A stretch of DNA of 64,000 nt, taken from Gordionus sp. m RMFG-2023 (lineage: Eukaryota; Nematomorpha; Gordioida; Chordodea; Parachordodidae). Position numbers and translations under genes: made by a program. The stretch covers positions 53,834,569 to 53,898,568 of the forward strand of contig NC_088776.1 of NCBI RefSeq assembly GCF_954871325.1, given 5' to 3'. Positions 1 to 64,000 of this stretch are shown in pieces; position 1 is the stretch's first letter, and each line of letters opens with the position of its first letter. Under the pieces are notes generated by a model. It searched no databases. It had not been told where the DNA came from and saw only the letters and a program-made list of their open reading frames with translations.

Positions 1-3000
1 TTATTAATAAAAAAAATAAAAAGAGTAATGAATCCGAATGTTTTTATAGAAATTTCATGAATTATCTCAAAATAAAATATATAATGAATACTAATAGAGA
101 GAAATGAGAATGAAATAAGTTAAATAAGTAAAAAAATAATAATGTTATAAAAATAATTGAAAGAAATAAGTTAGCAAAATGAAAGAATGGATATAAATTT
201 GAAAAAATGAAATAAATAAAGAGATTAAAAATTAAAATTAATCTTTTAAAGTTTAATTCAAATTTTCAATGTTATTTCTAATTTATATTATTAATAAGTG
301 GTAGCAGATTTTAATCCAGGTAATAAATTATAAAAGGCTATACTTATACAAACAATTATATAGTAAGTATTCATTCACTCAAGTTCCCCACTTAAAATTT
401 ATATTATAAGATAAACAATATAATTAGCATATCTGACTCTTATGATATGTTTAATACAAGTTATGAAATATATAATTTAGATCAATGCATTGCATTAGAT
501 CTAGATATTTCTATCCCAATAAAAAATGCTACCAGTGATAGCTGAATTAATTTTCTCAAGTACTTATTAGGAGGTAAGGGCCTCGATTCCGAAGTAGACT
601 AATATGAGAGTTTGTTTTATAAAAAATTCCTAGCTATTTATCTATGTAAAGTTTCACGTAATATATAATCAGATTTATTCATCAAGCTTTTTAGCCCTTT
701 TTTAATAATAAAATAATAGGGGAAATTACCCTGAGTATTAATATTTTGTTCTATAACAAATTACATGAACTGTACTTAAAAAGAAAATATATTAATAATT
801 TTATAGAGAGAAAAAGGAATAAATAAATTTAATATGAATATTTAAGATTAAAAAAATTGAAATAAGTTAACAAAAAGAAAGGAAGGAAATAAGTTTATAA
901 AATCAAATATATAAAAAAATTAGTATTAATTTATTAATCTTAATTAATATTTTGAATGTTATTTTATAATATATATAATTTTAATTATTAATAAGTGGCA
1001 TATGGTGTAGGTAAAAAAATATGCAAACAATTATAATGGAAGGTTATTAATTAACTCAGGGTCCCCACTTGAAATTTTTACTACATGATAAATATAGACC
1101 CATTTTTTATGAGTCATAAAAATATAATATAAATCTCAGTGTAGGTATCGATTAGACCTTGATATTTCTATCTCTATATTTTGTCCCAATAAAAATGCCA
1201 TCAGAGATAGTTGAATATTATTTACCAGCTATTTATAAAGATGAAATGAGTACGTTTCCAAAATATACCAGTATGAGAGTTAGTTCACATAGGAATTCGA
1301 TCAAGTTAATATTTCTATACAGTAAAGTTCCACACAATAAATTTTATAAAGGCTAATTTATCACGCCTTTTGCCATTTCTATATTATCAAATATTAATAT
1401 TTATTTTATAACAAATTAAATGTATTATACCTTAATGAAAAATGTACAATAAATTATATAAAATATAGAGAGAAAAGGGAATGAAAGAAATATGAAAATC
1501 AAGTTAAATTGAAAGAAATAAGTTAAATTGAAAGAAATAAGCTAACAAAAAGAAAGGTATGAAATGAAAAAAATGAATTAAATAAAAAGATATAAAAATT
1601 CATATTAATCTATTAAAGTTTAATTGAAATTTACAATGCTAATTTATAATTTATATAATGTTTATATAAATAATCAGTGGCAGAGGGTACAGGTAAATAA
1701 AATAAATGACTATGCTTAAGCAAACATTATATAGCAAGGTTATTCACTCAGGGATCCCACTTATTTATACTACAAGCTAAACAATAAAATAACAGACTCT
1801 TTTTTTTTAATATAATATAATTTAGAATTATATAGTATATAACTCGGGGTAAGCATAGATTAGAACTAGATATTAGATCCTTATATTTTCTCCCGGGTAT
1901 AAATATATGCCACCAGAGATAAATAAATATATTATTTCAAGTATTTATAAAAAACGAGTATGAGAGTTAGTTTTTATAGTATGTATTTTTTATACAATTA
2001 TTTTAACATAATATCAGGAACACTTCTTCCTTATCAATCTTTAATCCTAAATTTCGAAAATACTAAACACTAATTTTATGATCTACATATTTATATACCT
2101 AAAATGAAAAAGATTCCAATATTACTAATAATTCCCTTCATTACTATACCTTCATATATATAAATAGACATTTACGCATATAAAATCAAATGAGATGTTT
2201 TTATTGGATTCCGTTCTAAAATAATATCACATATATTTATACCAAAACTTAAAAATAAACAAAATTCCAATATTATCTAATAGTTCATTATGACTTTTAA
2301 TAATTTTTAATCCTAACTTTCATATCTGGGGTTTGCAAATTTTTACTTCGTCACATTGTTTTTATATTTAATTAATAAATACTTATTTTTCCAAATTTCA
2401 CATATATTATTTTATATCTTTTTCTTTAAATAAATAATCCATAAATTCATTTCATCATTTTTTTTTACATTAACAAATGTTTCATATCCATAATTTTCAT
2501 TTCATCTATTTTTTTAATTAGTATTTTCACAATTATTTTCTTCACATTAAACTTCAATAAAATTATTTATTGATATTAATTATAATCCCACAATTTAAAT
2601 ATTAAGCAATCCTTTCTGTGTGCTTTACATAAGTTCATTGTTTTTATGCCAGATGCTTATTCAGTATAACTTATTATCAAAACACTGGGTTTAAAAGTTA
2701 AAATCAAAACATATACTACCGCTAATTATAAGCTAATCTGAAAATATTTAATTCCATATAACGTCATAAAGTATAAGAGTAAAAAATAAGTAAAATAATT
2801 GTTTCTCTATTTATATACCACCATTTATAACGCGGAATTTAATGGTGACAATTCTAAATGAATCCTATATACCAGCCATTAATGGTCCCCCAAAAATTAT
2901 AAAAGCAACCTCAGTATATATAATGACTCCTCCATTTATATATAACCAATTCCAAAAATAAACTTATTTAAACCCATATTTTACCTTTTTTTACTCATTT

Positions 3001-3020
3001 GGTCAATCAAAGAGTTAAGT
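1..3020. repeat. Satellite-like higher-order repeat, copy 1 (left part)
   Basis: AT-rich DNA with three diverged head-to-tail monomers starting near 1, 830 and 1490. Each contains the recognisable blocks 'aataagtggya', 'gattcactcaggg-ccccactt' (near 370, 1055 and 1745), 'gatctagatatttctat' and 'gccaccagagatag'. They are followed by a different block (about 2000-3020) with 'ataatatcaggaacactt' and 'catatttatatacc'. The whole order recurs at 5450-9050. No coding sequence is recognisable; a 65-codon ORF at 1159-1356 lies inside a monomer and has no homologue I know. The repeat continues at 5225 after an interruption that includes an RTE insertion. Confidence 0.7.
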
Positions 3021-3234
3021 ATCTTAAACCCATACCTTGCTATTTATCCTATCTTGTCATTTAATTAATATTTATGTATTTATTTAAAACAACTATAATA
3101 AATATTACCACATTCCGAAATTTTATCTTTTTTTTCTTTTTATCTTTCCCTTTATTTTTTAATTACAATTTGTACTTAGATTTCAACTATTTCTTCCCAT
3201 TTAAATTCATAATATATTTAAATATTTTCAAATT
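3021..3234. other. AT-rich sequence without gene
   Basis: Sequence absent from the second satellite copy: there, the positions equivalent to 3020 and 5225 are joined near 8770. The interruption of copy 1 is therefore somewhat larger than the RTE element it contains. No gene seen. Confidence 0.5.
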
Positions 3235-4988
3235 GGATATTTTTTTTTCTCTTTAGCTTTCACCTTTTCTGGTGGTAAGCTCCTTCAACATCTCTCTCCA
3301 CTTTATGTTATTAATACAATCTCTTTTATCTAATTTATACTTCTTTATATTGGCTCTAACTTTATGGCCCCATTGAAGCTTTGTCCTTCCTCTTTTACGT
3401 TTGCCCATCACTTCCAAACTCTTAACTTTATTTCCTATGTAGTTCATAGGCCTTCTCATTGTGTGCCCATACCACCTAAGTCTATTTACCATTAACTTAG
3501 TCTTAATAGGCACTACCTTTAAACTACTTAGTATTCTTGTACTGCGCACTTTATCCTTTCTTGTTACCCCAGCAATCATCCTCAGCATTCTCATCTCCAT
3601 GATTTGTAGACTTCTTTCGTCTGATTCTTTGGTTGGCCATGTTTCCGAACTATATAGAATAGTTGGTTGTATTATTGAACTGTGAATTTTTTCCTTTAAT
3701 TTGTGTGGGATTCTTTTATCAAATAGCACTCCAGATAAATCCACTTTAGCCACCCTTGATTAATCTTACTTTTTATCTCTTTTTCTATTGTGCTGATTGT
3801 TTGTATAGTGGAGCCCAAATATTTGCAGCTTTCAATTGCCGATATCTGCTATTCATTTATATCAATACTCTCTGTTTCATCTCCTCCTATCACCATATAC
3901 TCCGTCTTTTCTCTATTTATTTTAATCCGTGCATTTCTAGGATATTTATCCAACTCACTAGTCTTTTTCATTTCATCCTTAGATTCGGAAAGTATCACAA
4001 TATCATCTGCAAATATCATATTCTACGGGACTGTTTGAGGTATAGACTGTGCTAATACATCTATTACTGTAATGAAGAGAAGTGGGCTGAGAGCCGACCC
4101 TTCATGAACTCCTTCGGCTATTGTGAAGCCTGCTGAAGTACCTGTTGTGCTACGGACCATTGTTGTATGGCCCATATACATATCCTGTATTATTCTTGTA
4201 TATTTTTCGGGAACATTTTTGTGGCGTAGCGCCCACCAGATAAGTTTTCTTGGGATTCTATCAAAGGCCTTTTCTAGATCGAGAAAGACCATGTGTAGCT
4301 TTTTGTTCTTTTCCCTGTATTTTTCACTCATTTGCCTAATTGCGTGGATAGCATCGGTTGTTGATCTTCCAGGCATAAATCTAAACTGAGTCTCTCCTAT
4401 TTCGATTGTATCTCTTAATTTTTTTTCTATTATTTTTTCGTATAGTTTTAGAGTGTGACATTAGTTTTATGCCCCTGTAATTTTGACAATTATTTGGATC
4501 CCCTTTATTTTTGAAGATAGGAACTAGATAGCTCTGCCTCCATTTTTGGGGAACCTCTTCATTTCCAAGTATCTTATTGTATAGATTTGTGAAGAGATGT
4601 ATTCCATCATCTCCTAATGCTTTAAGGCTTTCTATTGGAATATGGTCTGGACCCCTAGCTTTGAGTTTTTCATATTCTTGAGGCATGTGATTATTTCTTG
4701 TTGTGTTATAGGTTGTACAAGGTTTTGACAAGGGGAGTGTTCGTCTAAATGCAGTATGTGCGGATTAAAGTTGAGAAGCTCCTGAAAATATTCTCTCCAT
4801 CTACTCATTATTTCTTTTTCCTTTATTATCAATTTCCCATCTTTATTTTTGATTACTTTCGGAGCTCCGTTTATATCCCTAGAGTTCTTTTCTCGCTGTT
4901 TGGCTAATCTGTATATTTTATTTTGCCCTTCTTTGGTATGTAAATCTTCGTACATGTCATCGTATGATTTGGCTCTAGCCACCGCTTT
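3235..4988 (-). mobile_element. 5'-truncated RTE-type non-LTR retrotransposon, copy A
   Basis: Minus-strand 3' part of a LINE whose second copy lies at 36793-41494. It begins within the linker before the reverse transcriptase (RT) and ends with a very short 3' UTR; both copies end in GAGAAAAAAAAATATCC just past the stop, which fixes the 3' end at 3235. Short 3' UTRs and 5' truncation are typical of RTE LINEs. The 10-mer AATATTTTCA is found at 3221-3230 and again at 5012-5021. It may be the TSD, but about 21 extra bases at the 5' side and the AT-richness make that weak. The element sits inside the satellite-like repeat. Confidence 0.85.
3253..4982 (-). pseudogene. RTE reverse transcriptase and C-terminal domain, frameshifted
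   Basis: Read on the minus strand in several frames. 4982-4632 is the pre-RT linker, including FQELLNFNPHILHLDE and MKNSK-LG. 4731-4381 has RT motifs (LVPIFKNKGDPNNCQNYRGIKL). 4376-4023 has RT fingers/palm (MPGRSTTDAI, FLDLEKAFDRIPRKL, EGVHEGSALSPLLF). The FADD catalytic block follows at about 4025-3970 in another frame. 3753-3253 is the C-terminal domain (YSSETWPTKES, NRLRWYGHTMRR) ending at the element's stop codon. HQG in the RT motif reads HEG here. At least three frame changes mean no full protein can be made. The related copy at 40346-41287 shows the expected continuous order. Confidence 0.85.
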
Positions 4989-5224
4989 TAGTTAAAATTT
5001 ATAATCTATTCAATATTTTCATTTTCTTGTTTCACATTCTACAAATAACACTATAACTAATTTATTTTTTCCATACATCTTTCTATCTTATCCTATTAAA
5101 TTTATTCCACTCTCTTTCCATTTTCTTATTTTTCCTTTTATAAAATATTCAATAAAATATTATTCTTTAATCTCTTTATTTTGCCTTGGTATACTGTTTT
5201 TACAATTTGTTGCATTATCTCTCA
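4989..5224. other. AT-rich sequence without gene
   Basis: Right flank of RTE copy A, up to the point (about 5225) where homology with the second satellite copy resumes. Nothing recognisable. Confidence 0.5.
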
Positions 5225-8200
5225 TGTAACTCAACCTATAGTTTAATACACGATACCAAATTGTTATATATTTTTAATTTATTGTCTATTTAATCGAAAA
5301 ATATTATCAATCTCCTGTTGAACTAATAATTATTCATTTATTTATATACCAATTTCAATATTTAATATCCAAATGGTTCAAATGTTTTTTTAATATTCAA
5401 TATCCAATGAAATCATTTTCTTAATACCGTTGAAAATACAATAATTAAGTGATATTATCTAAAAAAAATTTCTCAAAAATATATTAACAAAATACCATAA
5501 ATGTCAATTTCAAAATGACAGATACAACATAAATTGACAAAAAGCGAGGAAGGAAATAGGAAAATTAAATAATTAAAAAAATATACAAAAATTAATCTCT
5601 TAAAGTTTAATTCAAATTTTGAATGTTATTTTATATTTTATATATATTTATATTATTAATAAGTGATAGATGTTCCAAGTAAAGAATTATAAATTGATTC
5701 TCTTATTGTCTCTACTTATAAATTATACTAAAAACTAAACTATAAATATAAAAATAGCATTCTGACTTTTTATTTATGTAAAATATAAGTTAAGAATAAA
5801 TATAATATAAATGTGAGTATAGAATAAATCTAAATATTTTATCCCTAAATTATGTCCTAGGTAAAAATATGCCACTAGAGATAGCTGAATTGATTTTCCC
5901 AAGTATTTTTTAAGAGGTAAGGACATTGTTTCCGAAGTAGACCAATATGAGAGTTAGTTTTCATGGGAATTCAATTAGATAATATTTTTATATAGGTAAA
6001 GTTTTACGCAGGTGATAATCCTATATCCTTTGGATAAGATTTATTTCATCAGGCCTTTTGCCATTTTTTTATTGACAAAATAAAAAGAGTAATGAATCCT
6101 AATATTTTTATAACGAATTATATGAATTATCTCAAAGAAAAATATTTAATAAATAATATAAAAATAGAGAGAAAAGGGAATGAAATAAGTTAAATAAGTA
6201 AAAAATAATAATTAGGCTAAAAAATAATTGAAAGAAATAAGTTAGCAAAAAAATAGTTGGAATTAAAAAAAATGAAATAAATTGAAAGATATAAAAAAAA
6301 ATTAATATTAATCTCTTAAAGTTTAATACAAAGTTTCAATGTTATTTCATAATTTATATAATATTTAATTATTAATAAGTGGTATATGATACAGGTAAAA
6401 AATTATAAATGATTATGCTTATGCAGAGAATTATACGGTAAGGTTATTGATTCACTCAGGGTACCCATTTAAATTTTATACTACAAGATAAAAAATATAA
6501 TTTTCTCTAACTAATATATGATAAGAATTATATAATTAAGATCATATTGTAAGTATAGATTAGATCTAGATATTATATATATATTTTGTCCCAGGTAAAA
6601 ATGACACCAGAGATTGCTAAATATTTCTACAGGTATTTATAAAGAGGAAATGGCTTCGTATCCTAAATAGACCAATATGGGAGTTAGTTTTCAAGGGATT
6701 TCGATCTAACTAATATTTCCATAATAATAAATTGAGAGAATGAATTTAGTTATATAAGAAAGAAAGCAATTAAGTTAAAAAAAATTAATAGAAAGTTAAA
6801 AAGAGAGGAAGGAATTTAGTTTAAAAAGATAAAATAAATAAAAAGGTATTATAAAATTAGTAAATATCTAATAAAGTTTAATTGAAATTTTGAATGTTAA
6901 TTTATATATTCATTTCATATTAATATTTTTAAACAGTGGCTGAGGGTGGTAAAAAAAATATAAATGATTATGCCTAAGCAAGCAATTATAGAGGAAGATT
7001 ATTGATTCACTCATGGTCCCCACTTAAATTTTATACTGCAATCTAAACAATAAAAATTGCATATCTAACTCTTTATGTAATATAAGTTAATAATTATATT
7101 CTATGTATCTCGGGGTAAGCATAGAGATTCAGATATTTCGTATAAGAATTAGTTTTTATAGATTGTATTTTTTATTCTGACCCTTTAACATAATATCAGA
7201 AACACTTCTCCTTTATCAATTATAATCCTAAATTTCGAATAATAAACACTGAATTTCTGATCTACATATTTATATACCAAAATTCTAAAAATAAACAATA
7301 TTCTAATATTATCTAATAACCCACTCCATTATTATACCATTATATATATATATATATATGTATCCACATTTACACATATAAAATCAAATAAGATTTTATT
7401 TCTATGATAGATACCTTTCTAAAATAATATCACATATGCCTACCAAAATTTTAAAATAAACAATATTCAAATATTCTAATGCTTCCTCCATTATTACACC
7501 TTTATATATATAAATCCATTTACACAAAGAAATTTAAAAATATTTTTAATTTACCTTACATACAGTGGCGTAGCTAGAAATTTTTCTTAGAGGGGGTCCA
7601 TACATATAAAAATTTGGGGGCTTCGCCCCCCAAACCCCCTTTAACAGGCCTTCGGCCCTTTTGCCCGGCCTTCGGCCGGGTTATCTTACATAACCATATC
7701 TTTGATAATATATAATAAATAAATTTTTTAAATGCATCAATAATATGTTATTATAATTGAGTAGATTATTCACAATTACTTTTACCCAGAATAATTTCAA
7801 TAGTAATATAATATCCTTTCACAAACATCAAATCCAAAAAATATAAATATTATTTGATATAAAGTCACTTTTAAGTCTTTTGAACGTATAATCTAAAAAA
7901 AAATTTAGCTCTGGGAGGGGTCCAAACCCGAAAACCACCCCCGTAGCTACGCCACTGCTTACATATATAAAATATTACCCATGCATATACATAAACCATC
8001 AACATTATTCTTTTAACTATTTATAACCCATGAATTTTAATCTATCTTTAGCTGATATTCAATATCTTACTTTACTTATTTTTAATTCTAACTTTCATAT
8101 CAGAGATTTGCAAAATTTTATTTCATCACATTATTTTTATATTTAATTTATCAAATTTTATTTTTATATATTTCACCTCTATAATTTTTTTTATTTTTTT

Positions 8201-9770
8201 CCAAACAGAATCTTTCATTTTATTTTTAAGGTTTAAGTATTATCACAATATTCCCTAATCCTTATCATATAATTCAAAAATATTTTTGATCCATAATAAT
8301 TATAATCATAGAATTTAAATATAGCAATCTTTTCTGTCTGTGTTATATGAGTTTTATTATGCCAGATGCCTATTCTCGATTTAATGAGTGTTAAGGCATA
8401 CAAAATAAAACTATTATTAAAACACTGTGTAGGTAAAATTAAAAAATATAATACTGAAATCCGTTAATTATATAGTAAACTACCCAACAATATATAGTTC
8501 CATATATAATCAAAAATTATAACAGTAATAATACAGTTATATAAAATAGTTCCTCTACTTATAAACCACCATCCCAGTCATATTTATTGGTGCCAATTCT
8601 AGATGAAAACCTTATCCCAGCCATATTTTATGGTCCCCCAAAAATTCTAAAAATAATAAATATCACAGTAATATATAATGGTTCCTTTATTTGTATCACC
8701 TATTCTAAAAATAAACTTAAAAATAAACTCGACCCATATTTTACTTTTTTTGACATATTTAAATTTGATCAATTAAAAAATTGACTCAACCTATAGTTTT
8801 TAATATGGCATCAAACTGTTATATTCTTTTTAATTATTTATCAATGTCTAACACCAATATTTTATCCAATTCCTGTTTAATTTATATTTATTTATTAATA
8901 TACAAATATTAATAATAAATATCCAGATTGATGAAATCATTTTTTTATATCCAATATCCAAATCGTTGAAATCATTTTATTAAACCATATGCAAATACAA
9001 AAATAAATCAGAATATATTTATCCAAGTCTTTTTTTCTAGTAAATATATTAATAAAATGTTCATACATGTTAATTACAAATTAAAAAATACAATATAAGT
9101 TAACAAAAAATAAAAGAAGGAAATATGTTAAAAAATGAAATAATTAAAAAGATAGAAAAAAAATTTGTATTAATCTCCTAAAATTTACAAATTTTCAATG
9201 TTATTTTATATAATATTATTTATTTATAAGTGGTAGATGTTCCAGGTAAAAAATTATAAATAACTATAGTTATGTAAAAACAATTATATAGTAAGGTTAT
9301 TGATTCACTTAGGGCCTCCATTTAAAATTTATATTACAAGCTTAACAATAAAAATTTCATTCTTTTTTAAGTATAATATAAGTTAAGAATTAAATAATAT
9401 GGATCTCAGTGTTAGTATATATTAGATCTAGATATTTCAACCCTATATTATGACTCAGGTAAAAATATGCCACCGTTCATAGCTTAATATTTTTTCCTAA
9501 CTATTTATTAAGAGGGAAGGGCATCTTTTCCTAAGTAGACCAGTATAAGAATAAGTTTTTATAGCAATTAGATCTAGCTAATATTTCTAGGTAAATTCCC
9601 AAGCAAGATTTAATCCTATATCTATTTGGATAAGGGTTAATTCATCAGGCCTTTTGCTATTTTTTATTTACAAGATAATAATAGAAATGACTCCAATAGA
9701 GAGATAAAAAATGAAATAGGTTAAATATGAAACAAAATAATTAAGTTAAAAAAGAATTTAAAGCAAAACT
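5225..9770. repeat. Satellite-like higher-order repeat: end of copy 1, copy 2, start of copy 3
   Basis: 5225-5450 completes copy 1. Copy 2 runs from about 5450 to 9050, with monomers near 5520, 6070 and 6750 followed by the second block (7180-9000). At about 9050-9700 a third copy starts and is lost. Matching landmarks between copies 1 and 2 include 'ataatatcag-aacact' (2010 and 7190), 'ggtcccccaaaaatt' (2885 and 8633) and 'actcaacctatag' (5228 and 8783). The 5520 and 9080 landmarks give a repeat period of about 3.5 kb. A hAT MITE at 7563-7957 is inserted in copy 2 only. No coding sequence. Confidence 0.7.
7563..7957. mobile_element. hAT MITE with exact 8-bp TSD
   Basis: A 395-bp non-autonomous element. 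Its ends are inverted repeats (CAGTGGCGTAGCTA at the left, TAGCTACGCCACTG at the right) and it is flanked by a perfect 8-bp duplication CTTACATA (7555-7562 and 7958-7965). The CA..TG ends and 8-bp TSD are diagnostic of the hAT superfamily. Close to the left end are GC-rich hairpins: GGGGGCTTCGCCCCC, GGCCTTCGGCC and CCCGGCCTTCGGCCGGG. There is no ORF, so it needs a transposase in trans. Its ends differ from those of the 20884 and 13039 elements. Confidence 0.92.
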
Positions 9771-10079
9771 CTAGGTGATTGGTAGCGCAACGTTTTATTA
9801 AATATATAAAATATGACAATTAAAATTAAAAATATCTTCACTATATATATATACTAAAATATATGTAATTGAATAATAATATTTTAGAAACTATTATCTT
9901 AAGTTGTCTTTAATATTTGAAAAATAAAATAATAAATTATTTGGTAAATTTGCAAATTGCTATGCCAAATATAATAAAAAGAGAGTTAAAATGTGAAGAT
10001 TAAACTAATGAATAAATAAACAAATTTAAGTCATATCCTTTGAATAAAAAAATATTAAAAAAATTATTTTATGTATTAT
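9771..10079. other. AT-rich spacer
   Basis: Simple AT-rich sequence between the satellite-like repeat and the Gypsy remnant; nothing recognised. Confidence 0.4.
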
Positions 10080-10559
10080 TTCACGTAATTTTTTATTATA
10101 TTATTTTTTACAATTTATTATAACACCTTGTTTGCATTATAGTTATCAAATATTCTTCTACTATTCCTGCTATGTCGTTTTCTTGATCGTATGAATTATT
10201 TCTCTATAACGTATTATTTAACTAGTCTCCGTATAATTGTACATTGATTTTTGTGGTGTTGATGTCCACATATCTATCAACACTTTCCTTCTTGTAAAAT
10301 GTAATTGTCGGCAATAGGTTCTGTTCAGGTAATATAATAGTCCAAACTTACTACTCCATTTTTATTGTCAATTTAATATAAGAGAACTTTCTACATTTAT
10401 AACAATACCGTCGTCCAATTTAAAATTTTATCCCCAGCATTCATTGTTCTATTTATGGGTAGAGTCATCTAATCATTTTTTATTTTTTGTTCTCATGTCC
10501 TGATTGAACTTCTTAGTGGCACTCTTGTTGTATTATTTGGTATGTCGTGATTAAATAAA

Positions 10560-12960
10560 AAAAATTCGATACTAATATTAAATATATATAATCTTTTTCC
10601 ATGTTTCTTTTCATGTGCATTTTAAAAGTTCTCACCATCTGTTCCACCTGATCATTATACTGCTGATGATGGGCTGAAGTCAAACTGTGTTTTATAGCTT
10701 GGTTACCATCAAATTTTTAAATATTGAACTGATAAAATTTATGACTTTGTCTGTAACTTTGTGTCCAGGTATTACAGATAAGCTGATCGCTTTTATCATT
10801 CTTTTAGCATAATATCCGTAGTTATAGATTTTTCTGGCGTGATTATAGGAAATTTGCTGTAAGCATCAACTATTTAAAACCAACATCTATTGAAAAATGG
10901 TTCAGCATAATCAATGTGTAACCTCTATCACCGAAGGATATTATGTAAAGTATAGGTGAGAATAGACTGGGATATATAAATGTTTTATTTGATAAACAAT
11001 TTGTTTCAAATATTATAATATCGAAAAACTAAAATAAATCTAACAAAATGAAAGCTATATTTTATATTAAGTGTCATATTTTTGGTATCTTTGTTTCTTT
11101 TTAAAACCCTTTAAATATATATATTCATATTAAATAATAAAAACATCATTTATCAACGTTATAAATTTTTATCGATCAAAGTTATAACTAAATAATAAAA
11201 GAAACTATTAAGTTAATAGATAATATTATGATGTAAACTAAAAGAAATAATAAAAAATCACGTGACAAAGTAATATGTAACTTTACGATAAAAATTAATT
11301 TAAATGAAATATATCAACAGTATATCGGCCGGATTATCTACATAAATATTAAATGATCTATATTCTTTAACTTCTAGAACAATGTTTTCATTTATCCCTG
11401 GCCATCACACGTAATCTATCTATTGCTAAGTGTTTTGCTTTACCAGCGCCTAAGTATCCTTAATATAAATGTTGTAACATCAATTTTCTAATGGTATAAA
11501 AAAAAATTTATCTTTATATAGACAATTTTTCATAATACATAATTCTATCATCATTTTATTGTATGTTTTATATTTTATGGTATTTTCTGATGTCGTTTAT
11601 AACTTCCATCATTTCTATATAATTTGAACTCTCGCAATCATCGCAAAGTTAATATGCATGTTCCTTAAGTCATTAGTTTCTATTATCCATTTTTTGTATT
11701 TCTTCTAAGTTGATAATGGCAATCCTGATAAACAATCTGGTTACTGTGTTCACCTGCTCTGTTTTATATGGAATCATATGCACCCATTGCAATATTCCAT
11801 CTTTGCAATTTCATGGACCTTGATGTGTTTTCTTTAAGCCCTTTGGTGAAAACGTAAGCTAACCGGTTGTGGTCAGTAATAATTATATGAAATCCTTTCA
11901 TATAGAAAACGATTAATAGAGCCTCACGTTCTATATTTTCAATTTAATTTTAATAAGGCTCTTGACACGATTGCTATAAATCTTGTTTTGTTATCACATA
12001 CTATGTAAAATAGAATGGCTCTTAATATTCGTTTTAAACGACCGTAGCTATGCCAATTGCTAACTCTGGATTAAAAAAATTTAACGTAGGTGGTTGGCTA
12101 ATTAAAATTTTTATTGTTTTTATGATTTTTGATGTTCTATGTCATAACTGGAATATCCTTTATTAACTATGCGTAGAGGATCTGCCAGATCTGCAAATTA
12201 TTTAGAAATTTTCGGTAAAAATTGTCCTAACAAAGTGGAAAGTTGCGTTCTGTGGTTCGGGCATATCTAAAATTGCTTTGAATTTGTCATCGATGGGATG
12301 TGAACTATCTTTATCTATGTCATGTTCAAAATTGCATTTTTTTCCTGCATCAATAAATCTTTGGTAAAATTAATTTAAGCCAAATTTTATGATCCTTTTA
12401 AATGCCTTTTTTATATTTTCAATATGTATTTCATCGTTATCTTCAGTGATCAATAATTAGTAACATATTAATTTTTAATCTCCATATATTTGTTCCATTA
12501 ATCTGTTGAAATATTGCTGAAGACGTGACGTCTTGATTCCAAATGGCAGTCTTGTAAACCTGAGGTATCCCTTGTGTGTAGATATGGTAAGTATGTCTCT
12601 GAAGTCCTTATGAATAGGAATTTGAAATATAAATTTTTTCCTCTTAGGGACTTGGCAATTAAATAATGATTCTAGGTATTGGGCACGTGAGATCTTTGAG
12701 AAGGTTGAAATATCTGAGAAATCGGCATAAAGCCTCAAGCTACCACTATTCTTGAATACCTGCATCAGAGACTTGTTTATCTTCACACCGGTTCTATAAT
12801 TTTGTCGTTAATCCACCTTAGTTCTTTAGTTAAATAGCAATGATAAAAACTCAGGTCAAGTTACATTTAATGCCGGACACTAAGCCTAAATTTACACCAC
12901 TTAGTAGGATATTTATTCAAAATTTGATAACTAAAGAATTAAATACATAGATTAACGACA
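10560..12960 (-). pseudogene. Ty3/Gypsy retrotransposon pol remnant
   Basis: Minus-strand, heavily mutated pol with domains in the normal Ty3/Gypsy order. RT: 12840-12475, including SGSLRLYADF, FQIPIHKDFRD and FTRLPFGIKTS. RNase H: about 11890-11740, with TDHNRLAYVFTKG and LQRWNI. Integrase zinc-binding/linker: about 11480-11370, with AIDRLRV and PGINENI. Integrase core: about 10890-10580, with VDAYSKFP and then TSAHHQQYNDQVEQMVRTFK (the usual TSAYHPQ-NGQ-ER motif). Many stops and frameshifts interrupt it. The longest open piece is 103 codons in the RT, and the YxDD block is not visible in frame. No LTRs were identified. Confidence 0.8.
12475..12786 (-). pseudogene. Ty3/Gypsy RT fragment (longest open piece)
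   Basis: 103 codons from the N-terminal half of a Gypsy RT. KINKSLMQVFKNSGSLRLYADFSDI matches the 'SP-V-V-KK-G-RLC-DYR-LN' block of the family (shown here only as a pattern), and DILTISTHKGYLRFTRLPFG matches the 'F-T--G-Y-F-RLPFGL' block. The open frame ends before the catalytic YxDD. The piece upstream (12840-12787, RWINDKIIEPV) is in another frame, so a frameshift separates them. Confidence 0.8.
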
Positions 12961-13844
12961 TTTTGCCAACTCGTCTTATGATCAACATCTATCTTGCCTA
13001 GAAATCTTTGAATTATGTTTTTGCATGATCTACCCAACCAGGGTTGCTATGTCTCCCCTCATCAGCGGGAGACTCCCGCAATTTTTTGGTTTACACGCAG
13101 ACATCTCTCTCCCTCAAAACTACCGCAATTGGAAATCTCCCGCAAAAATCGCAATTTTATAACTTCCCCGCAAATTTTTTATTTAGTATTTTAACATTTT
13201 TAATATATATTAATAAATGAGAGATATAATTGATTTTTATATTTTTAAAATAATTTTAAATATTTATTCGAAAAACATGTTCTATCCTGTTTTAATTTTA
13301 TCCAATAATAAATCAACATCATTTCATTCATATAAGTCAGTACAGGGGAGTATATCAACATCGCAATACAAAAATATTCTCAAATAATAAATAATACAGA
13401 TGCATGACATTTGCGGAAATCGTATACGTCTATCATGTAGTTCAACATTCACAGAACTATATCATCACAATGTGGGTCGAATCTTTTTCTCATGATATTT
13501 AACGACTCCAATATAATGCAAACCTTACTTGTGGAAGAATAAAAATGAGCAAGGCTACAAGTGTTTTAGTACCTGACTCCTAGAGGTCAATTCTAGACGA
13601 TTTGAAAGATGGGCTTTCATATTAAATTCTAACAGATGCATCTAATAAGGGAAATATTAAAACATTTCCCTTGATCCTTCGCTATTTCAACAAGAATAAG
13701 AACATTTCCATAAAACTGTTAAAATTTCCTCGGATAGTGAAAAATCCAACGATGTAGCTAGCAACATAATGGTAAATATATCTGATTCAGTGTTATCAAT
13801 GATTTGCATATCAGCTTTCTGCGCTGATATTGCCTCTGTAAATT

Positions 13845-14030
13845 TTGGCAAAAACCAAAGTTACCGAATTGAGGCAACACAATAATGAATTAATACCAAT
13901 TGGCTGTATATGCCATATACTACATAATTCTTGCAAGAAGGCAATAAATGTACTATCTGTGGATGTCGAAATAATTGTGATGAAATGTTTTAATGAATTT
14001 AGTCATCAACTAAAAGAGTTAATGAATTAA
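13845..14030 (+). pseudogene. hAT transposase fragment (C-x2-H region)
   Basis: The 61-codon open piece contains IGCICHILHNSCKKAINVL, which resembles the conserved C-x2-H-x-LHN-KKA block after the second catalytic Asp of hAT transposases. About 20-90 bases downstream (14030-14100), WSDLEWCELLRY precedes what would be the RWLS motif, but frameshifts intervene. It lies in the left arm of the element's internal inverted repeat. Confidence 0.7.
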
Positions 14031-14721
14031 AAGAGTTGGTGAAGTGGTCTGACTTGGAATGGTGTGAGTTGTTGCGATATATATATCTATCAGGTGGTTG
14101 TCATTAATACCTGTCATCGATAGAATTTCAAAATTTTACAAACCCTTAAAAAAAATATATTTCTTAAATAAAGATTTTAAAAGCTGTCTAAAATTTTGAA
14201 AAATTTTTTCGAGTATGAAATGCAGAAGCATATTTGGGATTCGTTTCACATATAGGAAATCTATTTCATGCAGTTAATATTCAGTTGCAATCAGAATATT
14301 ATTTATAAAAAAGATTCACAAAATCATGCTACAGCTCTGTTCATCTCTACAGTTAAAAATTGATAATATATTTTATGGCGCTATTGCTAAAAATATTATA
14401 TTAAAATTTTCAAATAATACTCTAATTAATATATTTTTAAATAAAGCAGATATTTTTATTAAGACAATTTTAGAATATTTACAATCAACATTTGATTTTA
14501 ATAACTCTATTTACAAATGTATAAATATTATGACCTTGGAACAGAAACCATCAATTGATGGTTTTTATAATTAATAAATATCTTAAAAAAACCGAAAGAC
14601 ATTTCTTGTTTGAGGAGATTGTAATTCTCTCTATTTTTTATGATTCGACAAAATACTTGTTAGATGGTCTAATAGCAAAGGAGAAATGATTATAATTTTT
14701 TCGTATAAACGATAAATCCCC

Positions 14722-14988
14722 ATGCTTGGAAAAAATATGGGAGTATGTCTTTCCTTAGCTCATTCTAATGCCTCATCCGAGCACATTTTTAGCCTGATGA
14801 GGACTGCCAGGAAAAAGGAGAGAAGTCGAATTGCTTTAACAACATTAGAGGCCGAGCTAATGGTTAAACACATATATAATATGTCATGCCAGGAATTTCA
14901 TAAATATCTCAATAACGTCCATAAGAATTTAGTTCTATTATTTAAATCTCAAATAAAATATAATTATGTTTTAGCAATGGCGCCATAA
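14722..14988 (+). pseudogene. hAT transposase C-terminal dimerisation domain
   Basis: An 88-codon open piece with LSLAHSNASSEHIFSLMRTA, RSRIALTTLEAELMVK. This is the hAT C-terminal dimerisation motif (S-A-ER-FS---, R--L---TLE-L---K), carrying the conserved Glu of the DDE triad in SSEHIFS. It lies in the loop between the two inverted arms and is the best-preserved coding piece of the element. Upstream parts are broken, so the element cannot encode a full transposase. Confidence 0.8.
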
Positions 14989-16279
14989 AATTTATTGTCA
15001 ATTTTTAACTGTAAAGATGAACACATCTACAGCATAATTTTGAATCTTTGTTAAGATTCTTCTGATTGCAACTACACATTAACAGCATGTTGTAGATTTC
15101 CTACATGTGAAATCATTCCTAAATATACCTCTGCCATTCATTATTGAAAAAAAATTTCAAAATATTAAAACAGCTTTTATAATCTTTCTTTAAGAAATAT
15201 TTTTTTAAAGGTTTATAAAATTTTAAAATTCCGATTGCGGTTATTAGGAACATATCGCAACCAACATTGTGCTGACTCAATTCTGTAAATACATTCTGTT
15301 TTTACCAAATTCACTGTGAGGCATTATCAGATCAGAAAGCTGACATGCAATTTATTGATAATCTCGAATCTGCTATATTTACCATTATATGATAAGATGT
15401 CTTTGGATTTTTTACTATTTGAGGGGAAAAAATTTAATAGTTTTATTGAAATCTTAATTTTGATGAAATAGCGGAGGATCAAGGGAAATATTTTAATTAT
15501 TCCCTTATTAGATGCATCTGTTAGAATTGCATATGTATGCCCATTTTTAAAATCGTCAAGAATTACCTCCTGGATTTAGGTCCTAAAACATTGATGATAG
15601 CCTTGCCCATTTTTGTTCTACAAGTAAAGTTTTCATTTATATTAGAGTCGTTAAATATTATGGGGAAAAGATTCTACCAACATTGTGATGATAAGTATAA
15701 GTATCTCTATGAATGTTGTACTACAAGATAAGTGATTACAATTGCCGCAATTGTAGTTTCATCTTTATTATTTCTTATTTTTGGAGTACCTTATTATGTA
15801 TTTATACGTTACGTGATAATTAAGCACCTATCCCTATTATGTTATACACACACACGGTAGATTTCCAATTGCGGTCGTTTTGCGGGACATTCGCATAGAA
15901 TATTTTTTTAATTGTAAAATTAAAATCGTTTTTTTTATAAAATTTTATCTTGTTTACATTCTTTTATATTTAAAAAGATCGTTGGTTTTTTTTTATAAAT
16001 TAATAAATTTTAATAAATCAAGATGTTATTTTATTTCGAAAAATAGTTACCGACTTTGTATTTATATAAACTAAATAAAAAAAAATAGGCGGATAATTAA
16101 GTCAATTCAAAATCCCGTCCGAAGGCCGGGATTTTGCGGGGCTTCGGCCCGCAAGCAAATTTTTTTAGCAATTTTTATATTTGTACCGCAATTTTTATAT
16201 TTCTACCGCAATTTTTATATTTCTCCCGCATAATACCAAATTTCTCCCGCAATTTGAAAATTTTGACCTGGCAACCCTG

Positions 16280-17720
16280 TTCCCAACAACGGCGTCTTAT
16301 TCATATTTACAATTAGCTCGTCTAAAATTTGATATCACCTATGTACTCCACCTTCACTCGTGCTATACATATCACTTATCATTATAACAAGATAATTGTA
16401 TATTGATCATTATATTGTTTATATGCTCTGGTAAAATAGTGTATCTTGTACCTGTCTCTACCTATATCAGAGTTGTAACGTTATTAATTTTGATGTTAAC
16501 CTTATATGCATCATTTTTATTGTTTTGTTGAGATGGGTAACTTCATTTATCACGATGGTGAATGTTGATAGGAGTTAGATCTATTGTAATCTCTGAAATT
16601 TTGAAATGGTAGCCTGTTGCTACCAAATTTATTATCATTTTGAAATCATTAAGTTATTGCTGTTATCAAATCTGTAGTTGTAATTATATCTAAGATGAAA
16701 TCTCGAATCATTATTTTTGTATGGAATGTGTGAATCCCATCTTTATCGATCGTTAAAACTATCATAGTTTTGTCTGGGTACATAATAATTGTTTTGATTG
16801 GTAAATCTTTGGTTATCATATAATATGGTCGCGCGCGCATGCAATGGTTGAATATGCCTGTAATGATCGTATTATTATCAGCATTTGTATCACCTGTAGA
16901 TTATCAAGTTAGCTATAAGTTTGTCTTTGATCATCAGATTTCTATCTTGCCTAGTTCCCTCTATGTGTTTAAAGTTATCGTATATCTCATTTTTAATAAT
17001 AAACATCTGTACTATAGATACAATATCTGCGACATCCAATTCTTTGCATAATTTTATAATATCATCTAAAATAAGTAAATCTTTGATCCTAAACCTGATT
17101 TACCTAGATATGCTTGATATTTTTAATTTTTATAACCCTGTCATATCCAACGAAGTTGCAATCCATGATGAATTAATAAATGCGAGCCAATCCAAAAAGC
17201 TTTCTTGCCTTTATTAAACTGCTGCATTGAAATCATTTATTTTTTTTGTTTTGAGTTTTAGCAAGTATTCTGAGCTTGTTTATTAATCTGGATGGACTTC
17301 TTATTTTTACCTTAGTGCATATAGATTATAATTTTGTAAGTCCTCTCTAAAATATTAGAGAAAGACTGAGTCTTTTTCACTGTCTGTATTGCTATTATCA
17401 TTAAAAATAATTTCGACTTTAGTTAAATATATATCAATATTTCCCATATATTTTGGAAAATCCAATTTAATTAATTCATTGTTATTTAAAGGTTTATTGT
17501 CTACCATATGAAAATAATTATAATGATCACGTAAAAATTGTGAATTAAAAAATAATTTAAAAATTCTTTCATATTTACAAGTTCGTTATGTAATCCATTT
17601 GAGTCCATGTTCGTGGACCACGAATCTTCCATTTAATTTTACGTGAGTAGTCATCATTTCACACCGATATCTATCATAAGAATATATTGATGTTAATATC
17701 GTTCAAATATTTTTAAAATA
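16280..17720 (-). pseudogene. Possible gag side of the Gypsy remnant
   Basis: Minus-strand conceptual translation gives patches such as INSSWIATSLDM and VSIVQMFIIKNEIYDNFKHI, then RNLMIKDKLIANLI, in the position expected for gag upstream of the minus-strand pol, with the hAT element 13039-16279 inserted between. I do not recognise a definite gag domain (no CCHC knuckle seen). The assignment rests mainly on position and strand and is tentative. Open pieces are 60-100 codons. Confidence 0.35.
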
Positions 17721-18380
17721 CAGGATTTTTAGAAAAAAGAATAATTAATATGAATAATAATATTTTTCAAATCAATTCTTAGGTTATCTTTAACGTTTGA
17801 ATAATAATATTAATTGATTTGGTAAAATTGTAAATTGTTTTACCAAAATATAATTTTAAAATAGAATTAAAATGCGAAGGTTAATAACGAAAGTTGTTGC
17901 ATAATATAATTTAATATCATAATATACAAAGTTAATTGAAGCTTTAAACTATGACTTATACATATACAAAAACATTCACTATATAATATATTATTTTATT
18001 TGTACATACGAAGCCTCAAACCATCAATTGATTTACCTTAAATTGATTTACTAGATATATATATATTTAAAGTTTTTGACTTTACATACACGCGATAATT
18101 TTACTTGTTAATAAAAATTACTTTTTTAACGACTTGATATATATATATTTTCACTTTATTTATACACTAATAAAAGAATAAATTTAATCGCATTTTTATT
18201 ATTATTTGGAGATATCGTTATTATTTATTCTAAAGCAAACGAAACCAGACTTACATATTCTTATTCTACTACCGATTATTTTTAGCGCAATTATTCTTTA
18301 TTTGAGTCAAATTAAATAATTTTAAATTAAATCCAATTTGAATAAAAAATTAAAATATAAAAATGAAAAAATTATTTTTT
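17721..18380. other. AT-rich spacer
   Basis: AT-rich sequence. The blocks at 17700-17880 resemble 9830-9990 (both have 'ggttatctttaa-gtttgaa' and 'aaaatgcgaag/gtgaag' type motifs). The two flank the Gypsy remnant on either side in the same orientation and could be its LTRs or part of a duplicated flank. No gene. Confidence 0.35.
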
Positions 18381-19330
18381 TACCAGAATTGAAAGAAATA
18401 AGTTAACAAAAAGAATGAAAGGAAATAAGTTTAAAAAAATGAAATAAATAAAAAGATATTAAAAATTAAGTATTAATCTCTTTGGCCGTGTTCTAGGTCG
18501 TCTTAATTTAGAAACCTAATTGTTTTTTGGTAAAAGGTATTTGATCGAGGACAACATATTTTTGATTATTTTTAGTATTTGGTTACTTAGCTATTTATTA
18601 TTTTTTCTCCGTTTTACGTTTTTCTTTGTTTTTTTCCTTTTTTCTAATTTTTTGGTTTTTTTTCTTTAAATTTTTTCCTTTGCCTTTTTTTGGCTATTAA
18701 GCCAATATTTAAAGACGGTTAAAAGCCGGCTATTACGTCTTAAGCCGACCTAGGACACGGCCTTAAGGTTTAATTCAAATTTACAATGTTAATTTATAAT
18801 TTATATAATATTTTTAAGATCTTATTCCAGGTAAAAAATTATAAATGACTATGAGTATGAAAACAATTATATAGGAAGGTTATTGATTCATTCAGATTAC
18901 CCACTTAAAATTTACACTAACAAAAAAAAATTTTCATATTTCACTCTTTTTTTACGTATAATATAAATCTCAGTGTAAGTATAGATTATATATAGATATT
19001 TCTATCTATGTGTTATCCTAGGTAAAAATATTCCACCAGAGATAGTTGAATATTTTTTCCCAGGTATTTAAAACAGGAAAGGGTCTCATTCCCGAAGTAG
19101 ATCAGGATGTACGGTAGTTTTTGGGAATTCGATCTACTTCATACTTCTATATAGGTAAAGTCTCTCGCCATAATATTATAAATGCCTATGCAAACTATTA
19201 TATAGGAGAGATATTGATTCGCTCAGGGCCCCCACTTAAAATTTATACTACAAGTTAAACAATAAAATTTGCATATCTGACTATTTTTTATATATAATGT
19301 AACTTAAAAATTATACCTTAAGCCACTAAT
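18381..19330. repeat. Dispersed monomers of the 0.7-kb repeat
   Basis: Two partial copies of the monomer that dominates 1-9700. 'gattcattcagattacccactt' lies near 18885 and 'gattcgctcagggcccccactt' near 19212, with 'gaagtagatcaggatg' at 19096. The first copy is split by the TIR element at 18484-18762. No coding sequence. Confidence 0.6.
18484..18762. mobile_element. 279-bp TIR element (PIF/Harbinger-like MITE?)
   Basis: Terminal inverted repeats GGCCGTGTTCTAGGTCG and CGACCTAGGACACGGCC (about 23 bp in all, two mismatches), inserted into a dispersed 0.7-kb monomer (empty-site context 'attaatctcttaaagtttaatt' elsewhere). Flanking bases are TTT on the left and TTA on the right, so a 3-bp TSD as in PIF/Harbinger is possible but has a mismatch. 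Inner sequence is T-rich with no ORF. The superfamily assignment is uncertain; the TIR element itself is clear. Confidence 0.7.
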
Positions 19331-20883
19331 ACTTAATTAGTATCATTATTAGTCATCCCCAAAACATCATATGTTTTTGATTTAATTGTTTTATTACAGA
19401 TTTCTACCACCTTTTCTATTTAAACCTTATAAACCATAGCTATTTTTATCAGTGATATAAAATCAAATATTATGGCAATGGCTAAATAATGTAGTATAAT
19501 TTAAAATTGAAATGATTATATAAATAAAGATAATAAATTTAAGTCTCCATGGACCAACATTGTCTAGATGTTCAAGATCTAGAATACAGGCCTCACTTCT
19601 TAATTCCATACCACTTTAAACATACTACTAATGTTATACTGGAAAATCAAAATCCAATTTTACAAGCTTTCATGATAGTATTAGTATTCAACTTGATCCT
19701 GCATAACCAAATAAAAATTCAAATTTTGTAAGCCTCCAGATCATATGAGCTGACACATCCTTGGCCAAGACTTCCCCCCCCCAACATTTTCTAGAATACC
19801 AGGGGTAGCCAGATTAGCGGTACAATCCGTTTTAACCTAACAAATCAATATAACGATTGCAATAATTAATTATTATGGAAAATGTTATTCCATTTTACTG
19901 AAAACAAAGAATGTCCCATAACAAATTCTATTAAAGATAATTTAATGAAGTTCTTTAATAATAATTTAGATATGAATTCCAAAAATATAAATTTATTAAA
20001 AAAAATTTTAAAACAATCTTTGATTAAAATTATAATTAAAAAATTAATAATTTCATTAACAAAACTACTTTAAAATGTTTTTTTTTAACAATGAGCAAAT
20101 ATTTTTCATACATGCCAAATTTTTATTTAACTATCCAGCTGATGTTAATTAATTTTTTTTTGATATTAAGGAAATCTTCAATCAAATTAACCCTGGACGA
20201 AGTGTATAAAGCAAATAATTTATTTATTAGACTCAACAGGAGGATTGGATGGTATTAGACCCGTCTATCTCCATGATCTTATAAATATAGACTTCTTCCT
20301 CACTTATCCTAATGCAGGCGTTGACTGATCTCTATAACCTAATAGTTAATGGAAGTATAACTCATCCACAAATTCCATTATTCTTTAGAGCCAGAATAAT
20401 TGCTTTACAAAAGCCGAAACAAGACATCCGCCCTATTTCAATAGGGGGAGTCATAAGAAGGGTTATCTAAATATTATAAGCAAGCGTATAAAACCTTCAT
20501 CATAAGAATTGCTGTTTCCTAACCAATTAGGGTGTGGTATTAAAGGGGGATATAAAACACTAGCCATGCGGCAAGGATTACTTTGGATATCTATGCTTCA
20601 GAGCATGCATTCATCTAACTGCCTTCAATACTTTAAATCAAATTTTTTAATAGAAATATTTTATGAGGTTTACCCATATTATTTAAACTATCCCCAGTTA
20701 AGCTATTTTACCCTTATAATATTACGATATGGCTAATCAAACTTATCTTTTAGAACAAAGAATACAATAAGTGTATTTACTCGGTCTATCCTTATTCTGT
20801 TTAGCTATCAATAACATCATCCAAAATATAAAAACCAATTGTAATCTCGTTATCAATGTTTGGTATTTGAATGATGCCACATT
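19331..20883 (+). pseudogene. Non-LTR-type reverse transcriptase remnant, 5' part
   Basis: Plus-strand frames read FFRARIIALQKPKQDIRPIS near 20380-20440 (compare the 'ALPK--G-RPIA-GE' RT block), LQSMHSSNCLQ and FLIEIFYEVYPYY near 20590-20680, then LFCLAINNIIQNIK and VINVWYLND ending at 20875. The last is the RT catalytic YxDD block, with Asn replacing the first Asp. Stops and frameshifts are frequent. It continues after 28339, because the hAT element at 20884 is inserted three codons past the YLND motif, counting the TSD. Open pieces at 19549 and 19882 are unassigned. Confidence 0.65.
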
Positions 20884-20944
20884 CAACGTCTACATGGCAG
20901 AAAATTTGATGGAGGCAACCCCCATCCCAAATCTACCCCTACCC

Positions 20945-20970
20945 CCCTAAAAAATTTCGCGGCCTTCGGC
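20945..20970. repeat. GC-rich palindrome in hAT left end
   Basis: CGCGGCCTTCGGCCGCG forms a perfect 7-bp stem with a TTC-type loop, in otherwise AT-rich sequence close to the left terminus. Similar GGCCTTCGGCC hairpins lie at both ends of other hAT elements here (7647-7680, 16120-16155). Confidence 0.75.
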
Positions 20971-21232
20971 CGCGATATTTGCCTTCAAGAAAATCTTATA
21001 TTAAGTCACTATTTATACCCTTACAAACATTCAGACCTGCTTTGGAAAAAAAAATTTACAAACTGATAACTATTGTTACTATCCGTTTTCAATTAACTTA
21101 TATTTAAGTAGGTAGTGCAATCTTTTCATAATTTGATTGATAATCAATTTATTTTCATAAAAATTAATATAATAGTATTAAATGAGATAACATATTTACA
21201 TTACTATAAAAAAATATCAAAAATTTAGTAAA

Positions 21233-21780
21233 AAAATATAAGATGAGTAATTTTAAAGAGGTATAGCTTGATTCTATAATTACTAATACCTTTATATTAA
21301 GTAAAAAAGACAAAATGAGTAATTTTAAAGAGGTATAGCTTGATTCTATAAATACTAATGCCTTTATATTAATTAAAAACATTCATATAGATATAACTAT
21401 TATATAAAAAAAATTTTTATGTAAATATAACTTTTATATAAAATATTAGAATAAAGAATATAGTATATTTTGCACAAGAATTATAAAAACATTTATGTAA
21501 ATATAACTATTATATAAAATATAAAATGAATAGAGTATATTTTGCACTGGAAATATAAATTTTTTTATGTAAATATAACTTTTATATAAAATATGAGAAA
21601 AAAATGAATATAGTTGCACTGGAATTATAAAAACATCTATGTAAATATAAGTTTTATATAAAATATTAAAATAAAATGAATATAATATATTTTGCACTGG
21701 AATTATAAAAACATTTATGTAAATATAACTATTATAAAATATTTAAATAAAATGAATATAGTATTATATTATGCACCGGA
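21233..21780. repeat. Two short tandem arrays inside the hAT element
   Basis: The first array has two copies of a unit of about 71 bp containing 'gagtaattttaaagaggtat' (near 21245 and 21316). The second has about five copies of a unit of about 75 bp containing 'atgtaaatataactttta' (near 21419, 21494, 21567, 21641 and 21716), each followed by 'gaatatagtatattttgcac-gga'. They lie 3' of the transposase stop codon. ORFs here are repeat artefacts. Confidence 0.75.
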
Positions 21781-21860
21781 CTAGAATGATATAAAAAACT
21801 ATTAAATTAAATTTACATTATTAAAAAGGCGTATATAATTAGCTGTGAAAAAGATATAAC

Positions 21861-24800
21861 TTATTTTATTAATAATTTAGTTAATCTTTTAGACGTAGAT
21901 GCAAATCGCGTTATAATGTCGTCTATTTTAAATCTTTCAAAAACATCAATTTCGCTGGATATTAGAAGTAAATTTTCTAAAAAGGGGTCAGAAATTTTAT
22001 TCCGCATTCTAGTTTTATTTATTTTGACTTTGCTCATCACTCTTTCGGCTGAACAAGAAGTAGTTGGTAGAGTCAATAAATATTTATATAATAAATATAA
22101 ATTAGAATAAGAATTTAATTTATTTAAAAGACGATATGGTAGTATAAATGAATATTTTATCCATTTTTTTGTATTAATTATGTTATCGTTATTGATATCT
22201 TCCTCGGTTTCATCGTTTACAATACCTTTAATTATATATAATTTTAAATAAAATATCAATAAATTACTTTCATCAATATATAACCCATCATTCTTTTTTA
22301 TTTTCAAAAGATCCTTGCAATAAATGATTGCTTGTGAATCCAAATATAAAGATCGAAAATCATTATATTCACGAGCAATATCTTGAGCATTTAATTGGTA
22401 AGTATGACAAATTTGAGATATTTGCCACCCTTCTATTCTATCATTGGCTATAATTCCAGCTGGTGTAAAAAGAGATATTTGAGATAAAAAATTTAAACAA
22501 TCATAATTAAATCTTTCATTTAAATCATTAATGATTGTATCAAGCACAGGGAAAAATATTTCCCTTTTATATCTATAATGCTAAATAATAATTTTAAATC
22601 TTTTTTTATTCAACTTGTTTTTTTTTTGTTTAACATAATTATTGAATGCTGTTTGATCAAATTTGAATATTGATTTTATATTATGCAATTCCGTTGTAAC
22701 ATTATTCTTTTTCAAATAACTGTTAGATAAGGAATGCAATTTTAAAAAAATATTATCCCCATTAGCTACATTTTAAAATTATTTATAGAAATCGTAACTA
22801 ATTTTAACCTCTTAGTCTTTGTAATTTATTTTTTGTGTGTTGTATTAATTTAGTTACCATAGCCAAATCATTACCAACTGCCTGCATTTCAATACAAGCC
22901 TCATGTGTGCATTTCAATATTTCTTTCAAAATAAATAGACTTAATATGAAATCTTCATCCTTAATTCTTGTTAATAATCCATCGGCAATAGAAGAGGTGC
23001 TTGGGTCATTAGAATCTTTTAATTCATTTAATGATGCTATAATATGTTCATAAACATCTAAAAAAATTTCTACAGCTTTATAAGATGATGACCAATTTCT
23101 AAAAAAAGATAAGTTACATTAAAAATATTATATTTACCTTGTTGTATTTTTTATTCTTTTAAGAGATTTTTTAGACTTTGTCATTTGATATTTAACAAAC
23201 ACTCCTTGACGTCTTACCCCATTCATGAAATTATATAACTCATCCAATATTCCCATTACCTTTTTCATTTCTATTTTGCATCCACAAACATGAGCAACTA
23301 CTAAATTGAGCCTATGTGCATGGCACCAAATATATATGGCTTTTGGAGCCTCTTTCAATATTAAAGCCTGCATTCCTTTGTATACTCCTCTCATATTCCC
23401 TGCACCATCCATACTTTGCCCAACCATATAATCAAGAGGAAGACCAAGATCTTTGAACTTAGAAAAAACATGTTTCTTTATATTTTCCCCGGTGGTTTCT
23501 GATGTTGTAAAAACATGGATGATCCTTTCTACAGGATGTGGATGCGGATCATCTTCTATATATCTTACAAGTAAAGCAATGCATTCTTTTTTAGACACAT
23601 CATATGTTCCATCTAATATGATGCTATAGGCACAATTCTCTTTAATTTTTTGAATAATACATTTTATTATTTTTATCTTAATGACTTCAATAATTTTTTT
23701 CACATGGCCATATGACAATAAATTTATATAAGGTCTTGAAATTTTATCTGATTTTTTTCTCCTCAATTTTTCGTTGTTATCAATGTATGCCCGTAAAGTT
23801 GGAACCGTTTTTGCCATTAATTTTATGAGGCACATAAAATTACCTTCATTCGAATTAGTGCCCCAAAAGGCTATGTTACATTTTATAAGGTATATAATGG
23901 CATCAATAATATTATGAACTATATTACGATTTTCCATTATTATATCAAGCCTATTTGATAGAAAATGATCTTGAATACGCTTATTTGCAAGCCAAGTCAT
24001 GTTGGTGTATTCACAATCCTTATGAATAGAAGATGACTCATGTCTCTCTAAGTCACGCTTAAAATTTTTCCAATTATTTACTCCAAGTTGAGTCCAAAAA
24101 GTATTGGATTTAGGGCCACCAAACATAAGACAATAAAGACAAAAGACTTTGTCTAAAGTGGTGCTATAGGATAACCAATTTCTTGGTTTGAGGGAACCAT
24201 CAATATTAACCTTTTTATAATAGGATATATTCATGCTCCTATTTAAAAGTAGAAATAATGGATGCGTAAAAATTAATAAAAATTAAATTTTTTAAAAACC
24301 TTTTGTGAGTAACAGGATATTGAAATATATTTGAACATGGCTGACATGGGCCTATGGAAATTATGAAATTAATCAAGATATTTGTCATTCTAAAGAATAT
24401 GAAATGAAAAGGGTCATTAGGCTCCTTTTTTTTATATAATTGAATAATATTTGGGCCTTTAATGTTTGAAATATTTTGGCTTGCATTGGGATTGATAATT
24501 GGATGAAAAAAAGATATAATTGGGGAATTTTCAATAACTTTGTGTGTTTGCTAATTATTATTAAAGAGTGTATAGTTTTATTTAAATTAAATACCTCATC
24601 ATTCAAAATCAGCAGATCACTGGAACTGGGCATTGTATGAGAAGATAATATAATTTGGGAATCTTCAGTAAAAGATTTGTGCTAATTATTAAATAAAGAA
24701 TAATTAAAATTTGTTTATTCATGAAAATATCTGAATATCCTCATTTATTCCCTTCAAAATTATAAAAGAAATCTTATTTAAATTAAGTACCTCATTATTC

Positions 24801-26308
24801 AAAATCAGCAGATCACTGGAACTGGGCATTGTATGAGAAGATAATATAATTTGGGAATCTTCAATAAAAGATTCATGCTAATTATTAAATAAAGAGTGGT
24901 TAAAATTTGTTTACTTATGAAAATCTTAATTTTAATAAAAATTTTATTCTTAATTAAGATATAGAAAAGTGGAAAATATTTCATAATTTATTCACTTCAG
25001 AATTATCAAACAAATCTTATTTAAATTAAGTACCTCATCATTCAAAATCACCAGATCACTGGAACTGGGCATTGTATGAGATAATATAATTTGGGAATCT
25101 TCAGTAAAAGATTTGTGCTACTTATTAAATAAAGAATAATTAAAATTTGTTTATTCATGAAAATATCTGAATATCCTCATTTATTCCCTTCAAAATTATA
25201 AAAGAAATCTTATTTAAATTAAGTACCTCATTATTCAAAATCAGCAGATCACTGGAACTGGGCATTGTATGAGAAGATAATATAATTTGGGAATCTTCAA
25301 TAAAAGATTCATGCTAATTATTAAATAAAGAATGGTTAAAATTTGTTTACTTATGAAAATCTTAATTTTAATAAAAATTTTATTCTTAATTAAGATATAG
25401 AAAAGTGGAAAATATTTCATAATTTATTCACTTCAGAATTATCAAACAAATCTTATTTAAATTAAGTACCTCATCATTCAAAATCACCAGATCACTGGAA
25501 CTGGGCATTGTATGAGATAATATAATTTGGGAATCTTCAGTAAAAGATTTGAGCTAATTATTAAATAAAGATTAATTAAAATTTGTTCATGAAAATATCT
25601 GAATATCCTCATTTATTCCCTTCAAAATTATAAAACAAATCTTATTTAAATTAAGTACCTCATTATTCAAAATCAGCAGATCACTGGAACTGGGCATTGT
25701 ATGAGATAATATAATTTGGGAATCTTCAATAAAAGATTTGTGCTAATTATTAAATAAAGAGTAGTGAAAATTTTAGGCAAATGACTTATTTTATTCTTAA
25801 TTATAATATATAAATTTTCTTTTAACAAAAGTTGAAATATTTAAATATTCTTATAATTTATTTCCTTCAAAATTGATAAAGGGCATAATAAAAATGTACC
25901 TATATATTAAAAATCTTATCTTTAATAAAAATTAAAAGTATTATGCTCAAATTATAGATGAAGAATTGGTTTCTACTAATTCACAAAATTTAAGGTTATT
26001 TTTACTTATATTTATTGTCATGAATTAAAATAATATATATAAAAAATTACTTTTTGGAAGTAAGATGTTATTGATTTTTTTTGTAACTTGGTTTCAACCC
26101 CATTTGTGATATTGAATGGAATATCTTTATTTAAGGATACCCAATTATTATCCTTTTTGATAGCTATCTTTGTAAATTTGATATCAGATAACTTGACATG
26201 AGGATGTTTATGTTTATAATGGTTATTTATTTTGTCACTTCTTATTTTAGAAGTTTTACAATTAATATAGTCACATTTGACTTTATATATTGTTTTGTTA
26301 CTTGGCAT
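21861..26308 (-). CDS. Split hAT transposase (ZMYM1-like)
   Basis: Proposed minus-strand exons: 26308-26051 (start ATG, C2H2-like finger CDYINC...HYKHKH), optional cassettes (see array), 24550-24300, 24238-23138, 23098-22809, 22765-21861. Introns 24299-24239 (61 bp), 23137-23099 (39 bp) and 22808-22766 (43 bp) are GT-AG and keep one frame; without cassettes the exons total 2,805 nt, an exact multiple of three. Domains: TTF-type zinc finger (NWLSYSTTLDKVFCLYCLMF ... HESSSIHK), first Asp in IILDGTYDVS, second in GQSMDGAGNMRG, C-x2-H block WCHAHRLNLVV, then TTR-WSSSY, and the C-terminal dimerisation domain LPTTSCSAERVMSKVKI with the catalytic Glu. One in-frame TAG (22583-22581) remains. A phase-0 GT-AG segment 22634-22581 (54 bp) would remove it if it is an intron; otherwise the gene carries a nonsense mutation. 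No promoter was identified. Confidence 0.85.
24595..25742 (-). repeat. Tandem array of six phase-0 cassette exons
   Basis: Six candidate exons, in genomic order: 24595-24681 (87 nt), 24791-24877 (87), 25034-25117 (84), 25227-25313 (87), 25470-25553 (84), 25659-25742 (84). On the minus strand each is preceded by a TAG acceptor ('aataattag' or 'aataagtag') and followed by GAG|GTA. Each is open throughout and encodes a version of SFTEDSQIILSSHTMPSSS. Spacing alternates about 193 and 243 bp, so the duplicated unit is a dimer of about 435 bp. Variants are a 3-nt in-frame deletion (one Ser), Leu/Val, Asn/Asp and Thr/Ile. All are phase 0-0, as are the donor of the zinc-finger exon and the acceptor at 24551, so any number can be spliced in. 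The first 8 codons resemble the start of the 24550-24300 exon (HKVIENSPII), suggesting origin from it. Confidence 0.8.
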
Positions 26309-28115
26309 CTAGAATAAAAATGAAATAAATATTTAGATAATATTTTTTTACTCACTGATGGCCATCAAGAATGATGGAGAATCATAATTTTATCCTTTAT
26401 TTGACGGTGGATGGCTGAATCTTAAAATTCTCCTATCTTATGAGGTGTGATTCAGAAATTAAATTTATATTTGTTTAAATGAGGGTGTAATTTTAAAATT
26501 TTCCAGTGGTTTTACAAAATATATTAAAGAAATATATATTTAGATATTTTAATATATGTGCACAATAAATTTTTATTCATTTGTATTATATTTTTAATCT
26601 AAAAAATATATTAAAATCTTTTAAAATAAATTCTTATTCATTTGTATTTGTAATTTATAATCAAAAAAATATATTCTAGACCCTTATTGTTTTTAAATTA
26701 AAATTCATAAATATACACTCTATTAACATATTTTATAAAAATAATGAAAAATTTACTGATTCAATCATCATCATATAAAGGAAATTTATTATGCACCCAT
26801 CATTGAATAAAGAAGAAAATTCTGATTACCAGTCATTCATAATGGACTATCAGCTATTAACTTATATTTTTGATAATGTTTTCTTAAAAGATTCCTATTA
26901 TATTATATGTAAGCTTAATGCATGGTCACAAAAAATATAATATTTTTTGTTATTTATGCCAAAACAATCATGGATCAATATTTCCTCCATTATACACTTC
27001 ACAATTGATTTCTTTATTTCTTAGTGTCCAACAATTTTTAGAAATGTATGATGCTTTGAAATCATAGTTTCTTTAAATTAACAATCCTAATAAATTTTGC
27101 AAATAATTGAAAACAGGCATATTTGTGATTTGCCCATTCATTTATCTTCAAATAAAGTCTGAGAAATGATATATTTTAATCATTGAAATTAGAGACCTTC
27201 ACTGGCATTGATTTCTTCATCCAGCCTAGGTCATAAGTAAAAATAATTTTCAGGCCCAGTTCATGTTTAATGGAAATCCAAACCCAAACCACATCATAGG
27301 TTTCAAAGATTATTCCCAAGCCATATCCAAAAATTTAATTTATTGTTAACAAAAATAAACAATATTTCAGTATATGGAATCACTTTGTCAATTCATTTAA
27401 TTGAAATCTTTTCTTAAATCAATAATCAAATGAGAGGAATAGATTATCTGTTCATTCTCCCAAGATTTCTATAAATATTTAGAAAAAAGGCCAAATATAT
27501 TATGGAAAATTTGATGTTATATAAAATTTATCTAATAATGAAATAAAAAATTTATCAATTCTTTTAACAAATTTTTTATCACACAATGGTTTTCACCTCT
27601 CACTTATAATTTTGTATATAATTTACACTTACCTCAAAGAATCGTTTATCATAAATAGAAATCAATTATGGGTCCAACCTGATTGCCTCACAAAAATGTG
27701 GTAATATTTACCCCATTGAAAATGATTATTTAAAAAATTATTAGCAAAAATAATTGCCATGGTTCAAAACCCAGATAACTTATTAAGTATACATATTAAG
27801 ATTAAATAAAAATAGCTTCATTCTTTATTATATTTATTTATCTATCATCAAATTAAGGAAAATGCAATTATATGCTTAAAAAATTACCTTTTTAAAATCC
27901 AAAAATGTTTCTTTATATTGTTAATTGAGTAGGATTATCTTATCATAAAAGGGATTCTTTATTCAAAAGGTCCTTATTATAAAAAAATATATATTGATAA
28001 TTTAAAATTGATACTGTGAAAATCTAAATCCCATTATGTAAATGAATTTTCTAAAAATTTAAAAAAATAAATATAGTGTATAATATTTATAAATTGACAG
28101 ATATCTTTTCTTTAA
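26309..28115. other. Upstream region of the hAT transposase gene
   Basis: AT-rich sequence between the proposed transposase start and the right subterminal repeats, about 1.8 kb. It should hold the promoter and any 5' UTR exon, but I cannot identify a convincing core promoter in sequence this AT-rich. No ORF of note. Confidence 0.4.
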
Positions 28116-28189
28116 TTGACATTTTTCAGAAAATCAACGATAATCATATCGATTATTGGATTTAAAAATATCATAATACAAGTCAAAAA

Positions 28190-28325
28190 TTACCCTCCAA
28201 AAATCAATACCTACCCCCCAAAAACAAATGCCTACCCCCCAAAAATCAATATCTACCCCCCAAAATTAATACCTACCCCCAAAATGCCAATATTTTTTGG
28301 AGGCATTTGTCTCCTACCCCCCGGC
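28190..28325. repeat. C-rich subterminal repeats of the hAT right end
   Basis: Four to five copies, spaced about 20-24 bp, of a motif like ATCAATACCTACCCCCCAAA, then CTCCTACCCCCC just inside the terminus. Multiple subterminal motifs next to the TIR are the known binding sites of hAT transposases, so a binding role is likely. The C-run strand bias is the same throughout. A weaker version (CTACCCCTACCCCCC) lies at the left end (20935-20948), and the 58212 MITE carries CTACCCCCCAACTGATGCCTACCC. Confidence 0.75.
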
Positions 28326-28338
28326 CATGTAGACACTG

Positions 28339-29100
28339 GCCACATTAATGATAAAAGCTATCGATATCATCATTTCAAATTTTCAACAACTAAATTTGTC
28401 CTTTTATAAAAAAAGTGAAATATACTAAACTAAAAATATTTCCTCCCCAATTATTTATCTTTTTACTCATAAAAGATAAAATCATTGTTCCTCAGGCCAC
28501 CAATAATAAGATCTTTAGGTATCTAAACATCGAAGACAATCTGATTAATCTTTATTCAATAGAAAATATTTTCAAAGATTTACTTCCCATCAGGCATTTT
28601 ATTTAATTTAAAAATTTTTTACTATTCCCAAAATACAAATAATTTGCATCAGATTATCTGGCGCCTTTTTATTTCTATCAACTTCTAAAATATGGGAAAA
28701 TATAAATCAATATTGGACCGACAAAATGTAGCGGACTTAGCTTAAGATTACCATTAATCTATGCTTTCGTTTGTTTTATTTGATCAATAGTAAAAAACAA
28801 AAATCTAATTTTCAAATTGATTAAATCTTTTGAGGAAACCATGTTAAACAATGCTTTGAGATAAAACATTCTTTGGCGTAATTTATCCATTTTCTAATTT
28901 ACAAAAGGATTGGTAATCTGCAATCGTGACATGCTTCATCAATATTCTACTTTCAGGCAAATGAAACACATCAGAATACTAACCTTCGTTCATTGGTAAT
29001 TAATAATAAATCAGGCCTCGAATAGTTAGAAGCTTATCCAAGCATGTTAAATAAATATATTTTGACAAATAAGGAATTTGTTATACTTTGGCCGTCAGGC
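28339..29100 (+). pseudogene. Reverse transcriptase remnant, 3' part
   Basis: It continues the RT interrupted at 20883: after one TSD copy the frame reads ATLMIKAIDIIISNFQQLNL, which fits the region following the YxDD motif (D-TL------ V-----F---L-L--N--KCE). KKSEIY follows after a small frame change. Beyond about 28620 the match fades (FRYLNIEDNLI at 28515 may be the next block) and only AT-rich sequence follows. Confidence 0.55.
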
Positions 29101-30274
29101 TTATCAAAATAATTTACCAAAAGAGTCATAAAACAACAATATCAAGAATTAGCAAACAAAAAATCAGCTTAAAAATATCACGTATTTTAAATTATTTAAA
29201 GATATGGCCGTCACCAGAGAATGATGACTATATTTAATAAAAAAAAAATTTTCTAAATATCTTATCATATATTCAGTTTACATGTTATTCTAATTAGTTT
29301 ATATAATTTCGATTATTTATTTAATAAAAAGAAAAGGATATATATATCTTCTATTTAAAAAAACATATGTATATATATATTAGATATATACAAAGAATGA
29401 CAATAGCAAAGTAATTGATTCACTCAGGATATCTACCTAAAATTTATACTACAAGCTGAACAATAAAATTTACTTATCTTTCTCTCTTTTATGTAAGTTA
29501 AGAATTATATAATATATTTTTTTATTAGAACTAGGAGAAGTTTGGTATATAATAAATAAAAATAGTTAGAAAGAGAAGAAATGTGCAAGCTTTCATTTCT
29601 ATGAATTATTAGTGATTATAATATTTATGTACTCTTCAAGCGTTTCACTTCCTTACCAAATAATTGTTTAATTCTTCTAAATTATCTTTAATATATAAAA
29701 TCAGATACCGGAGGCTCTAACATGTCAAAGTAGGGAGATGGGCAGAATTTTTTATTGAAATTTCAGGGATGTATATAGTATATTTAATAAGAGCTATTAC
29801 TTTTATTTCAGATATGTTTTTTTTACTATTATATGAAAATTAAAGTATATTTAAATATTATATATGAAATACCATCAATTGTATTGTTTTATGTCTTATA
29901 TTATCACTTGATTATTGTAGTGCTAAAGATGCCTTTTTATTACAACTGACAAAATCGATTTTTAAGTTAAATTATTATTATGCCTAAACATAATGATCAA
30001 ATTGAAAGAATATTTGAAGTACAAGATAACTAAGATAAAAGGTTTAAATAAATTGAAGCGAATAGAACAAGAAATTCAAAAATTAACATAATAAATTTTA
30101 TACTCTATCTTTACTAAATTTATTGATTTATAATTAAATTTTAAAAAATATAACACGAATATTTGTAATTGGTAATTGAAAAATATAATTATGCCAAACC
30201 CTCTTTCAGAATTTTTAAAAAGAGTATAGAGTATGCAATAATTAATTAATATTAATTCATATTTTTACTAACAA
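29101..30274. other. AT-rich sequence with a fragment of the 0.7-kb repeat
   Basis: No gene. 29385-29520 is a fragment of the repeat monomer found in 1-9700 ('attgattcactcaggatatctacct', 'ttatactacaagctgaacaataaaa'). The rest is AT-rich without recognisable features. Confidence 0.5.
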
Positions 30275-30390
30275 GTCGGAGAGGAAGTTGTTCCAGGTGA
30301 AATATTTTTAATGAAAAAATTTAACATTTAAATATATCAAGTATATTAAGGAAAAGATATAAACAAAGAGAAAAAAATATATTTCAAATT

Positions 30391-30593
30391 TGTTAAAAAG
30401 CCTGATTCGAGCCGATTTTATAAAACGGTTCCATTATATTTGTAACCAAATATGTAAGTCTGGTGACTTTGCTCATAGATGACAGAAATGTTTGGACATC
30501 TATTTGCAAAATCTCGAGGATTGTATAATATTATTATGGCTATAATCTTAATCAGGCTGTTTTTTTAAATCGACCCAAATCTGATTTTTTAAT
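30391..30593. repeat. Fold-back (MITE-like) repeat, copy 1
   Basis: The ends are inverted copies: TTAAAAAGCCTGATTCGAGC on the left, and on the right a complement ending 'ctgattttttaa'. The interior includes 'cttaatcaggctgttttttt'. Fragments with the same 'cttaatcgggccg' and 'aaatcgaccc' motifs are scattered at 35290-35470, 45050-45075, 53325-53345 and 57600-57750, so it is a dispersed family. No certain TSD; superfamily unknown. Confidence 0.65.
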
Positions 30594-31000
30594 GACGCTA
30601 TTCAATTCCTTCTTATTTATTATAAAATGTTATTTCGGATATTTTTAAAATAATCTCCCAATTGAATTTAATAATTATTTTAATTTACATGCTTTTTAGT
30701 ATTAGAAGAGGCTGCACCGGGTAATAATTTTTATACATTTTAATTGTCCTTAAAAAATATTTTGACCTTAAATACACAGTCTTAATAGTCAAAGTCATTA
30801 GGGATATTTAGAAAAGAAGTTCTCAATTTTATTAAAATCATAGGCAAAAAGAAACTCTTTACAAAGCATTTAAAAATAAATCAGCAAGGGGATATATTTT
30901 TTAATGAAAAAAAATTAACATATAATTAATCATATATGAAGGATATTAAAGAAAAGATATGAAAAAAAGAGAAAAAAATATATATTTAAAATCTAGTGCT

Positions 31001-31195
31001 ATTAAAAAGTCCAATTCGGGTCGATTTTATAAAGCTTCCCTATTATAATTTTAATCAAAATTGTGTAAGTCTGGAAACTTTGCTCATAGATGCCATAAAT
31101 GTTTGACATCGATTTGCCAACTCGAGGCTTGTATAATTTTGTTTTAATCTTAATCGGGCCGTTTTATTAAATCGACCTAAATCGGACTTTTTAAT
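31001..31195. repeat. Fold-back (MITE-like) repeat, copy 2
   Basis: ATTAAAAAGTCCAATTCGGG at the left, and a right end whose complement reads ATTAAAAAGTCCGATTTAGG. The inverted stem is about 30 bp with few mismatches, enclosing about 130 bp. Better preserved than copy 1. Confidence 0.7.
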
Positions 31196-31490
31196 GACGC
31201 TATTCAAATCCTTCTTATTTATTATTAAATGTTATTTAGGATTTTTTTAAAGTGATCTTTAAATAGAATTTAATAATTTTTTTTAATTTACATGCTTTTT
31301 AGTATTAGAAGAGGCTGCTCCGGGTAATAATTTTTAAAAAAAATTATACATTTTAATTGTCCTTAAAAAAATGTTTACACACAGTCTCTACTAATAGTCA
31401 TAGTCACACCTTAGGGATATTTAGAAAAGAAGGTCTCAATTCTATTAAAATCATAGGCAAAAAAAGGTAAACAGTTGGGGATTTATAAAT

Positions 31491-33741
31491 AAGGGGATAC
31501 ATTTTTTAAAGAAAAATAAATTTTCTTGGAAAAAATTAAGAAAGTTAGAGGAATATTGATAACTGTTGTAAGGTGATGCATCACACCTTATCATTATAAA
31601 AGAAATTATTATTTTATTATTGTCACCTAATTTGATATAAAATTACACTAAAATTCATATATTATTATAATTAATATATAAAATTAAATTTACACATAAA
31701 AACTGAGAATAAATATACATAGAGAATTACCTTCCTAATGTAATATCCCAAACCACATTAAGATTTTTATGGATTTTTCCATTTCGTCAAGATTTCTTTA
31801 AATTTAATTTAAGGTCGATCATTTACAAATAAATAACAAATATACTGTTTAAATATATCAACCTTAATTAAAACCAATGTTAATTAAGACCATATTAATA
31901 AAATGAACTATGACACATTTAACCTCTTTTAAAAATTCCATTTGATCGCATTGGTTTATCAATAAAACAATTTATACATATATCTTTAAATGTAATTAGA
32001 TTCTCAGCAAATTAATTTTTTAAAACAAATATTTTTTTCTAAATTATTCCATATTCGAATGAAAAAATTTATTTGTATAATATTACCATTCTTATATCAT
32101 CTATACTATTTTTAGATATTTAAAAAAATTTTAAATATATTTTTAATTTAAGACCAATTTTTCAATTTAAAATATTTTTAACTCATTTTTATTATAATTA
32201 TCTTATATCCAAATAATTTTACCATAACATTCAATTTACAATTTCTATTTAATTTCAATGACAATAAAGTTTACAAACATTTGCCGAACATATTTAAGTT
32301 AAAATTCCCAATAAAATTAAAAAAAATTTTTATTTCAATGACAAACATTTCCCAACACAACTTTAAAATTAATGCATTAATTTTCTTCAATTTTAAATTA
32401 TTATTTATGTAACACTACTATTGCGTTCTGATAATGATATATTCAAACATCAAATAGAACATTTTCTTGATATCACGATTTTGTAGATAATAGAATAATA
32501 TGCAACATCACCAATGTATGCGAAAAATTCTTCGTCTAAAGGCACCAATTTTGTATAAGTACATATATCTTCTCTATATTTATATTCATAAAAATAAATC
32601 TTTAAATTAAAAAGTAAGTAAAATGAAAGACATCTTTTCCTACTATCAATATTTAAAATAATATGTGATATAATTGAGTTTTTAATAAAGAAATTAAAGG
32701 TATTGAAATTATATTTTTAATTTAAATTGAAATAAATATAAAAAAATAACTAATTTTTATGTTAGCGTCATTTTATTGAATGTTTATTTCGGCCATTGAT
32801 ATGTTGACATATAAATATAGATGATAAATTATGGAATTACATTGCGAATTTTTTTGGAAATATCATAGAAAGAGTCCGTGAATTGAAATATTATCTGCTA
32901 ATCTAAAATAAAAGAAATCATATATCAAGAAGAGATAGATTAATTTTTCACGATATTAAAACATCAGCAAATATAATCCTACCATCAGTAAGTAAGGATC
33001 AATGTAAAAGGAAGTGTCAATTTCTAACGATATATTTAAAAAATTGACAATTGGTAAGTAATATTTTCTATCTTAAAAATTTGTTTAAATCTGTAAATGT
33101 TTTGCAAAATTGTTAACTATATTTAAAGTTGTTTATGAATATATTTTTACCTAATTTTTCTATAATTTCTCTAGAGTTACTGATAAGTAATATATAACTA
33201 TTATATATTTTTAAAAAAATATTTATTTTACAGCAAATATATTCTTTAAAAATTTGATGAAATAAATTTTTTTTATATAAAACACAATAATATAAATATC
33301 TATAAACGTCGTTTTAATATTTTCGGCAGATGAGATAAATTAAAAACATGCCAAGATTTTCAAAAGATTTAAGGCTTACTTATTATAAAGTTGTCTAATA
33401 TATTTTTTTATATATTTACTTACAAAGTCAAAAATCAGAATTTTCACTAGAGGGGGGTGGCGACATTTTTAAAATTGTTATAGTCAATCTCAGAGAATTG
33501 TTGTGAGCCGTTGGCTTAAAAGGGCTTGGGGTGCAAGGAATTTATTTAGATATAGATGGACGATCCGTGATATATAAAATATTTTCTAGACCCCCAATCG
33601 CGACTCGATCTTCAAATTAATTTTAATTTCTCTACCCGAATTTTATATTTATAATTTTTTATCTGAAACTATGTTTATTTTTCAGTATTTTTTTAAGAAG
33701 TAATTCATAATTTATACAATCTTTAAATGGTAATAGAAAAA
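31491..33741. other. AT-rich sequence without gene
   Basis: About 2.2 kb of AT-rich DNA with no ORF over 60 codons and no recognised repeat. A short GC-richer patch at 33450-33540 (GAGGGGGGTGGCGACA) is unexplained. Confidence 0.45.
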
Positions 33742-35110
33742 AAGCCCCCGGAAAAAAACTCCTGAAAAAAACCCCATGATAATACACCAGCGGAAAAAAA
33801 CCCTTGAAAAACCTTCGTCCTAATTAAAAAAGGAAAAGTTTCAATAATAATAGGAAAAGGCCCGATCAAAAAAGGAAAATTCTCATTCAATAGTTATTTT
33901 AAAAAAAATTTTCTTGTTAATTTTTTTAAAATTTTTATTATTCCTTCTTATTTTATTTCTAAGTTTTTCCGATTTATTTATTTTATTTTTCTTACTATAT
34001 CTTTTCTCAATTTTTATTTTTCTTCTCATTTTTTGATAATTCTTTTGTCTTTTTAAAAATAATTTTTAAACTTTCCGTTATTTTTTTTCACTTCTCTACT
34101 CCATTTTTTTTAACAATTCTTTACTTTTTTTTCATCATACATAACAATATTTTGACTCTTTATGATATTTTTCCTTATATTGTAAACTTTTACATATATT
34201 TCTAACCTTTTCAATTTCTTTAAGTCATTTTCATCTTAATTTTTCTGATCTTTTCTTTTTTTCTCATTTTTTATATTTTTTTTGATAGATTGTTACATGT
34301 TAGTAATATATTTTTTTAACGATATATTCCTATTGTATTAATATACTTTTTATTTTAGATAATGGAGGTTTAAGGCGATCGTTTAATATATTATATTTTG
34401 TAAATTAGATAACGTTATTTTATATGATATACATGATTGATTTACCGTGGATATAAAAAGAGACATTATATGTGCTGGCATTATATTATATTGATAAATA
34501 ATTTTATAAACAAACAATCATTGACAGCTATTAAGATGTATTATCTTATTGTTTATCATTAAGGGTTTAAATTTATATTTAATCAACAGGATGAATTAAA
34601 ATTGTTTATCAGAATTGAAAACGCTATAATTCCTGGTATTTAGATAATTGAAAGTTAATAATTTGTTAAAATATAATTGTTTTTGTCAAATTTAGTCTAC
34701 TTAATATAGTAATTAAGCAAATAATTTTTACGAAAATAAGGTATACATGGGGTATTTTAATGGTGTATTTTTCCCCACCACCAATTTTAACATCAACATT
34801 TTTCTTTGTTTAAGCATTTTTATGAGGGTATATGAGTAATCTTTAAATAATGAATTAAATTTAACTTATTAAATGATATTTTTATAATATTTTTTTCTAA
34901 AATACTTTATCTATATCTTATTAAATCCAAATAAAAATTTATCGATATTATTAGGTCTTAAGTAAATTCGAAAAAAAAATTTCAGGGTTTTTTTCCGTGG
35001 TTTATTTTCAATGGGGAGAGTTTTATTTCCGGGGGTTTTATTTCCGGGGGTTTTTCCCTGAGGGTTTATTTTTCCTGGGGGTTCGGGGATTTCTGGGTTT
35101 TTTTCCGCGA
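33742..35110. mobile_element. Candidate element with CCCCCGGAAA-rich inverted ends
   Basis: The left 90 bp repeats GCCCCCGGAAAAAAACTCC-like units three to four times. The right 130 bp carries the complement of the same units (GGGTTTTTTTCCG, TTTTATTTCCGGGGG twice, TTTTTCCCTGAGGG). The two ends are therefore imperfect, multi-unit inverted repeats around an AT-rich interior of about 1.1 kb without an ORF. I could not define exact termini or a TSD. It could be a non-autonomous DNA transposon with repetitive TIRs. Confidence 0.5.
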
Positions 35111-36446
35111 TTCATCTTTAAATAGTTAAATATATTATTTGAAAATGAAATGAATATTTTTTAATATTACTTTTATTCATGTTTCATATTTGCAAATAGC
35201 CTTTGAGTAAGTCCTATATTTCCTTTGTTTTTACTATATTAATATTAAATAGTTATTAATTGGTCGATTTTTAAATACCGCCAAATTAATTTAACAAATA
35301 TAATATTCCACAGTCCTGAAATTTTGCTAGTAGATAGTAGGAAAGTTTGGACCTATAATTGCTAAATATCTAGGCATACATAATATTAATTTGCCTAAAA
35401 TCTTAATCGGGCCGTGATTTAAAATAGACCCAAATCAAGCCATTTAACAACATTAAATGTAAAGCACATATTATTTTTTCTTAAATATCCTATTTTTATT
35501 TTTATAAAAATTAATATCTATAATCATATCAATTTTCTATGATTATAATATGTTTAATTCTTTAAGCGAGCTAGGTAATATACAATTTATATATAAATAT
35601 ATTTAATAAGAATCTGATTTGTTGATTTTAAAATTTTAGATTATATTAAACAAATGGACCACCTCTAAAAAATATTTTAAGATAAAACTGTTGGTTTAAT
35701 GTTTCTTAAGTTATCAGATATAAGGAAACTAAATTTTATTTTAAAAAAAAAATTGTCTGTGTTATCATGAAAATTTTATGGATAATAAATATTTGGATTA
35801 AAATAAAAAAAATTATTTTGGTGATCAATTAAATAGTAGTATAAATTAGATTACTACGCATTTACAAGGAGTGTCAAGGAGGTTTCAACCACCTGATATT
35901 CTATAAAACGGATTCTACTGTTCCCCTAACCGATGCCATATCACATCATTTATAAAGTTAAGTAGCATATTATAAATTAAAAATTATTTTATAAGCCAAG
36001 TTTAAATAAAATCAGCCAACAAAATTATATTATTGGAATGATACAATGATACAAATTATTTCATCTTAATAATAAAATTAAGCAAATCTTTATTTATTAA
36101 ATTATGAAAAAGTTTAAAGTGGATATATGATGAATGATTAAACAATCTAAAATAATCGCTTATATGTATATGGTAAAAATCTTGGTCAAGCTTAGAATCA
36201 AAAAATTTACAAACCCGGGCAAAATAAATATTTTTTTAAAACTTAAATTGACACGATAATTTATAAATGAAAAATGAGTATTATTATTTATATCGAAATT
36301 TTAATATTAAAAAAAATGCAAAAGACTAATATATATTAAGTTGGGTAGTATATATAAATAACAATATATCTTATCTATTTAATCATGCTGTGGTTATAAT
36401 ATAAAGATAAAATGGATATTATTATACGCATTTATATTTAAACATA
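35111..36446. other. AT-rich sequence without gene
   Basis: No coding features. 35290-35470 contains a degraded relative of the fold-back repeats at 30391 and 31001 ('cttaatcgggccgtgattt', 'aaatagacccaaatcaagcc'). Confidence 0.45.
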
Positions 36447-36646
36447 GTCCCAATATTCAAACTTGCTAATCTTGTCTTCTTTGCTTTGACCTTTACTTTA
36501 CTTTTCACAGGATGGAGGTCTACACCCTGCGCGTCGCTTGGAGGGAACGCCCTAGCTTTCTTCATATTTCCATTTGTTTCCTTCATTTTTTTTATTGGAC
36601 AGGTATCCTTACGACTGTCCAGGACTGTCGGTAACGGGAGTGTCAT
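36447..36646 (-). pseudogene. Inverted 5' fragment of the RTE element
   Basis: The minus strand reads RAFPPSDAQGVDLHPVKSKV, then KAKKTRLASLNIGT, then flanking sequence. This is the start of the endonuclease region of the same RTE family that runs on the plus strand from 36793. About 72 bp (36447-36520 and 36793-36867) are inverted, near-identical copies in head-to-head arrangement separated by about 270 bp. It could be a 5' inversion (twin priming) product or the remains of a second insertion. Confidence 0.7.
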
Positions 36647-36792
36647 CTCTAAGTTCCGAAATTCCTCTTACCATATGTCTTTACACATCAGTCATCGAAG
36701 AAAAATTTGAAAGTTTTTATGCTCCTTACCAGGATTGAATCTGTGTCCTTCTTCGTCCTTCTGTTTCTAAGCATACATCTAACCCGTTATGA

Positions 36793-37730
36793 CACCTCCC
36801 ATCCTGTGAAAAATAAAGTAAAGGTCAAAGCAAAGAAGACAAGATTAACAAGTTTGAATATTGGGACGCTTAAAGGTAAGACGAGAGAATTGGCATCAAT
36901 GTTGAACAAGAGAAAAGTTGATATAGCGTGCATACAAGAGACGAAATGGAAGGGACAGAAGACTTTGATAAATGGAGATGGGTATAAATTGTACTATAAT
37001 GAATTTGTTAGCAATAGGAACGGTGTCGGCATCAACTTCAATCAAGATCTAACCTCCTCAGTAGTAGAAGTCAACAGGATTTCTGATAGACTAATGAAGA
37101 TAAAACTCTGCATTGGTCAATCAATACTACACATCCTTTCAGTATATGCTCCTCAAACGGGTTGCAAGGAAGAAGAGAAAAGTGACTTTAGATCTATCCT
37201 TGATGAAGCTATAATGGAAATCTCTAAGGATGACCTAGTCATAATTGGTGGACTTAAATGCGCATGTGGGGAAAGCAAGAGAGAGCTACAAAAGGCATCA
37301 TGGTGGTTTTGAATATGAAGAAAGAAAAGGAGAGCATGTACTGAAATTTGCTCAAGCCTTCGACCTTGCCTTAACCAACACCTACTATAGGAAAAAAGAC
37401 AGTCATATGAAAGTGGTACAAGGAAAACACAGATATATTCTAGTCTCTCGCAGAAGGTATAAAGATGTAATTGACTACAAAGTCATCTCAGGAGAAGATA
37501 TTGCCCCGCAACACAAGCTACTAGTCATGGATTTACACATCATAAATAAATCCACTCAAAACAAGATAAAACTGAAACCATGCATCAAATGGGGAAAATT
37601 AAAAATAATGACAGATGTCTTTGCAATCAATGCAAACATTGAAACAATAGATTCCTCACAAGTCAGTGAAAAAATTTGGACAGACCTTTCATCCAGATTA
37701 ATAGACACTGCCAAATCGACACTAGGCTTG
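36793..37730 (+). pseudogene. RTE endonuclease domain (frameshifted)
   Basis: Apurinic-type endonuclease in two frames. 36800-37260 reads RLTSLNIGTLKGK, IACIQETKWKGQ (catalytic Glu), SVYAPQTGCKEEEK and VIIGG. 37245-37730 reads VDLNAHVGKARESY, then the VIDY and QHKLLVMDL region. The GG-DLNAHVG motif is split by a frameshift near 37250. The linker (SEKIWTDLSSRLIDTAKSTL) runs into the hAT insertion. Confidence 0.85.
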
Positions 37731-37732
37731 AC

Positions 37733-39732
37733 CAGGGTTGCCATATCCCCCCCCCCTCCTATCAGCGGTAGACTCCCGCAGTTTTTTAGTTTACACGCAG
37801 ACATCTATCTCCCGCAAAACTACCACAATTGGATATCTTCAGCAAAATTCTACCGCAATTTTTTAATTTCTTTTTTTAAAGTATTTTAACGTTTTTAATA
37901 TATAAATAATGATTTTGAGAGGCATTAATTGATTATTTTTATATATTTAAAATAAATTTTAAATATTTATTCGTAAAACATGTCTAGTTTGTAAATTTCT
38001 CTTTATCCTGTTTTATTTTTATCCAATAATAAATCAACATCATTTTATTCATATAAGTCAGTACAGGGGAGTATATCAACATCGATTGCAATACAAAAAT
38101 ATTCTCAAAATAATAAAAAATACAGATGCAACTACATTTGCGGAAATGGTATACATCTATCAAGTAGTTCAACAATCACAGAGCTATATCATCACAATGT
38201 GGGTCGAATCTTTTTCTCATGATGTTTAACGACTCCAATATAAGTGTAAACCTTACTTGTGGCAGAACAAAAATGAGCAAAGCAATCACAAGTTTTTTAG
38301 TATCTAAATCCTAAAGGTCAATTCTTGACGATTTGAAAAATGGGCATACTTATGCAATTCTAACAGATGCATCTAATAAGGGAAATATTAAAACATCTCC
38401 CTTGATTTTTCGCTATTTCAACAAGAATAAGAACATTTCAATAAAACTTTAAATTTTTTTCCTCGGATAGTGAAAAATCCAACGATGTAGCTAACCACAT
38501 AATGTAATATAGCTGATTCTGGGTTATCAATGAATTGCATGTCAACTTTCTGCCCTGATAATGCCTCTGTAAATTTTGGCAAAAACCAAAGTGTATTTAC
38601 CGAATTGAAGCATCACAATAATGAATTATACCAATTGATTGTATATGCTAAATACTACATGATTCTTGCAAGAAGGCAATGAATGTACTATTTGTGAATG
38701 GTTTTAACGAATTAAATTCATCAACTAAAAGAATTAATGAATTAAAAGAGTTGGTGGAGTGGTCTGACTTGGAATGGTGTGAGTTGTACGATATGTATCT
38801 ATCAGATGGTTATCAGTAATACCTGCCATCGATAGAATTTTAAAATTTTATTATGTATTTTTGACAATTTATGTTAAAACTATATTGTGACGATTTATAT
38901 TAAAACTTTATTTCGTATGTTGAAATCACAAAATTAAAATCAAATTAAAAATGTGTATATCTATATAAAAAAAAAGACAAGTATAATTTAAAGTAATTGA
39001 AAACATTTGCATAATAACATTAAAATAAGAAAAATTTAAACATATTTTTGTTCTACAAGTAAAGTTTTCATTTATTTTGGAGTCGTTAAATATTATGGGG
39101 AAAGATTCTACCTACATTGTAGTAGCTCTATGAATGTTGTACTACAAGATAAGTGATTACAATTGCTGCAACCGTAGTTGCATCTGTATTATTTCTTATT
39201 TTTGGAGAATATATTTGTTTTGCAATGGATGTAGATACACTCTCCTGCACTGATTATAAATGTGATTGAACAATAATATAAAATATTTATCAGTGAAATG
39301 AGTACAATATTACCTTATGTATTTAAACGTGATACGAGATAATTAAGCGCTTATCCCTATAATGTTATACACACACAAGGTAGATTTCTAATTGCGGATG
39401 TTTTGCGGGACATTCGCATAAAATATATTTTTTACATTGTAAAATTAAAATCGTTTGTTTTTATATAAAATTTTATTCTTTTATATTTAAAAACGATCGT
39501 TGGTAATTTTTTATATGTTATTTAATTTTGAAAAATAGTTACCGGATTTGTATTAATATAAACTAATTATAAAAAATAATAGGCGGATAATTGAGTCAAT
39601 TCAAAATCCCAGCCCGGGCGGGATTTTGCGGACCGTTTTAGCAAATTTTTTGTTTCTACCGCAATTTTCATATTTCTCCCGCAAAATACCAAATTTCTCC
39701 TGCAATTTAAAATTTTTGACCTGGCAACCCTG
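37733..39732. mobile_element. 2.0-kb non-autonomous hAT, inserted in the RTE
   Basis: Ends CAGGGTTGCC and GGCAACCCTG match the element at 13039-16279. A perfect 8-bp TSD GGCTTGAC lies at 37725-37732 and 39733-39740. The interior is homologous to the larger element but lacks the transposase fragments. Short inverted arms remain (about 38055-38275 against about 39048-39262). No ORF of transposase type. The insertion post-dates RTE copy B. Confidence 0.95.
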
Positions 39733-39740
39733 GGCTTGAC

Positions 39741-41478
39741 AAGGGGAGGTAACAAATCATACAAAGAATTATGGTGGAGGAATGAAGAGGTACAAACCAC
39801 TATACAGGAGAAAAAAGCCCTTTAAAAAATATGGTACAAATCCAAAAACCCAGATGACAAGACAAGATACAAAAAATCCAAGAGATTAGCTACAAAGGCG
39901 GTGGCTAGGGCCTAATCTATGGCATACAATGACATGTATAAAGAACGATGGAAAGAATATTTTCAGGAGCTTCTCAACTTTAATCCCCACATACTACATC
40001 TAGACGAAGACTCCCCATGTGAAAACCTTGTACAACCTATAACAGAACAAGAAATAATCACATGCCTCAAGCATATGAAAAACAACAAAGCTAGGGGTCC
40101 AGACGATATTCCAATAAAAAACCTTAACATCTCCTCACAAATCTGTACAATAAATACTAGGAAATGAAGAGGTTCCCCAAAAATAGAGGCAGAGCTATCT
40201 AGTTCCTATCTTCAAAAATAAAGGGGATTCACACAATTGTCAAAATTACAGGGGCATAAATGTCACACTGTCTACAATATACGAAAAAATAATAGAAAAA
40301 AGATTAAGAGACATAATCGAAATAGGAGAGACTCAGTTTGGCTTTATGCCTAGAAAATCAACAACTGATGCTATCCACGCAATTAGGCAAATGAGTGAAA
40401 AATACAGGGAAAAGAACAAAAAGCTACACATGGTCTTTCTCGATCTAGAAAAGGCCTTCGATAGAATCCCAAGAAAACTTATCTGGTGGGCGCTAAGTCA
40501 CAAAAAGGTTACCGAAAAATATATAAGAATAATACAGGATATGTATATGGGCCATACAACAATGGTCCGTAGCACAATAGATACTTCAGCAGGCTTCACA
40601 ATAGCCGAAGGAGTTCATCAAGGGTCGGCTCTCAGCCCACTTCTCTTCATTACAGTAATAAATGTATTAGCACAGTCTATACCTCAAACAGTCCCGTGGA
40701 ATATGATATTTGCAGATGATATTATGTTACTTGCCGAATCCAAGGATGGAATGAAAGAAAGATTAGTGAGTTGGATAAATATTCTAGAAAAGCATGGACT
40801 AAAAGTAAATAGAGAAAAGACGGAGTATATGGTGATAGGAGGAGATGAAACAGAGAGTATTGATATAAATGAATGGCAGATATCGGCAATTGAAAGCTGC
40901 AAATATTTGGGCTCCACTATACAAACAAACGGCACAATAGAAAAAGAGATAAAGAGTAAAATTAATCAAGGGTGGTTAAAGTGGAGATCTTTATCTGGAG
41001 TGCTATTTGACAAAAGAATCCCACACAAATTAGGGAAAAATTTACACTTCCATAGTCCAACTATTCTATATAGTTCGGAAACATGGCCAACCAAAGAATC
41101 AGACGTGAGAAGTCTACAAACTATGGAGATGAGAATGCTGGGGATGATTGCTGAGGTAACAAGAAAGAATAAAGTGCGAAGTACAGGAATACTAGGAAGT
41201 TTAAAGATAGTGCCCATTAAGACTAAGATAATTGTAAAGGTGGTATGGGCATACAATGAGAAGGCCTATGAATTACATAGGAAATAAGGTTGAGAGTTTG
41301 GAAGTGATGGGCATACTTAAAAGAGGAAGGCCAAAACTCAATGGGGCCATAAAACTATAGCCAATATGAAGAAGTAATCTATAAAATAGAAATATCTTAA
41401 CTATAAAAGAGATTGTATAAATAACATAAAATGGAGAGAGATAAGGAGCTTACCACCAGAAAAAGGTGAAAGCTAAAG
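39741..41478 (+). pseudogene. RTE linker, reverse transcriptase and C-terminal domain
   Basis: After the insertion the linker resumes (YKELWWRNEEVQ), then has a stop near 39820. 39919-40167 holds the pre-RT region (FQELLNFNPHILHLDE, NNKARGPDDIP). 40346-41287 is an open 313-codon block with RT motifs MPRKSTTDAIHAIRQ, FLDLEKAFDRIPRKL, GVHQGSALSPLLF and MIFADDIMLLAE (catalytic FADD), then the C-terminal part (CKYLGSTIQTNG, ILYSSETWPTKES). The last part (41288-41478) is in other frames and ends at the family's stop. The catalytic residues are intact but frameshifts and the deletion make the element inactive. Confidence 0.88.
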
Positions 41479-41494
41479 AGAAAAAAAAATATCC

Positions 41495-42360
41495 TCGGTA
41501 GAATATTTAATGTGATTATTGTAATTATGGCTAATCAGGACTCTACATATAACAATTTACTAAACAATAGTAGATTTTTTTAAACAATTTCTTTTATATA
41601 TATTAACCCTATGCCATAGTTAATTTAGATATCTGCAATAAACGGGTTTTAGACAATAAACCCGTCCAAACGTTTTTAATTTTTTTAACCGGCCCGCCAA
41701 CTAATTGTATTTTAAAACATTCAGTCCACCTGCCTACTTATTTAAGAAATTTGTTTAAAACCAACCTACTCAATGTTAAAAATCATCTTTTGGCTATTTA
41801 TTTATTTATTTTAATGTATTTTTAAATTCAATTTTATGAAATTAAAAAAGGATATTTAATAAATAGACTTCTTCTCATTTCGCTCAAAAAAATTTAAAAT
41901 ACACTGGCCCATATTCTGCTCATGTTTTAAAAAAATTTTTTAGCCCACACGACACCCGCTCAATTTTAGAAAGTCGACCCATACTGCCCAGGAATGGGTG
42001 GGCGGGATAAAAACCAAATATATTAAGGACCTCTAATTTGGTTTACCTTTGAAACTTATTTATTCTAATCTTGTCTAGGAAGTAGTTTCACTAAATATTT
42101 GGTAGCGGGGGATTAAATAAAGATCATGTTAGGCCATTTTGTCCCTATCTTTAACGCATTGATCCCAAATACAATTAGAAAAACTAGAAACTATTAAAAA
42201 TATTATTTAGTAAATATATTTATAAAAAAATATTCCTTCATTAGTCCATATTAAAAATTTGCAAATAAGGCAATGTTTGTATGATAATGATTTTACTTTA
42301 TTTGGGCATTATTTAGTTTAAATCTGTATTATTGTGTAATGTTGTAAATGGTATTAGTTA
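41495..42360. repeat. AT-rich sequence with a GC-richer repeat patch
   Basis: 41635-42025 contains hairpin-prone pieces: AACGGGTTTT paired with AATAAACCCGT near 41640-41672, and 'ccggcccgcc' at 41690. Its right margin reads 'ctgcccaggaatgggtgggcgggat' split over 41986-42010. It resembles the edges of a DNA transposon but no TIR/TSD pair could be proved. No gene. Confidence 0.35.
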
Positions 42361-42835
42361 GAAATCTGCAAAGTTAGGCCCAGCCAATACCCGGCACGAG
42401 TTCGGTCCGAACTGAATGGCCTTCGGGCCAAGCTTGGGCCTTATTTTATTTTAAATAATCGGGTTTGGACCGGGTCGGGTCTAATATTTTTAAAAAAAAT
42501 TGGGCCGGGCCGGGTCGGGTCGGACTTTGGAATTTTTTTTAAATATATCTAAATTTATCAATTTTATATTGAATTTTTTATGTAAAATAAAAATATTTGA
42601 TTTTATTTATTGAAACTAAACGACATATAACATATGTCTTTTATTTTGAGTAATTATAAAAATTAATTTCTATATTTAAATAAATTCTGAAAGGGTTGGG
42701 TCGGTAAATTTTTTTAAAATAAATTTTGGGTTCGGGCCGGCAAAACATTTTTAAAAATTTTGGGTTCAGACCGGCAAACTTTTTTAAAAAAAATTCGGTC
42801 AGTGTTGGGCTTGAAAAATTGGCCAGATGCAGATC
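42361..42835. repeat. GC-rich repeat island with 'gggtcgggt/gggccgg' units
   Basis: The left part repeats GGGCCGGGCCGGGTCGGGTCGG-type motifs (42455-42530). The right part has three imperfect units of about 45 bp containing 'ttttgggttcgggccggcaaa' (42690-42800). A minus-strand ORF here (42641-42856) merely reads through the units. Probably a decayed transposon; no exact ends found. Confidence 0.45.
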
Positions 42836-45800
42836 ACTTATGGTAGTATTATACATTCATTATAGTGAGGTCCTATAGCTAGCTTAATTCTTTATTATAA
42901 TTTTATTTTCACTATTTTCATGATTTCTTAAACACATATTTTAACATCATTGCATTTTTTTTTAACATTTCTATAATTTAATTTTATTGGCATCCAATAT
43001 AATTGAACATAAAACTAAAACATAAAGACCACGAAATTACCCCCTCAGAACAATCTCAAAGTCATTACCCTTTAATTTTTATCATGAAGAAACTTTAGAA
43101 ATTATAGAAAAACTAGAAACTAACACTAGTCATATTTAGGTATATTTTTACAAGTTAATATAAAATAAATAAGAAGAAAAAAAGGGGTGGACAGAAAAAT
43201 GGAAATATATAATAAAAATATATATGTATACGCCTACAACAAAAAAACCCTATAACAATAAATATTTTGGAAAATCATAAAAATAAAGCTTTAAAATGTT
43301 TATTTATATAAGAATAGTTCATTTTAAAAAAATACACATTTTTTTATAGAAGGGAGATATTTTTAACTAATAGATAAATTCTCGCTGACTCCCTTCCTAT
43401 AGTCACGCAATTTACTAGTAAAATCTTTGAAATATCTTAAAAAATTTTATGTATTAAATCTTGTTTATAATTTTACAAGAAACGCAATTTCATTTATCCT
43501 AATTTATTTTCCAAAAAATACTGATATACATATATCTAAATATAATTGTAGCTAAAGATTAGAAATATAAATATTAGGTATCATCTGCACCCTCTTCTGA
43601 TGATAATTCTATATAATATAAAGAATATAATAATTAAAAAAGGAATTAGTTAATAATGACCAAAATTGAGAATCAAAAATTTAAATTTTATTTTTTAAAA
43701 AAAGAAATAATATCTATTCAACTGAATGACAGGGAATCTAAACTAAATTAAAGTTGTCACAGCTCAATATTAACCTTTAGAGAGTTTATTATCACATTCA
43801 TGATTAGATAATATTTTTAATTTAAAAAACTTTTTTATTACAATATGATTTGTAATATAAATTTTGATCATTATGTAAATTAAAAATGTCAGTTCAAGTT
43901 TCTAAAATACCAGAATTATTATTTTTTAATGTATCTTTTAAAATAAGGAAAGGAATATCAGATTTTTAATAATAGAAAATTGTGTAAATATATATTCAAC
44001 ATTCTCTCATTTTCGTTAATATTTATTGAGTCTTGCTAAAAATGGAATTAGGATTCTAAATCGTTGGTGACACTTAATAATTATTTTAAAATAACGTGAT
44101 GTAATCATAGTTGTATACAATTTGAGTAATTTTACCTAACACTTTGTTTAATGAAATATGGATAAATAACCTAATTCATAGATCTTTATGATAACTTTTT
44201 TTGTTGACGGATAACCTAATCCAATATAATAAACATAAAGTATGCAAAAAAATATACCAATTTTAAAAAATATCATTTTTAGTTAAAGAGGGTAATATTT
44301 AATATAACAATATATGTTATAATATCATTTTTTTAAATATTTGTTTTTTGTATAATACTTTTCTCAAAGACATGACAAATGTATTAATAATTTAAGTATG
44401 CTTCACGAATCAATTCTTTTTTAAATGAATCAAACATATTAGAAGTCATGAGAGTTATTATTCTATATATTTATAATCATTTTATAATTATATTCTCATA
44501 TTACTTTTGTGCAAAATCTCTTTCTTCCTTATATCCAAGAGTTCTATAGAACCCTGCCCCATCCATCCAAAAGACCGAGTGGAGCAAATTTTTGAAAAAA
44601 TTATAAAAGGCCGGGCTCCAACAACGGATATTACAATTTTAAGAATATTTTTTAAAATTTCATTCTAATATTTTGATTTAGACTAATACTAATTGAAAAT
44701 AAGCTACAATATTCTGATTTTTATATATTTTTAAGAGCTATCTAAATTAAATCTATAAATAAAATAGTAATTTTACAAAAAAATAATAAAGTAACTTATG
44801 ATTTGATCCAACTACAATTATACAATAATATATATCAAAATACAATTTATGATATTACAGTTTTTATTAAAATAGATAGTCATAGAATAGAGATAAAGAG
44901 TCTAAATTTGTAACATTAGATGTAGATATAGACATTAAAAATTTGGCCCTGGCATTTTGTAAATTTATAAAGTGTTGCACCCGAATATTAGAAAAAAAAT
45001 TTTGGTTTGACAAGACTGAGCCTTTAAATAACAGGTAGATCAACTTATGCCAAAATCTTAATGGGCCGAAACAGGCAGGGCTTTGTAGATCTCTTTTCCA
45101 TCTTAACTTATTATTTAACCATATAATCGAAAATACTATTAAAATTTAGCGATAATGTGTAAGTTTTTTGAATTTAAATTTGTGAATGATTTGCAAATAC
45201 GTACTTTTATATTATACTCATATATTTTTTTCATTTTGCCTATTTTTTTTTAAGCGTAAAGCCTTATTCATAATTAGAACTAATTTTTAGATATGAAATT
45301 CATTTGAGTTCATTGCAATTAACATCGAAAAATATATTGTTTTTCATTGCAAAAACCTTGTTTTATTATGTGCCTCATGTCTGTTTTGAGAGCTAGTTCG
45401 AGGTATTATCGCTCTTATTATAAATTCAGAAATTTCTTTATTTTTATAAATGAGAGTTTATTTTAATCATTATATAACAATTTCTATAAAATATAAATTT
45501 ACACTATCATTTTTTTTAGTATTCCTATGTAAGATATGTGAAAAACATCTATGCCACAGTCATTATGATATATTTTTTTAATTGGAAAATGGCCGGTTTT
45601 TGTTCTATTTTTAGAATTAAACATTCCTATCATAATATAATTTACATTTGTATTAGTTTTCTGAATTTGAAAAAAAACTTTTGATGTATGAATAAAATAA
45701 ACTCATTAAAATATATAATTTATGTCTATATAGAGTGGATATGTAAGTTACATAATAATCTTATGATATTATCCTTATAAATGCTTAATAGCTATCGGAG

Positions 45801-46058
45801 AATAAATTTAAAAAAAATTTATTATTTAAAAAAAAACACTTCCAAGACATTAAATATTACTTTAATTTTATAATCATGACCAGAGTAGCTAAACTATCAA
45901 ATATAACAATATAATAATTTGATTTATTTTATTATTAAATTTATAGCCTCTATTTTCTTTGTTTATATGATTATAAACTTGCTTAATCATTTTTCGACTA
46001 TTATATAAAAAACGTTAATTTTTTAAAATATAGTTTTTTTAAATAATTATCTCTTTTT
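42836..46058. other. AT-rich sequence without gene
   Basis: About 3.2 kb of AT-rich DNA lacking ORFs over 60 codons. 44560-44635 ('agaccgagtggagc', 'aaggccgggctcc') and 44990-45080 ('cttaatgggccgaaacaggc') are small GC-richer scraps of unknown repeats. Confidence 0.45.
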
Positions 46059-46374
46059 AAGAGTAGGGGAGACAAGGAATCTTATTAGCTAGAGGTTTCA
46101 TTAGGGTCCTTGAGTACTCAACTCTAATGGTTAAATTTTTAAAATATGTCTAACTACATTATGCATATGCGGCTATTATTATTTTAATATCGGAAAACAA
46201 TATCAAATATTTTTTGGAAAAATCAATATCATTAAAAAAGTAAATATGTATAGCATAAAAGCAAATAATTGGAATTAAATGAGATATTATTTAATCAATA
46301 TTATAAAGTAGTTTTGTTTTTATTGACGTTTGCCTTTTAAGGTTCGCATGCCCCCTCCTGTCTCCCCTATTCTT
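46059..46374. mobile_element. 316-bp TIR element, possibly mariner-type MITE
   Basis: AAGAGTAGGGGAGACA on the left is matched by an inverted copy on the right (TGTCTCCCCTATTCTT), about 15 bp with one mismatch. Both inverted repeats contain TA next to GGGGAGACA, so a TA target duplication (Tc1/mariner style) with termini GGGGAGACA is possible. The interior is AT-rich with no ORF. Confidence 0.55.
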
Positions 46375-46722
46375 ATAATAAATTTTTATAACGCTAAGTA
46401 ATAAATAAAGATTATAAAATAAATACACCATTAGGAATAGAGTAAAATGTGGTTGTCTTAGATATTTTAAGCTCCATCTGTTATCGCTCCTTTTTTATAC
46501 ACATTACTATTTATTATAGTGTTAAAATATAAATTTAAGAAGTTATTCATGTTTATCTTCATTATAAAAATTGCAATAATAAGCTTTGTAAAAACATTAT
46601 TACTCTTACTCTAAATAATCACTAGTAAATTAATAGATTTTTTTTAAAAAATATGTTTTAGGTCACTTTTATTATTGGCTATAATAAACACAATATCCCT
46701 TTTATATATTCTTAAATCCTAA

Positions 46723-46794
46723 CTCTCCCAAAATCCTACCTTCAGCCTCATCGTGGCGGGGGAGTGGCAACGTCTTTTGGCGGCAAATGGAGGT
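46723..46794 (+). ncRNA. HDV-like self-cleaving ribozyme at the RTE 5' end
   Basis: All five expected segments are in order. P1: CTCTCCC (46723-46729) with GGGGGAG (46758-46764), seven pairs including one wobble. P2: ACCTTCA (46738-46744) with TGGAGGT (46788-46794). P3: GCC (46745-46747) with GGC (46755-46757), loop TCATCGT. Then GGCAA (46766-46770). P4: CGTC (46771-46774) with GGCG (46779-46782), loop TTTT. The candidate catalytic C is 46784, followed by AAA and P2, as in the HDV C-N-A-A layout. Cleavage would fall just before P1, at the element/target junction. HDV-like ribozymes that release the 5' end are established for R2 and some RTE LINEs. Activity itself is inferred. Confidence 0.85.
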
Positions 46795-46874
46795 CTAAAA
46801 GGTTCCCTGTGATCTGGGTCTAGAATAGGATCACCGTCTCCTCGACGGGGTGTAAAAACCACTTAAAGAGGTTG

Positions 46875-49800
46875 ATGTCAGGAAGGGCATCCGATTGTAA
46901 AAACCATGCTACAAAAATTTCCCTATGGTCAACAAAGCATGGGCGGGGTACAGCCCAAAGTACCCCGTGGGCCTCCTCATCCGCCTACGACAAAAATAAG
47001 GATGGGAAACCTGGTGGAACCACTATTCATGAAAATGAAACCTATGACGGCCATAAACGACCTGATAAAAAGTGGAGAAACCAGTTTACGGGTGATCGAG
47101 TTAGGGTCGCGACATGGAATGTTGGGAGTATGACGGGAAGAGCGGGAGAAGTCGTCGATGTATTGCACAGAAGACATATAGATGTGTGCTGCATACAGGA
47201 GACTAGATGGAAAGGAAATGGGACCAGAATAATTGGCAAGACTAGCGAAAAGTATAAATTCTTTTGGCAAGGAGGTAATGATGGTAAGGCTGGAGTTGGG
47301 GTATTGGTTGCGGAGAAATTGGTAGACAAAGTAGTCGAAGTGAGAAGGCTAGACAACCAGATAATGGTTATCAAGATGATTATTGGTAGAAAGCTATATA
47401 ATATGATCTCGGCATATGTTCCTCAGGTTGGAAGAAGTGAAGAAGAGAAAGATGTATTTTGGGACAGTCTATTGGGGGTGACATCGAGACTGGCAAATGA
47501 AGAGGGGATTATCCTGGCTGGCGATCTGAATGGACATGTGGGAGCGAGTAGTGAGGGTTATGAAGGAGTACATGGAGGGTTCAGTTACGGCATGAGAAAT
47601 TTGGAAGGAGAGAGGATTTTAGAATTTAGTGATGCTATGGATATGATTGTTTGTAATACAATGTTTAAGAAAGAATCAAATAAGCTGGTGACTTATAAGT
47701 CGGGTAGTACCAAAAGTGTTGTGGATTACTTGTTATTAAGGAGATGTGATCGATGTATAATTAAAAATGTGAAAGTGATACCGGGAGAGGAATGTATAAA
47801 TCAGCATCGACTAGTTGTAGGAGATCTCACTCTTAAAGGTGCCAGGGTCACTAAAAGAAAGTTTTTCCCAAGGCTGAAGGTTTGGAAATTGAAGGAGGAG
47901 AATGCTAGACGTCAATTCAATATGGCATTGGCGATTAGGGAGGCGGAGGTGGCACAAGCATCTGGGGTGAATGACAAGTGGGAAGCCATGAAGAAAGCTT
48001 GGGTAATGACAACTGAGGAGGTATGTGGATGGACAAAAGGGCCGCCTAGACATAAGGAGACTTGGTGGTGGAGCCCAGAAGTAGCGAAAGCCGTGGATGA
48101 GAAACGGAGGTGTTTCAAAGTATGGTATAATAGCAAAGAAAATAGTGATAATGATATTTACAAGATGGCTAAAAGAAATGCTAAGAAATTAATAGCGAAG
48201 GCTCAAGAAGAAAAAAGACACGAGTTTGCTAAAGAAATGAAATGCGCTGATGGAATTGGAAATATGGTTAGAATGGCAAAACAGATGTCAAAAAAGAGGC
48301 AGGATGTGATAGGTGTAAAGTGTTTGAAAAATATGGAAGGAAAAATGACGATTGATAGTAGTGGTATTAAGAACACCTGGAAGATTTACATGAAAGGACT
48401 TTTGAATGAAGAAAATGAATGGAATAATAATATTAGTTGTGCAAAGGTAGAAGGTCCAGGGTGTAAATTTGGCAAGGACGAGATAAGGAGAGCAGTGAAA
48501 AAGATGAAGAAAGGGAAGGCATCGGGTTTAACGATGGTGGTATCAGAGATGTTTAAAGGTTCTGATGATTTAGGGATTGAATGGTTAATGAATTTAGCAA
48601 ATCAGATTGTCACAGAAGGTACTATTCCCGAGGACTGGCGAAGAAGTATAATTATACCAGTATACAAGGGGAAAGGTGATCCTTTAGATTGTGGGTCTTA
48701 CAGAGCTATTAAACTCTTGGAACATGCAATGAAAGTATTTGAGAGAGTGTTAGAAAAGCGGATAAGGGAACAAATCAAAATTGATGAAATGCAGTTTGGT
48801 TTTACATCGGGAAAAGGCACGACAGATGCAATTTTTGTGGTGAGACAAATTCAGGAGAAGTATCTTGCGAAGGAAAAGAAACTCTATTATGCGTTTGTTG
48901 ATTTGGAGAAAGCATTTGATAGGGTGCCGCGTGAGATTACAAGATGGGCCTTGAGAAAATCCGGTGTGGAGGAATGGTTAGTTACCGCAGTGATGGCAAT
49001 GTATGTTGGAGCACAAACAGCAGTACGGACGGATCATGGTGATAGTGACAGCTTTGAGGTGAAGGTAGGACTTCATCAAGGATCCGTGCTGAGTCCATTA
49101 TTATTTATCTTAGTAATGGATGTGGTGGCTAGAGAAATGCGTGAAGGACTTCCCTGGGAGATATTATATGCAGATGACCTTGTATTAATGGCAAACAGTG
49201 AGGGAGAATTGAGGGATAAAGTTAGTAAATGGAAGATGACTATGGAAGCAAAGGGCCTGAAAATGAATGCATCAAAAACAAAGGTGATGATTGGTGGGGA
49301 AAATCTAAAGATAGAAGAATCAGGTAAGTGGCCTTGTGGTGTATGTGGGAAAGGAGTTGCTAGAAATTCTATCCAATGCACCAGATGCCAGAAATGGGTA
49401 CATAAAAGATGTAGTGGGAAAAAAGGCAGTTTGATGTTAGAAAGAATGACCTTTATTTGTAAAACATGCATGAAAGGGATACATAATAATGATAACCTAA
49501 AAAATGGTGGTCTGGATATTGGCAATGGGTTAACCCTAGAAAAAGTGGATAAGTTTTGTTATTTAGGTGATATGCTAAACGCAGATGGTGGTGTAGATTC
49601 TGCTGTTGTTGCAAGGATCAGACAAGCTTGGAAGAAGTTCAGAGAGATGTCGTCTATTCTTACAAATAAAAAAGTTTCTCTGAAGTTAAAGGGGAAAGTT
49701 TACGTAAGCTGCGTGAGGAGTTGTTTAGTTTATGGCGGTGAAACATGGGCAATGAAAGCAATTCACGAAGCCAAATTAGAAAGAACAGAGATGAGGATGG

Positions 49801-50126
49801 TTAGATGGATGTGTGGGGTATCTCTGAGAGAGAGAAAAACTAGCAAGGAATTGCGAGCAAGATTAGGTATAGAAATGATTGGTATGGTAATGCGACGAAA
49901 TAGACTAAGATGGTTTGGGCATGTGGAACGTATGACAAGAGATGACTGGGTAAAGAGATGCACAATGATGGAAGTAGGAGGATCAAGACCTAGAGGAAGA
50001 CCCAAGATGACGTGGACAAATGTGATAGCGGCGGATATGAGAAGCTTGAATCTTACAAGTATTGATGCTCAGGACCGTCAAAAATGGAAAAGAAAAATCA
50101 GAGGGAAAACTGGCCTACCCGGGTAA
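46875..50126 (+). CDS. RTE endonuclease-reverse transcriptase with PHD-like finger
   Basis: 1,083 codons from ATG 46875; the open frame also has a TTG one codon earlier. Residues about 76-320 are an apurinic-type endonuclease: VATWNVGSMTGR, CCIQETRWKG (catalytic Glu about 109), GDLNGHVG, VDYLLLRR, QHRLVVGDL. Residues about 590-810 are the RT: IIPVYKGKGDP, FVDLEKAFDRVP, GLHQGSVLSPLLF and ILYADDLVLMA, with the catalytic Asp-Asp at about 767-768. Residues about 820-867 form a Cys4-His-Cys3 finger (CGVC, CTRC, H-x2-C, CKTC), inserted between RT and the C-terminal domain. The C-terminal domain (to 1083) contains NRLRWFGHVERM and RGRPKMTW. No stop or frameshift. Slight departures from the usual motifs are SYRAIKLL (often YRGI) and SGLTMVV (often G-DG). 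It would nick target DNA and reverse-transcribe the element RNA. Confidence 0.95.
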   Translation: MSGRASDCKNHATKISLWSTKHGRGTAQSTPWASSSAYDKNKDGKPGGTTIHENETYDGHKRPDKKWRNQFTGDRVRVATWNVGSMTGRAGEVVDVLHRRHIDVCCIQETRWKGNGTRIIGKTSEKYKFFWQGGNDGKAGVGVLVAEKLVDKVVEVRRLDNQIMVIKMIIGRKLYNMISAYVPQVGRSEEEKDVFWDSLLGVTSRLANEEGIILAGDLNGHVGASSEGYEGVHGGFSYGMRNLEGERILEFSDAMDMIVCNTMFKKESNKLVTYKSGSTKSVVDYLLLRRCDRCIIKNVKVIPGEECINQHRLVVGDLTLKGARVTKRKFFPRLKVWKLKEENARRQFNMALAIREAEVAQASGVNDKWEAMKKAWVMTTEEVCGWTKGPPRHKETWWWSPEVAKAVDEKRRCFKVWYNSKENSDNDIYKMAKRNAKKLIAKAQEEKRHEFAKEMKCADGIGNMVRMAKQMSKKRQDVIGVKCLKNMEGKMTIDSSGIKNTWKIYMKGLLNEENEWNNNISCAKVEGPGCKFGKDEIRRAVKKMKKGKASGLTMVVSEMFKGSDDLGIEWLMNLANQIVTEGTIPEDWRRSIIIPVYKGKGDPLDCGSYRAIKLLEHAMKVFERVLEKRIREQIKIDEMQFGFTSGKGTTDAIFVVRQIQEKYLAKEKKLYYAFVDLEKAFDRVPREITRWALRKSGVEEWLVTAVMAMYVGAQTAVRTDHGDSDSFEVKVGLHQGSVLSPLLFILVMDVVAREMREGLPWEILYADDLVLMANSEGELRDKVSKWKMTMEAKGLKMNASKTKVMIGGENLKIEESGKWPCGVCGKGVARNSIQCTRCQKWVHKRCSGKKGSLMLERMTFICKTCMKGIHNNDNLKNGGLDIGNGLTLEKVDKFCYLGDMLNADGGVDSAVVARIRQAWKKFREMSSILTNKKVSLKLKGKVYVSCVRSCLVYGGETWAMKAIHEAKLERTEMRMVRWMCGVSLRERKTSKELRARLGIEMIGMVMRRNRLRWFGHVERMTRDDWVKRCTMMEVGGSRPRGRPKMTWTNVIAADMRSLNLTSIDAQDRQKWKRKIRGKTGLPG

Positions 50127-50175
50127 ACCTGGAAATCGCCATAAAACGGAGAAGAAGATATTCTTAAATCCTAAC

Positions 50176-53100
50176 ATTTATTAAATCTTAAATATTACAA
50201 TTTATTATTAATTTATTTATAGAATATTTAAAAAATATATTTTAAGTTATAGAGTGCTGGAAACCGAAAATTCCTATTATTATATTAATTTTTTATCTGG
50301 ATTTATTTTACTATTCAATTAAATATTAAATGATTTGTGATTATTTTATAAACATTGATTACATTTTAATTATATTTAAATCATTATTCATAATAAATTT
50401 TTAATCATGCATCATCCACATGTCGTTTATGTAAATAAAAGCCCTAGTAAGTCTAATATTAATAAATATTAAAAACATAAGGTACTTGAAGATTTATAAT
50501 TATTCATTTTGTTTTAAAGATTATTAATTTTATTGTTTTATTTTGATAAGAACTTTATTTTATCGTTGAAAAATTGAAAAATATATTTATAAGCAAGAAA
50601 AATATTCAGAAAAATTTAAAAATATTATCTTCAATAACAATTGCTTAGTTTATCAATTAATCTTTAATATGTTCATCTGTTAAGTTTCAATAAGAATACA
50701 ATACATATTAAAAGAGATTTTTTTATTTAGATTTCTCAAGATTAAACTGAGATATAGATATTTTATATTAAATGAATATTTACCGTTTCTAAATAAGATA
50801 TCATAGGAGTAAAAGTAGTTAGAAAAAGACATATACCATTTTCTGACGAGTATTTATCTAATGGTAAAAATTTTGGATGGGTATCATAAGGTAGATCTGG
50901 CCTATTTAATTTTTTGTACTTATTATTCTATTAAAAAGGGGTTTTCATACTGTATGAGGTGGTGTTTATGTGGTCAGTGATCCGGAGTGAAACAAACCGT
51001 TATATCGGAATAAACATTTAAATCTAAACTATATACAAGCTTTAAACCAAATATAATTTTTTTTTTCTGAACCAGTTTAAAACCCTTCTATTTATAATAT
51101 AAATAGAAATCTAAGGACCTTATATTTTTCAATAAAACATTCCCGTAGAGTTTTATTATTTTTATAATGATAATTTTTTTTTAAATTTTAGCATATTTTT
51201 TTAGAATATTGTTAAATATTTTGTTCCTTTAATGATTGAGAGTAGTACACTTCTTGATATCTCATGCAATAAAAGAAGAGATAATGTATATATTTTCATA
51301 TTTATATTCAAGACTAATTTTAGAAAAAAAAGGATTATTTATCCTTTAATAACTTTTAACATAAATTAAATCAAATATAAAAATATTGGGACTTATAGAT
51401 ATTTCTAAAAAAAATGTACAAAACTCTATTGGATGTCTAACTTAAATTTTCAATAGAATTGGCTTAAAAACCAATCAAAAACCTTTCAAAAGATGATTTA
51501 CTTTTTTTTATTGTTCAGAATTTATAAATTTAATTTTTTATTTATATAATTTATTTGGACAATCTTAGTTTCATCATCGTTATTCAAGTTCTTAAATATT
51601 TCCCATGTTTCATCCCTATATATATTAATGTCTATTTTTCTCCTTCTCAAAAAATTGTTTTATAATTTATATTCCTTTCATTTACTGAATTTGGCGTTAA
51701 TTACTAATCCAGCAAGAGAAAAAAATATTTTTCTAGGTATTATTGTTATGGGTATGAGAAAGAGGAAATTGATTATTCTTAAAAATATGCATCTCTATAA
51801 ACTTTTTATTAAAAATGTCATACTAGATTTTGATAGTTAAAAATTATATCATCTACATATTATTAAGTTTATATAATTTGAATATTAATTTGAAATTTTT
51901 TTTTACCCTTGTAACAAGCACTGTTTTATTATAAAGAACGAAATTAAAATTGTGATTCACTTTTCTTATTCACACAATTATTTTAAAAAAATTAATTCGA
52001 TAATCTATGAGCAAAATATATAAAGATGTGCAATATTTTTCTACATAAAATATTTAGTTAAAAAAATCACCTCAAATCGAGCCGTTTAACACTATGAGTT
52101 GATCTATTTGACCAATATAATAAGTCATTTCCGAACGCTATCTCCTCTTACGATTATAATTTTTTATCTTCATCATATTCCATTTTCATAATTCAGAATT
52201 TAAATTTATATATGTTATCCAAAAAATATGGCCAAACCACAACTGATCTTTCGAGTATTTCTTTCAAATGTTAAATATCTAGCATTGTTATTCCTATCTT
52301 AAATTAGTCTAATTTTGCTATTTATATGCTTGCCTTACGTATTTATTTTCGGTTCCAGATCTATATTTAATTTCAATTGTACTAGTTCAAGTTTTATCTC
52401 ATATTCAACATTTTTGTATGATAAAAAGTTTTTTAAAAAAAATACATAGGAAATTTGTATTCATCAACTATAAAGTAGAACGCGAGATTTAATTGAGGTT
52501 TATCTAGTTATAATTATTGTTGTTTTTATTAAATACGAAAGAATAAGTGGTTTTTTATTTTTGATATATTAATTGATTCTTTTTGTTTTTTTAGGTCAAT
52601 ATCTTGTAATATTTTTGACTAACAGAGCTTACTATATTGGCAATTTCACTTTTACCGCATTTGTGGCAGCTATCATTATAAGCTAGACATTATTTTAGCA
52701 TGTGTATTTTTCAAAATCTTTATCATCTATATATATATTTATATAAAGTGCAAAATAGTTCATATATGTAGAAATCCTTTTAAAAAGAAACTATATTTTT
52801 TCCATGTATATATTACAGAATCAACGAAGTCCAATCCGGTCTGTTTGAGTCTGATCCAGCGCGATTATATTTAATTACAACAAATTAATTAATGCATTTT
52901 AATATTTTTTTGTAAAGGTTCTACTAATGTAATAATATCGATACTGTTTATTCTAATATATAAGGTATATTCTTTTAATTATAACCATTTGTAGTTTATT
53001 TTATTTATATTTAAAACTTGATTGACTAAAACTTAGTTTTTTTGCTATATAAACAGGATATTTTATTTGAATAGTCACCCCCCCCCATCCATTCCTACTT

Positions 53101-53558
53101 TTTTTCCATGCTTTATTCTGAAAAAATCAGCTATAGATATTTTATTTTATTTTTCAAGGATTAAAATATTTCTTGTTAATATTTTATTAGACTTGATGGA
53201 GTTGATATATTTATCCAAAGGCAACAACAATAATATAAACAAGATATGTTATTTGAATACACCCCTCCCCCTTCCCGTTTGGACCTCTCTTTGCCACGAG
53301 GTTGACATAATATTATTTTAGCGAAAATCTTAATCGGGCTGGGTAAAATCCCAAAGGTTTTTCTCTAAACATTATTTGTAAAACCATATGGTCTATTTTC
53401 CATCAGGCAGAGATAAACATATATGTTCCAGGAGATTAAGTTAGTTAGCCAAACCTAATCTATTTTAGATTATAAAATTATTATCTCTGTGCCTAAAAAC
53501 AAGCTAAACCATGTCTGTCCTTATAATCTGATTTTCTACTACATCTCTTAATTAGGTA
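50176..53558. other. AT-rich sequence without recognised gene
   Basis: About 3.4 kb, AT-rich. The 60-85-codon ORFs at 51628 and 53067 have no recognisable domain. Two similar C-rich tracts occur at 53078-53090 and 53262-53275, each after 'tatttgaata', suggesting a small local duplication. 53325-53345 contains the 'cttaatcgggctg' scrap of the fold-back family. Confidence 0.45.
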
Positions 53559-55136
53559 CAGGCGTGTAACTAATGAGGGAGGGGAAGAGGAAAATTTTCC
53601 CTCTTATCGCAAATTTGACTGTTTTGTTATATATCATTTTAAACTAATAAAAAATTTACCTCCCCCTCCCTCCCCCCCATTTTCAGTCAAAATTTTTCAA
53701 ATATTTGAATATCAATTTTCCAAAAAACTTTTAAAAAATTAATTTATTCAAATTTTCTTTCCTTGTGATTATATTAACATTATTAAAAAATATTAATAAA
53801 ATGGAAAAATTACCTTCTATACACAATGCTATGGATATTTTAACTTATAAAATAACATATATATAATATATTTTTAACCATTATATCTAAAACTTATGAT
53901 TTTTTTAAATATCCGAAGCGTTCAGATGTTTTAAATCGAACTATATTAATGAATGAAACAAAAACCCGTTATCAAAAATTTTAAAAAAAGTGCCCTACAA
54001 GATGGGTTATATGTTATGATTAAGTTTCGACATTTATAGAATACTGGAAGAGATGATCAGAATATCTTTACATAAAATTACTAAATGGCAAGATAGTAAT
54101 GTGCCTTCAGAAACGATTATTAAATTCAATAGATCAATCAGAGTTTATCTTTACTGCTAGTTTCATTAATAAATTATTTTCCTATAACTCACTATTTTGT
54201 AGAAAATTACAAAAATTTAGATTTGGTTCAGGTTATTAATTGGTGGAAAATGTATATGAACAGGTCAATATAAGAATTAATGTAATTAAATATTTTCCTA
54301 AAATTTATCCGGACGTTAAAGCTAAATCTTATGATATAACACTAATTAAACCTCATCTAGGACCTAGCCAATTATTGAGATATATTCTAAATGTTGACTC
54401 AACTGAAGAATATTATTAAATATCCATTTTCATCCCATTCTTAGATATTTTTTTATCGCAAATAAGAACGGTTTTTAAATAAAAACATGTCTTTAGCAAT
54501 CTACAAATTTAATTACATAAGTCCCTTCTTCGTTTTCAGATGCCACTATTGGTAAAAAATATTTAGCAAAATTTTATTTCTTGATATTGATATTGAAATC
54601 AATTTAATCAGTGAATTCATATTGAAGTATAAATATTTACTTGTTATTTAACTGAGCATGCTATTGATGAGCAATCGGCCTAAGGAAATCTAGGCTCAAT
54701 TTCCAAATATTATGAAGTTGTGTTGTTTTATATTATTGCATGTTTGCCTTTTACAACATATACGAATGAAAGGACCTTTTCTAATTTGAGAGGGTTGAAA
54801 GCTTATTTACGAAATATTACTTCCATTTCGGTTTTATAGTATTTAATAAATATTTTGTATAATGTTGTATTTGATAAGAAGTTATAAAAACTTGTTTTTA
54901 AATTATTTTCTAGTCAATATTTTATACACACTACAATTAGTATTGTAAATAAAAAAAAATTATTCTATTTATATTGAGAATTTAAGCAGAGGCTAGTTTT
55001 TAAAATAGAATAGCTCAAACATATGACCAGCCGAAGGTCGGGAAAAAACTGGTTGAAGGTCAGCTAAGAGAGGTTTGGGGGCTTTCGCCATCCAAAAGGA
55101 TTTTACCCCTCATAGGAAAATCCTGGATATGCCCTG
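53559..55136 (+). mobile_element. Decayed hAT transposon
   Basis: It starts CAGGCGTGTAACTA and ends with a sequence whose complement reads CAGGGCATATCCAGGA, in hAT style. G-rich (left) and CTTTCGCC/GGGGGCT-type (right) subterminal sequence follows. The eight flanking bases do not match (ATTAGGTA and AAACATTC), so either an end is misplaced or the TSD has decayed. Transposase debris on the plus strand includes SEFIFTASFINKLF near 54140, and the C-terminal dimerisation motif at 54735-54840. Confidence 0.7.
54735..54840 (+). pseudogene. hAT transposase dimerisation-domain fragment
   Basis: Reads LPFTTYTNERTFSNLRGLKA then YLRNI, matching the 'LPVTTA--ERSFS-L--IK-YLR' end of ZMYM1-type hAT transposases, with the catalytic Glu in NERTF. 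A stop follows about 15 codons later. Upstream pieces near 54100-54420 (FINKLFSYNSLF, KPHLGPSQLL) are in several frames with stops, so no functional protein is possible. Confidence 0.75.
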
Positions 55137-55439
55137 AAACATTCAAATACTAAAGATGAGAGGAAAGGAGGGCTGATAAAGAAACTAAATTGAGAGAATA
55201 TGAGGCCCTAAAAAGATTTAAATTTTTCGAAGGCCATAACGATTTCCTTATCAAATAAATAGATATGATAAGTGGAAATATATTAATATATGGTTCCAAT
55301 TTGGTTAAGCATTTTGCTAACTCCAGACTAATTATGTGGACAGCAATATTTAAAGGATTTTATTGAATTTAGTCTTAATAAAGAAACGATGTAGATAACT
55401 AAATTCCTGGCTATACTTGCTTCCTCGGCTAGGAGAATT

Positions 55440-57560
55440 TTCTTGGTTGTTAGATTTTCGGAATAGGTCTAATACAAATGTAATCACAAGCGAAAGATAC
55501 CCCTTTCAAAATAAATTAATGTTTAACTATCTGGCCTCTCCCCATGATTTAAATATATTTTATTTGTAGAAGACAATTTTTCCCCTCGAGACTAGGAATA
55601 GTGTAAACCCTGTGCAGTTAATTTATTCTTAAATAATTTCCAAACTAATGAATTTTGATATATTATATTTAAACCAAATTTTAATTTTAATAAGAAAAAT
55701 TTTTTGGATAAATTTGAAATTTTTATATTAAAAAAAATTAAAAATCAACGTAAAAGGATTTGGAAAATTTGCTAGCACTTTAATTTTTAATGGATAATAT
55801 TACCCCAGTCTCCCTTCACTTCTATACGAAAAAAATTCAAATTACAAATGAGTGTATATATAAAAATTTTCTTTTTCTTATAAAATAAAAGATAAGTTTA
55901 ACATTAAATTAAAATGAAAAGCATTTAATTTCGTTTTTTTAAATAATGTTTGTTTAAAAGGTTAAATAAATATAATTTTTTTTTTTATTATGTAGAAAAA
56001 ATAAAAATCAGGAAATGCATTTACATTTATCAAAAAAAGAAGATAAATTAGGATATTGGTTTAAAATTAAAAAAAAATTAGCTCTGAAATTATCTACCTT
56101 AAAACGTAAAATTCCTCATAAATTTATAATTTTATTTTATTTCTAAAAATATAATATTTATTTTTATTATCTATAAATACAACACAAAATTTATATATGA
56201 AAAAAAAGTTTAAAAAAAACCAACATTATATTATTTTCATAAACAGTTGATAGGTTAAAAAAACAGGTAAATAAGTTCGTGTAAAATTATATTATTTTTT
56301 AGATAGGGATTTTAAACTATTTTGTAGGAAAAGAAGAGTCTATAAAAAAAAAACTGGATATAACGACTCATAACTTTCTTTATATTATCGTTATCTCTTC
56401 CTGTAAGAAGAAATATTTGTAATTTTGAAATATTTTGGATTGTATGAAAATTGGATGGGCCAAAATTTAAAAAAATTTATAGTTTTTTTCGTTTTTTTAC
56501 ATTTTATTAATTTTTTTCTGTTATTTTTTAAAATATTCTTCTTTGATTTTTAATGAAAAAACTTCCTTTTGTTGAAAAAACTGTACCTTTCGCTTTCCCC
56601 CATTTTTTTTTATTCCATATGGGTTGGAATGCGTTTCGCCTATTAGACATTTTGCCTAAGACTTTTCATCTAAAGCTTTTTAGCCTAAGGAGTGCCAAAC
56701 GCCAATAAGTAATAATTTAATCTATAGATTTTTTGCCTAAGCTAAAGGCGAAAAATCTTAGGCGAAATGTCTATAGACGAATCTCTTATATGCCATTATT
56801 ATGTACTTTGTATAGTATATTGATTTGTACAATCTTTATTAATAAAATTAAATGAGTCGTATACCTCTTAGGTTTTAGGCTACTTAGTAGAATCTAAATC
56901 GCTGACTAAACAGGCTACTATTTAGAATCAGATCACATGACAGGACCTTACTTATTCTATAACATTGAAAAAGACATAAGCATATCAAATAGGTAATTTT
57001 TTTTTTAATATTTGCATTAATTCCAAATTTTTAATTTCAAAAATAAGAAAAGTAATAAACCAATTTTTCAAATACCATAACCAGTTAAAATACCTAAGGG
57101 GATATGACAAAAAATTGTTATTAAAATTGGAAGGTGATAGGAGGAGTAGTTTTAAATTAAATTTTTCCCAATTATATAGAATTTCCTTTTATTTTGCTAT
57201 TTATAATTTGGAGGGGCGAGTGCCTGAGAAGGATTGAGGAGGATAGAGATATTATAATATTTTTGGGGGGTGGGGGGGGGGGAGTGGGGTCCAGAAGTCC
57301 CTAATAAAATTTATAATGAAAACTTAACCTAATAATGTTTTTTCACCTTATCATAGTAATCTGGCTGCCACCATGAACGGGGATGAATAATCGCTTATGA
57401 TTGTCCATATTTTATAGGTTAGATATTAAAATTCATAATAATTTCGGAATCTGCAATTATTTAACCCTAATTCTTTTTATAAAATTTTCAGCCATTTTAT
57501 GAGTATCTTTGTTACCCCAATTGTCATTTTTACTCATAATTTGAAAGCTAGTTCTTTATT
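55440..57560. repeat. Large segmental repeat, copy A
   Basis: The first of three diverged direct copies; the others are at about 58680-59960 (B) and 61270-63130 (C). Shared blocks in order: 'gaagacaattttt' (55570, also in C), 'aatcaacgt-aaaggattt' (55742, also in C), long A/T tracts, a fold-back at 56631, 'gacgaatctctt' followed by 'ttgatttgtacaatcttt' (56777 onward), and the 'gcgagtgcctgaga-ggattgaggagg' block with a long G-run (57217-57290). No coding sequence. Confidence 0.7.
56631..56783. repeat. Fold-back repeat (GCGTTTCGCC family), copy 1
   Basis: GCGTTTCGCCTATTAGACAT and TTTTGCCTAAGACTTTTC on the left are mirrored on the right by CTTAGGCGAAATGTCTATAG. The sequence between also contains GCCTAAG/CTTAGGC repeats, giving a strong imperfect hairpin of about 150 nt. 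Related copies lie at 59668-59845 and 62126-62278. Confidence 0.7.
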
Positions 57561-58211
57561 ATCAGATTAGCAAAAAATTTTACCAGAATTATAAAAATAT
57601 AATACCTAAAATATTGACAATGTATAAATATTTTTTCGAAAAATTAAAAAAATTCAAATTACATGCTAGAATAGAGTCACTAGGTTTATATAATATTATT
57701 TTGACTATGATCTTAATTGAACCATTTTTTAAATTCGACCTAACTCGGGCTGAACAACAATATTATGATAGGAATATTGAATATAACATTAGAAAATGCA
57801 TCTAATATAGAAATGGGTGCAGTTTAATATAACATTAGAAAATGCATCTAATATAGAAATGGGTGCAGTTTAATATAACATTAGAAAATGCATCTAATAT
57901 AGAAATGGGTGCAGTTTATGTTTCTAAATTTACTAAGATCACAAGTCTAGGGTAAATTTATTTTACAACGAAAATGGACATTGTGTTTAAATGGACATGA
58001 TTTTAATAATAATTATAATAATCACATACAGATTATCTATATTAAAGAAGATACCTTTTATTATAAATGCAAACATTTTACTTAGTCTCTTTTAATTAGA
58101 TTAATTTTATTAATCTTGACTTTATTTAGCCTTTTCAATACACATATGCTCACATTTAAATGCCATTATACCAATTTATTTTTGAATCTCGTCGCAAACT
58201 AGTGCTTCACT
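57561..58211. other. AT-rich spacer with a 46-bp x 3 tandem repeat
   Basis: 57600-57750 contains a degraded fold-back-family fragment ('gatcttaattgaacc', 'aaattcgacctaactcgggc'). It is followed by three tandem copies of a 46-bp unit from 57781 to about 57920. The 63-codon ORF at 57614 reads across these repeats and is not a gene. Confidence 0.55.
57781..57918. repeat. 46-bp unit, three identical tandem copies
   Basis: Units start at 57781, 57827 and 57873; each begins ATATAACATTAGAAAATGCA and contains 'gaaatgggtgcagttta'. No difference between copies was seen, so the expansion is recent. Confidence 0.9.
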
Positions 58212-58471
58212 CAGCGTCTACATGACAGGATTTTCACTGGATGCAAACCCCCCCTCAAAAACCTCAGCTAGTAATCTATCTATATTATAATAGGTCTATT
58301 ATTATATTATAAATAATTAAAGCAAACTTTATTCACATATAATTCAAAAATGCAGTAGATAACATTCTAAATAATTTTACCCTACCCCCCAACTGATGCC
58401 TACCCCCTACTCCCTTTTACGATATTTGGATGCAAACTGTTCCTCCCCCCCCCCCGCTCATGTAGACTCTG
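58212..58471. mobile_element. 260-bp hAT MITE related to the 7.45-kb element
   Basis: The ends, read inward, are CAGCGTCTACATGA and CAGAGTCTACATGA. Perfect 8-bp TSD GCTTCACT at 58204-58211 and 58472-58479. The termini share GTCTACATG with the 20884-28338 hAT, and the subterminal sequence is also shared (GGATGCAAAC at both ends; CTACCCCCCAA and GCCTACCCCC inside). It has no ORF. Most likely it is, or was, mobilised by the transposase of that element family. Confidence 0.93.
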
Positions 58472-58679
58472 GCTTCACTATATTTCTAAAAAATTACTAA
58501 GCATGTCAAAATAGGTGAAAAATATTTTTATATATAGGAAATATTATGTTTATATGGGATGACAACTACCGTTTTTCGCATATAAGAAAGACACCTGGAT
58601 CAATGTGTTCTATTATTCGTTTCACATATGAATTCAATTTTTTAAAGGACAACAAAGTATCTATTCAACTAGAGGTAAA

Positions 58680-59960
58680 TCCCCCCCCTCAAGGACTTTA
58701 TTTATAGGCCATATAACCCCGGACTCTTCTATTACGTATAAAAAAAATCAAATTACAAATGTTTTATAATAGTGTATATAGAAAAAATTTTTGTTTCTTA
58801 TAAAAAAACGATAAGTTAAACTTTAAATTATAATAAAAAGAATTAGTCATTTATTTTTTGTAATAAAAAAAAATTTTATTTTAGATAGTTAAAATTAATA
58901 CTAAAATAAAAATATATAAATCCCTAATATAAATCTAAGACCTTTATTTTCGATAATTTGTAGTTTAAAAAACATAAAAATCTGTAAGTGTACGTTTATA
59001 CTTACACTTATTTTTCATCAGAAAAAAATATTTTCAAAATTAAACTTTTTAATTAAAAGTTTAAATAAATATAATAGTTTTTATTATGTAGAAAAACAAA
59101 ATCAGAATGCATTTACATGTTTATCAAAAAAAAATAAAATAAATTAGGATATTTGTTTAAAATTAAAAAAAAAATTAGCTCTGAAATTTAAAATCTTTAA
59201 ACATAAAATTCCTCATAAATATATTATTTTATTTTATTTCTAAAACTATAATATTTTTTTTAATTATCTAATAGATACAACACAAAATTTAAATATGAAA
59301 AAAAAGTAAAAAAAAAAATAACATATATTATTTTCATAAACAGTATAATTATGTTATTTTTTGGATTGGGATTTCTATTTATTTTAGAGGAAAAGAAGAG
59401 TTGCTTATAAAGAAAATTTGCAAATAGCCGCTCATAACTTTCTTCATATCTCTTGCTGTATGAAATATTTGCATTTAATTTTTGACTAGTATGAAAAAGG
59501 GATAAGCCAAAATTTAAAAAAATTTATAGTTTTTTTCGTTTTTTTACATTCAATTTTTCTTTATTTTTATTATAAATATTTTTCGTTGCTATTTTATGAA
59601 AAAACGTATCCTTTTGTTGAAAAAATTTTTTTCTCCCCTTTTTTATGCCTAATATTATTGGTGGAAAGCGTTTCGCATATAGACATTTTGCTTAGCACTT
59701 TTCGATTATATTTTTTGTCTAGGACTTTTCGACTATAGCTTTTTCGTTTAAGGAGTGCCAATAAACGCCAATAAGTAACAATTTGGCCTGTAGTTTTTTT
59801 TACCTAAGCTATTATCAAAAGTCTTAGGCAAAATTCTATAGACGAATCTCTTGTATACCTTTATTATGTTCTTTGTTTACTATATTGATTTGTACAATCT
59901 TTATTCAGAAAATTAAATGAGTAGTATACTTCTCAATTTTTTTATATTTATAGCTATAGG
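58680..59960. repeat. Large segmental repeat, copy B
   Basis: Shorter copy of the segment at 55440-57560: 'acgtataaaaaaaatcaaattacaaatg' (58733), 'attagctctgaaattt' (59175), 'aaagaagagttgc', the fold-back (59668-59845), then 'gacgaatctcttgtatacc' and 'ttgatttgtacaatctttattcagaaaattaaatgag'. It lacks the G-run block that ends copies A and C. Confidence 0.65.
59668..59845. repeat. Fold-back repeat (GCGTTTCGCC family), copy 2
   Basis: GCGTTTCGCATATAGACATT at the left against 'ctataga-cga' and TCTTAGGCA at the right. The hairpin is more degraded than in copy 1. Confidence 0.6.
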
Positions 59961-61269
59961 AATTAATTAAAAAATTTTAATTTGGGCCAAGCATAAATTT
60001 AGGAGATATAGCATTTTAATCATTAGTCAAAAATCCTGAATCTTTTTTCTTCAAGGGCTTTGATTAATAGTTCTATGATATTTTTCCATTTTTTAATCAT
60101 TATCTTTACATGTATTTTGTGATACTCATTTTATAAATAAAATAAAAAATTTAAAAGGCATAGACATGAAGGCAAGCTCTTTATGATAACCTTTATATTA
60201 ATGCCTTCAAACCATTATAAACAACCAAGCAAGGAGCCTTTGTAAAAACTGTAATTCCGCTTTAATTCAAATCAAGTGTATGAATGATTCAATTATGAAT
60301 TTTTTTGTTATTTATATTGAGTTACTGTAGAGGAAACAGGGAATGGGGAGATATTTTTCGTTCAAACCTTAATAATTTTAACATTAATAGATTAATCTGA
60401 ATTAGTGAAACATCTTCTGAATCCCAAAAGTATAGGTTATTTGAAATAATTAATATATATTTTATAAAGATATTTGCTTAGAAAATTGTATTTAAATAAA
60501 AAAATATTTTTTGTCCCAACCATGACAGACTCTGTGTACGTTGGGGCACACATTTGTGATAGTTGGGACAATCGTGAAATAGAGGTCTAAATAAATTTAA
60601 AAATTTTAAATCAGTAATCAAGTAAGATTAGAAACTATAATACATTTGATTTTATTAATAATATTGAAATTCATAACCAATAACTATATTAAAAAAATTT
60701 TAGAAAGATTTAGGAAATTTATTTTGGTAAAAAAACAATTGTAAAAAATTTTTTTTATTTAAACATAGGCATAGTGAAAGATATGTATTTAATTATATTT
60801 ATTGCACATAAAAAAATTATCAAATTTTACACAACTTTCGCGTGCCCATCCAACATTAGTATATGATAAAATGAGCTAAAATGTGGTGTTCCAAATATAC
60901 TATGACCAACTATGATAGAGTTAGCTTTATAAATATCATCAAAAATCATATTATTTCATTTTAATTGGTACTGAAAGTTTGTCAGATTGGAAAATAGGGT
61001 TTAAACTTTCCTAAGATCTATTTATTAAGATTTTTGAAGTTCTATTTATAAATATAAAGGATAAAGTTTGCTAATATTTTTTATTACTTTTGGTATGCCA
61101 AAACACATTTTATTCTGTAAAAATTAAAATACTAAATATTTTTTAGCCAATTATGATGCAATTATCTATGTTACGCTCAAATTTCTAGTCTTATATGAAA
61201 GAAAATATTATTTTAACGATAACATTCCATAAAAGAATGAGAAAAGTCTTGTTATTGTTCCAATAAAAT
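59961..61269. other. AT-rich sequence without gene
   Basis: No ORF over 60 codons. A short GC-richer stretch at 60515-60585 has inverted TGTCCCAAC (60512) and GTTGGGACA (60562), about 60 bp apart, so it may be another small fold-back element. Confidence 0.45.
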
Positions 61270-63130
61270 CCCTAAAAACTGTCCTGTGAAAGGCGGATAC
61301 CCCTTCCCATTAAATTAGTGTTATATATAATCTCTCACCATGATGTAAATCTATTTTAGAAGACAATTTTTTTCCCTAGGATATAGCATAATAAAAATAT
61401 CTAAATAAAATTTAGAAGAAATTTAGAACTACTAGCTTGTCTAGGGCAACTAACATTTTTAGGTTAGAACAAATTTTTCTGGGTGATATATATAATATAG
61501 GTGAAACAGGCAAATTTAATATATTTGACAATTTATTTCCATTTATTTATTAATTAATATTAAATTTGAAAATCAACGTGAAGGATTTAGAAAATTTGCT
61601 TCATAGCACTTTAATTTTTTTGGACAATATAACCCAGGTCTCGCTACTCTACTATTACTTTAAAAAAAACTTAAATACAAATTATTTTACCTATAATTAG
61701 ATACATTTTCATTTTCTTATAAAAAAAATGAGTTTAACTTTAAATTAAAATGAAAAGGATTTAGTTTCAGTTTTTTTTTAATAAAAAAATTTATTTAAGA
61801 TATTTAAAATAAATACTATAATAAAAAAAATTTAAATCCCTAAAATAAATATAAGATCTTTATTTTCGGTTATTTGTAGTAATAAAATAATAATAGGAAA
61901 GTGTACGATTGTACTTAAACTTAGTATTTATCAAAATATATATACATAAATTTAGATGTTTGTTCAAAAGGTTAAATAAATATAATATTCTTTTTTTAAT
62001 TTGTAGAAAAAATAAAAATTAGGAAATGCACTTACACGTTTATCAAAAAAAATAAGATAAATTATAAATATTTGTTTAAAATTAAAAAAAATTAGTTCTG
62101 AAATTTAAAATCTTATGGGTTGGAATGCGTTTCGCTTATACCTATTTTGTCTAATACTTTTCGCCTATAGTTTTTCTCCTAAGGAGAGCCAATACGACAT
62201 TAAGTAACAATTTTGCCTAAAGATATTTTTTAAAAACCTATTAGGAAAAATATTTAGGCGAAATGTCTATAGACGAATCTCTTCTATACCATTATTATGT
62301 ACTTTGTTTATTATATTGATTTGTACAATCTATATTCAGAAGATTAAATTAGAATACACTTAAAAACTGAATTGACTTTTACTTTATTGGCTATATAGTT
62401 GAAGCTATATGGCTGACTAAGCAGACGACTATTTAGAAATAGACTGACACGATTTTATTCTATAACGTTGAAAAAACCAGTCTATTCCTAAAATTGATAG
62501 GTGTGTTAAGTATGACATAAGCATATCAAAGTAGCTAATATTTTTTTTAAATATTTTCTAATTCCAAATTTTTATTTTCAAAAATAAGAATAGTAAAAAA
62601 CCAATTTTTCAAATACCGTTACGCTTTAAAAACCTATCACAGGTAGGGGATATGACAAAAAATTGTTATTAAAATTGGAAAGTAATAGACGAGGAGTAGT
62701 TTTAAATTAAATTTCTCTCAATAGATTATAATTTCCTCTTATTTTGCTGGGTCGAGTGCCTGAGAAAGATTGAGGAGGATAGAGATATTATAATTTGCTT
62801 ATGGGGGGGGGGGGGAGGGGGGGGAAGGGGGGGGGGATGCAGAAGTCCCAAATAAAATTTATAATGAAATCTTACCTAATAATGTTTTCTCACCTTATCA
62901 AAATATGTCTACCTCACTTATTGATTGTCCATATTTTATAGATTATTTATTAAAATTATAAGGTTGAAAGTTGAAATTATTTAACCCTAATCCTTTTTAT
63001 AAAATTTACAGCCATTCCCTGAGTATCCTTACCCCAATAATAAGTAATAGGCATAATCTGTTAATATTGTATTGCTAGTTCTTTATTTTCAGATTAGAAG
63101 AAAATTATAACAGAATTAAATAATTATACC
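61270..63130. repeat. Large segmental repeat, copy C
   Basis: Same block order as copy A: 'agaagacaattttttt' (61360), 'aatcaacgtgaaggattt' (61570), the fold-back (62126), 'gacgaatctcttctatacc', 'ggcatatcaaagtagctaat', and the 'gggtcgagtgcctgagaaagattgaggagg' block with a long G-run (62803-62838). Landmarks are offset about 5.5-5.8 kb from copy A. Confidence 0.7.
62126..62278. repeat. Fold-back repeat (GCGTTTCGCC family), copy 3
   Basis: GCGTTTCGCTTATACCTATT at the left and TTAGGCGAAATGTCTATAGA at the right form the inverted ends. Same size and position within segment C as copy 1 in segment A. Confidence 0.65.
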
Positions 63131-64000
63131 TACAAATAAAAATACATTACTTAAAAAATTTCTAAGACAATGAAAAAATATTTTTTTGAAAGGTTATATT
63201 CAAATTAATATTTTTTTGAAATTGTTTTTAAAATATAAGATTAATCAACTTATAATTTCTATAAATTATTTTTAAAATATTATTTTTACAATTTTATTAT
63301 AAAAAGATTTTGGGTGTTTTTTAAAAATTTTAATTAAAATATATTTGTATTTAATTTTTTTGATTCTTAAATATATATTATGAGGAGCTTATTTGGTCGT
63401 CATAACGCGAAGATATATCTCATATCGATAAATATTTATGTGATTTTATTGGCATGTCATGAAGAATTGGATTGGAAAAAGGACACTTCTAGAATAAAAG
63501 GTTTATATAAAGCAAATACTAGAGCTATTCTATTTATAATAAATGAACTCATTTATAAAAACACTTCTTTATTTTCCATTTATATTTAAAATACTTAAAA
63601 AAGCCTTATTGAATAAATATTTCCAATTATAATATTAAATCAAATTTTTATGTAGATAAAAAATTGTGATCCGAGTTATAATCTAAATAATGTTAGCCAT
63701 AAATTTTCTATGGGGAGGGGGGGAGGGGATAATTTTTTTATATTGAAATCTTTTTTTGAGCATTAAAAATGTATTAAAACTAATCATCATATAATAATTT
63801 ATTAAAACTAATCATATTTAAAAATTTGATAATTTCGCACACAAATAATAAAATATTAGAAAATTCTTAATATTAAGAGCGAATATAATACGGTATGTAA
63901 ATCACATAAAATATTGGAATGTAAATAACAAATTAAACATTTTATAATGATTTAAAAAGTTAATCAAAATATATCATAAATGAAAATTTAATTATATTTG
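63131..64000. other. AT-rich sequence without recognised gene
   Basis: A 69-codon ORF at 63380-63589 has ordinary amino-acid composition but no domain I recognise. The G-run GGGGAGGGGGGGAGGGG lies at about 63713-63729. Nothing else seen. Confidence 0.4.

Follow-up and report, generated by a model that had tools for sequence, protein, structure and literature searches.

A tandem array of putative phase-0 micro-exons inside the transposase gene of a hAT transposon

Introduction

The window, by which we mean the whole stretch of 64,000 nucleotides that was analysed (C2:53834569-53898568 in Gordionus sp.; GC content 26%), carries six consecutive short open segments, here called cassettes, on the minus strand inside a predicted transposase gene. 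The question raised by this locus is whether the cassettes are exons of that gene or repeats within an intron whose open frames are incidental. An initial annotation of the window had read them as frame-preserving exons that could enter the protein in variable number, and this interpretation is partly supported by the analysis reported here.

Results

The element and its copies in the genome

The cassettes lie within a mobile element whose limits were set from its ends and from a multi-copy alignment.

20884..28338, minus strand: whole hAT element (7455 bp)
20876..20883, no strand: target-site duplication GCCACATT (8 bp), low-coordinate side
28339..28346, no strand: target-site duplication GCCACATT (8 bp), high-coordinate side

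Judged by its C-terminal dimerisation domain (PF05699, 24.2 bits against a cut-off of 21.4), its ends and the 8-bp duplication, this element is a DNA transposon of the hAT superfamily. The gene had been assigned to the hAT transposases from the outset, and that assignment was borne out by the domain and the duplication together with a DUF4371 core. The terminal inverted repeats start with a CAGTG-like motif (CAGTGTCTACATGGC and CAGCGTCTACATGGC), where the window copy has CAACG, and the inverted ends of the window copy are near-perfect (CAACG/CAGTG...TCTACATGGC). Of eight copies checked at both ends, five have matching 8-mers (the window copy, L029, L031, L032 and the copy at C1:33.76 Mb); among the other three, the flanks of L013 and L034 have been exchanged, and those of L030 do not match.

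The genome searched comprises 287 Mb in 267 contigs, with C1-C5 measuring 32-94 Mb. Near relatives of the window element (family A) account for at least 40 copies of the array, a lower bound taken from 42 rows, in which two copies are split over two rows each, and from the best 40 of 229 candidates scored. As read from its sequences, the family is young and has recently been active.

The transposase gene outside the array

The array is flanked by the following predicted parts of the gene.

26051..26308, minus strand: exon 1, with a C2H2-like zinc finger, ending in phase 0 before the GT at 26050
25743..26050, minus strand: intron 1, whose 3' part is spacer-like and probably a decayed unit
24300..24550, minus strand: exon 2, starting in phase 0 after TAG
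23138..24238, minus strand: exon 3, with the transposase core (DUF4371)
22809..23098, minus strand: exon 4 (predicted)
21861..22580, minus strand: last exon, with the hAT dimerisation region; its junction with exon 4 is provisional

The best Pfam match of exon 1 is zf-C2H2_aberr with an E value of 0.0006, which is below the cut-off, as are the matches to two weaker C2H2 models. A BED zinc finger is frequent among hAT elements, though not universal; no BED model stands among the Pfam matches listed for exon 1. Exon 3 is stop-free in 35 copies with a full-length match at 100%, besides which there are partial or mutated copies, one of them with a stop. A search by sequence of solved structures with exon 3 as the query found no relative and gave two weak matches to a ribosomal protein. 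With the splice sites chosen, exon 4 joins the last exon out of frame, and a short extra exon between the two is likely.

Traces of the repeat extend beyond the array on both sides. The 3' part of intron 1 aligns to the cassette spacers with a local score of 79, against a maximum of 51 in 300 shuffles, and a further cassette unit probably once stood upstream of the array. The opening stretch of exon 2 is likewise cassette-like (80% over 40 nt).

The cassette array

Each of the six cassettes is an open segment that begins and ends in phase 0, with TAG before it and GTA after it.

25659..25742, minus strand: cassette 1, 84 nt, HKSFIEDSQIILSHTMPSSSDLLILNNE
25470..25553, minus strand: cassette 2, 84 nt
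25227..25313, minus strand: cassette 3, 87 nt
25034..25117, minus strand: cassette 4, 84 nt
24791..24877, minus strand: cassette 5, 87 nt, equal to cassette 3 in sequence
24595..24681, minus strand: cassette 6, 87 nt

The coordinates, dinucleotides, lengths and phases in the initial annotation proved right base for base, as did its placing of the array between a zinc-finger exon that ends in phase 0 at GT (26050) and a downstream exon that begins in phase 0 after TAG (24551). It had also stated that the cassettes differ in length by 3 nt only, and this difference is a single TCT, present or absent at one site. Retention of introns 0-5 would bring an in-frame stop within 24 codons, and intron 6 (44 nt), if retained, would stay open yet shift the frame.

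The units of the array are closely related to one another. Cassettes 3 and 5 are identical, cassettes 2 and 4 are one base apart, and the spacers of each of these pairs (2/4 and 3/5) also differ by one base. The layout is X-Y-X-Y-X-Z, in which the X-Y unit is a dimeric repeat of 436 bp. We therefore rejected the use of the six cassettes as independent evidence, because the 436-bp dimer has been duplicated; given the near-identity of cassettes and spacers, the keeping of the frame within the window array is weak evidence when taken alone. A chance satellite without relation to the gene was also rejected, since a sister family has homologous cassettes.

Cassette number varies among family A copies

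Comparison of cassette number with other copies of the element, as proposed in the initial annotation, was carried out on 29 family A copies including that of the window. Twenty of these were taken with about 8 kb each (L010 is cut by a contig end and L016 has internal deletions) and nine around the array only. Six cassettes were found in 22 copies, four in 4, eight in 2 and five in 1. Altogether, 168 of the 169 cassettes in these copies are open and in frame. The only broken one carries a 1-nt insertion and belongs to the five-cassette copy (L035, 1/5 broken), which has lost one unit and whose first cassette combines the start of cassette 1 with the end of cassette 2. One cassette of L036 has an in-frame addition of 6 nt.

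The two eight-cassette copies (L029 and L030) and two of the four-cassette copies (L032 and L033) show no differences from the commonest sequence in the 1.4 kb flanking the array. The other two four-cassette copies are defective, with the start of exon 3 missing in L031 and exon 1 missing in L034. Target duplications match for one eight-cassette copy (L029) and for two four-cassette copies (L031 and L032), which indicates either that four-, six- and eight-cassette elements have all moved or that the array changed after insertion. At C5:5.93-5.94 Mb, two copies in opposite orientation, one with six cassettes and one with four, have swapped target duplications. This is the pattern expected of an inversion by recombination, and exchange among copies is thus visible in the sequence.

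Homologous cassettes in family B and a second array in subfamily C'

The core exon of sister family B is 92-93% identical to that of family A at the amino acid level. Three cassettes were counted in L038-L041, L043, L058 and L059, two in L056 and one in L057. They are homologous to those of family A, measure 87 nt (84 nt for the third) and are in phase 0, and the first two have the TAG and GTA borders. The third has a GC donor rather than GT in 5/5 copies, and in 1/5 its AG acceptor is gone; GC donors are a minor class of splice donors. All changes of cassette length between the two lineages are of 3 nt, namely TCT in A and GAT in cassette 3 of B, and both the A cassettes and B cassettes 1 and 2 have kept their splice dinucleotides over about 20% divergence.

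Family C is more distant (64-65% amino acid identity). At the same gap of the gene it has single segments of 84, 60, 78 and 54 nt, each of them open, in phase 0 and flanked by AG and GT; they were chosen by eye and are less certain. The GC content of these segments is 22-35%, as compared with 10-23% in their introns. The 54-nt segment is nearly equal to its following intron in this respect (22.2% and 22.5%), and its acceptor is lost in L049. The 60-nt segment, present once in C, is repeated in tandem in subfamily C': L052, L053 and L047 have about six phase-0 copies each, spaced at 125-126 bp in L052 and less regularly in L053 and L047, and two could be made out in L054. Between C and C', another of the segments shows a difference of exactly 3 nt. 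The C' repeat is a second tandem amplification, of another segment at the same gap, in carriers that are partly broken.

Homology between the A/B cassettes and the C micro-exons was considered and rejected as unproven, with p values of 0.068 for A6 against C segment 3 and 0.61 for B1. The start of exon 2 gave p 0.012 against C segment 3 as one of 15 comparisons, and the DNA local scores lay inside the shuffle range. The counts exclude L042 (exon 3 match only in the stretch), L046 and L055, in which no exon 1 and no cassette, respectively, could be located, and the second cassette of L038, whose limits were not set by the scripts.

Frame-broken cassettes in related elements had been named in the initial annotation as evidence against splicing. 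They were found in L058 (3/3) and L052 (2/6) as well as in the five-cassette A copy (1/5); the other cassettes of the 29 family A copies are intact. Decay after insertion would explain the frameshifts in all three elements.

Exon or intron DNA

To compare the cassettes with coding and with intron sequence, we used one sequence per family for the rate tests (L041 for B, L044 for C and L052 for C'). Between A and B, dN/dS of the cassettes was 1.01-1.27, or 0.61-0.76 with the third B cassette included (small counts), and that of exons 1 and 2 was 0.24 and 0.11. By Fisher's test, the contrast is significant against exon 2 only (p 0.034), with p values of 0.23 against exon 1 and 0.096 against both; a Fisher test on doubled counts is invalid and was discarded. 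Substitutions amount to 20-23% in the cassettes and 20-25% in the spacers. The dN/dS check suggested in the initial annotation thus gave a value of about 1, with a substitution rate equal to that of the spacers; these two results and the recent 436-bp duplication weaken its argument that a neutral satellite would not be expected to keep all of these features. Between C and C', dN/dS was 0.39-0.65, 0.87 and 1.53 for three segments (0.8 pooled); for exon 1 it was 0.3 and for exon 2 it was 0.55. The two shortest introns are conserved about as well as the exons, and this comparison does not discriminate.

Insertions and deletions were counted in five units with complete spacers (A1, A2, A3 and two of L041), in an alignment-dependent test. 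One event, of 3 nt, was found in the 87 columns of the cassettes, and 12 events were found in the 203 columns of the spacers, of which 8 have lengths not divisible by 3. This contrast is suggestive only (binomial p 0.064 when every event is counted, 0.058 when only non-triplet events are). In a simulation with 17 random changes, a cassette was still stop-free in 43-47% of cases.

The GC content of the cassettes is 32-35% in A, 36-39% in B and 38-40% in C', as compared with 12-18% in the spacers, 24-31% in the predicted exons and about 16% in the other A introns. Exon-like GC and the restriction of indels between lineages to 3 nt favour real exons. Spliced retrocopies were also sought with two junction patterns, each allowing at most 3 mismatches, and none was found. 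There were 40 matches to the cassette-cassette pattern, all listed with one unspliced intron-end sequence, and the exon 2-exon 3 pattern gave 0.

These results bear on the possibility that the array is an intronic minisatellite of pseudo-exons, in which an ancestral exon would have been duplicated together with its splice sites while the mRNA joins exon 1 to exon 2. The frames would then look whole owing to recent duplication, as the identity of cassettes 3 and 5 allows, and the dN/dS near 1, the substitution rate that cassettes share with spacers, the freely changing cassette number and the third B cassette, with its GC donor in 5/5 copies and its acceptor loss in 1/5, all agree with it. It does not account for the confinement of indels between the A and B lineages to 3 nt, for a GC content that stays exon-like in A, B and C', or for splice dinucleotides held in the A and the first two B cassettes over their divergence. 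We consider this explanation unlikely, although it is the strongest competitor to coding exons.

Discussion

The explanation we favour, and consider moderately probable, is that the array consists of tandem phase-0 coding micro-exons that form a weakly constrained linker inside the transposase gene of a recently active hAT element. The segments between the zinc-finger exon and the core would be short coding exons with phase 0 at both ends, and we infer that they are spliced and translated. The array may grow and shrink through unequal recombination or gap repair, most likely through recombination between repeats, and the steps would be mostly of 436 bp (two cassettes), with a one-cassette step seen once. 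Because every unit has its own acceptor, its own donor and whole codons, the reading frame survives any cassette number. The cassette peptides, which contain Ser and Asp/Glu, would probably serve as a disordered spacer, for which keeping the frame would count for more than the exact sequence. From phase symmetry alone, optional inclusion of cassettes is possible.

A stronger form of this explanation is that of a self-adjusting modular linker, in which interchangeable phase-0 exons, 0-8 of them, would be spliced into the protein and which would have arisen independently in at least two hAT lineages from different micro-exons. We regard this form as rather doubtful.

In this form, the cassette modules could also be short motifs for binding, present in repeated copies. 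Several of the peptides end in hydrophobic and then acidic residues (LVILNDE, IIPLLDDE, IITLNQDEE), the order of residues that is typical of SUMO-interacting motifs. In a post hoc comparison, which was not counted as evidence, 6/11 peptides fit this motif and 5/11 do not, with no single fit significant (shuffle p 0.10-0.27).

It is also conceivable, at a low probability, that the array acts as a splicing switch, in which weak micro-exons and spacers with stops would cause many transcripts to end early and so yield the zinc finger and cassettes without the catalytic core, a product that could be a repressor. In the P-element, splicing variants of the transposase gene act as a repressor through one retained intron. 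Splicing could decide which protein is made in both systems; the hAT gene has an array of potential cassettes where the P-element has one retained intron. The early stops reached on retention of introns 0-5 are in line with such a switch, as is the phase-0 symmetry that lets any subset of cassettes join. However, retention of most introns in any gene would have the same effect, and near-identical copies differ in cassette number.

Finally, hAT elements are noted for repeated binding sites, and it is very improbable that the cassettes are internal repeats of this kind, bound by the transposase or a host factor and with incidental open frames: array length does differ among copies that are identical over the surrounding 1.4 kb (L029, L030, L032 and L033 as compared with six-cassette copies), but the array is more than 2.5 kb from both element ends, the usual subterminal place is held by other repeats within the element (21223-21762 and 28200-28285), and phase, splice sites and GC would be left unexplained.

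The window element shares with the zinc-finger/DUF4371 branch of hAT the dimerisation domain, the DUF4371 core, the CAGTG-type ends and the 8-bp target duplication, and differs from it by a row of putative phase-0 micro-exons, repeated in tandem, within its N-terminal linker. In the portions of the open-licence literature consulted, tandem micro-exons were not found described for any hAT transposase.

Tandem exon duplication is familiar from host genes such as Dscam, titin and LPA kringle IV-2. As judged from their sequence, the cassettes have the features by which such duplications are recognised, namely homologous neighbours, intron-like spacers and the same phase. The two systems have in common a repeat unit of exon plus intron, a symmetric phase and, probably, a change in number by unequal exchange. 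In contrast to the host genes, the hAT array is mobile, so that one genome holds many loci with differing array lengths. If the cassettes are spliced, tandem exon duplication would here be caught in mid-process, with exon numbers of 4, 5, 6 and 8 among near-identical mobile copies, and one could trace, at many loci of one genome, how exons arise, spread and disappear. The hAT transposase would then be one in which the spacing of domains is set by array length and perhaps also by splicing.

A further parallel is offered by insect genes. The bicycle and megacycle genes found in aphids and phylloxera contain numerous small exons that share a phase and show internal tandem duplication, and bicycle internal exons are almost all in phase 2 (PMC9168663); in effector genes of phylloxera, exons have been duplicated into motif repeats (PMC7376646). 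These genes and the array have several features in common, namely small exons that share one phase, internal duplication in tandem and fast protein evolution. The hAT cassettes are in phase 0 rather than phase 2, and they belong to a transposase gene, whereas the bicycle genes encode putative effectors.

Nested and possibly rearranged copies of the hAT element

The flanks and insertion sites of other copies of the hAT element were examined at three loci.

C5:5.928-5.941 Mb: a six-cassette copy (L013) and a four-cassette copy (L034) in opposite orientation, about 0.4 kb apart; their ends are the loci L072, L073, L075 and L076
C3:16.752-16.766 Mb: two four-cassette copies, one (L031) inside the other (L033)
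C1:89.102-89.110 Mb: a copy with eight cassettes (L030)

When the flanks at both ends of each C5 copy were compared, the 8-bp target duplications were found to be swapped between L013 and L034, a pattern such as would be left by an inversion through recombination between the two copies. Exon 1 is missing from L034. At C3, the inserted copy lies within the 3' end of L033, and the interrupted element shows an 8-bp overlap around it. The target duplication of L031 is CTATTATA, and the same site is present in the window element at the matching position, 21168-21175. Comparison of the two flanks of the eight-cassette copy gave no match as a target duplication; a further element end lies about 0.8 kb from this copy.

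Structure of the window element

Subterminal tandem repeats lie close to both ends of the window element, in the region that typically holds the binding sites of hAT transposases.

21223-21762 and 28200-28285: subterminal tandem repeats, with periods of about 72 bp and about 21 bp

Within the predicted transposase gene, at the junction between exon 4 and the last exon (junction region 22581-22808), an in-frame TAG separates an open stretch from the last exon, which points to either an additional intron or a disrupted frame there in this copy. The end of intron 1 (25743-25880) resembles the cassette spacers in sequence and is probably left over from a unit, since lost, that stood upstream of cassette 1.

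Elsewhere in the window, the open frames at 3256-4991 and 40187-41284 look like LINE-type reverse transcriptases, judging from the starts of their translations alone, and a 1100-codon open frame occupies 46824-50123.
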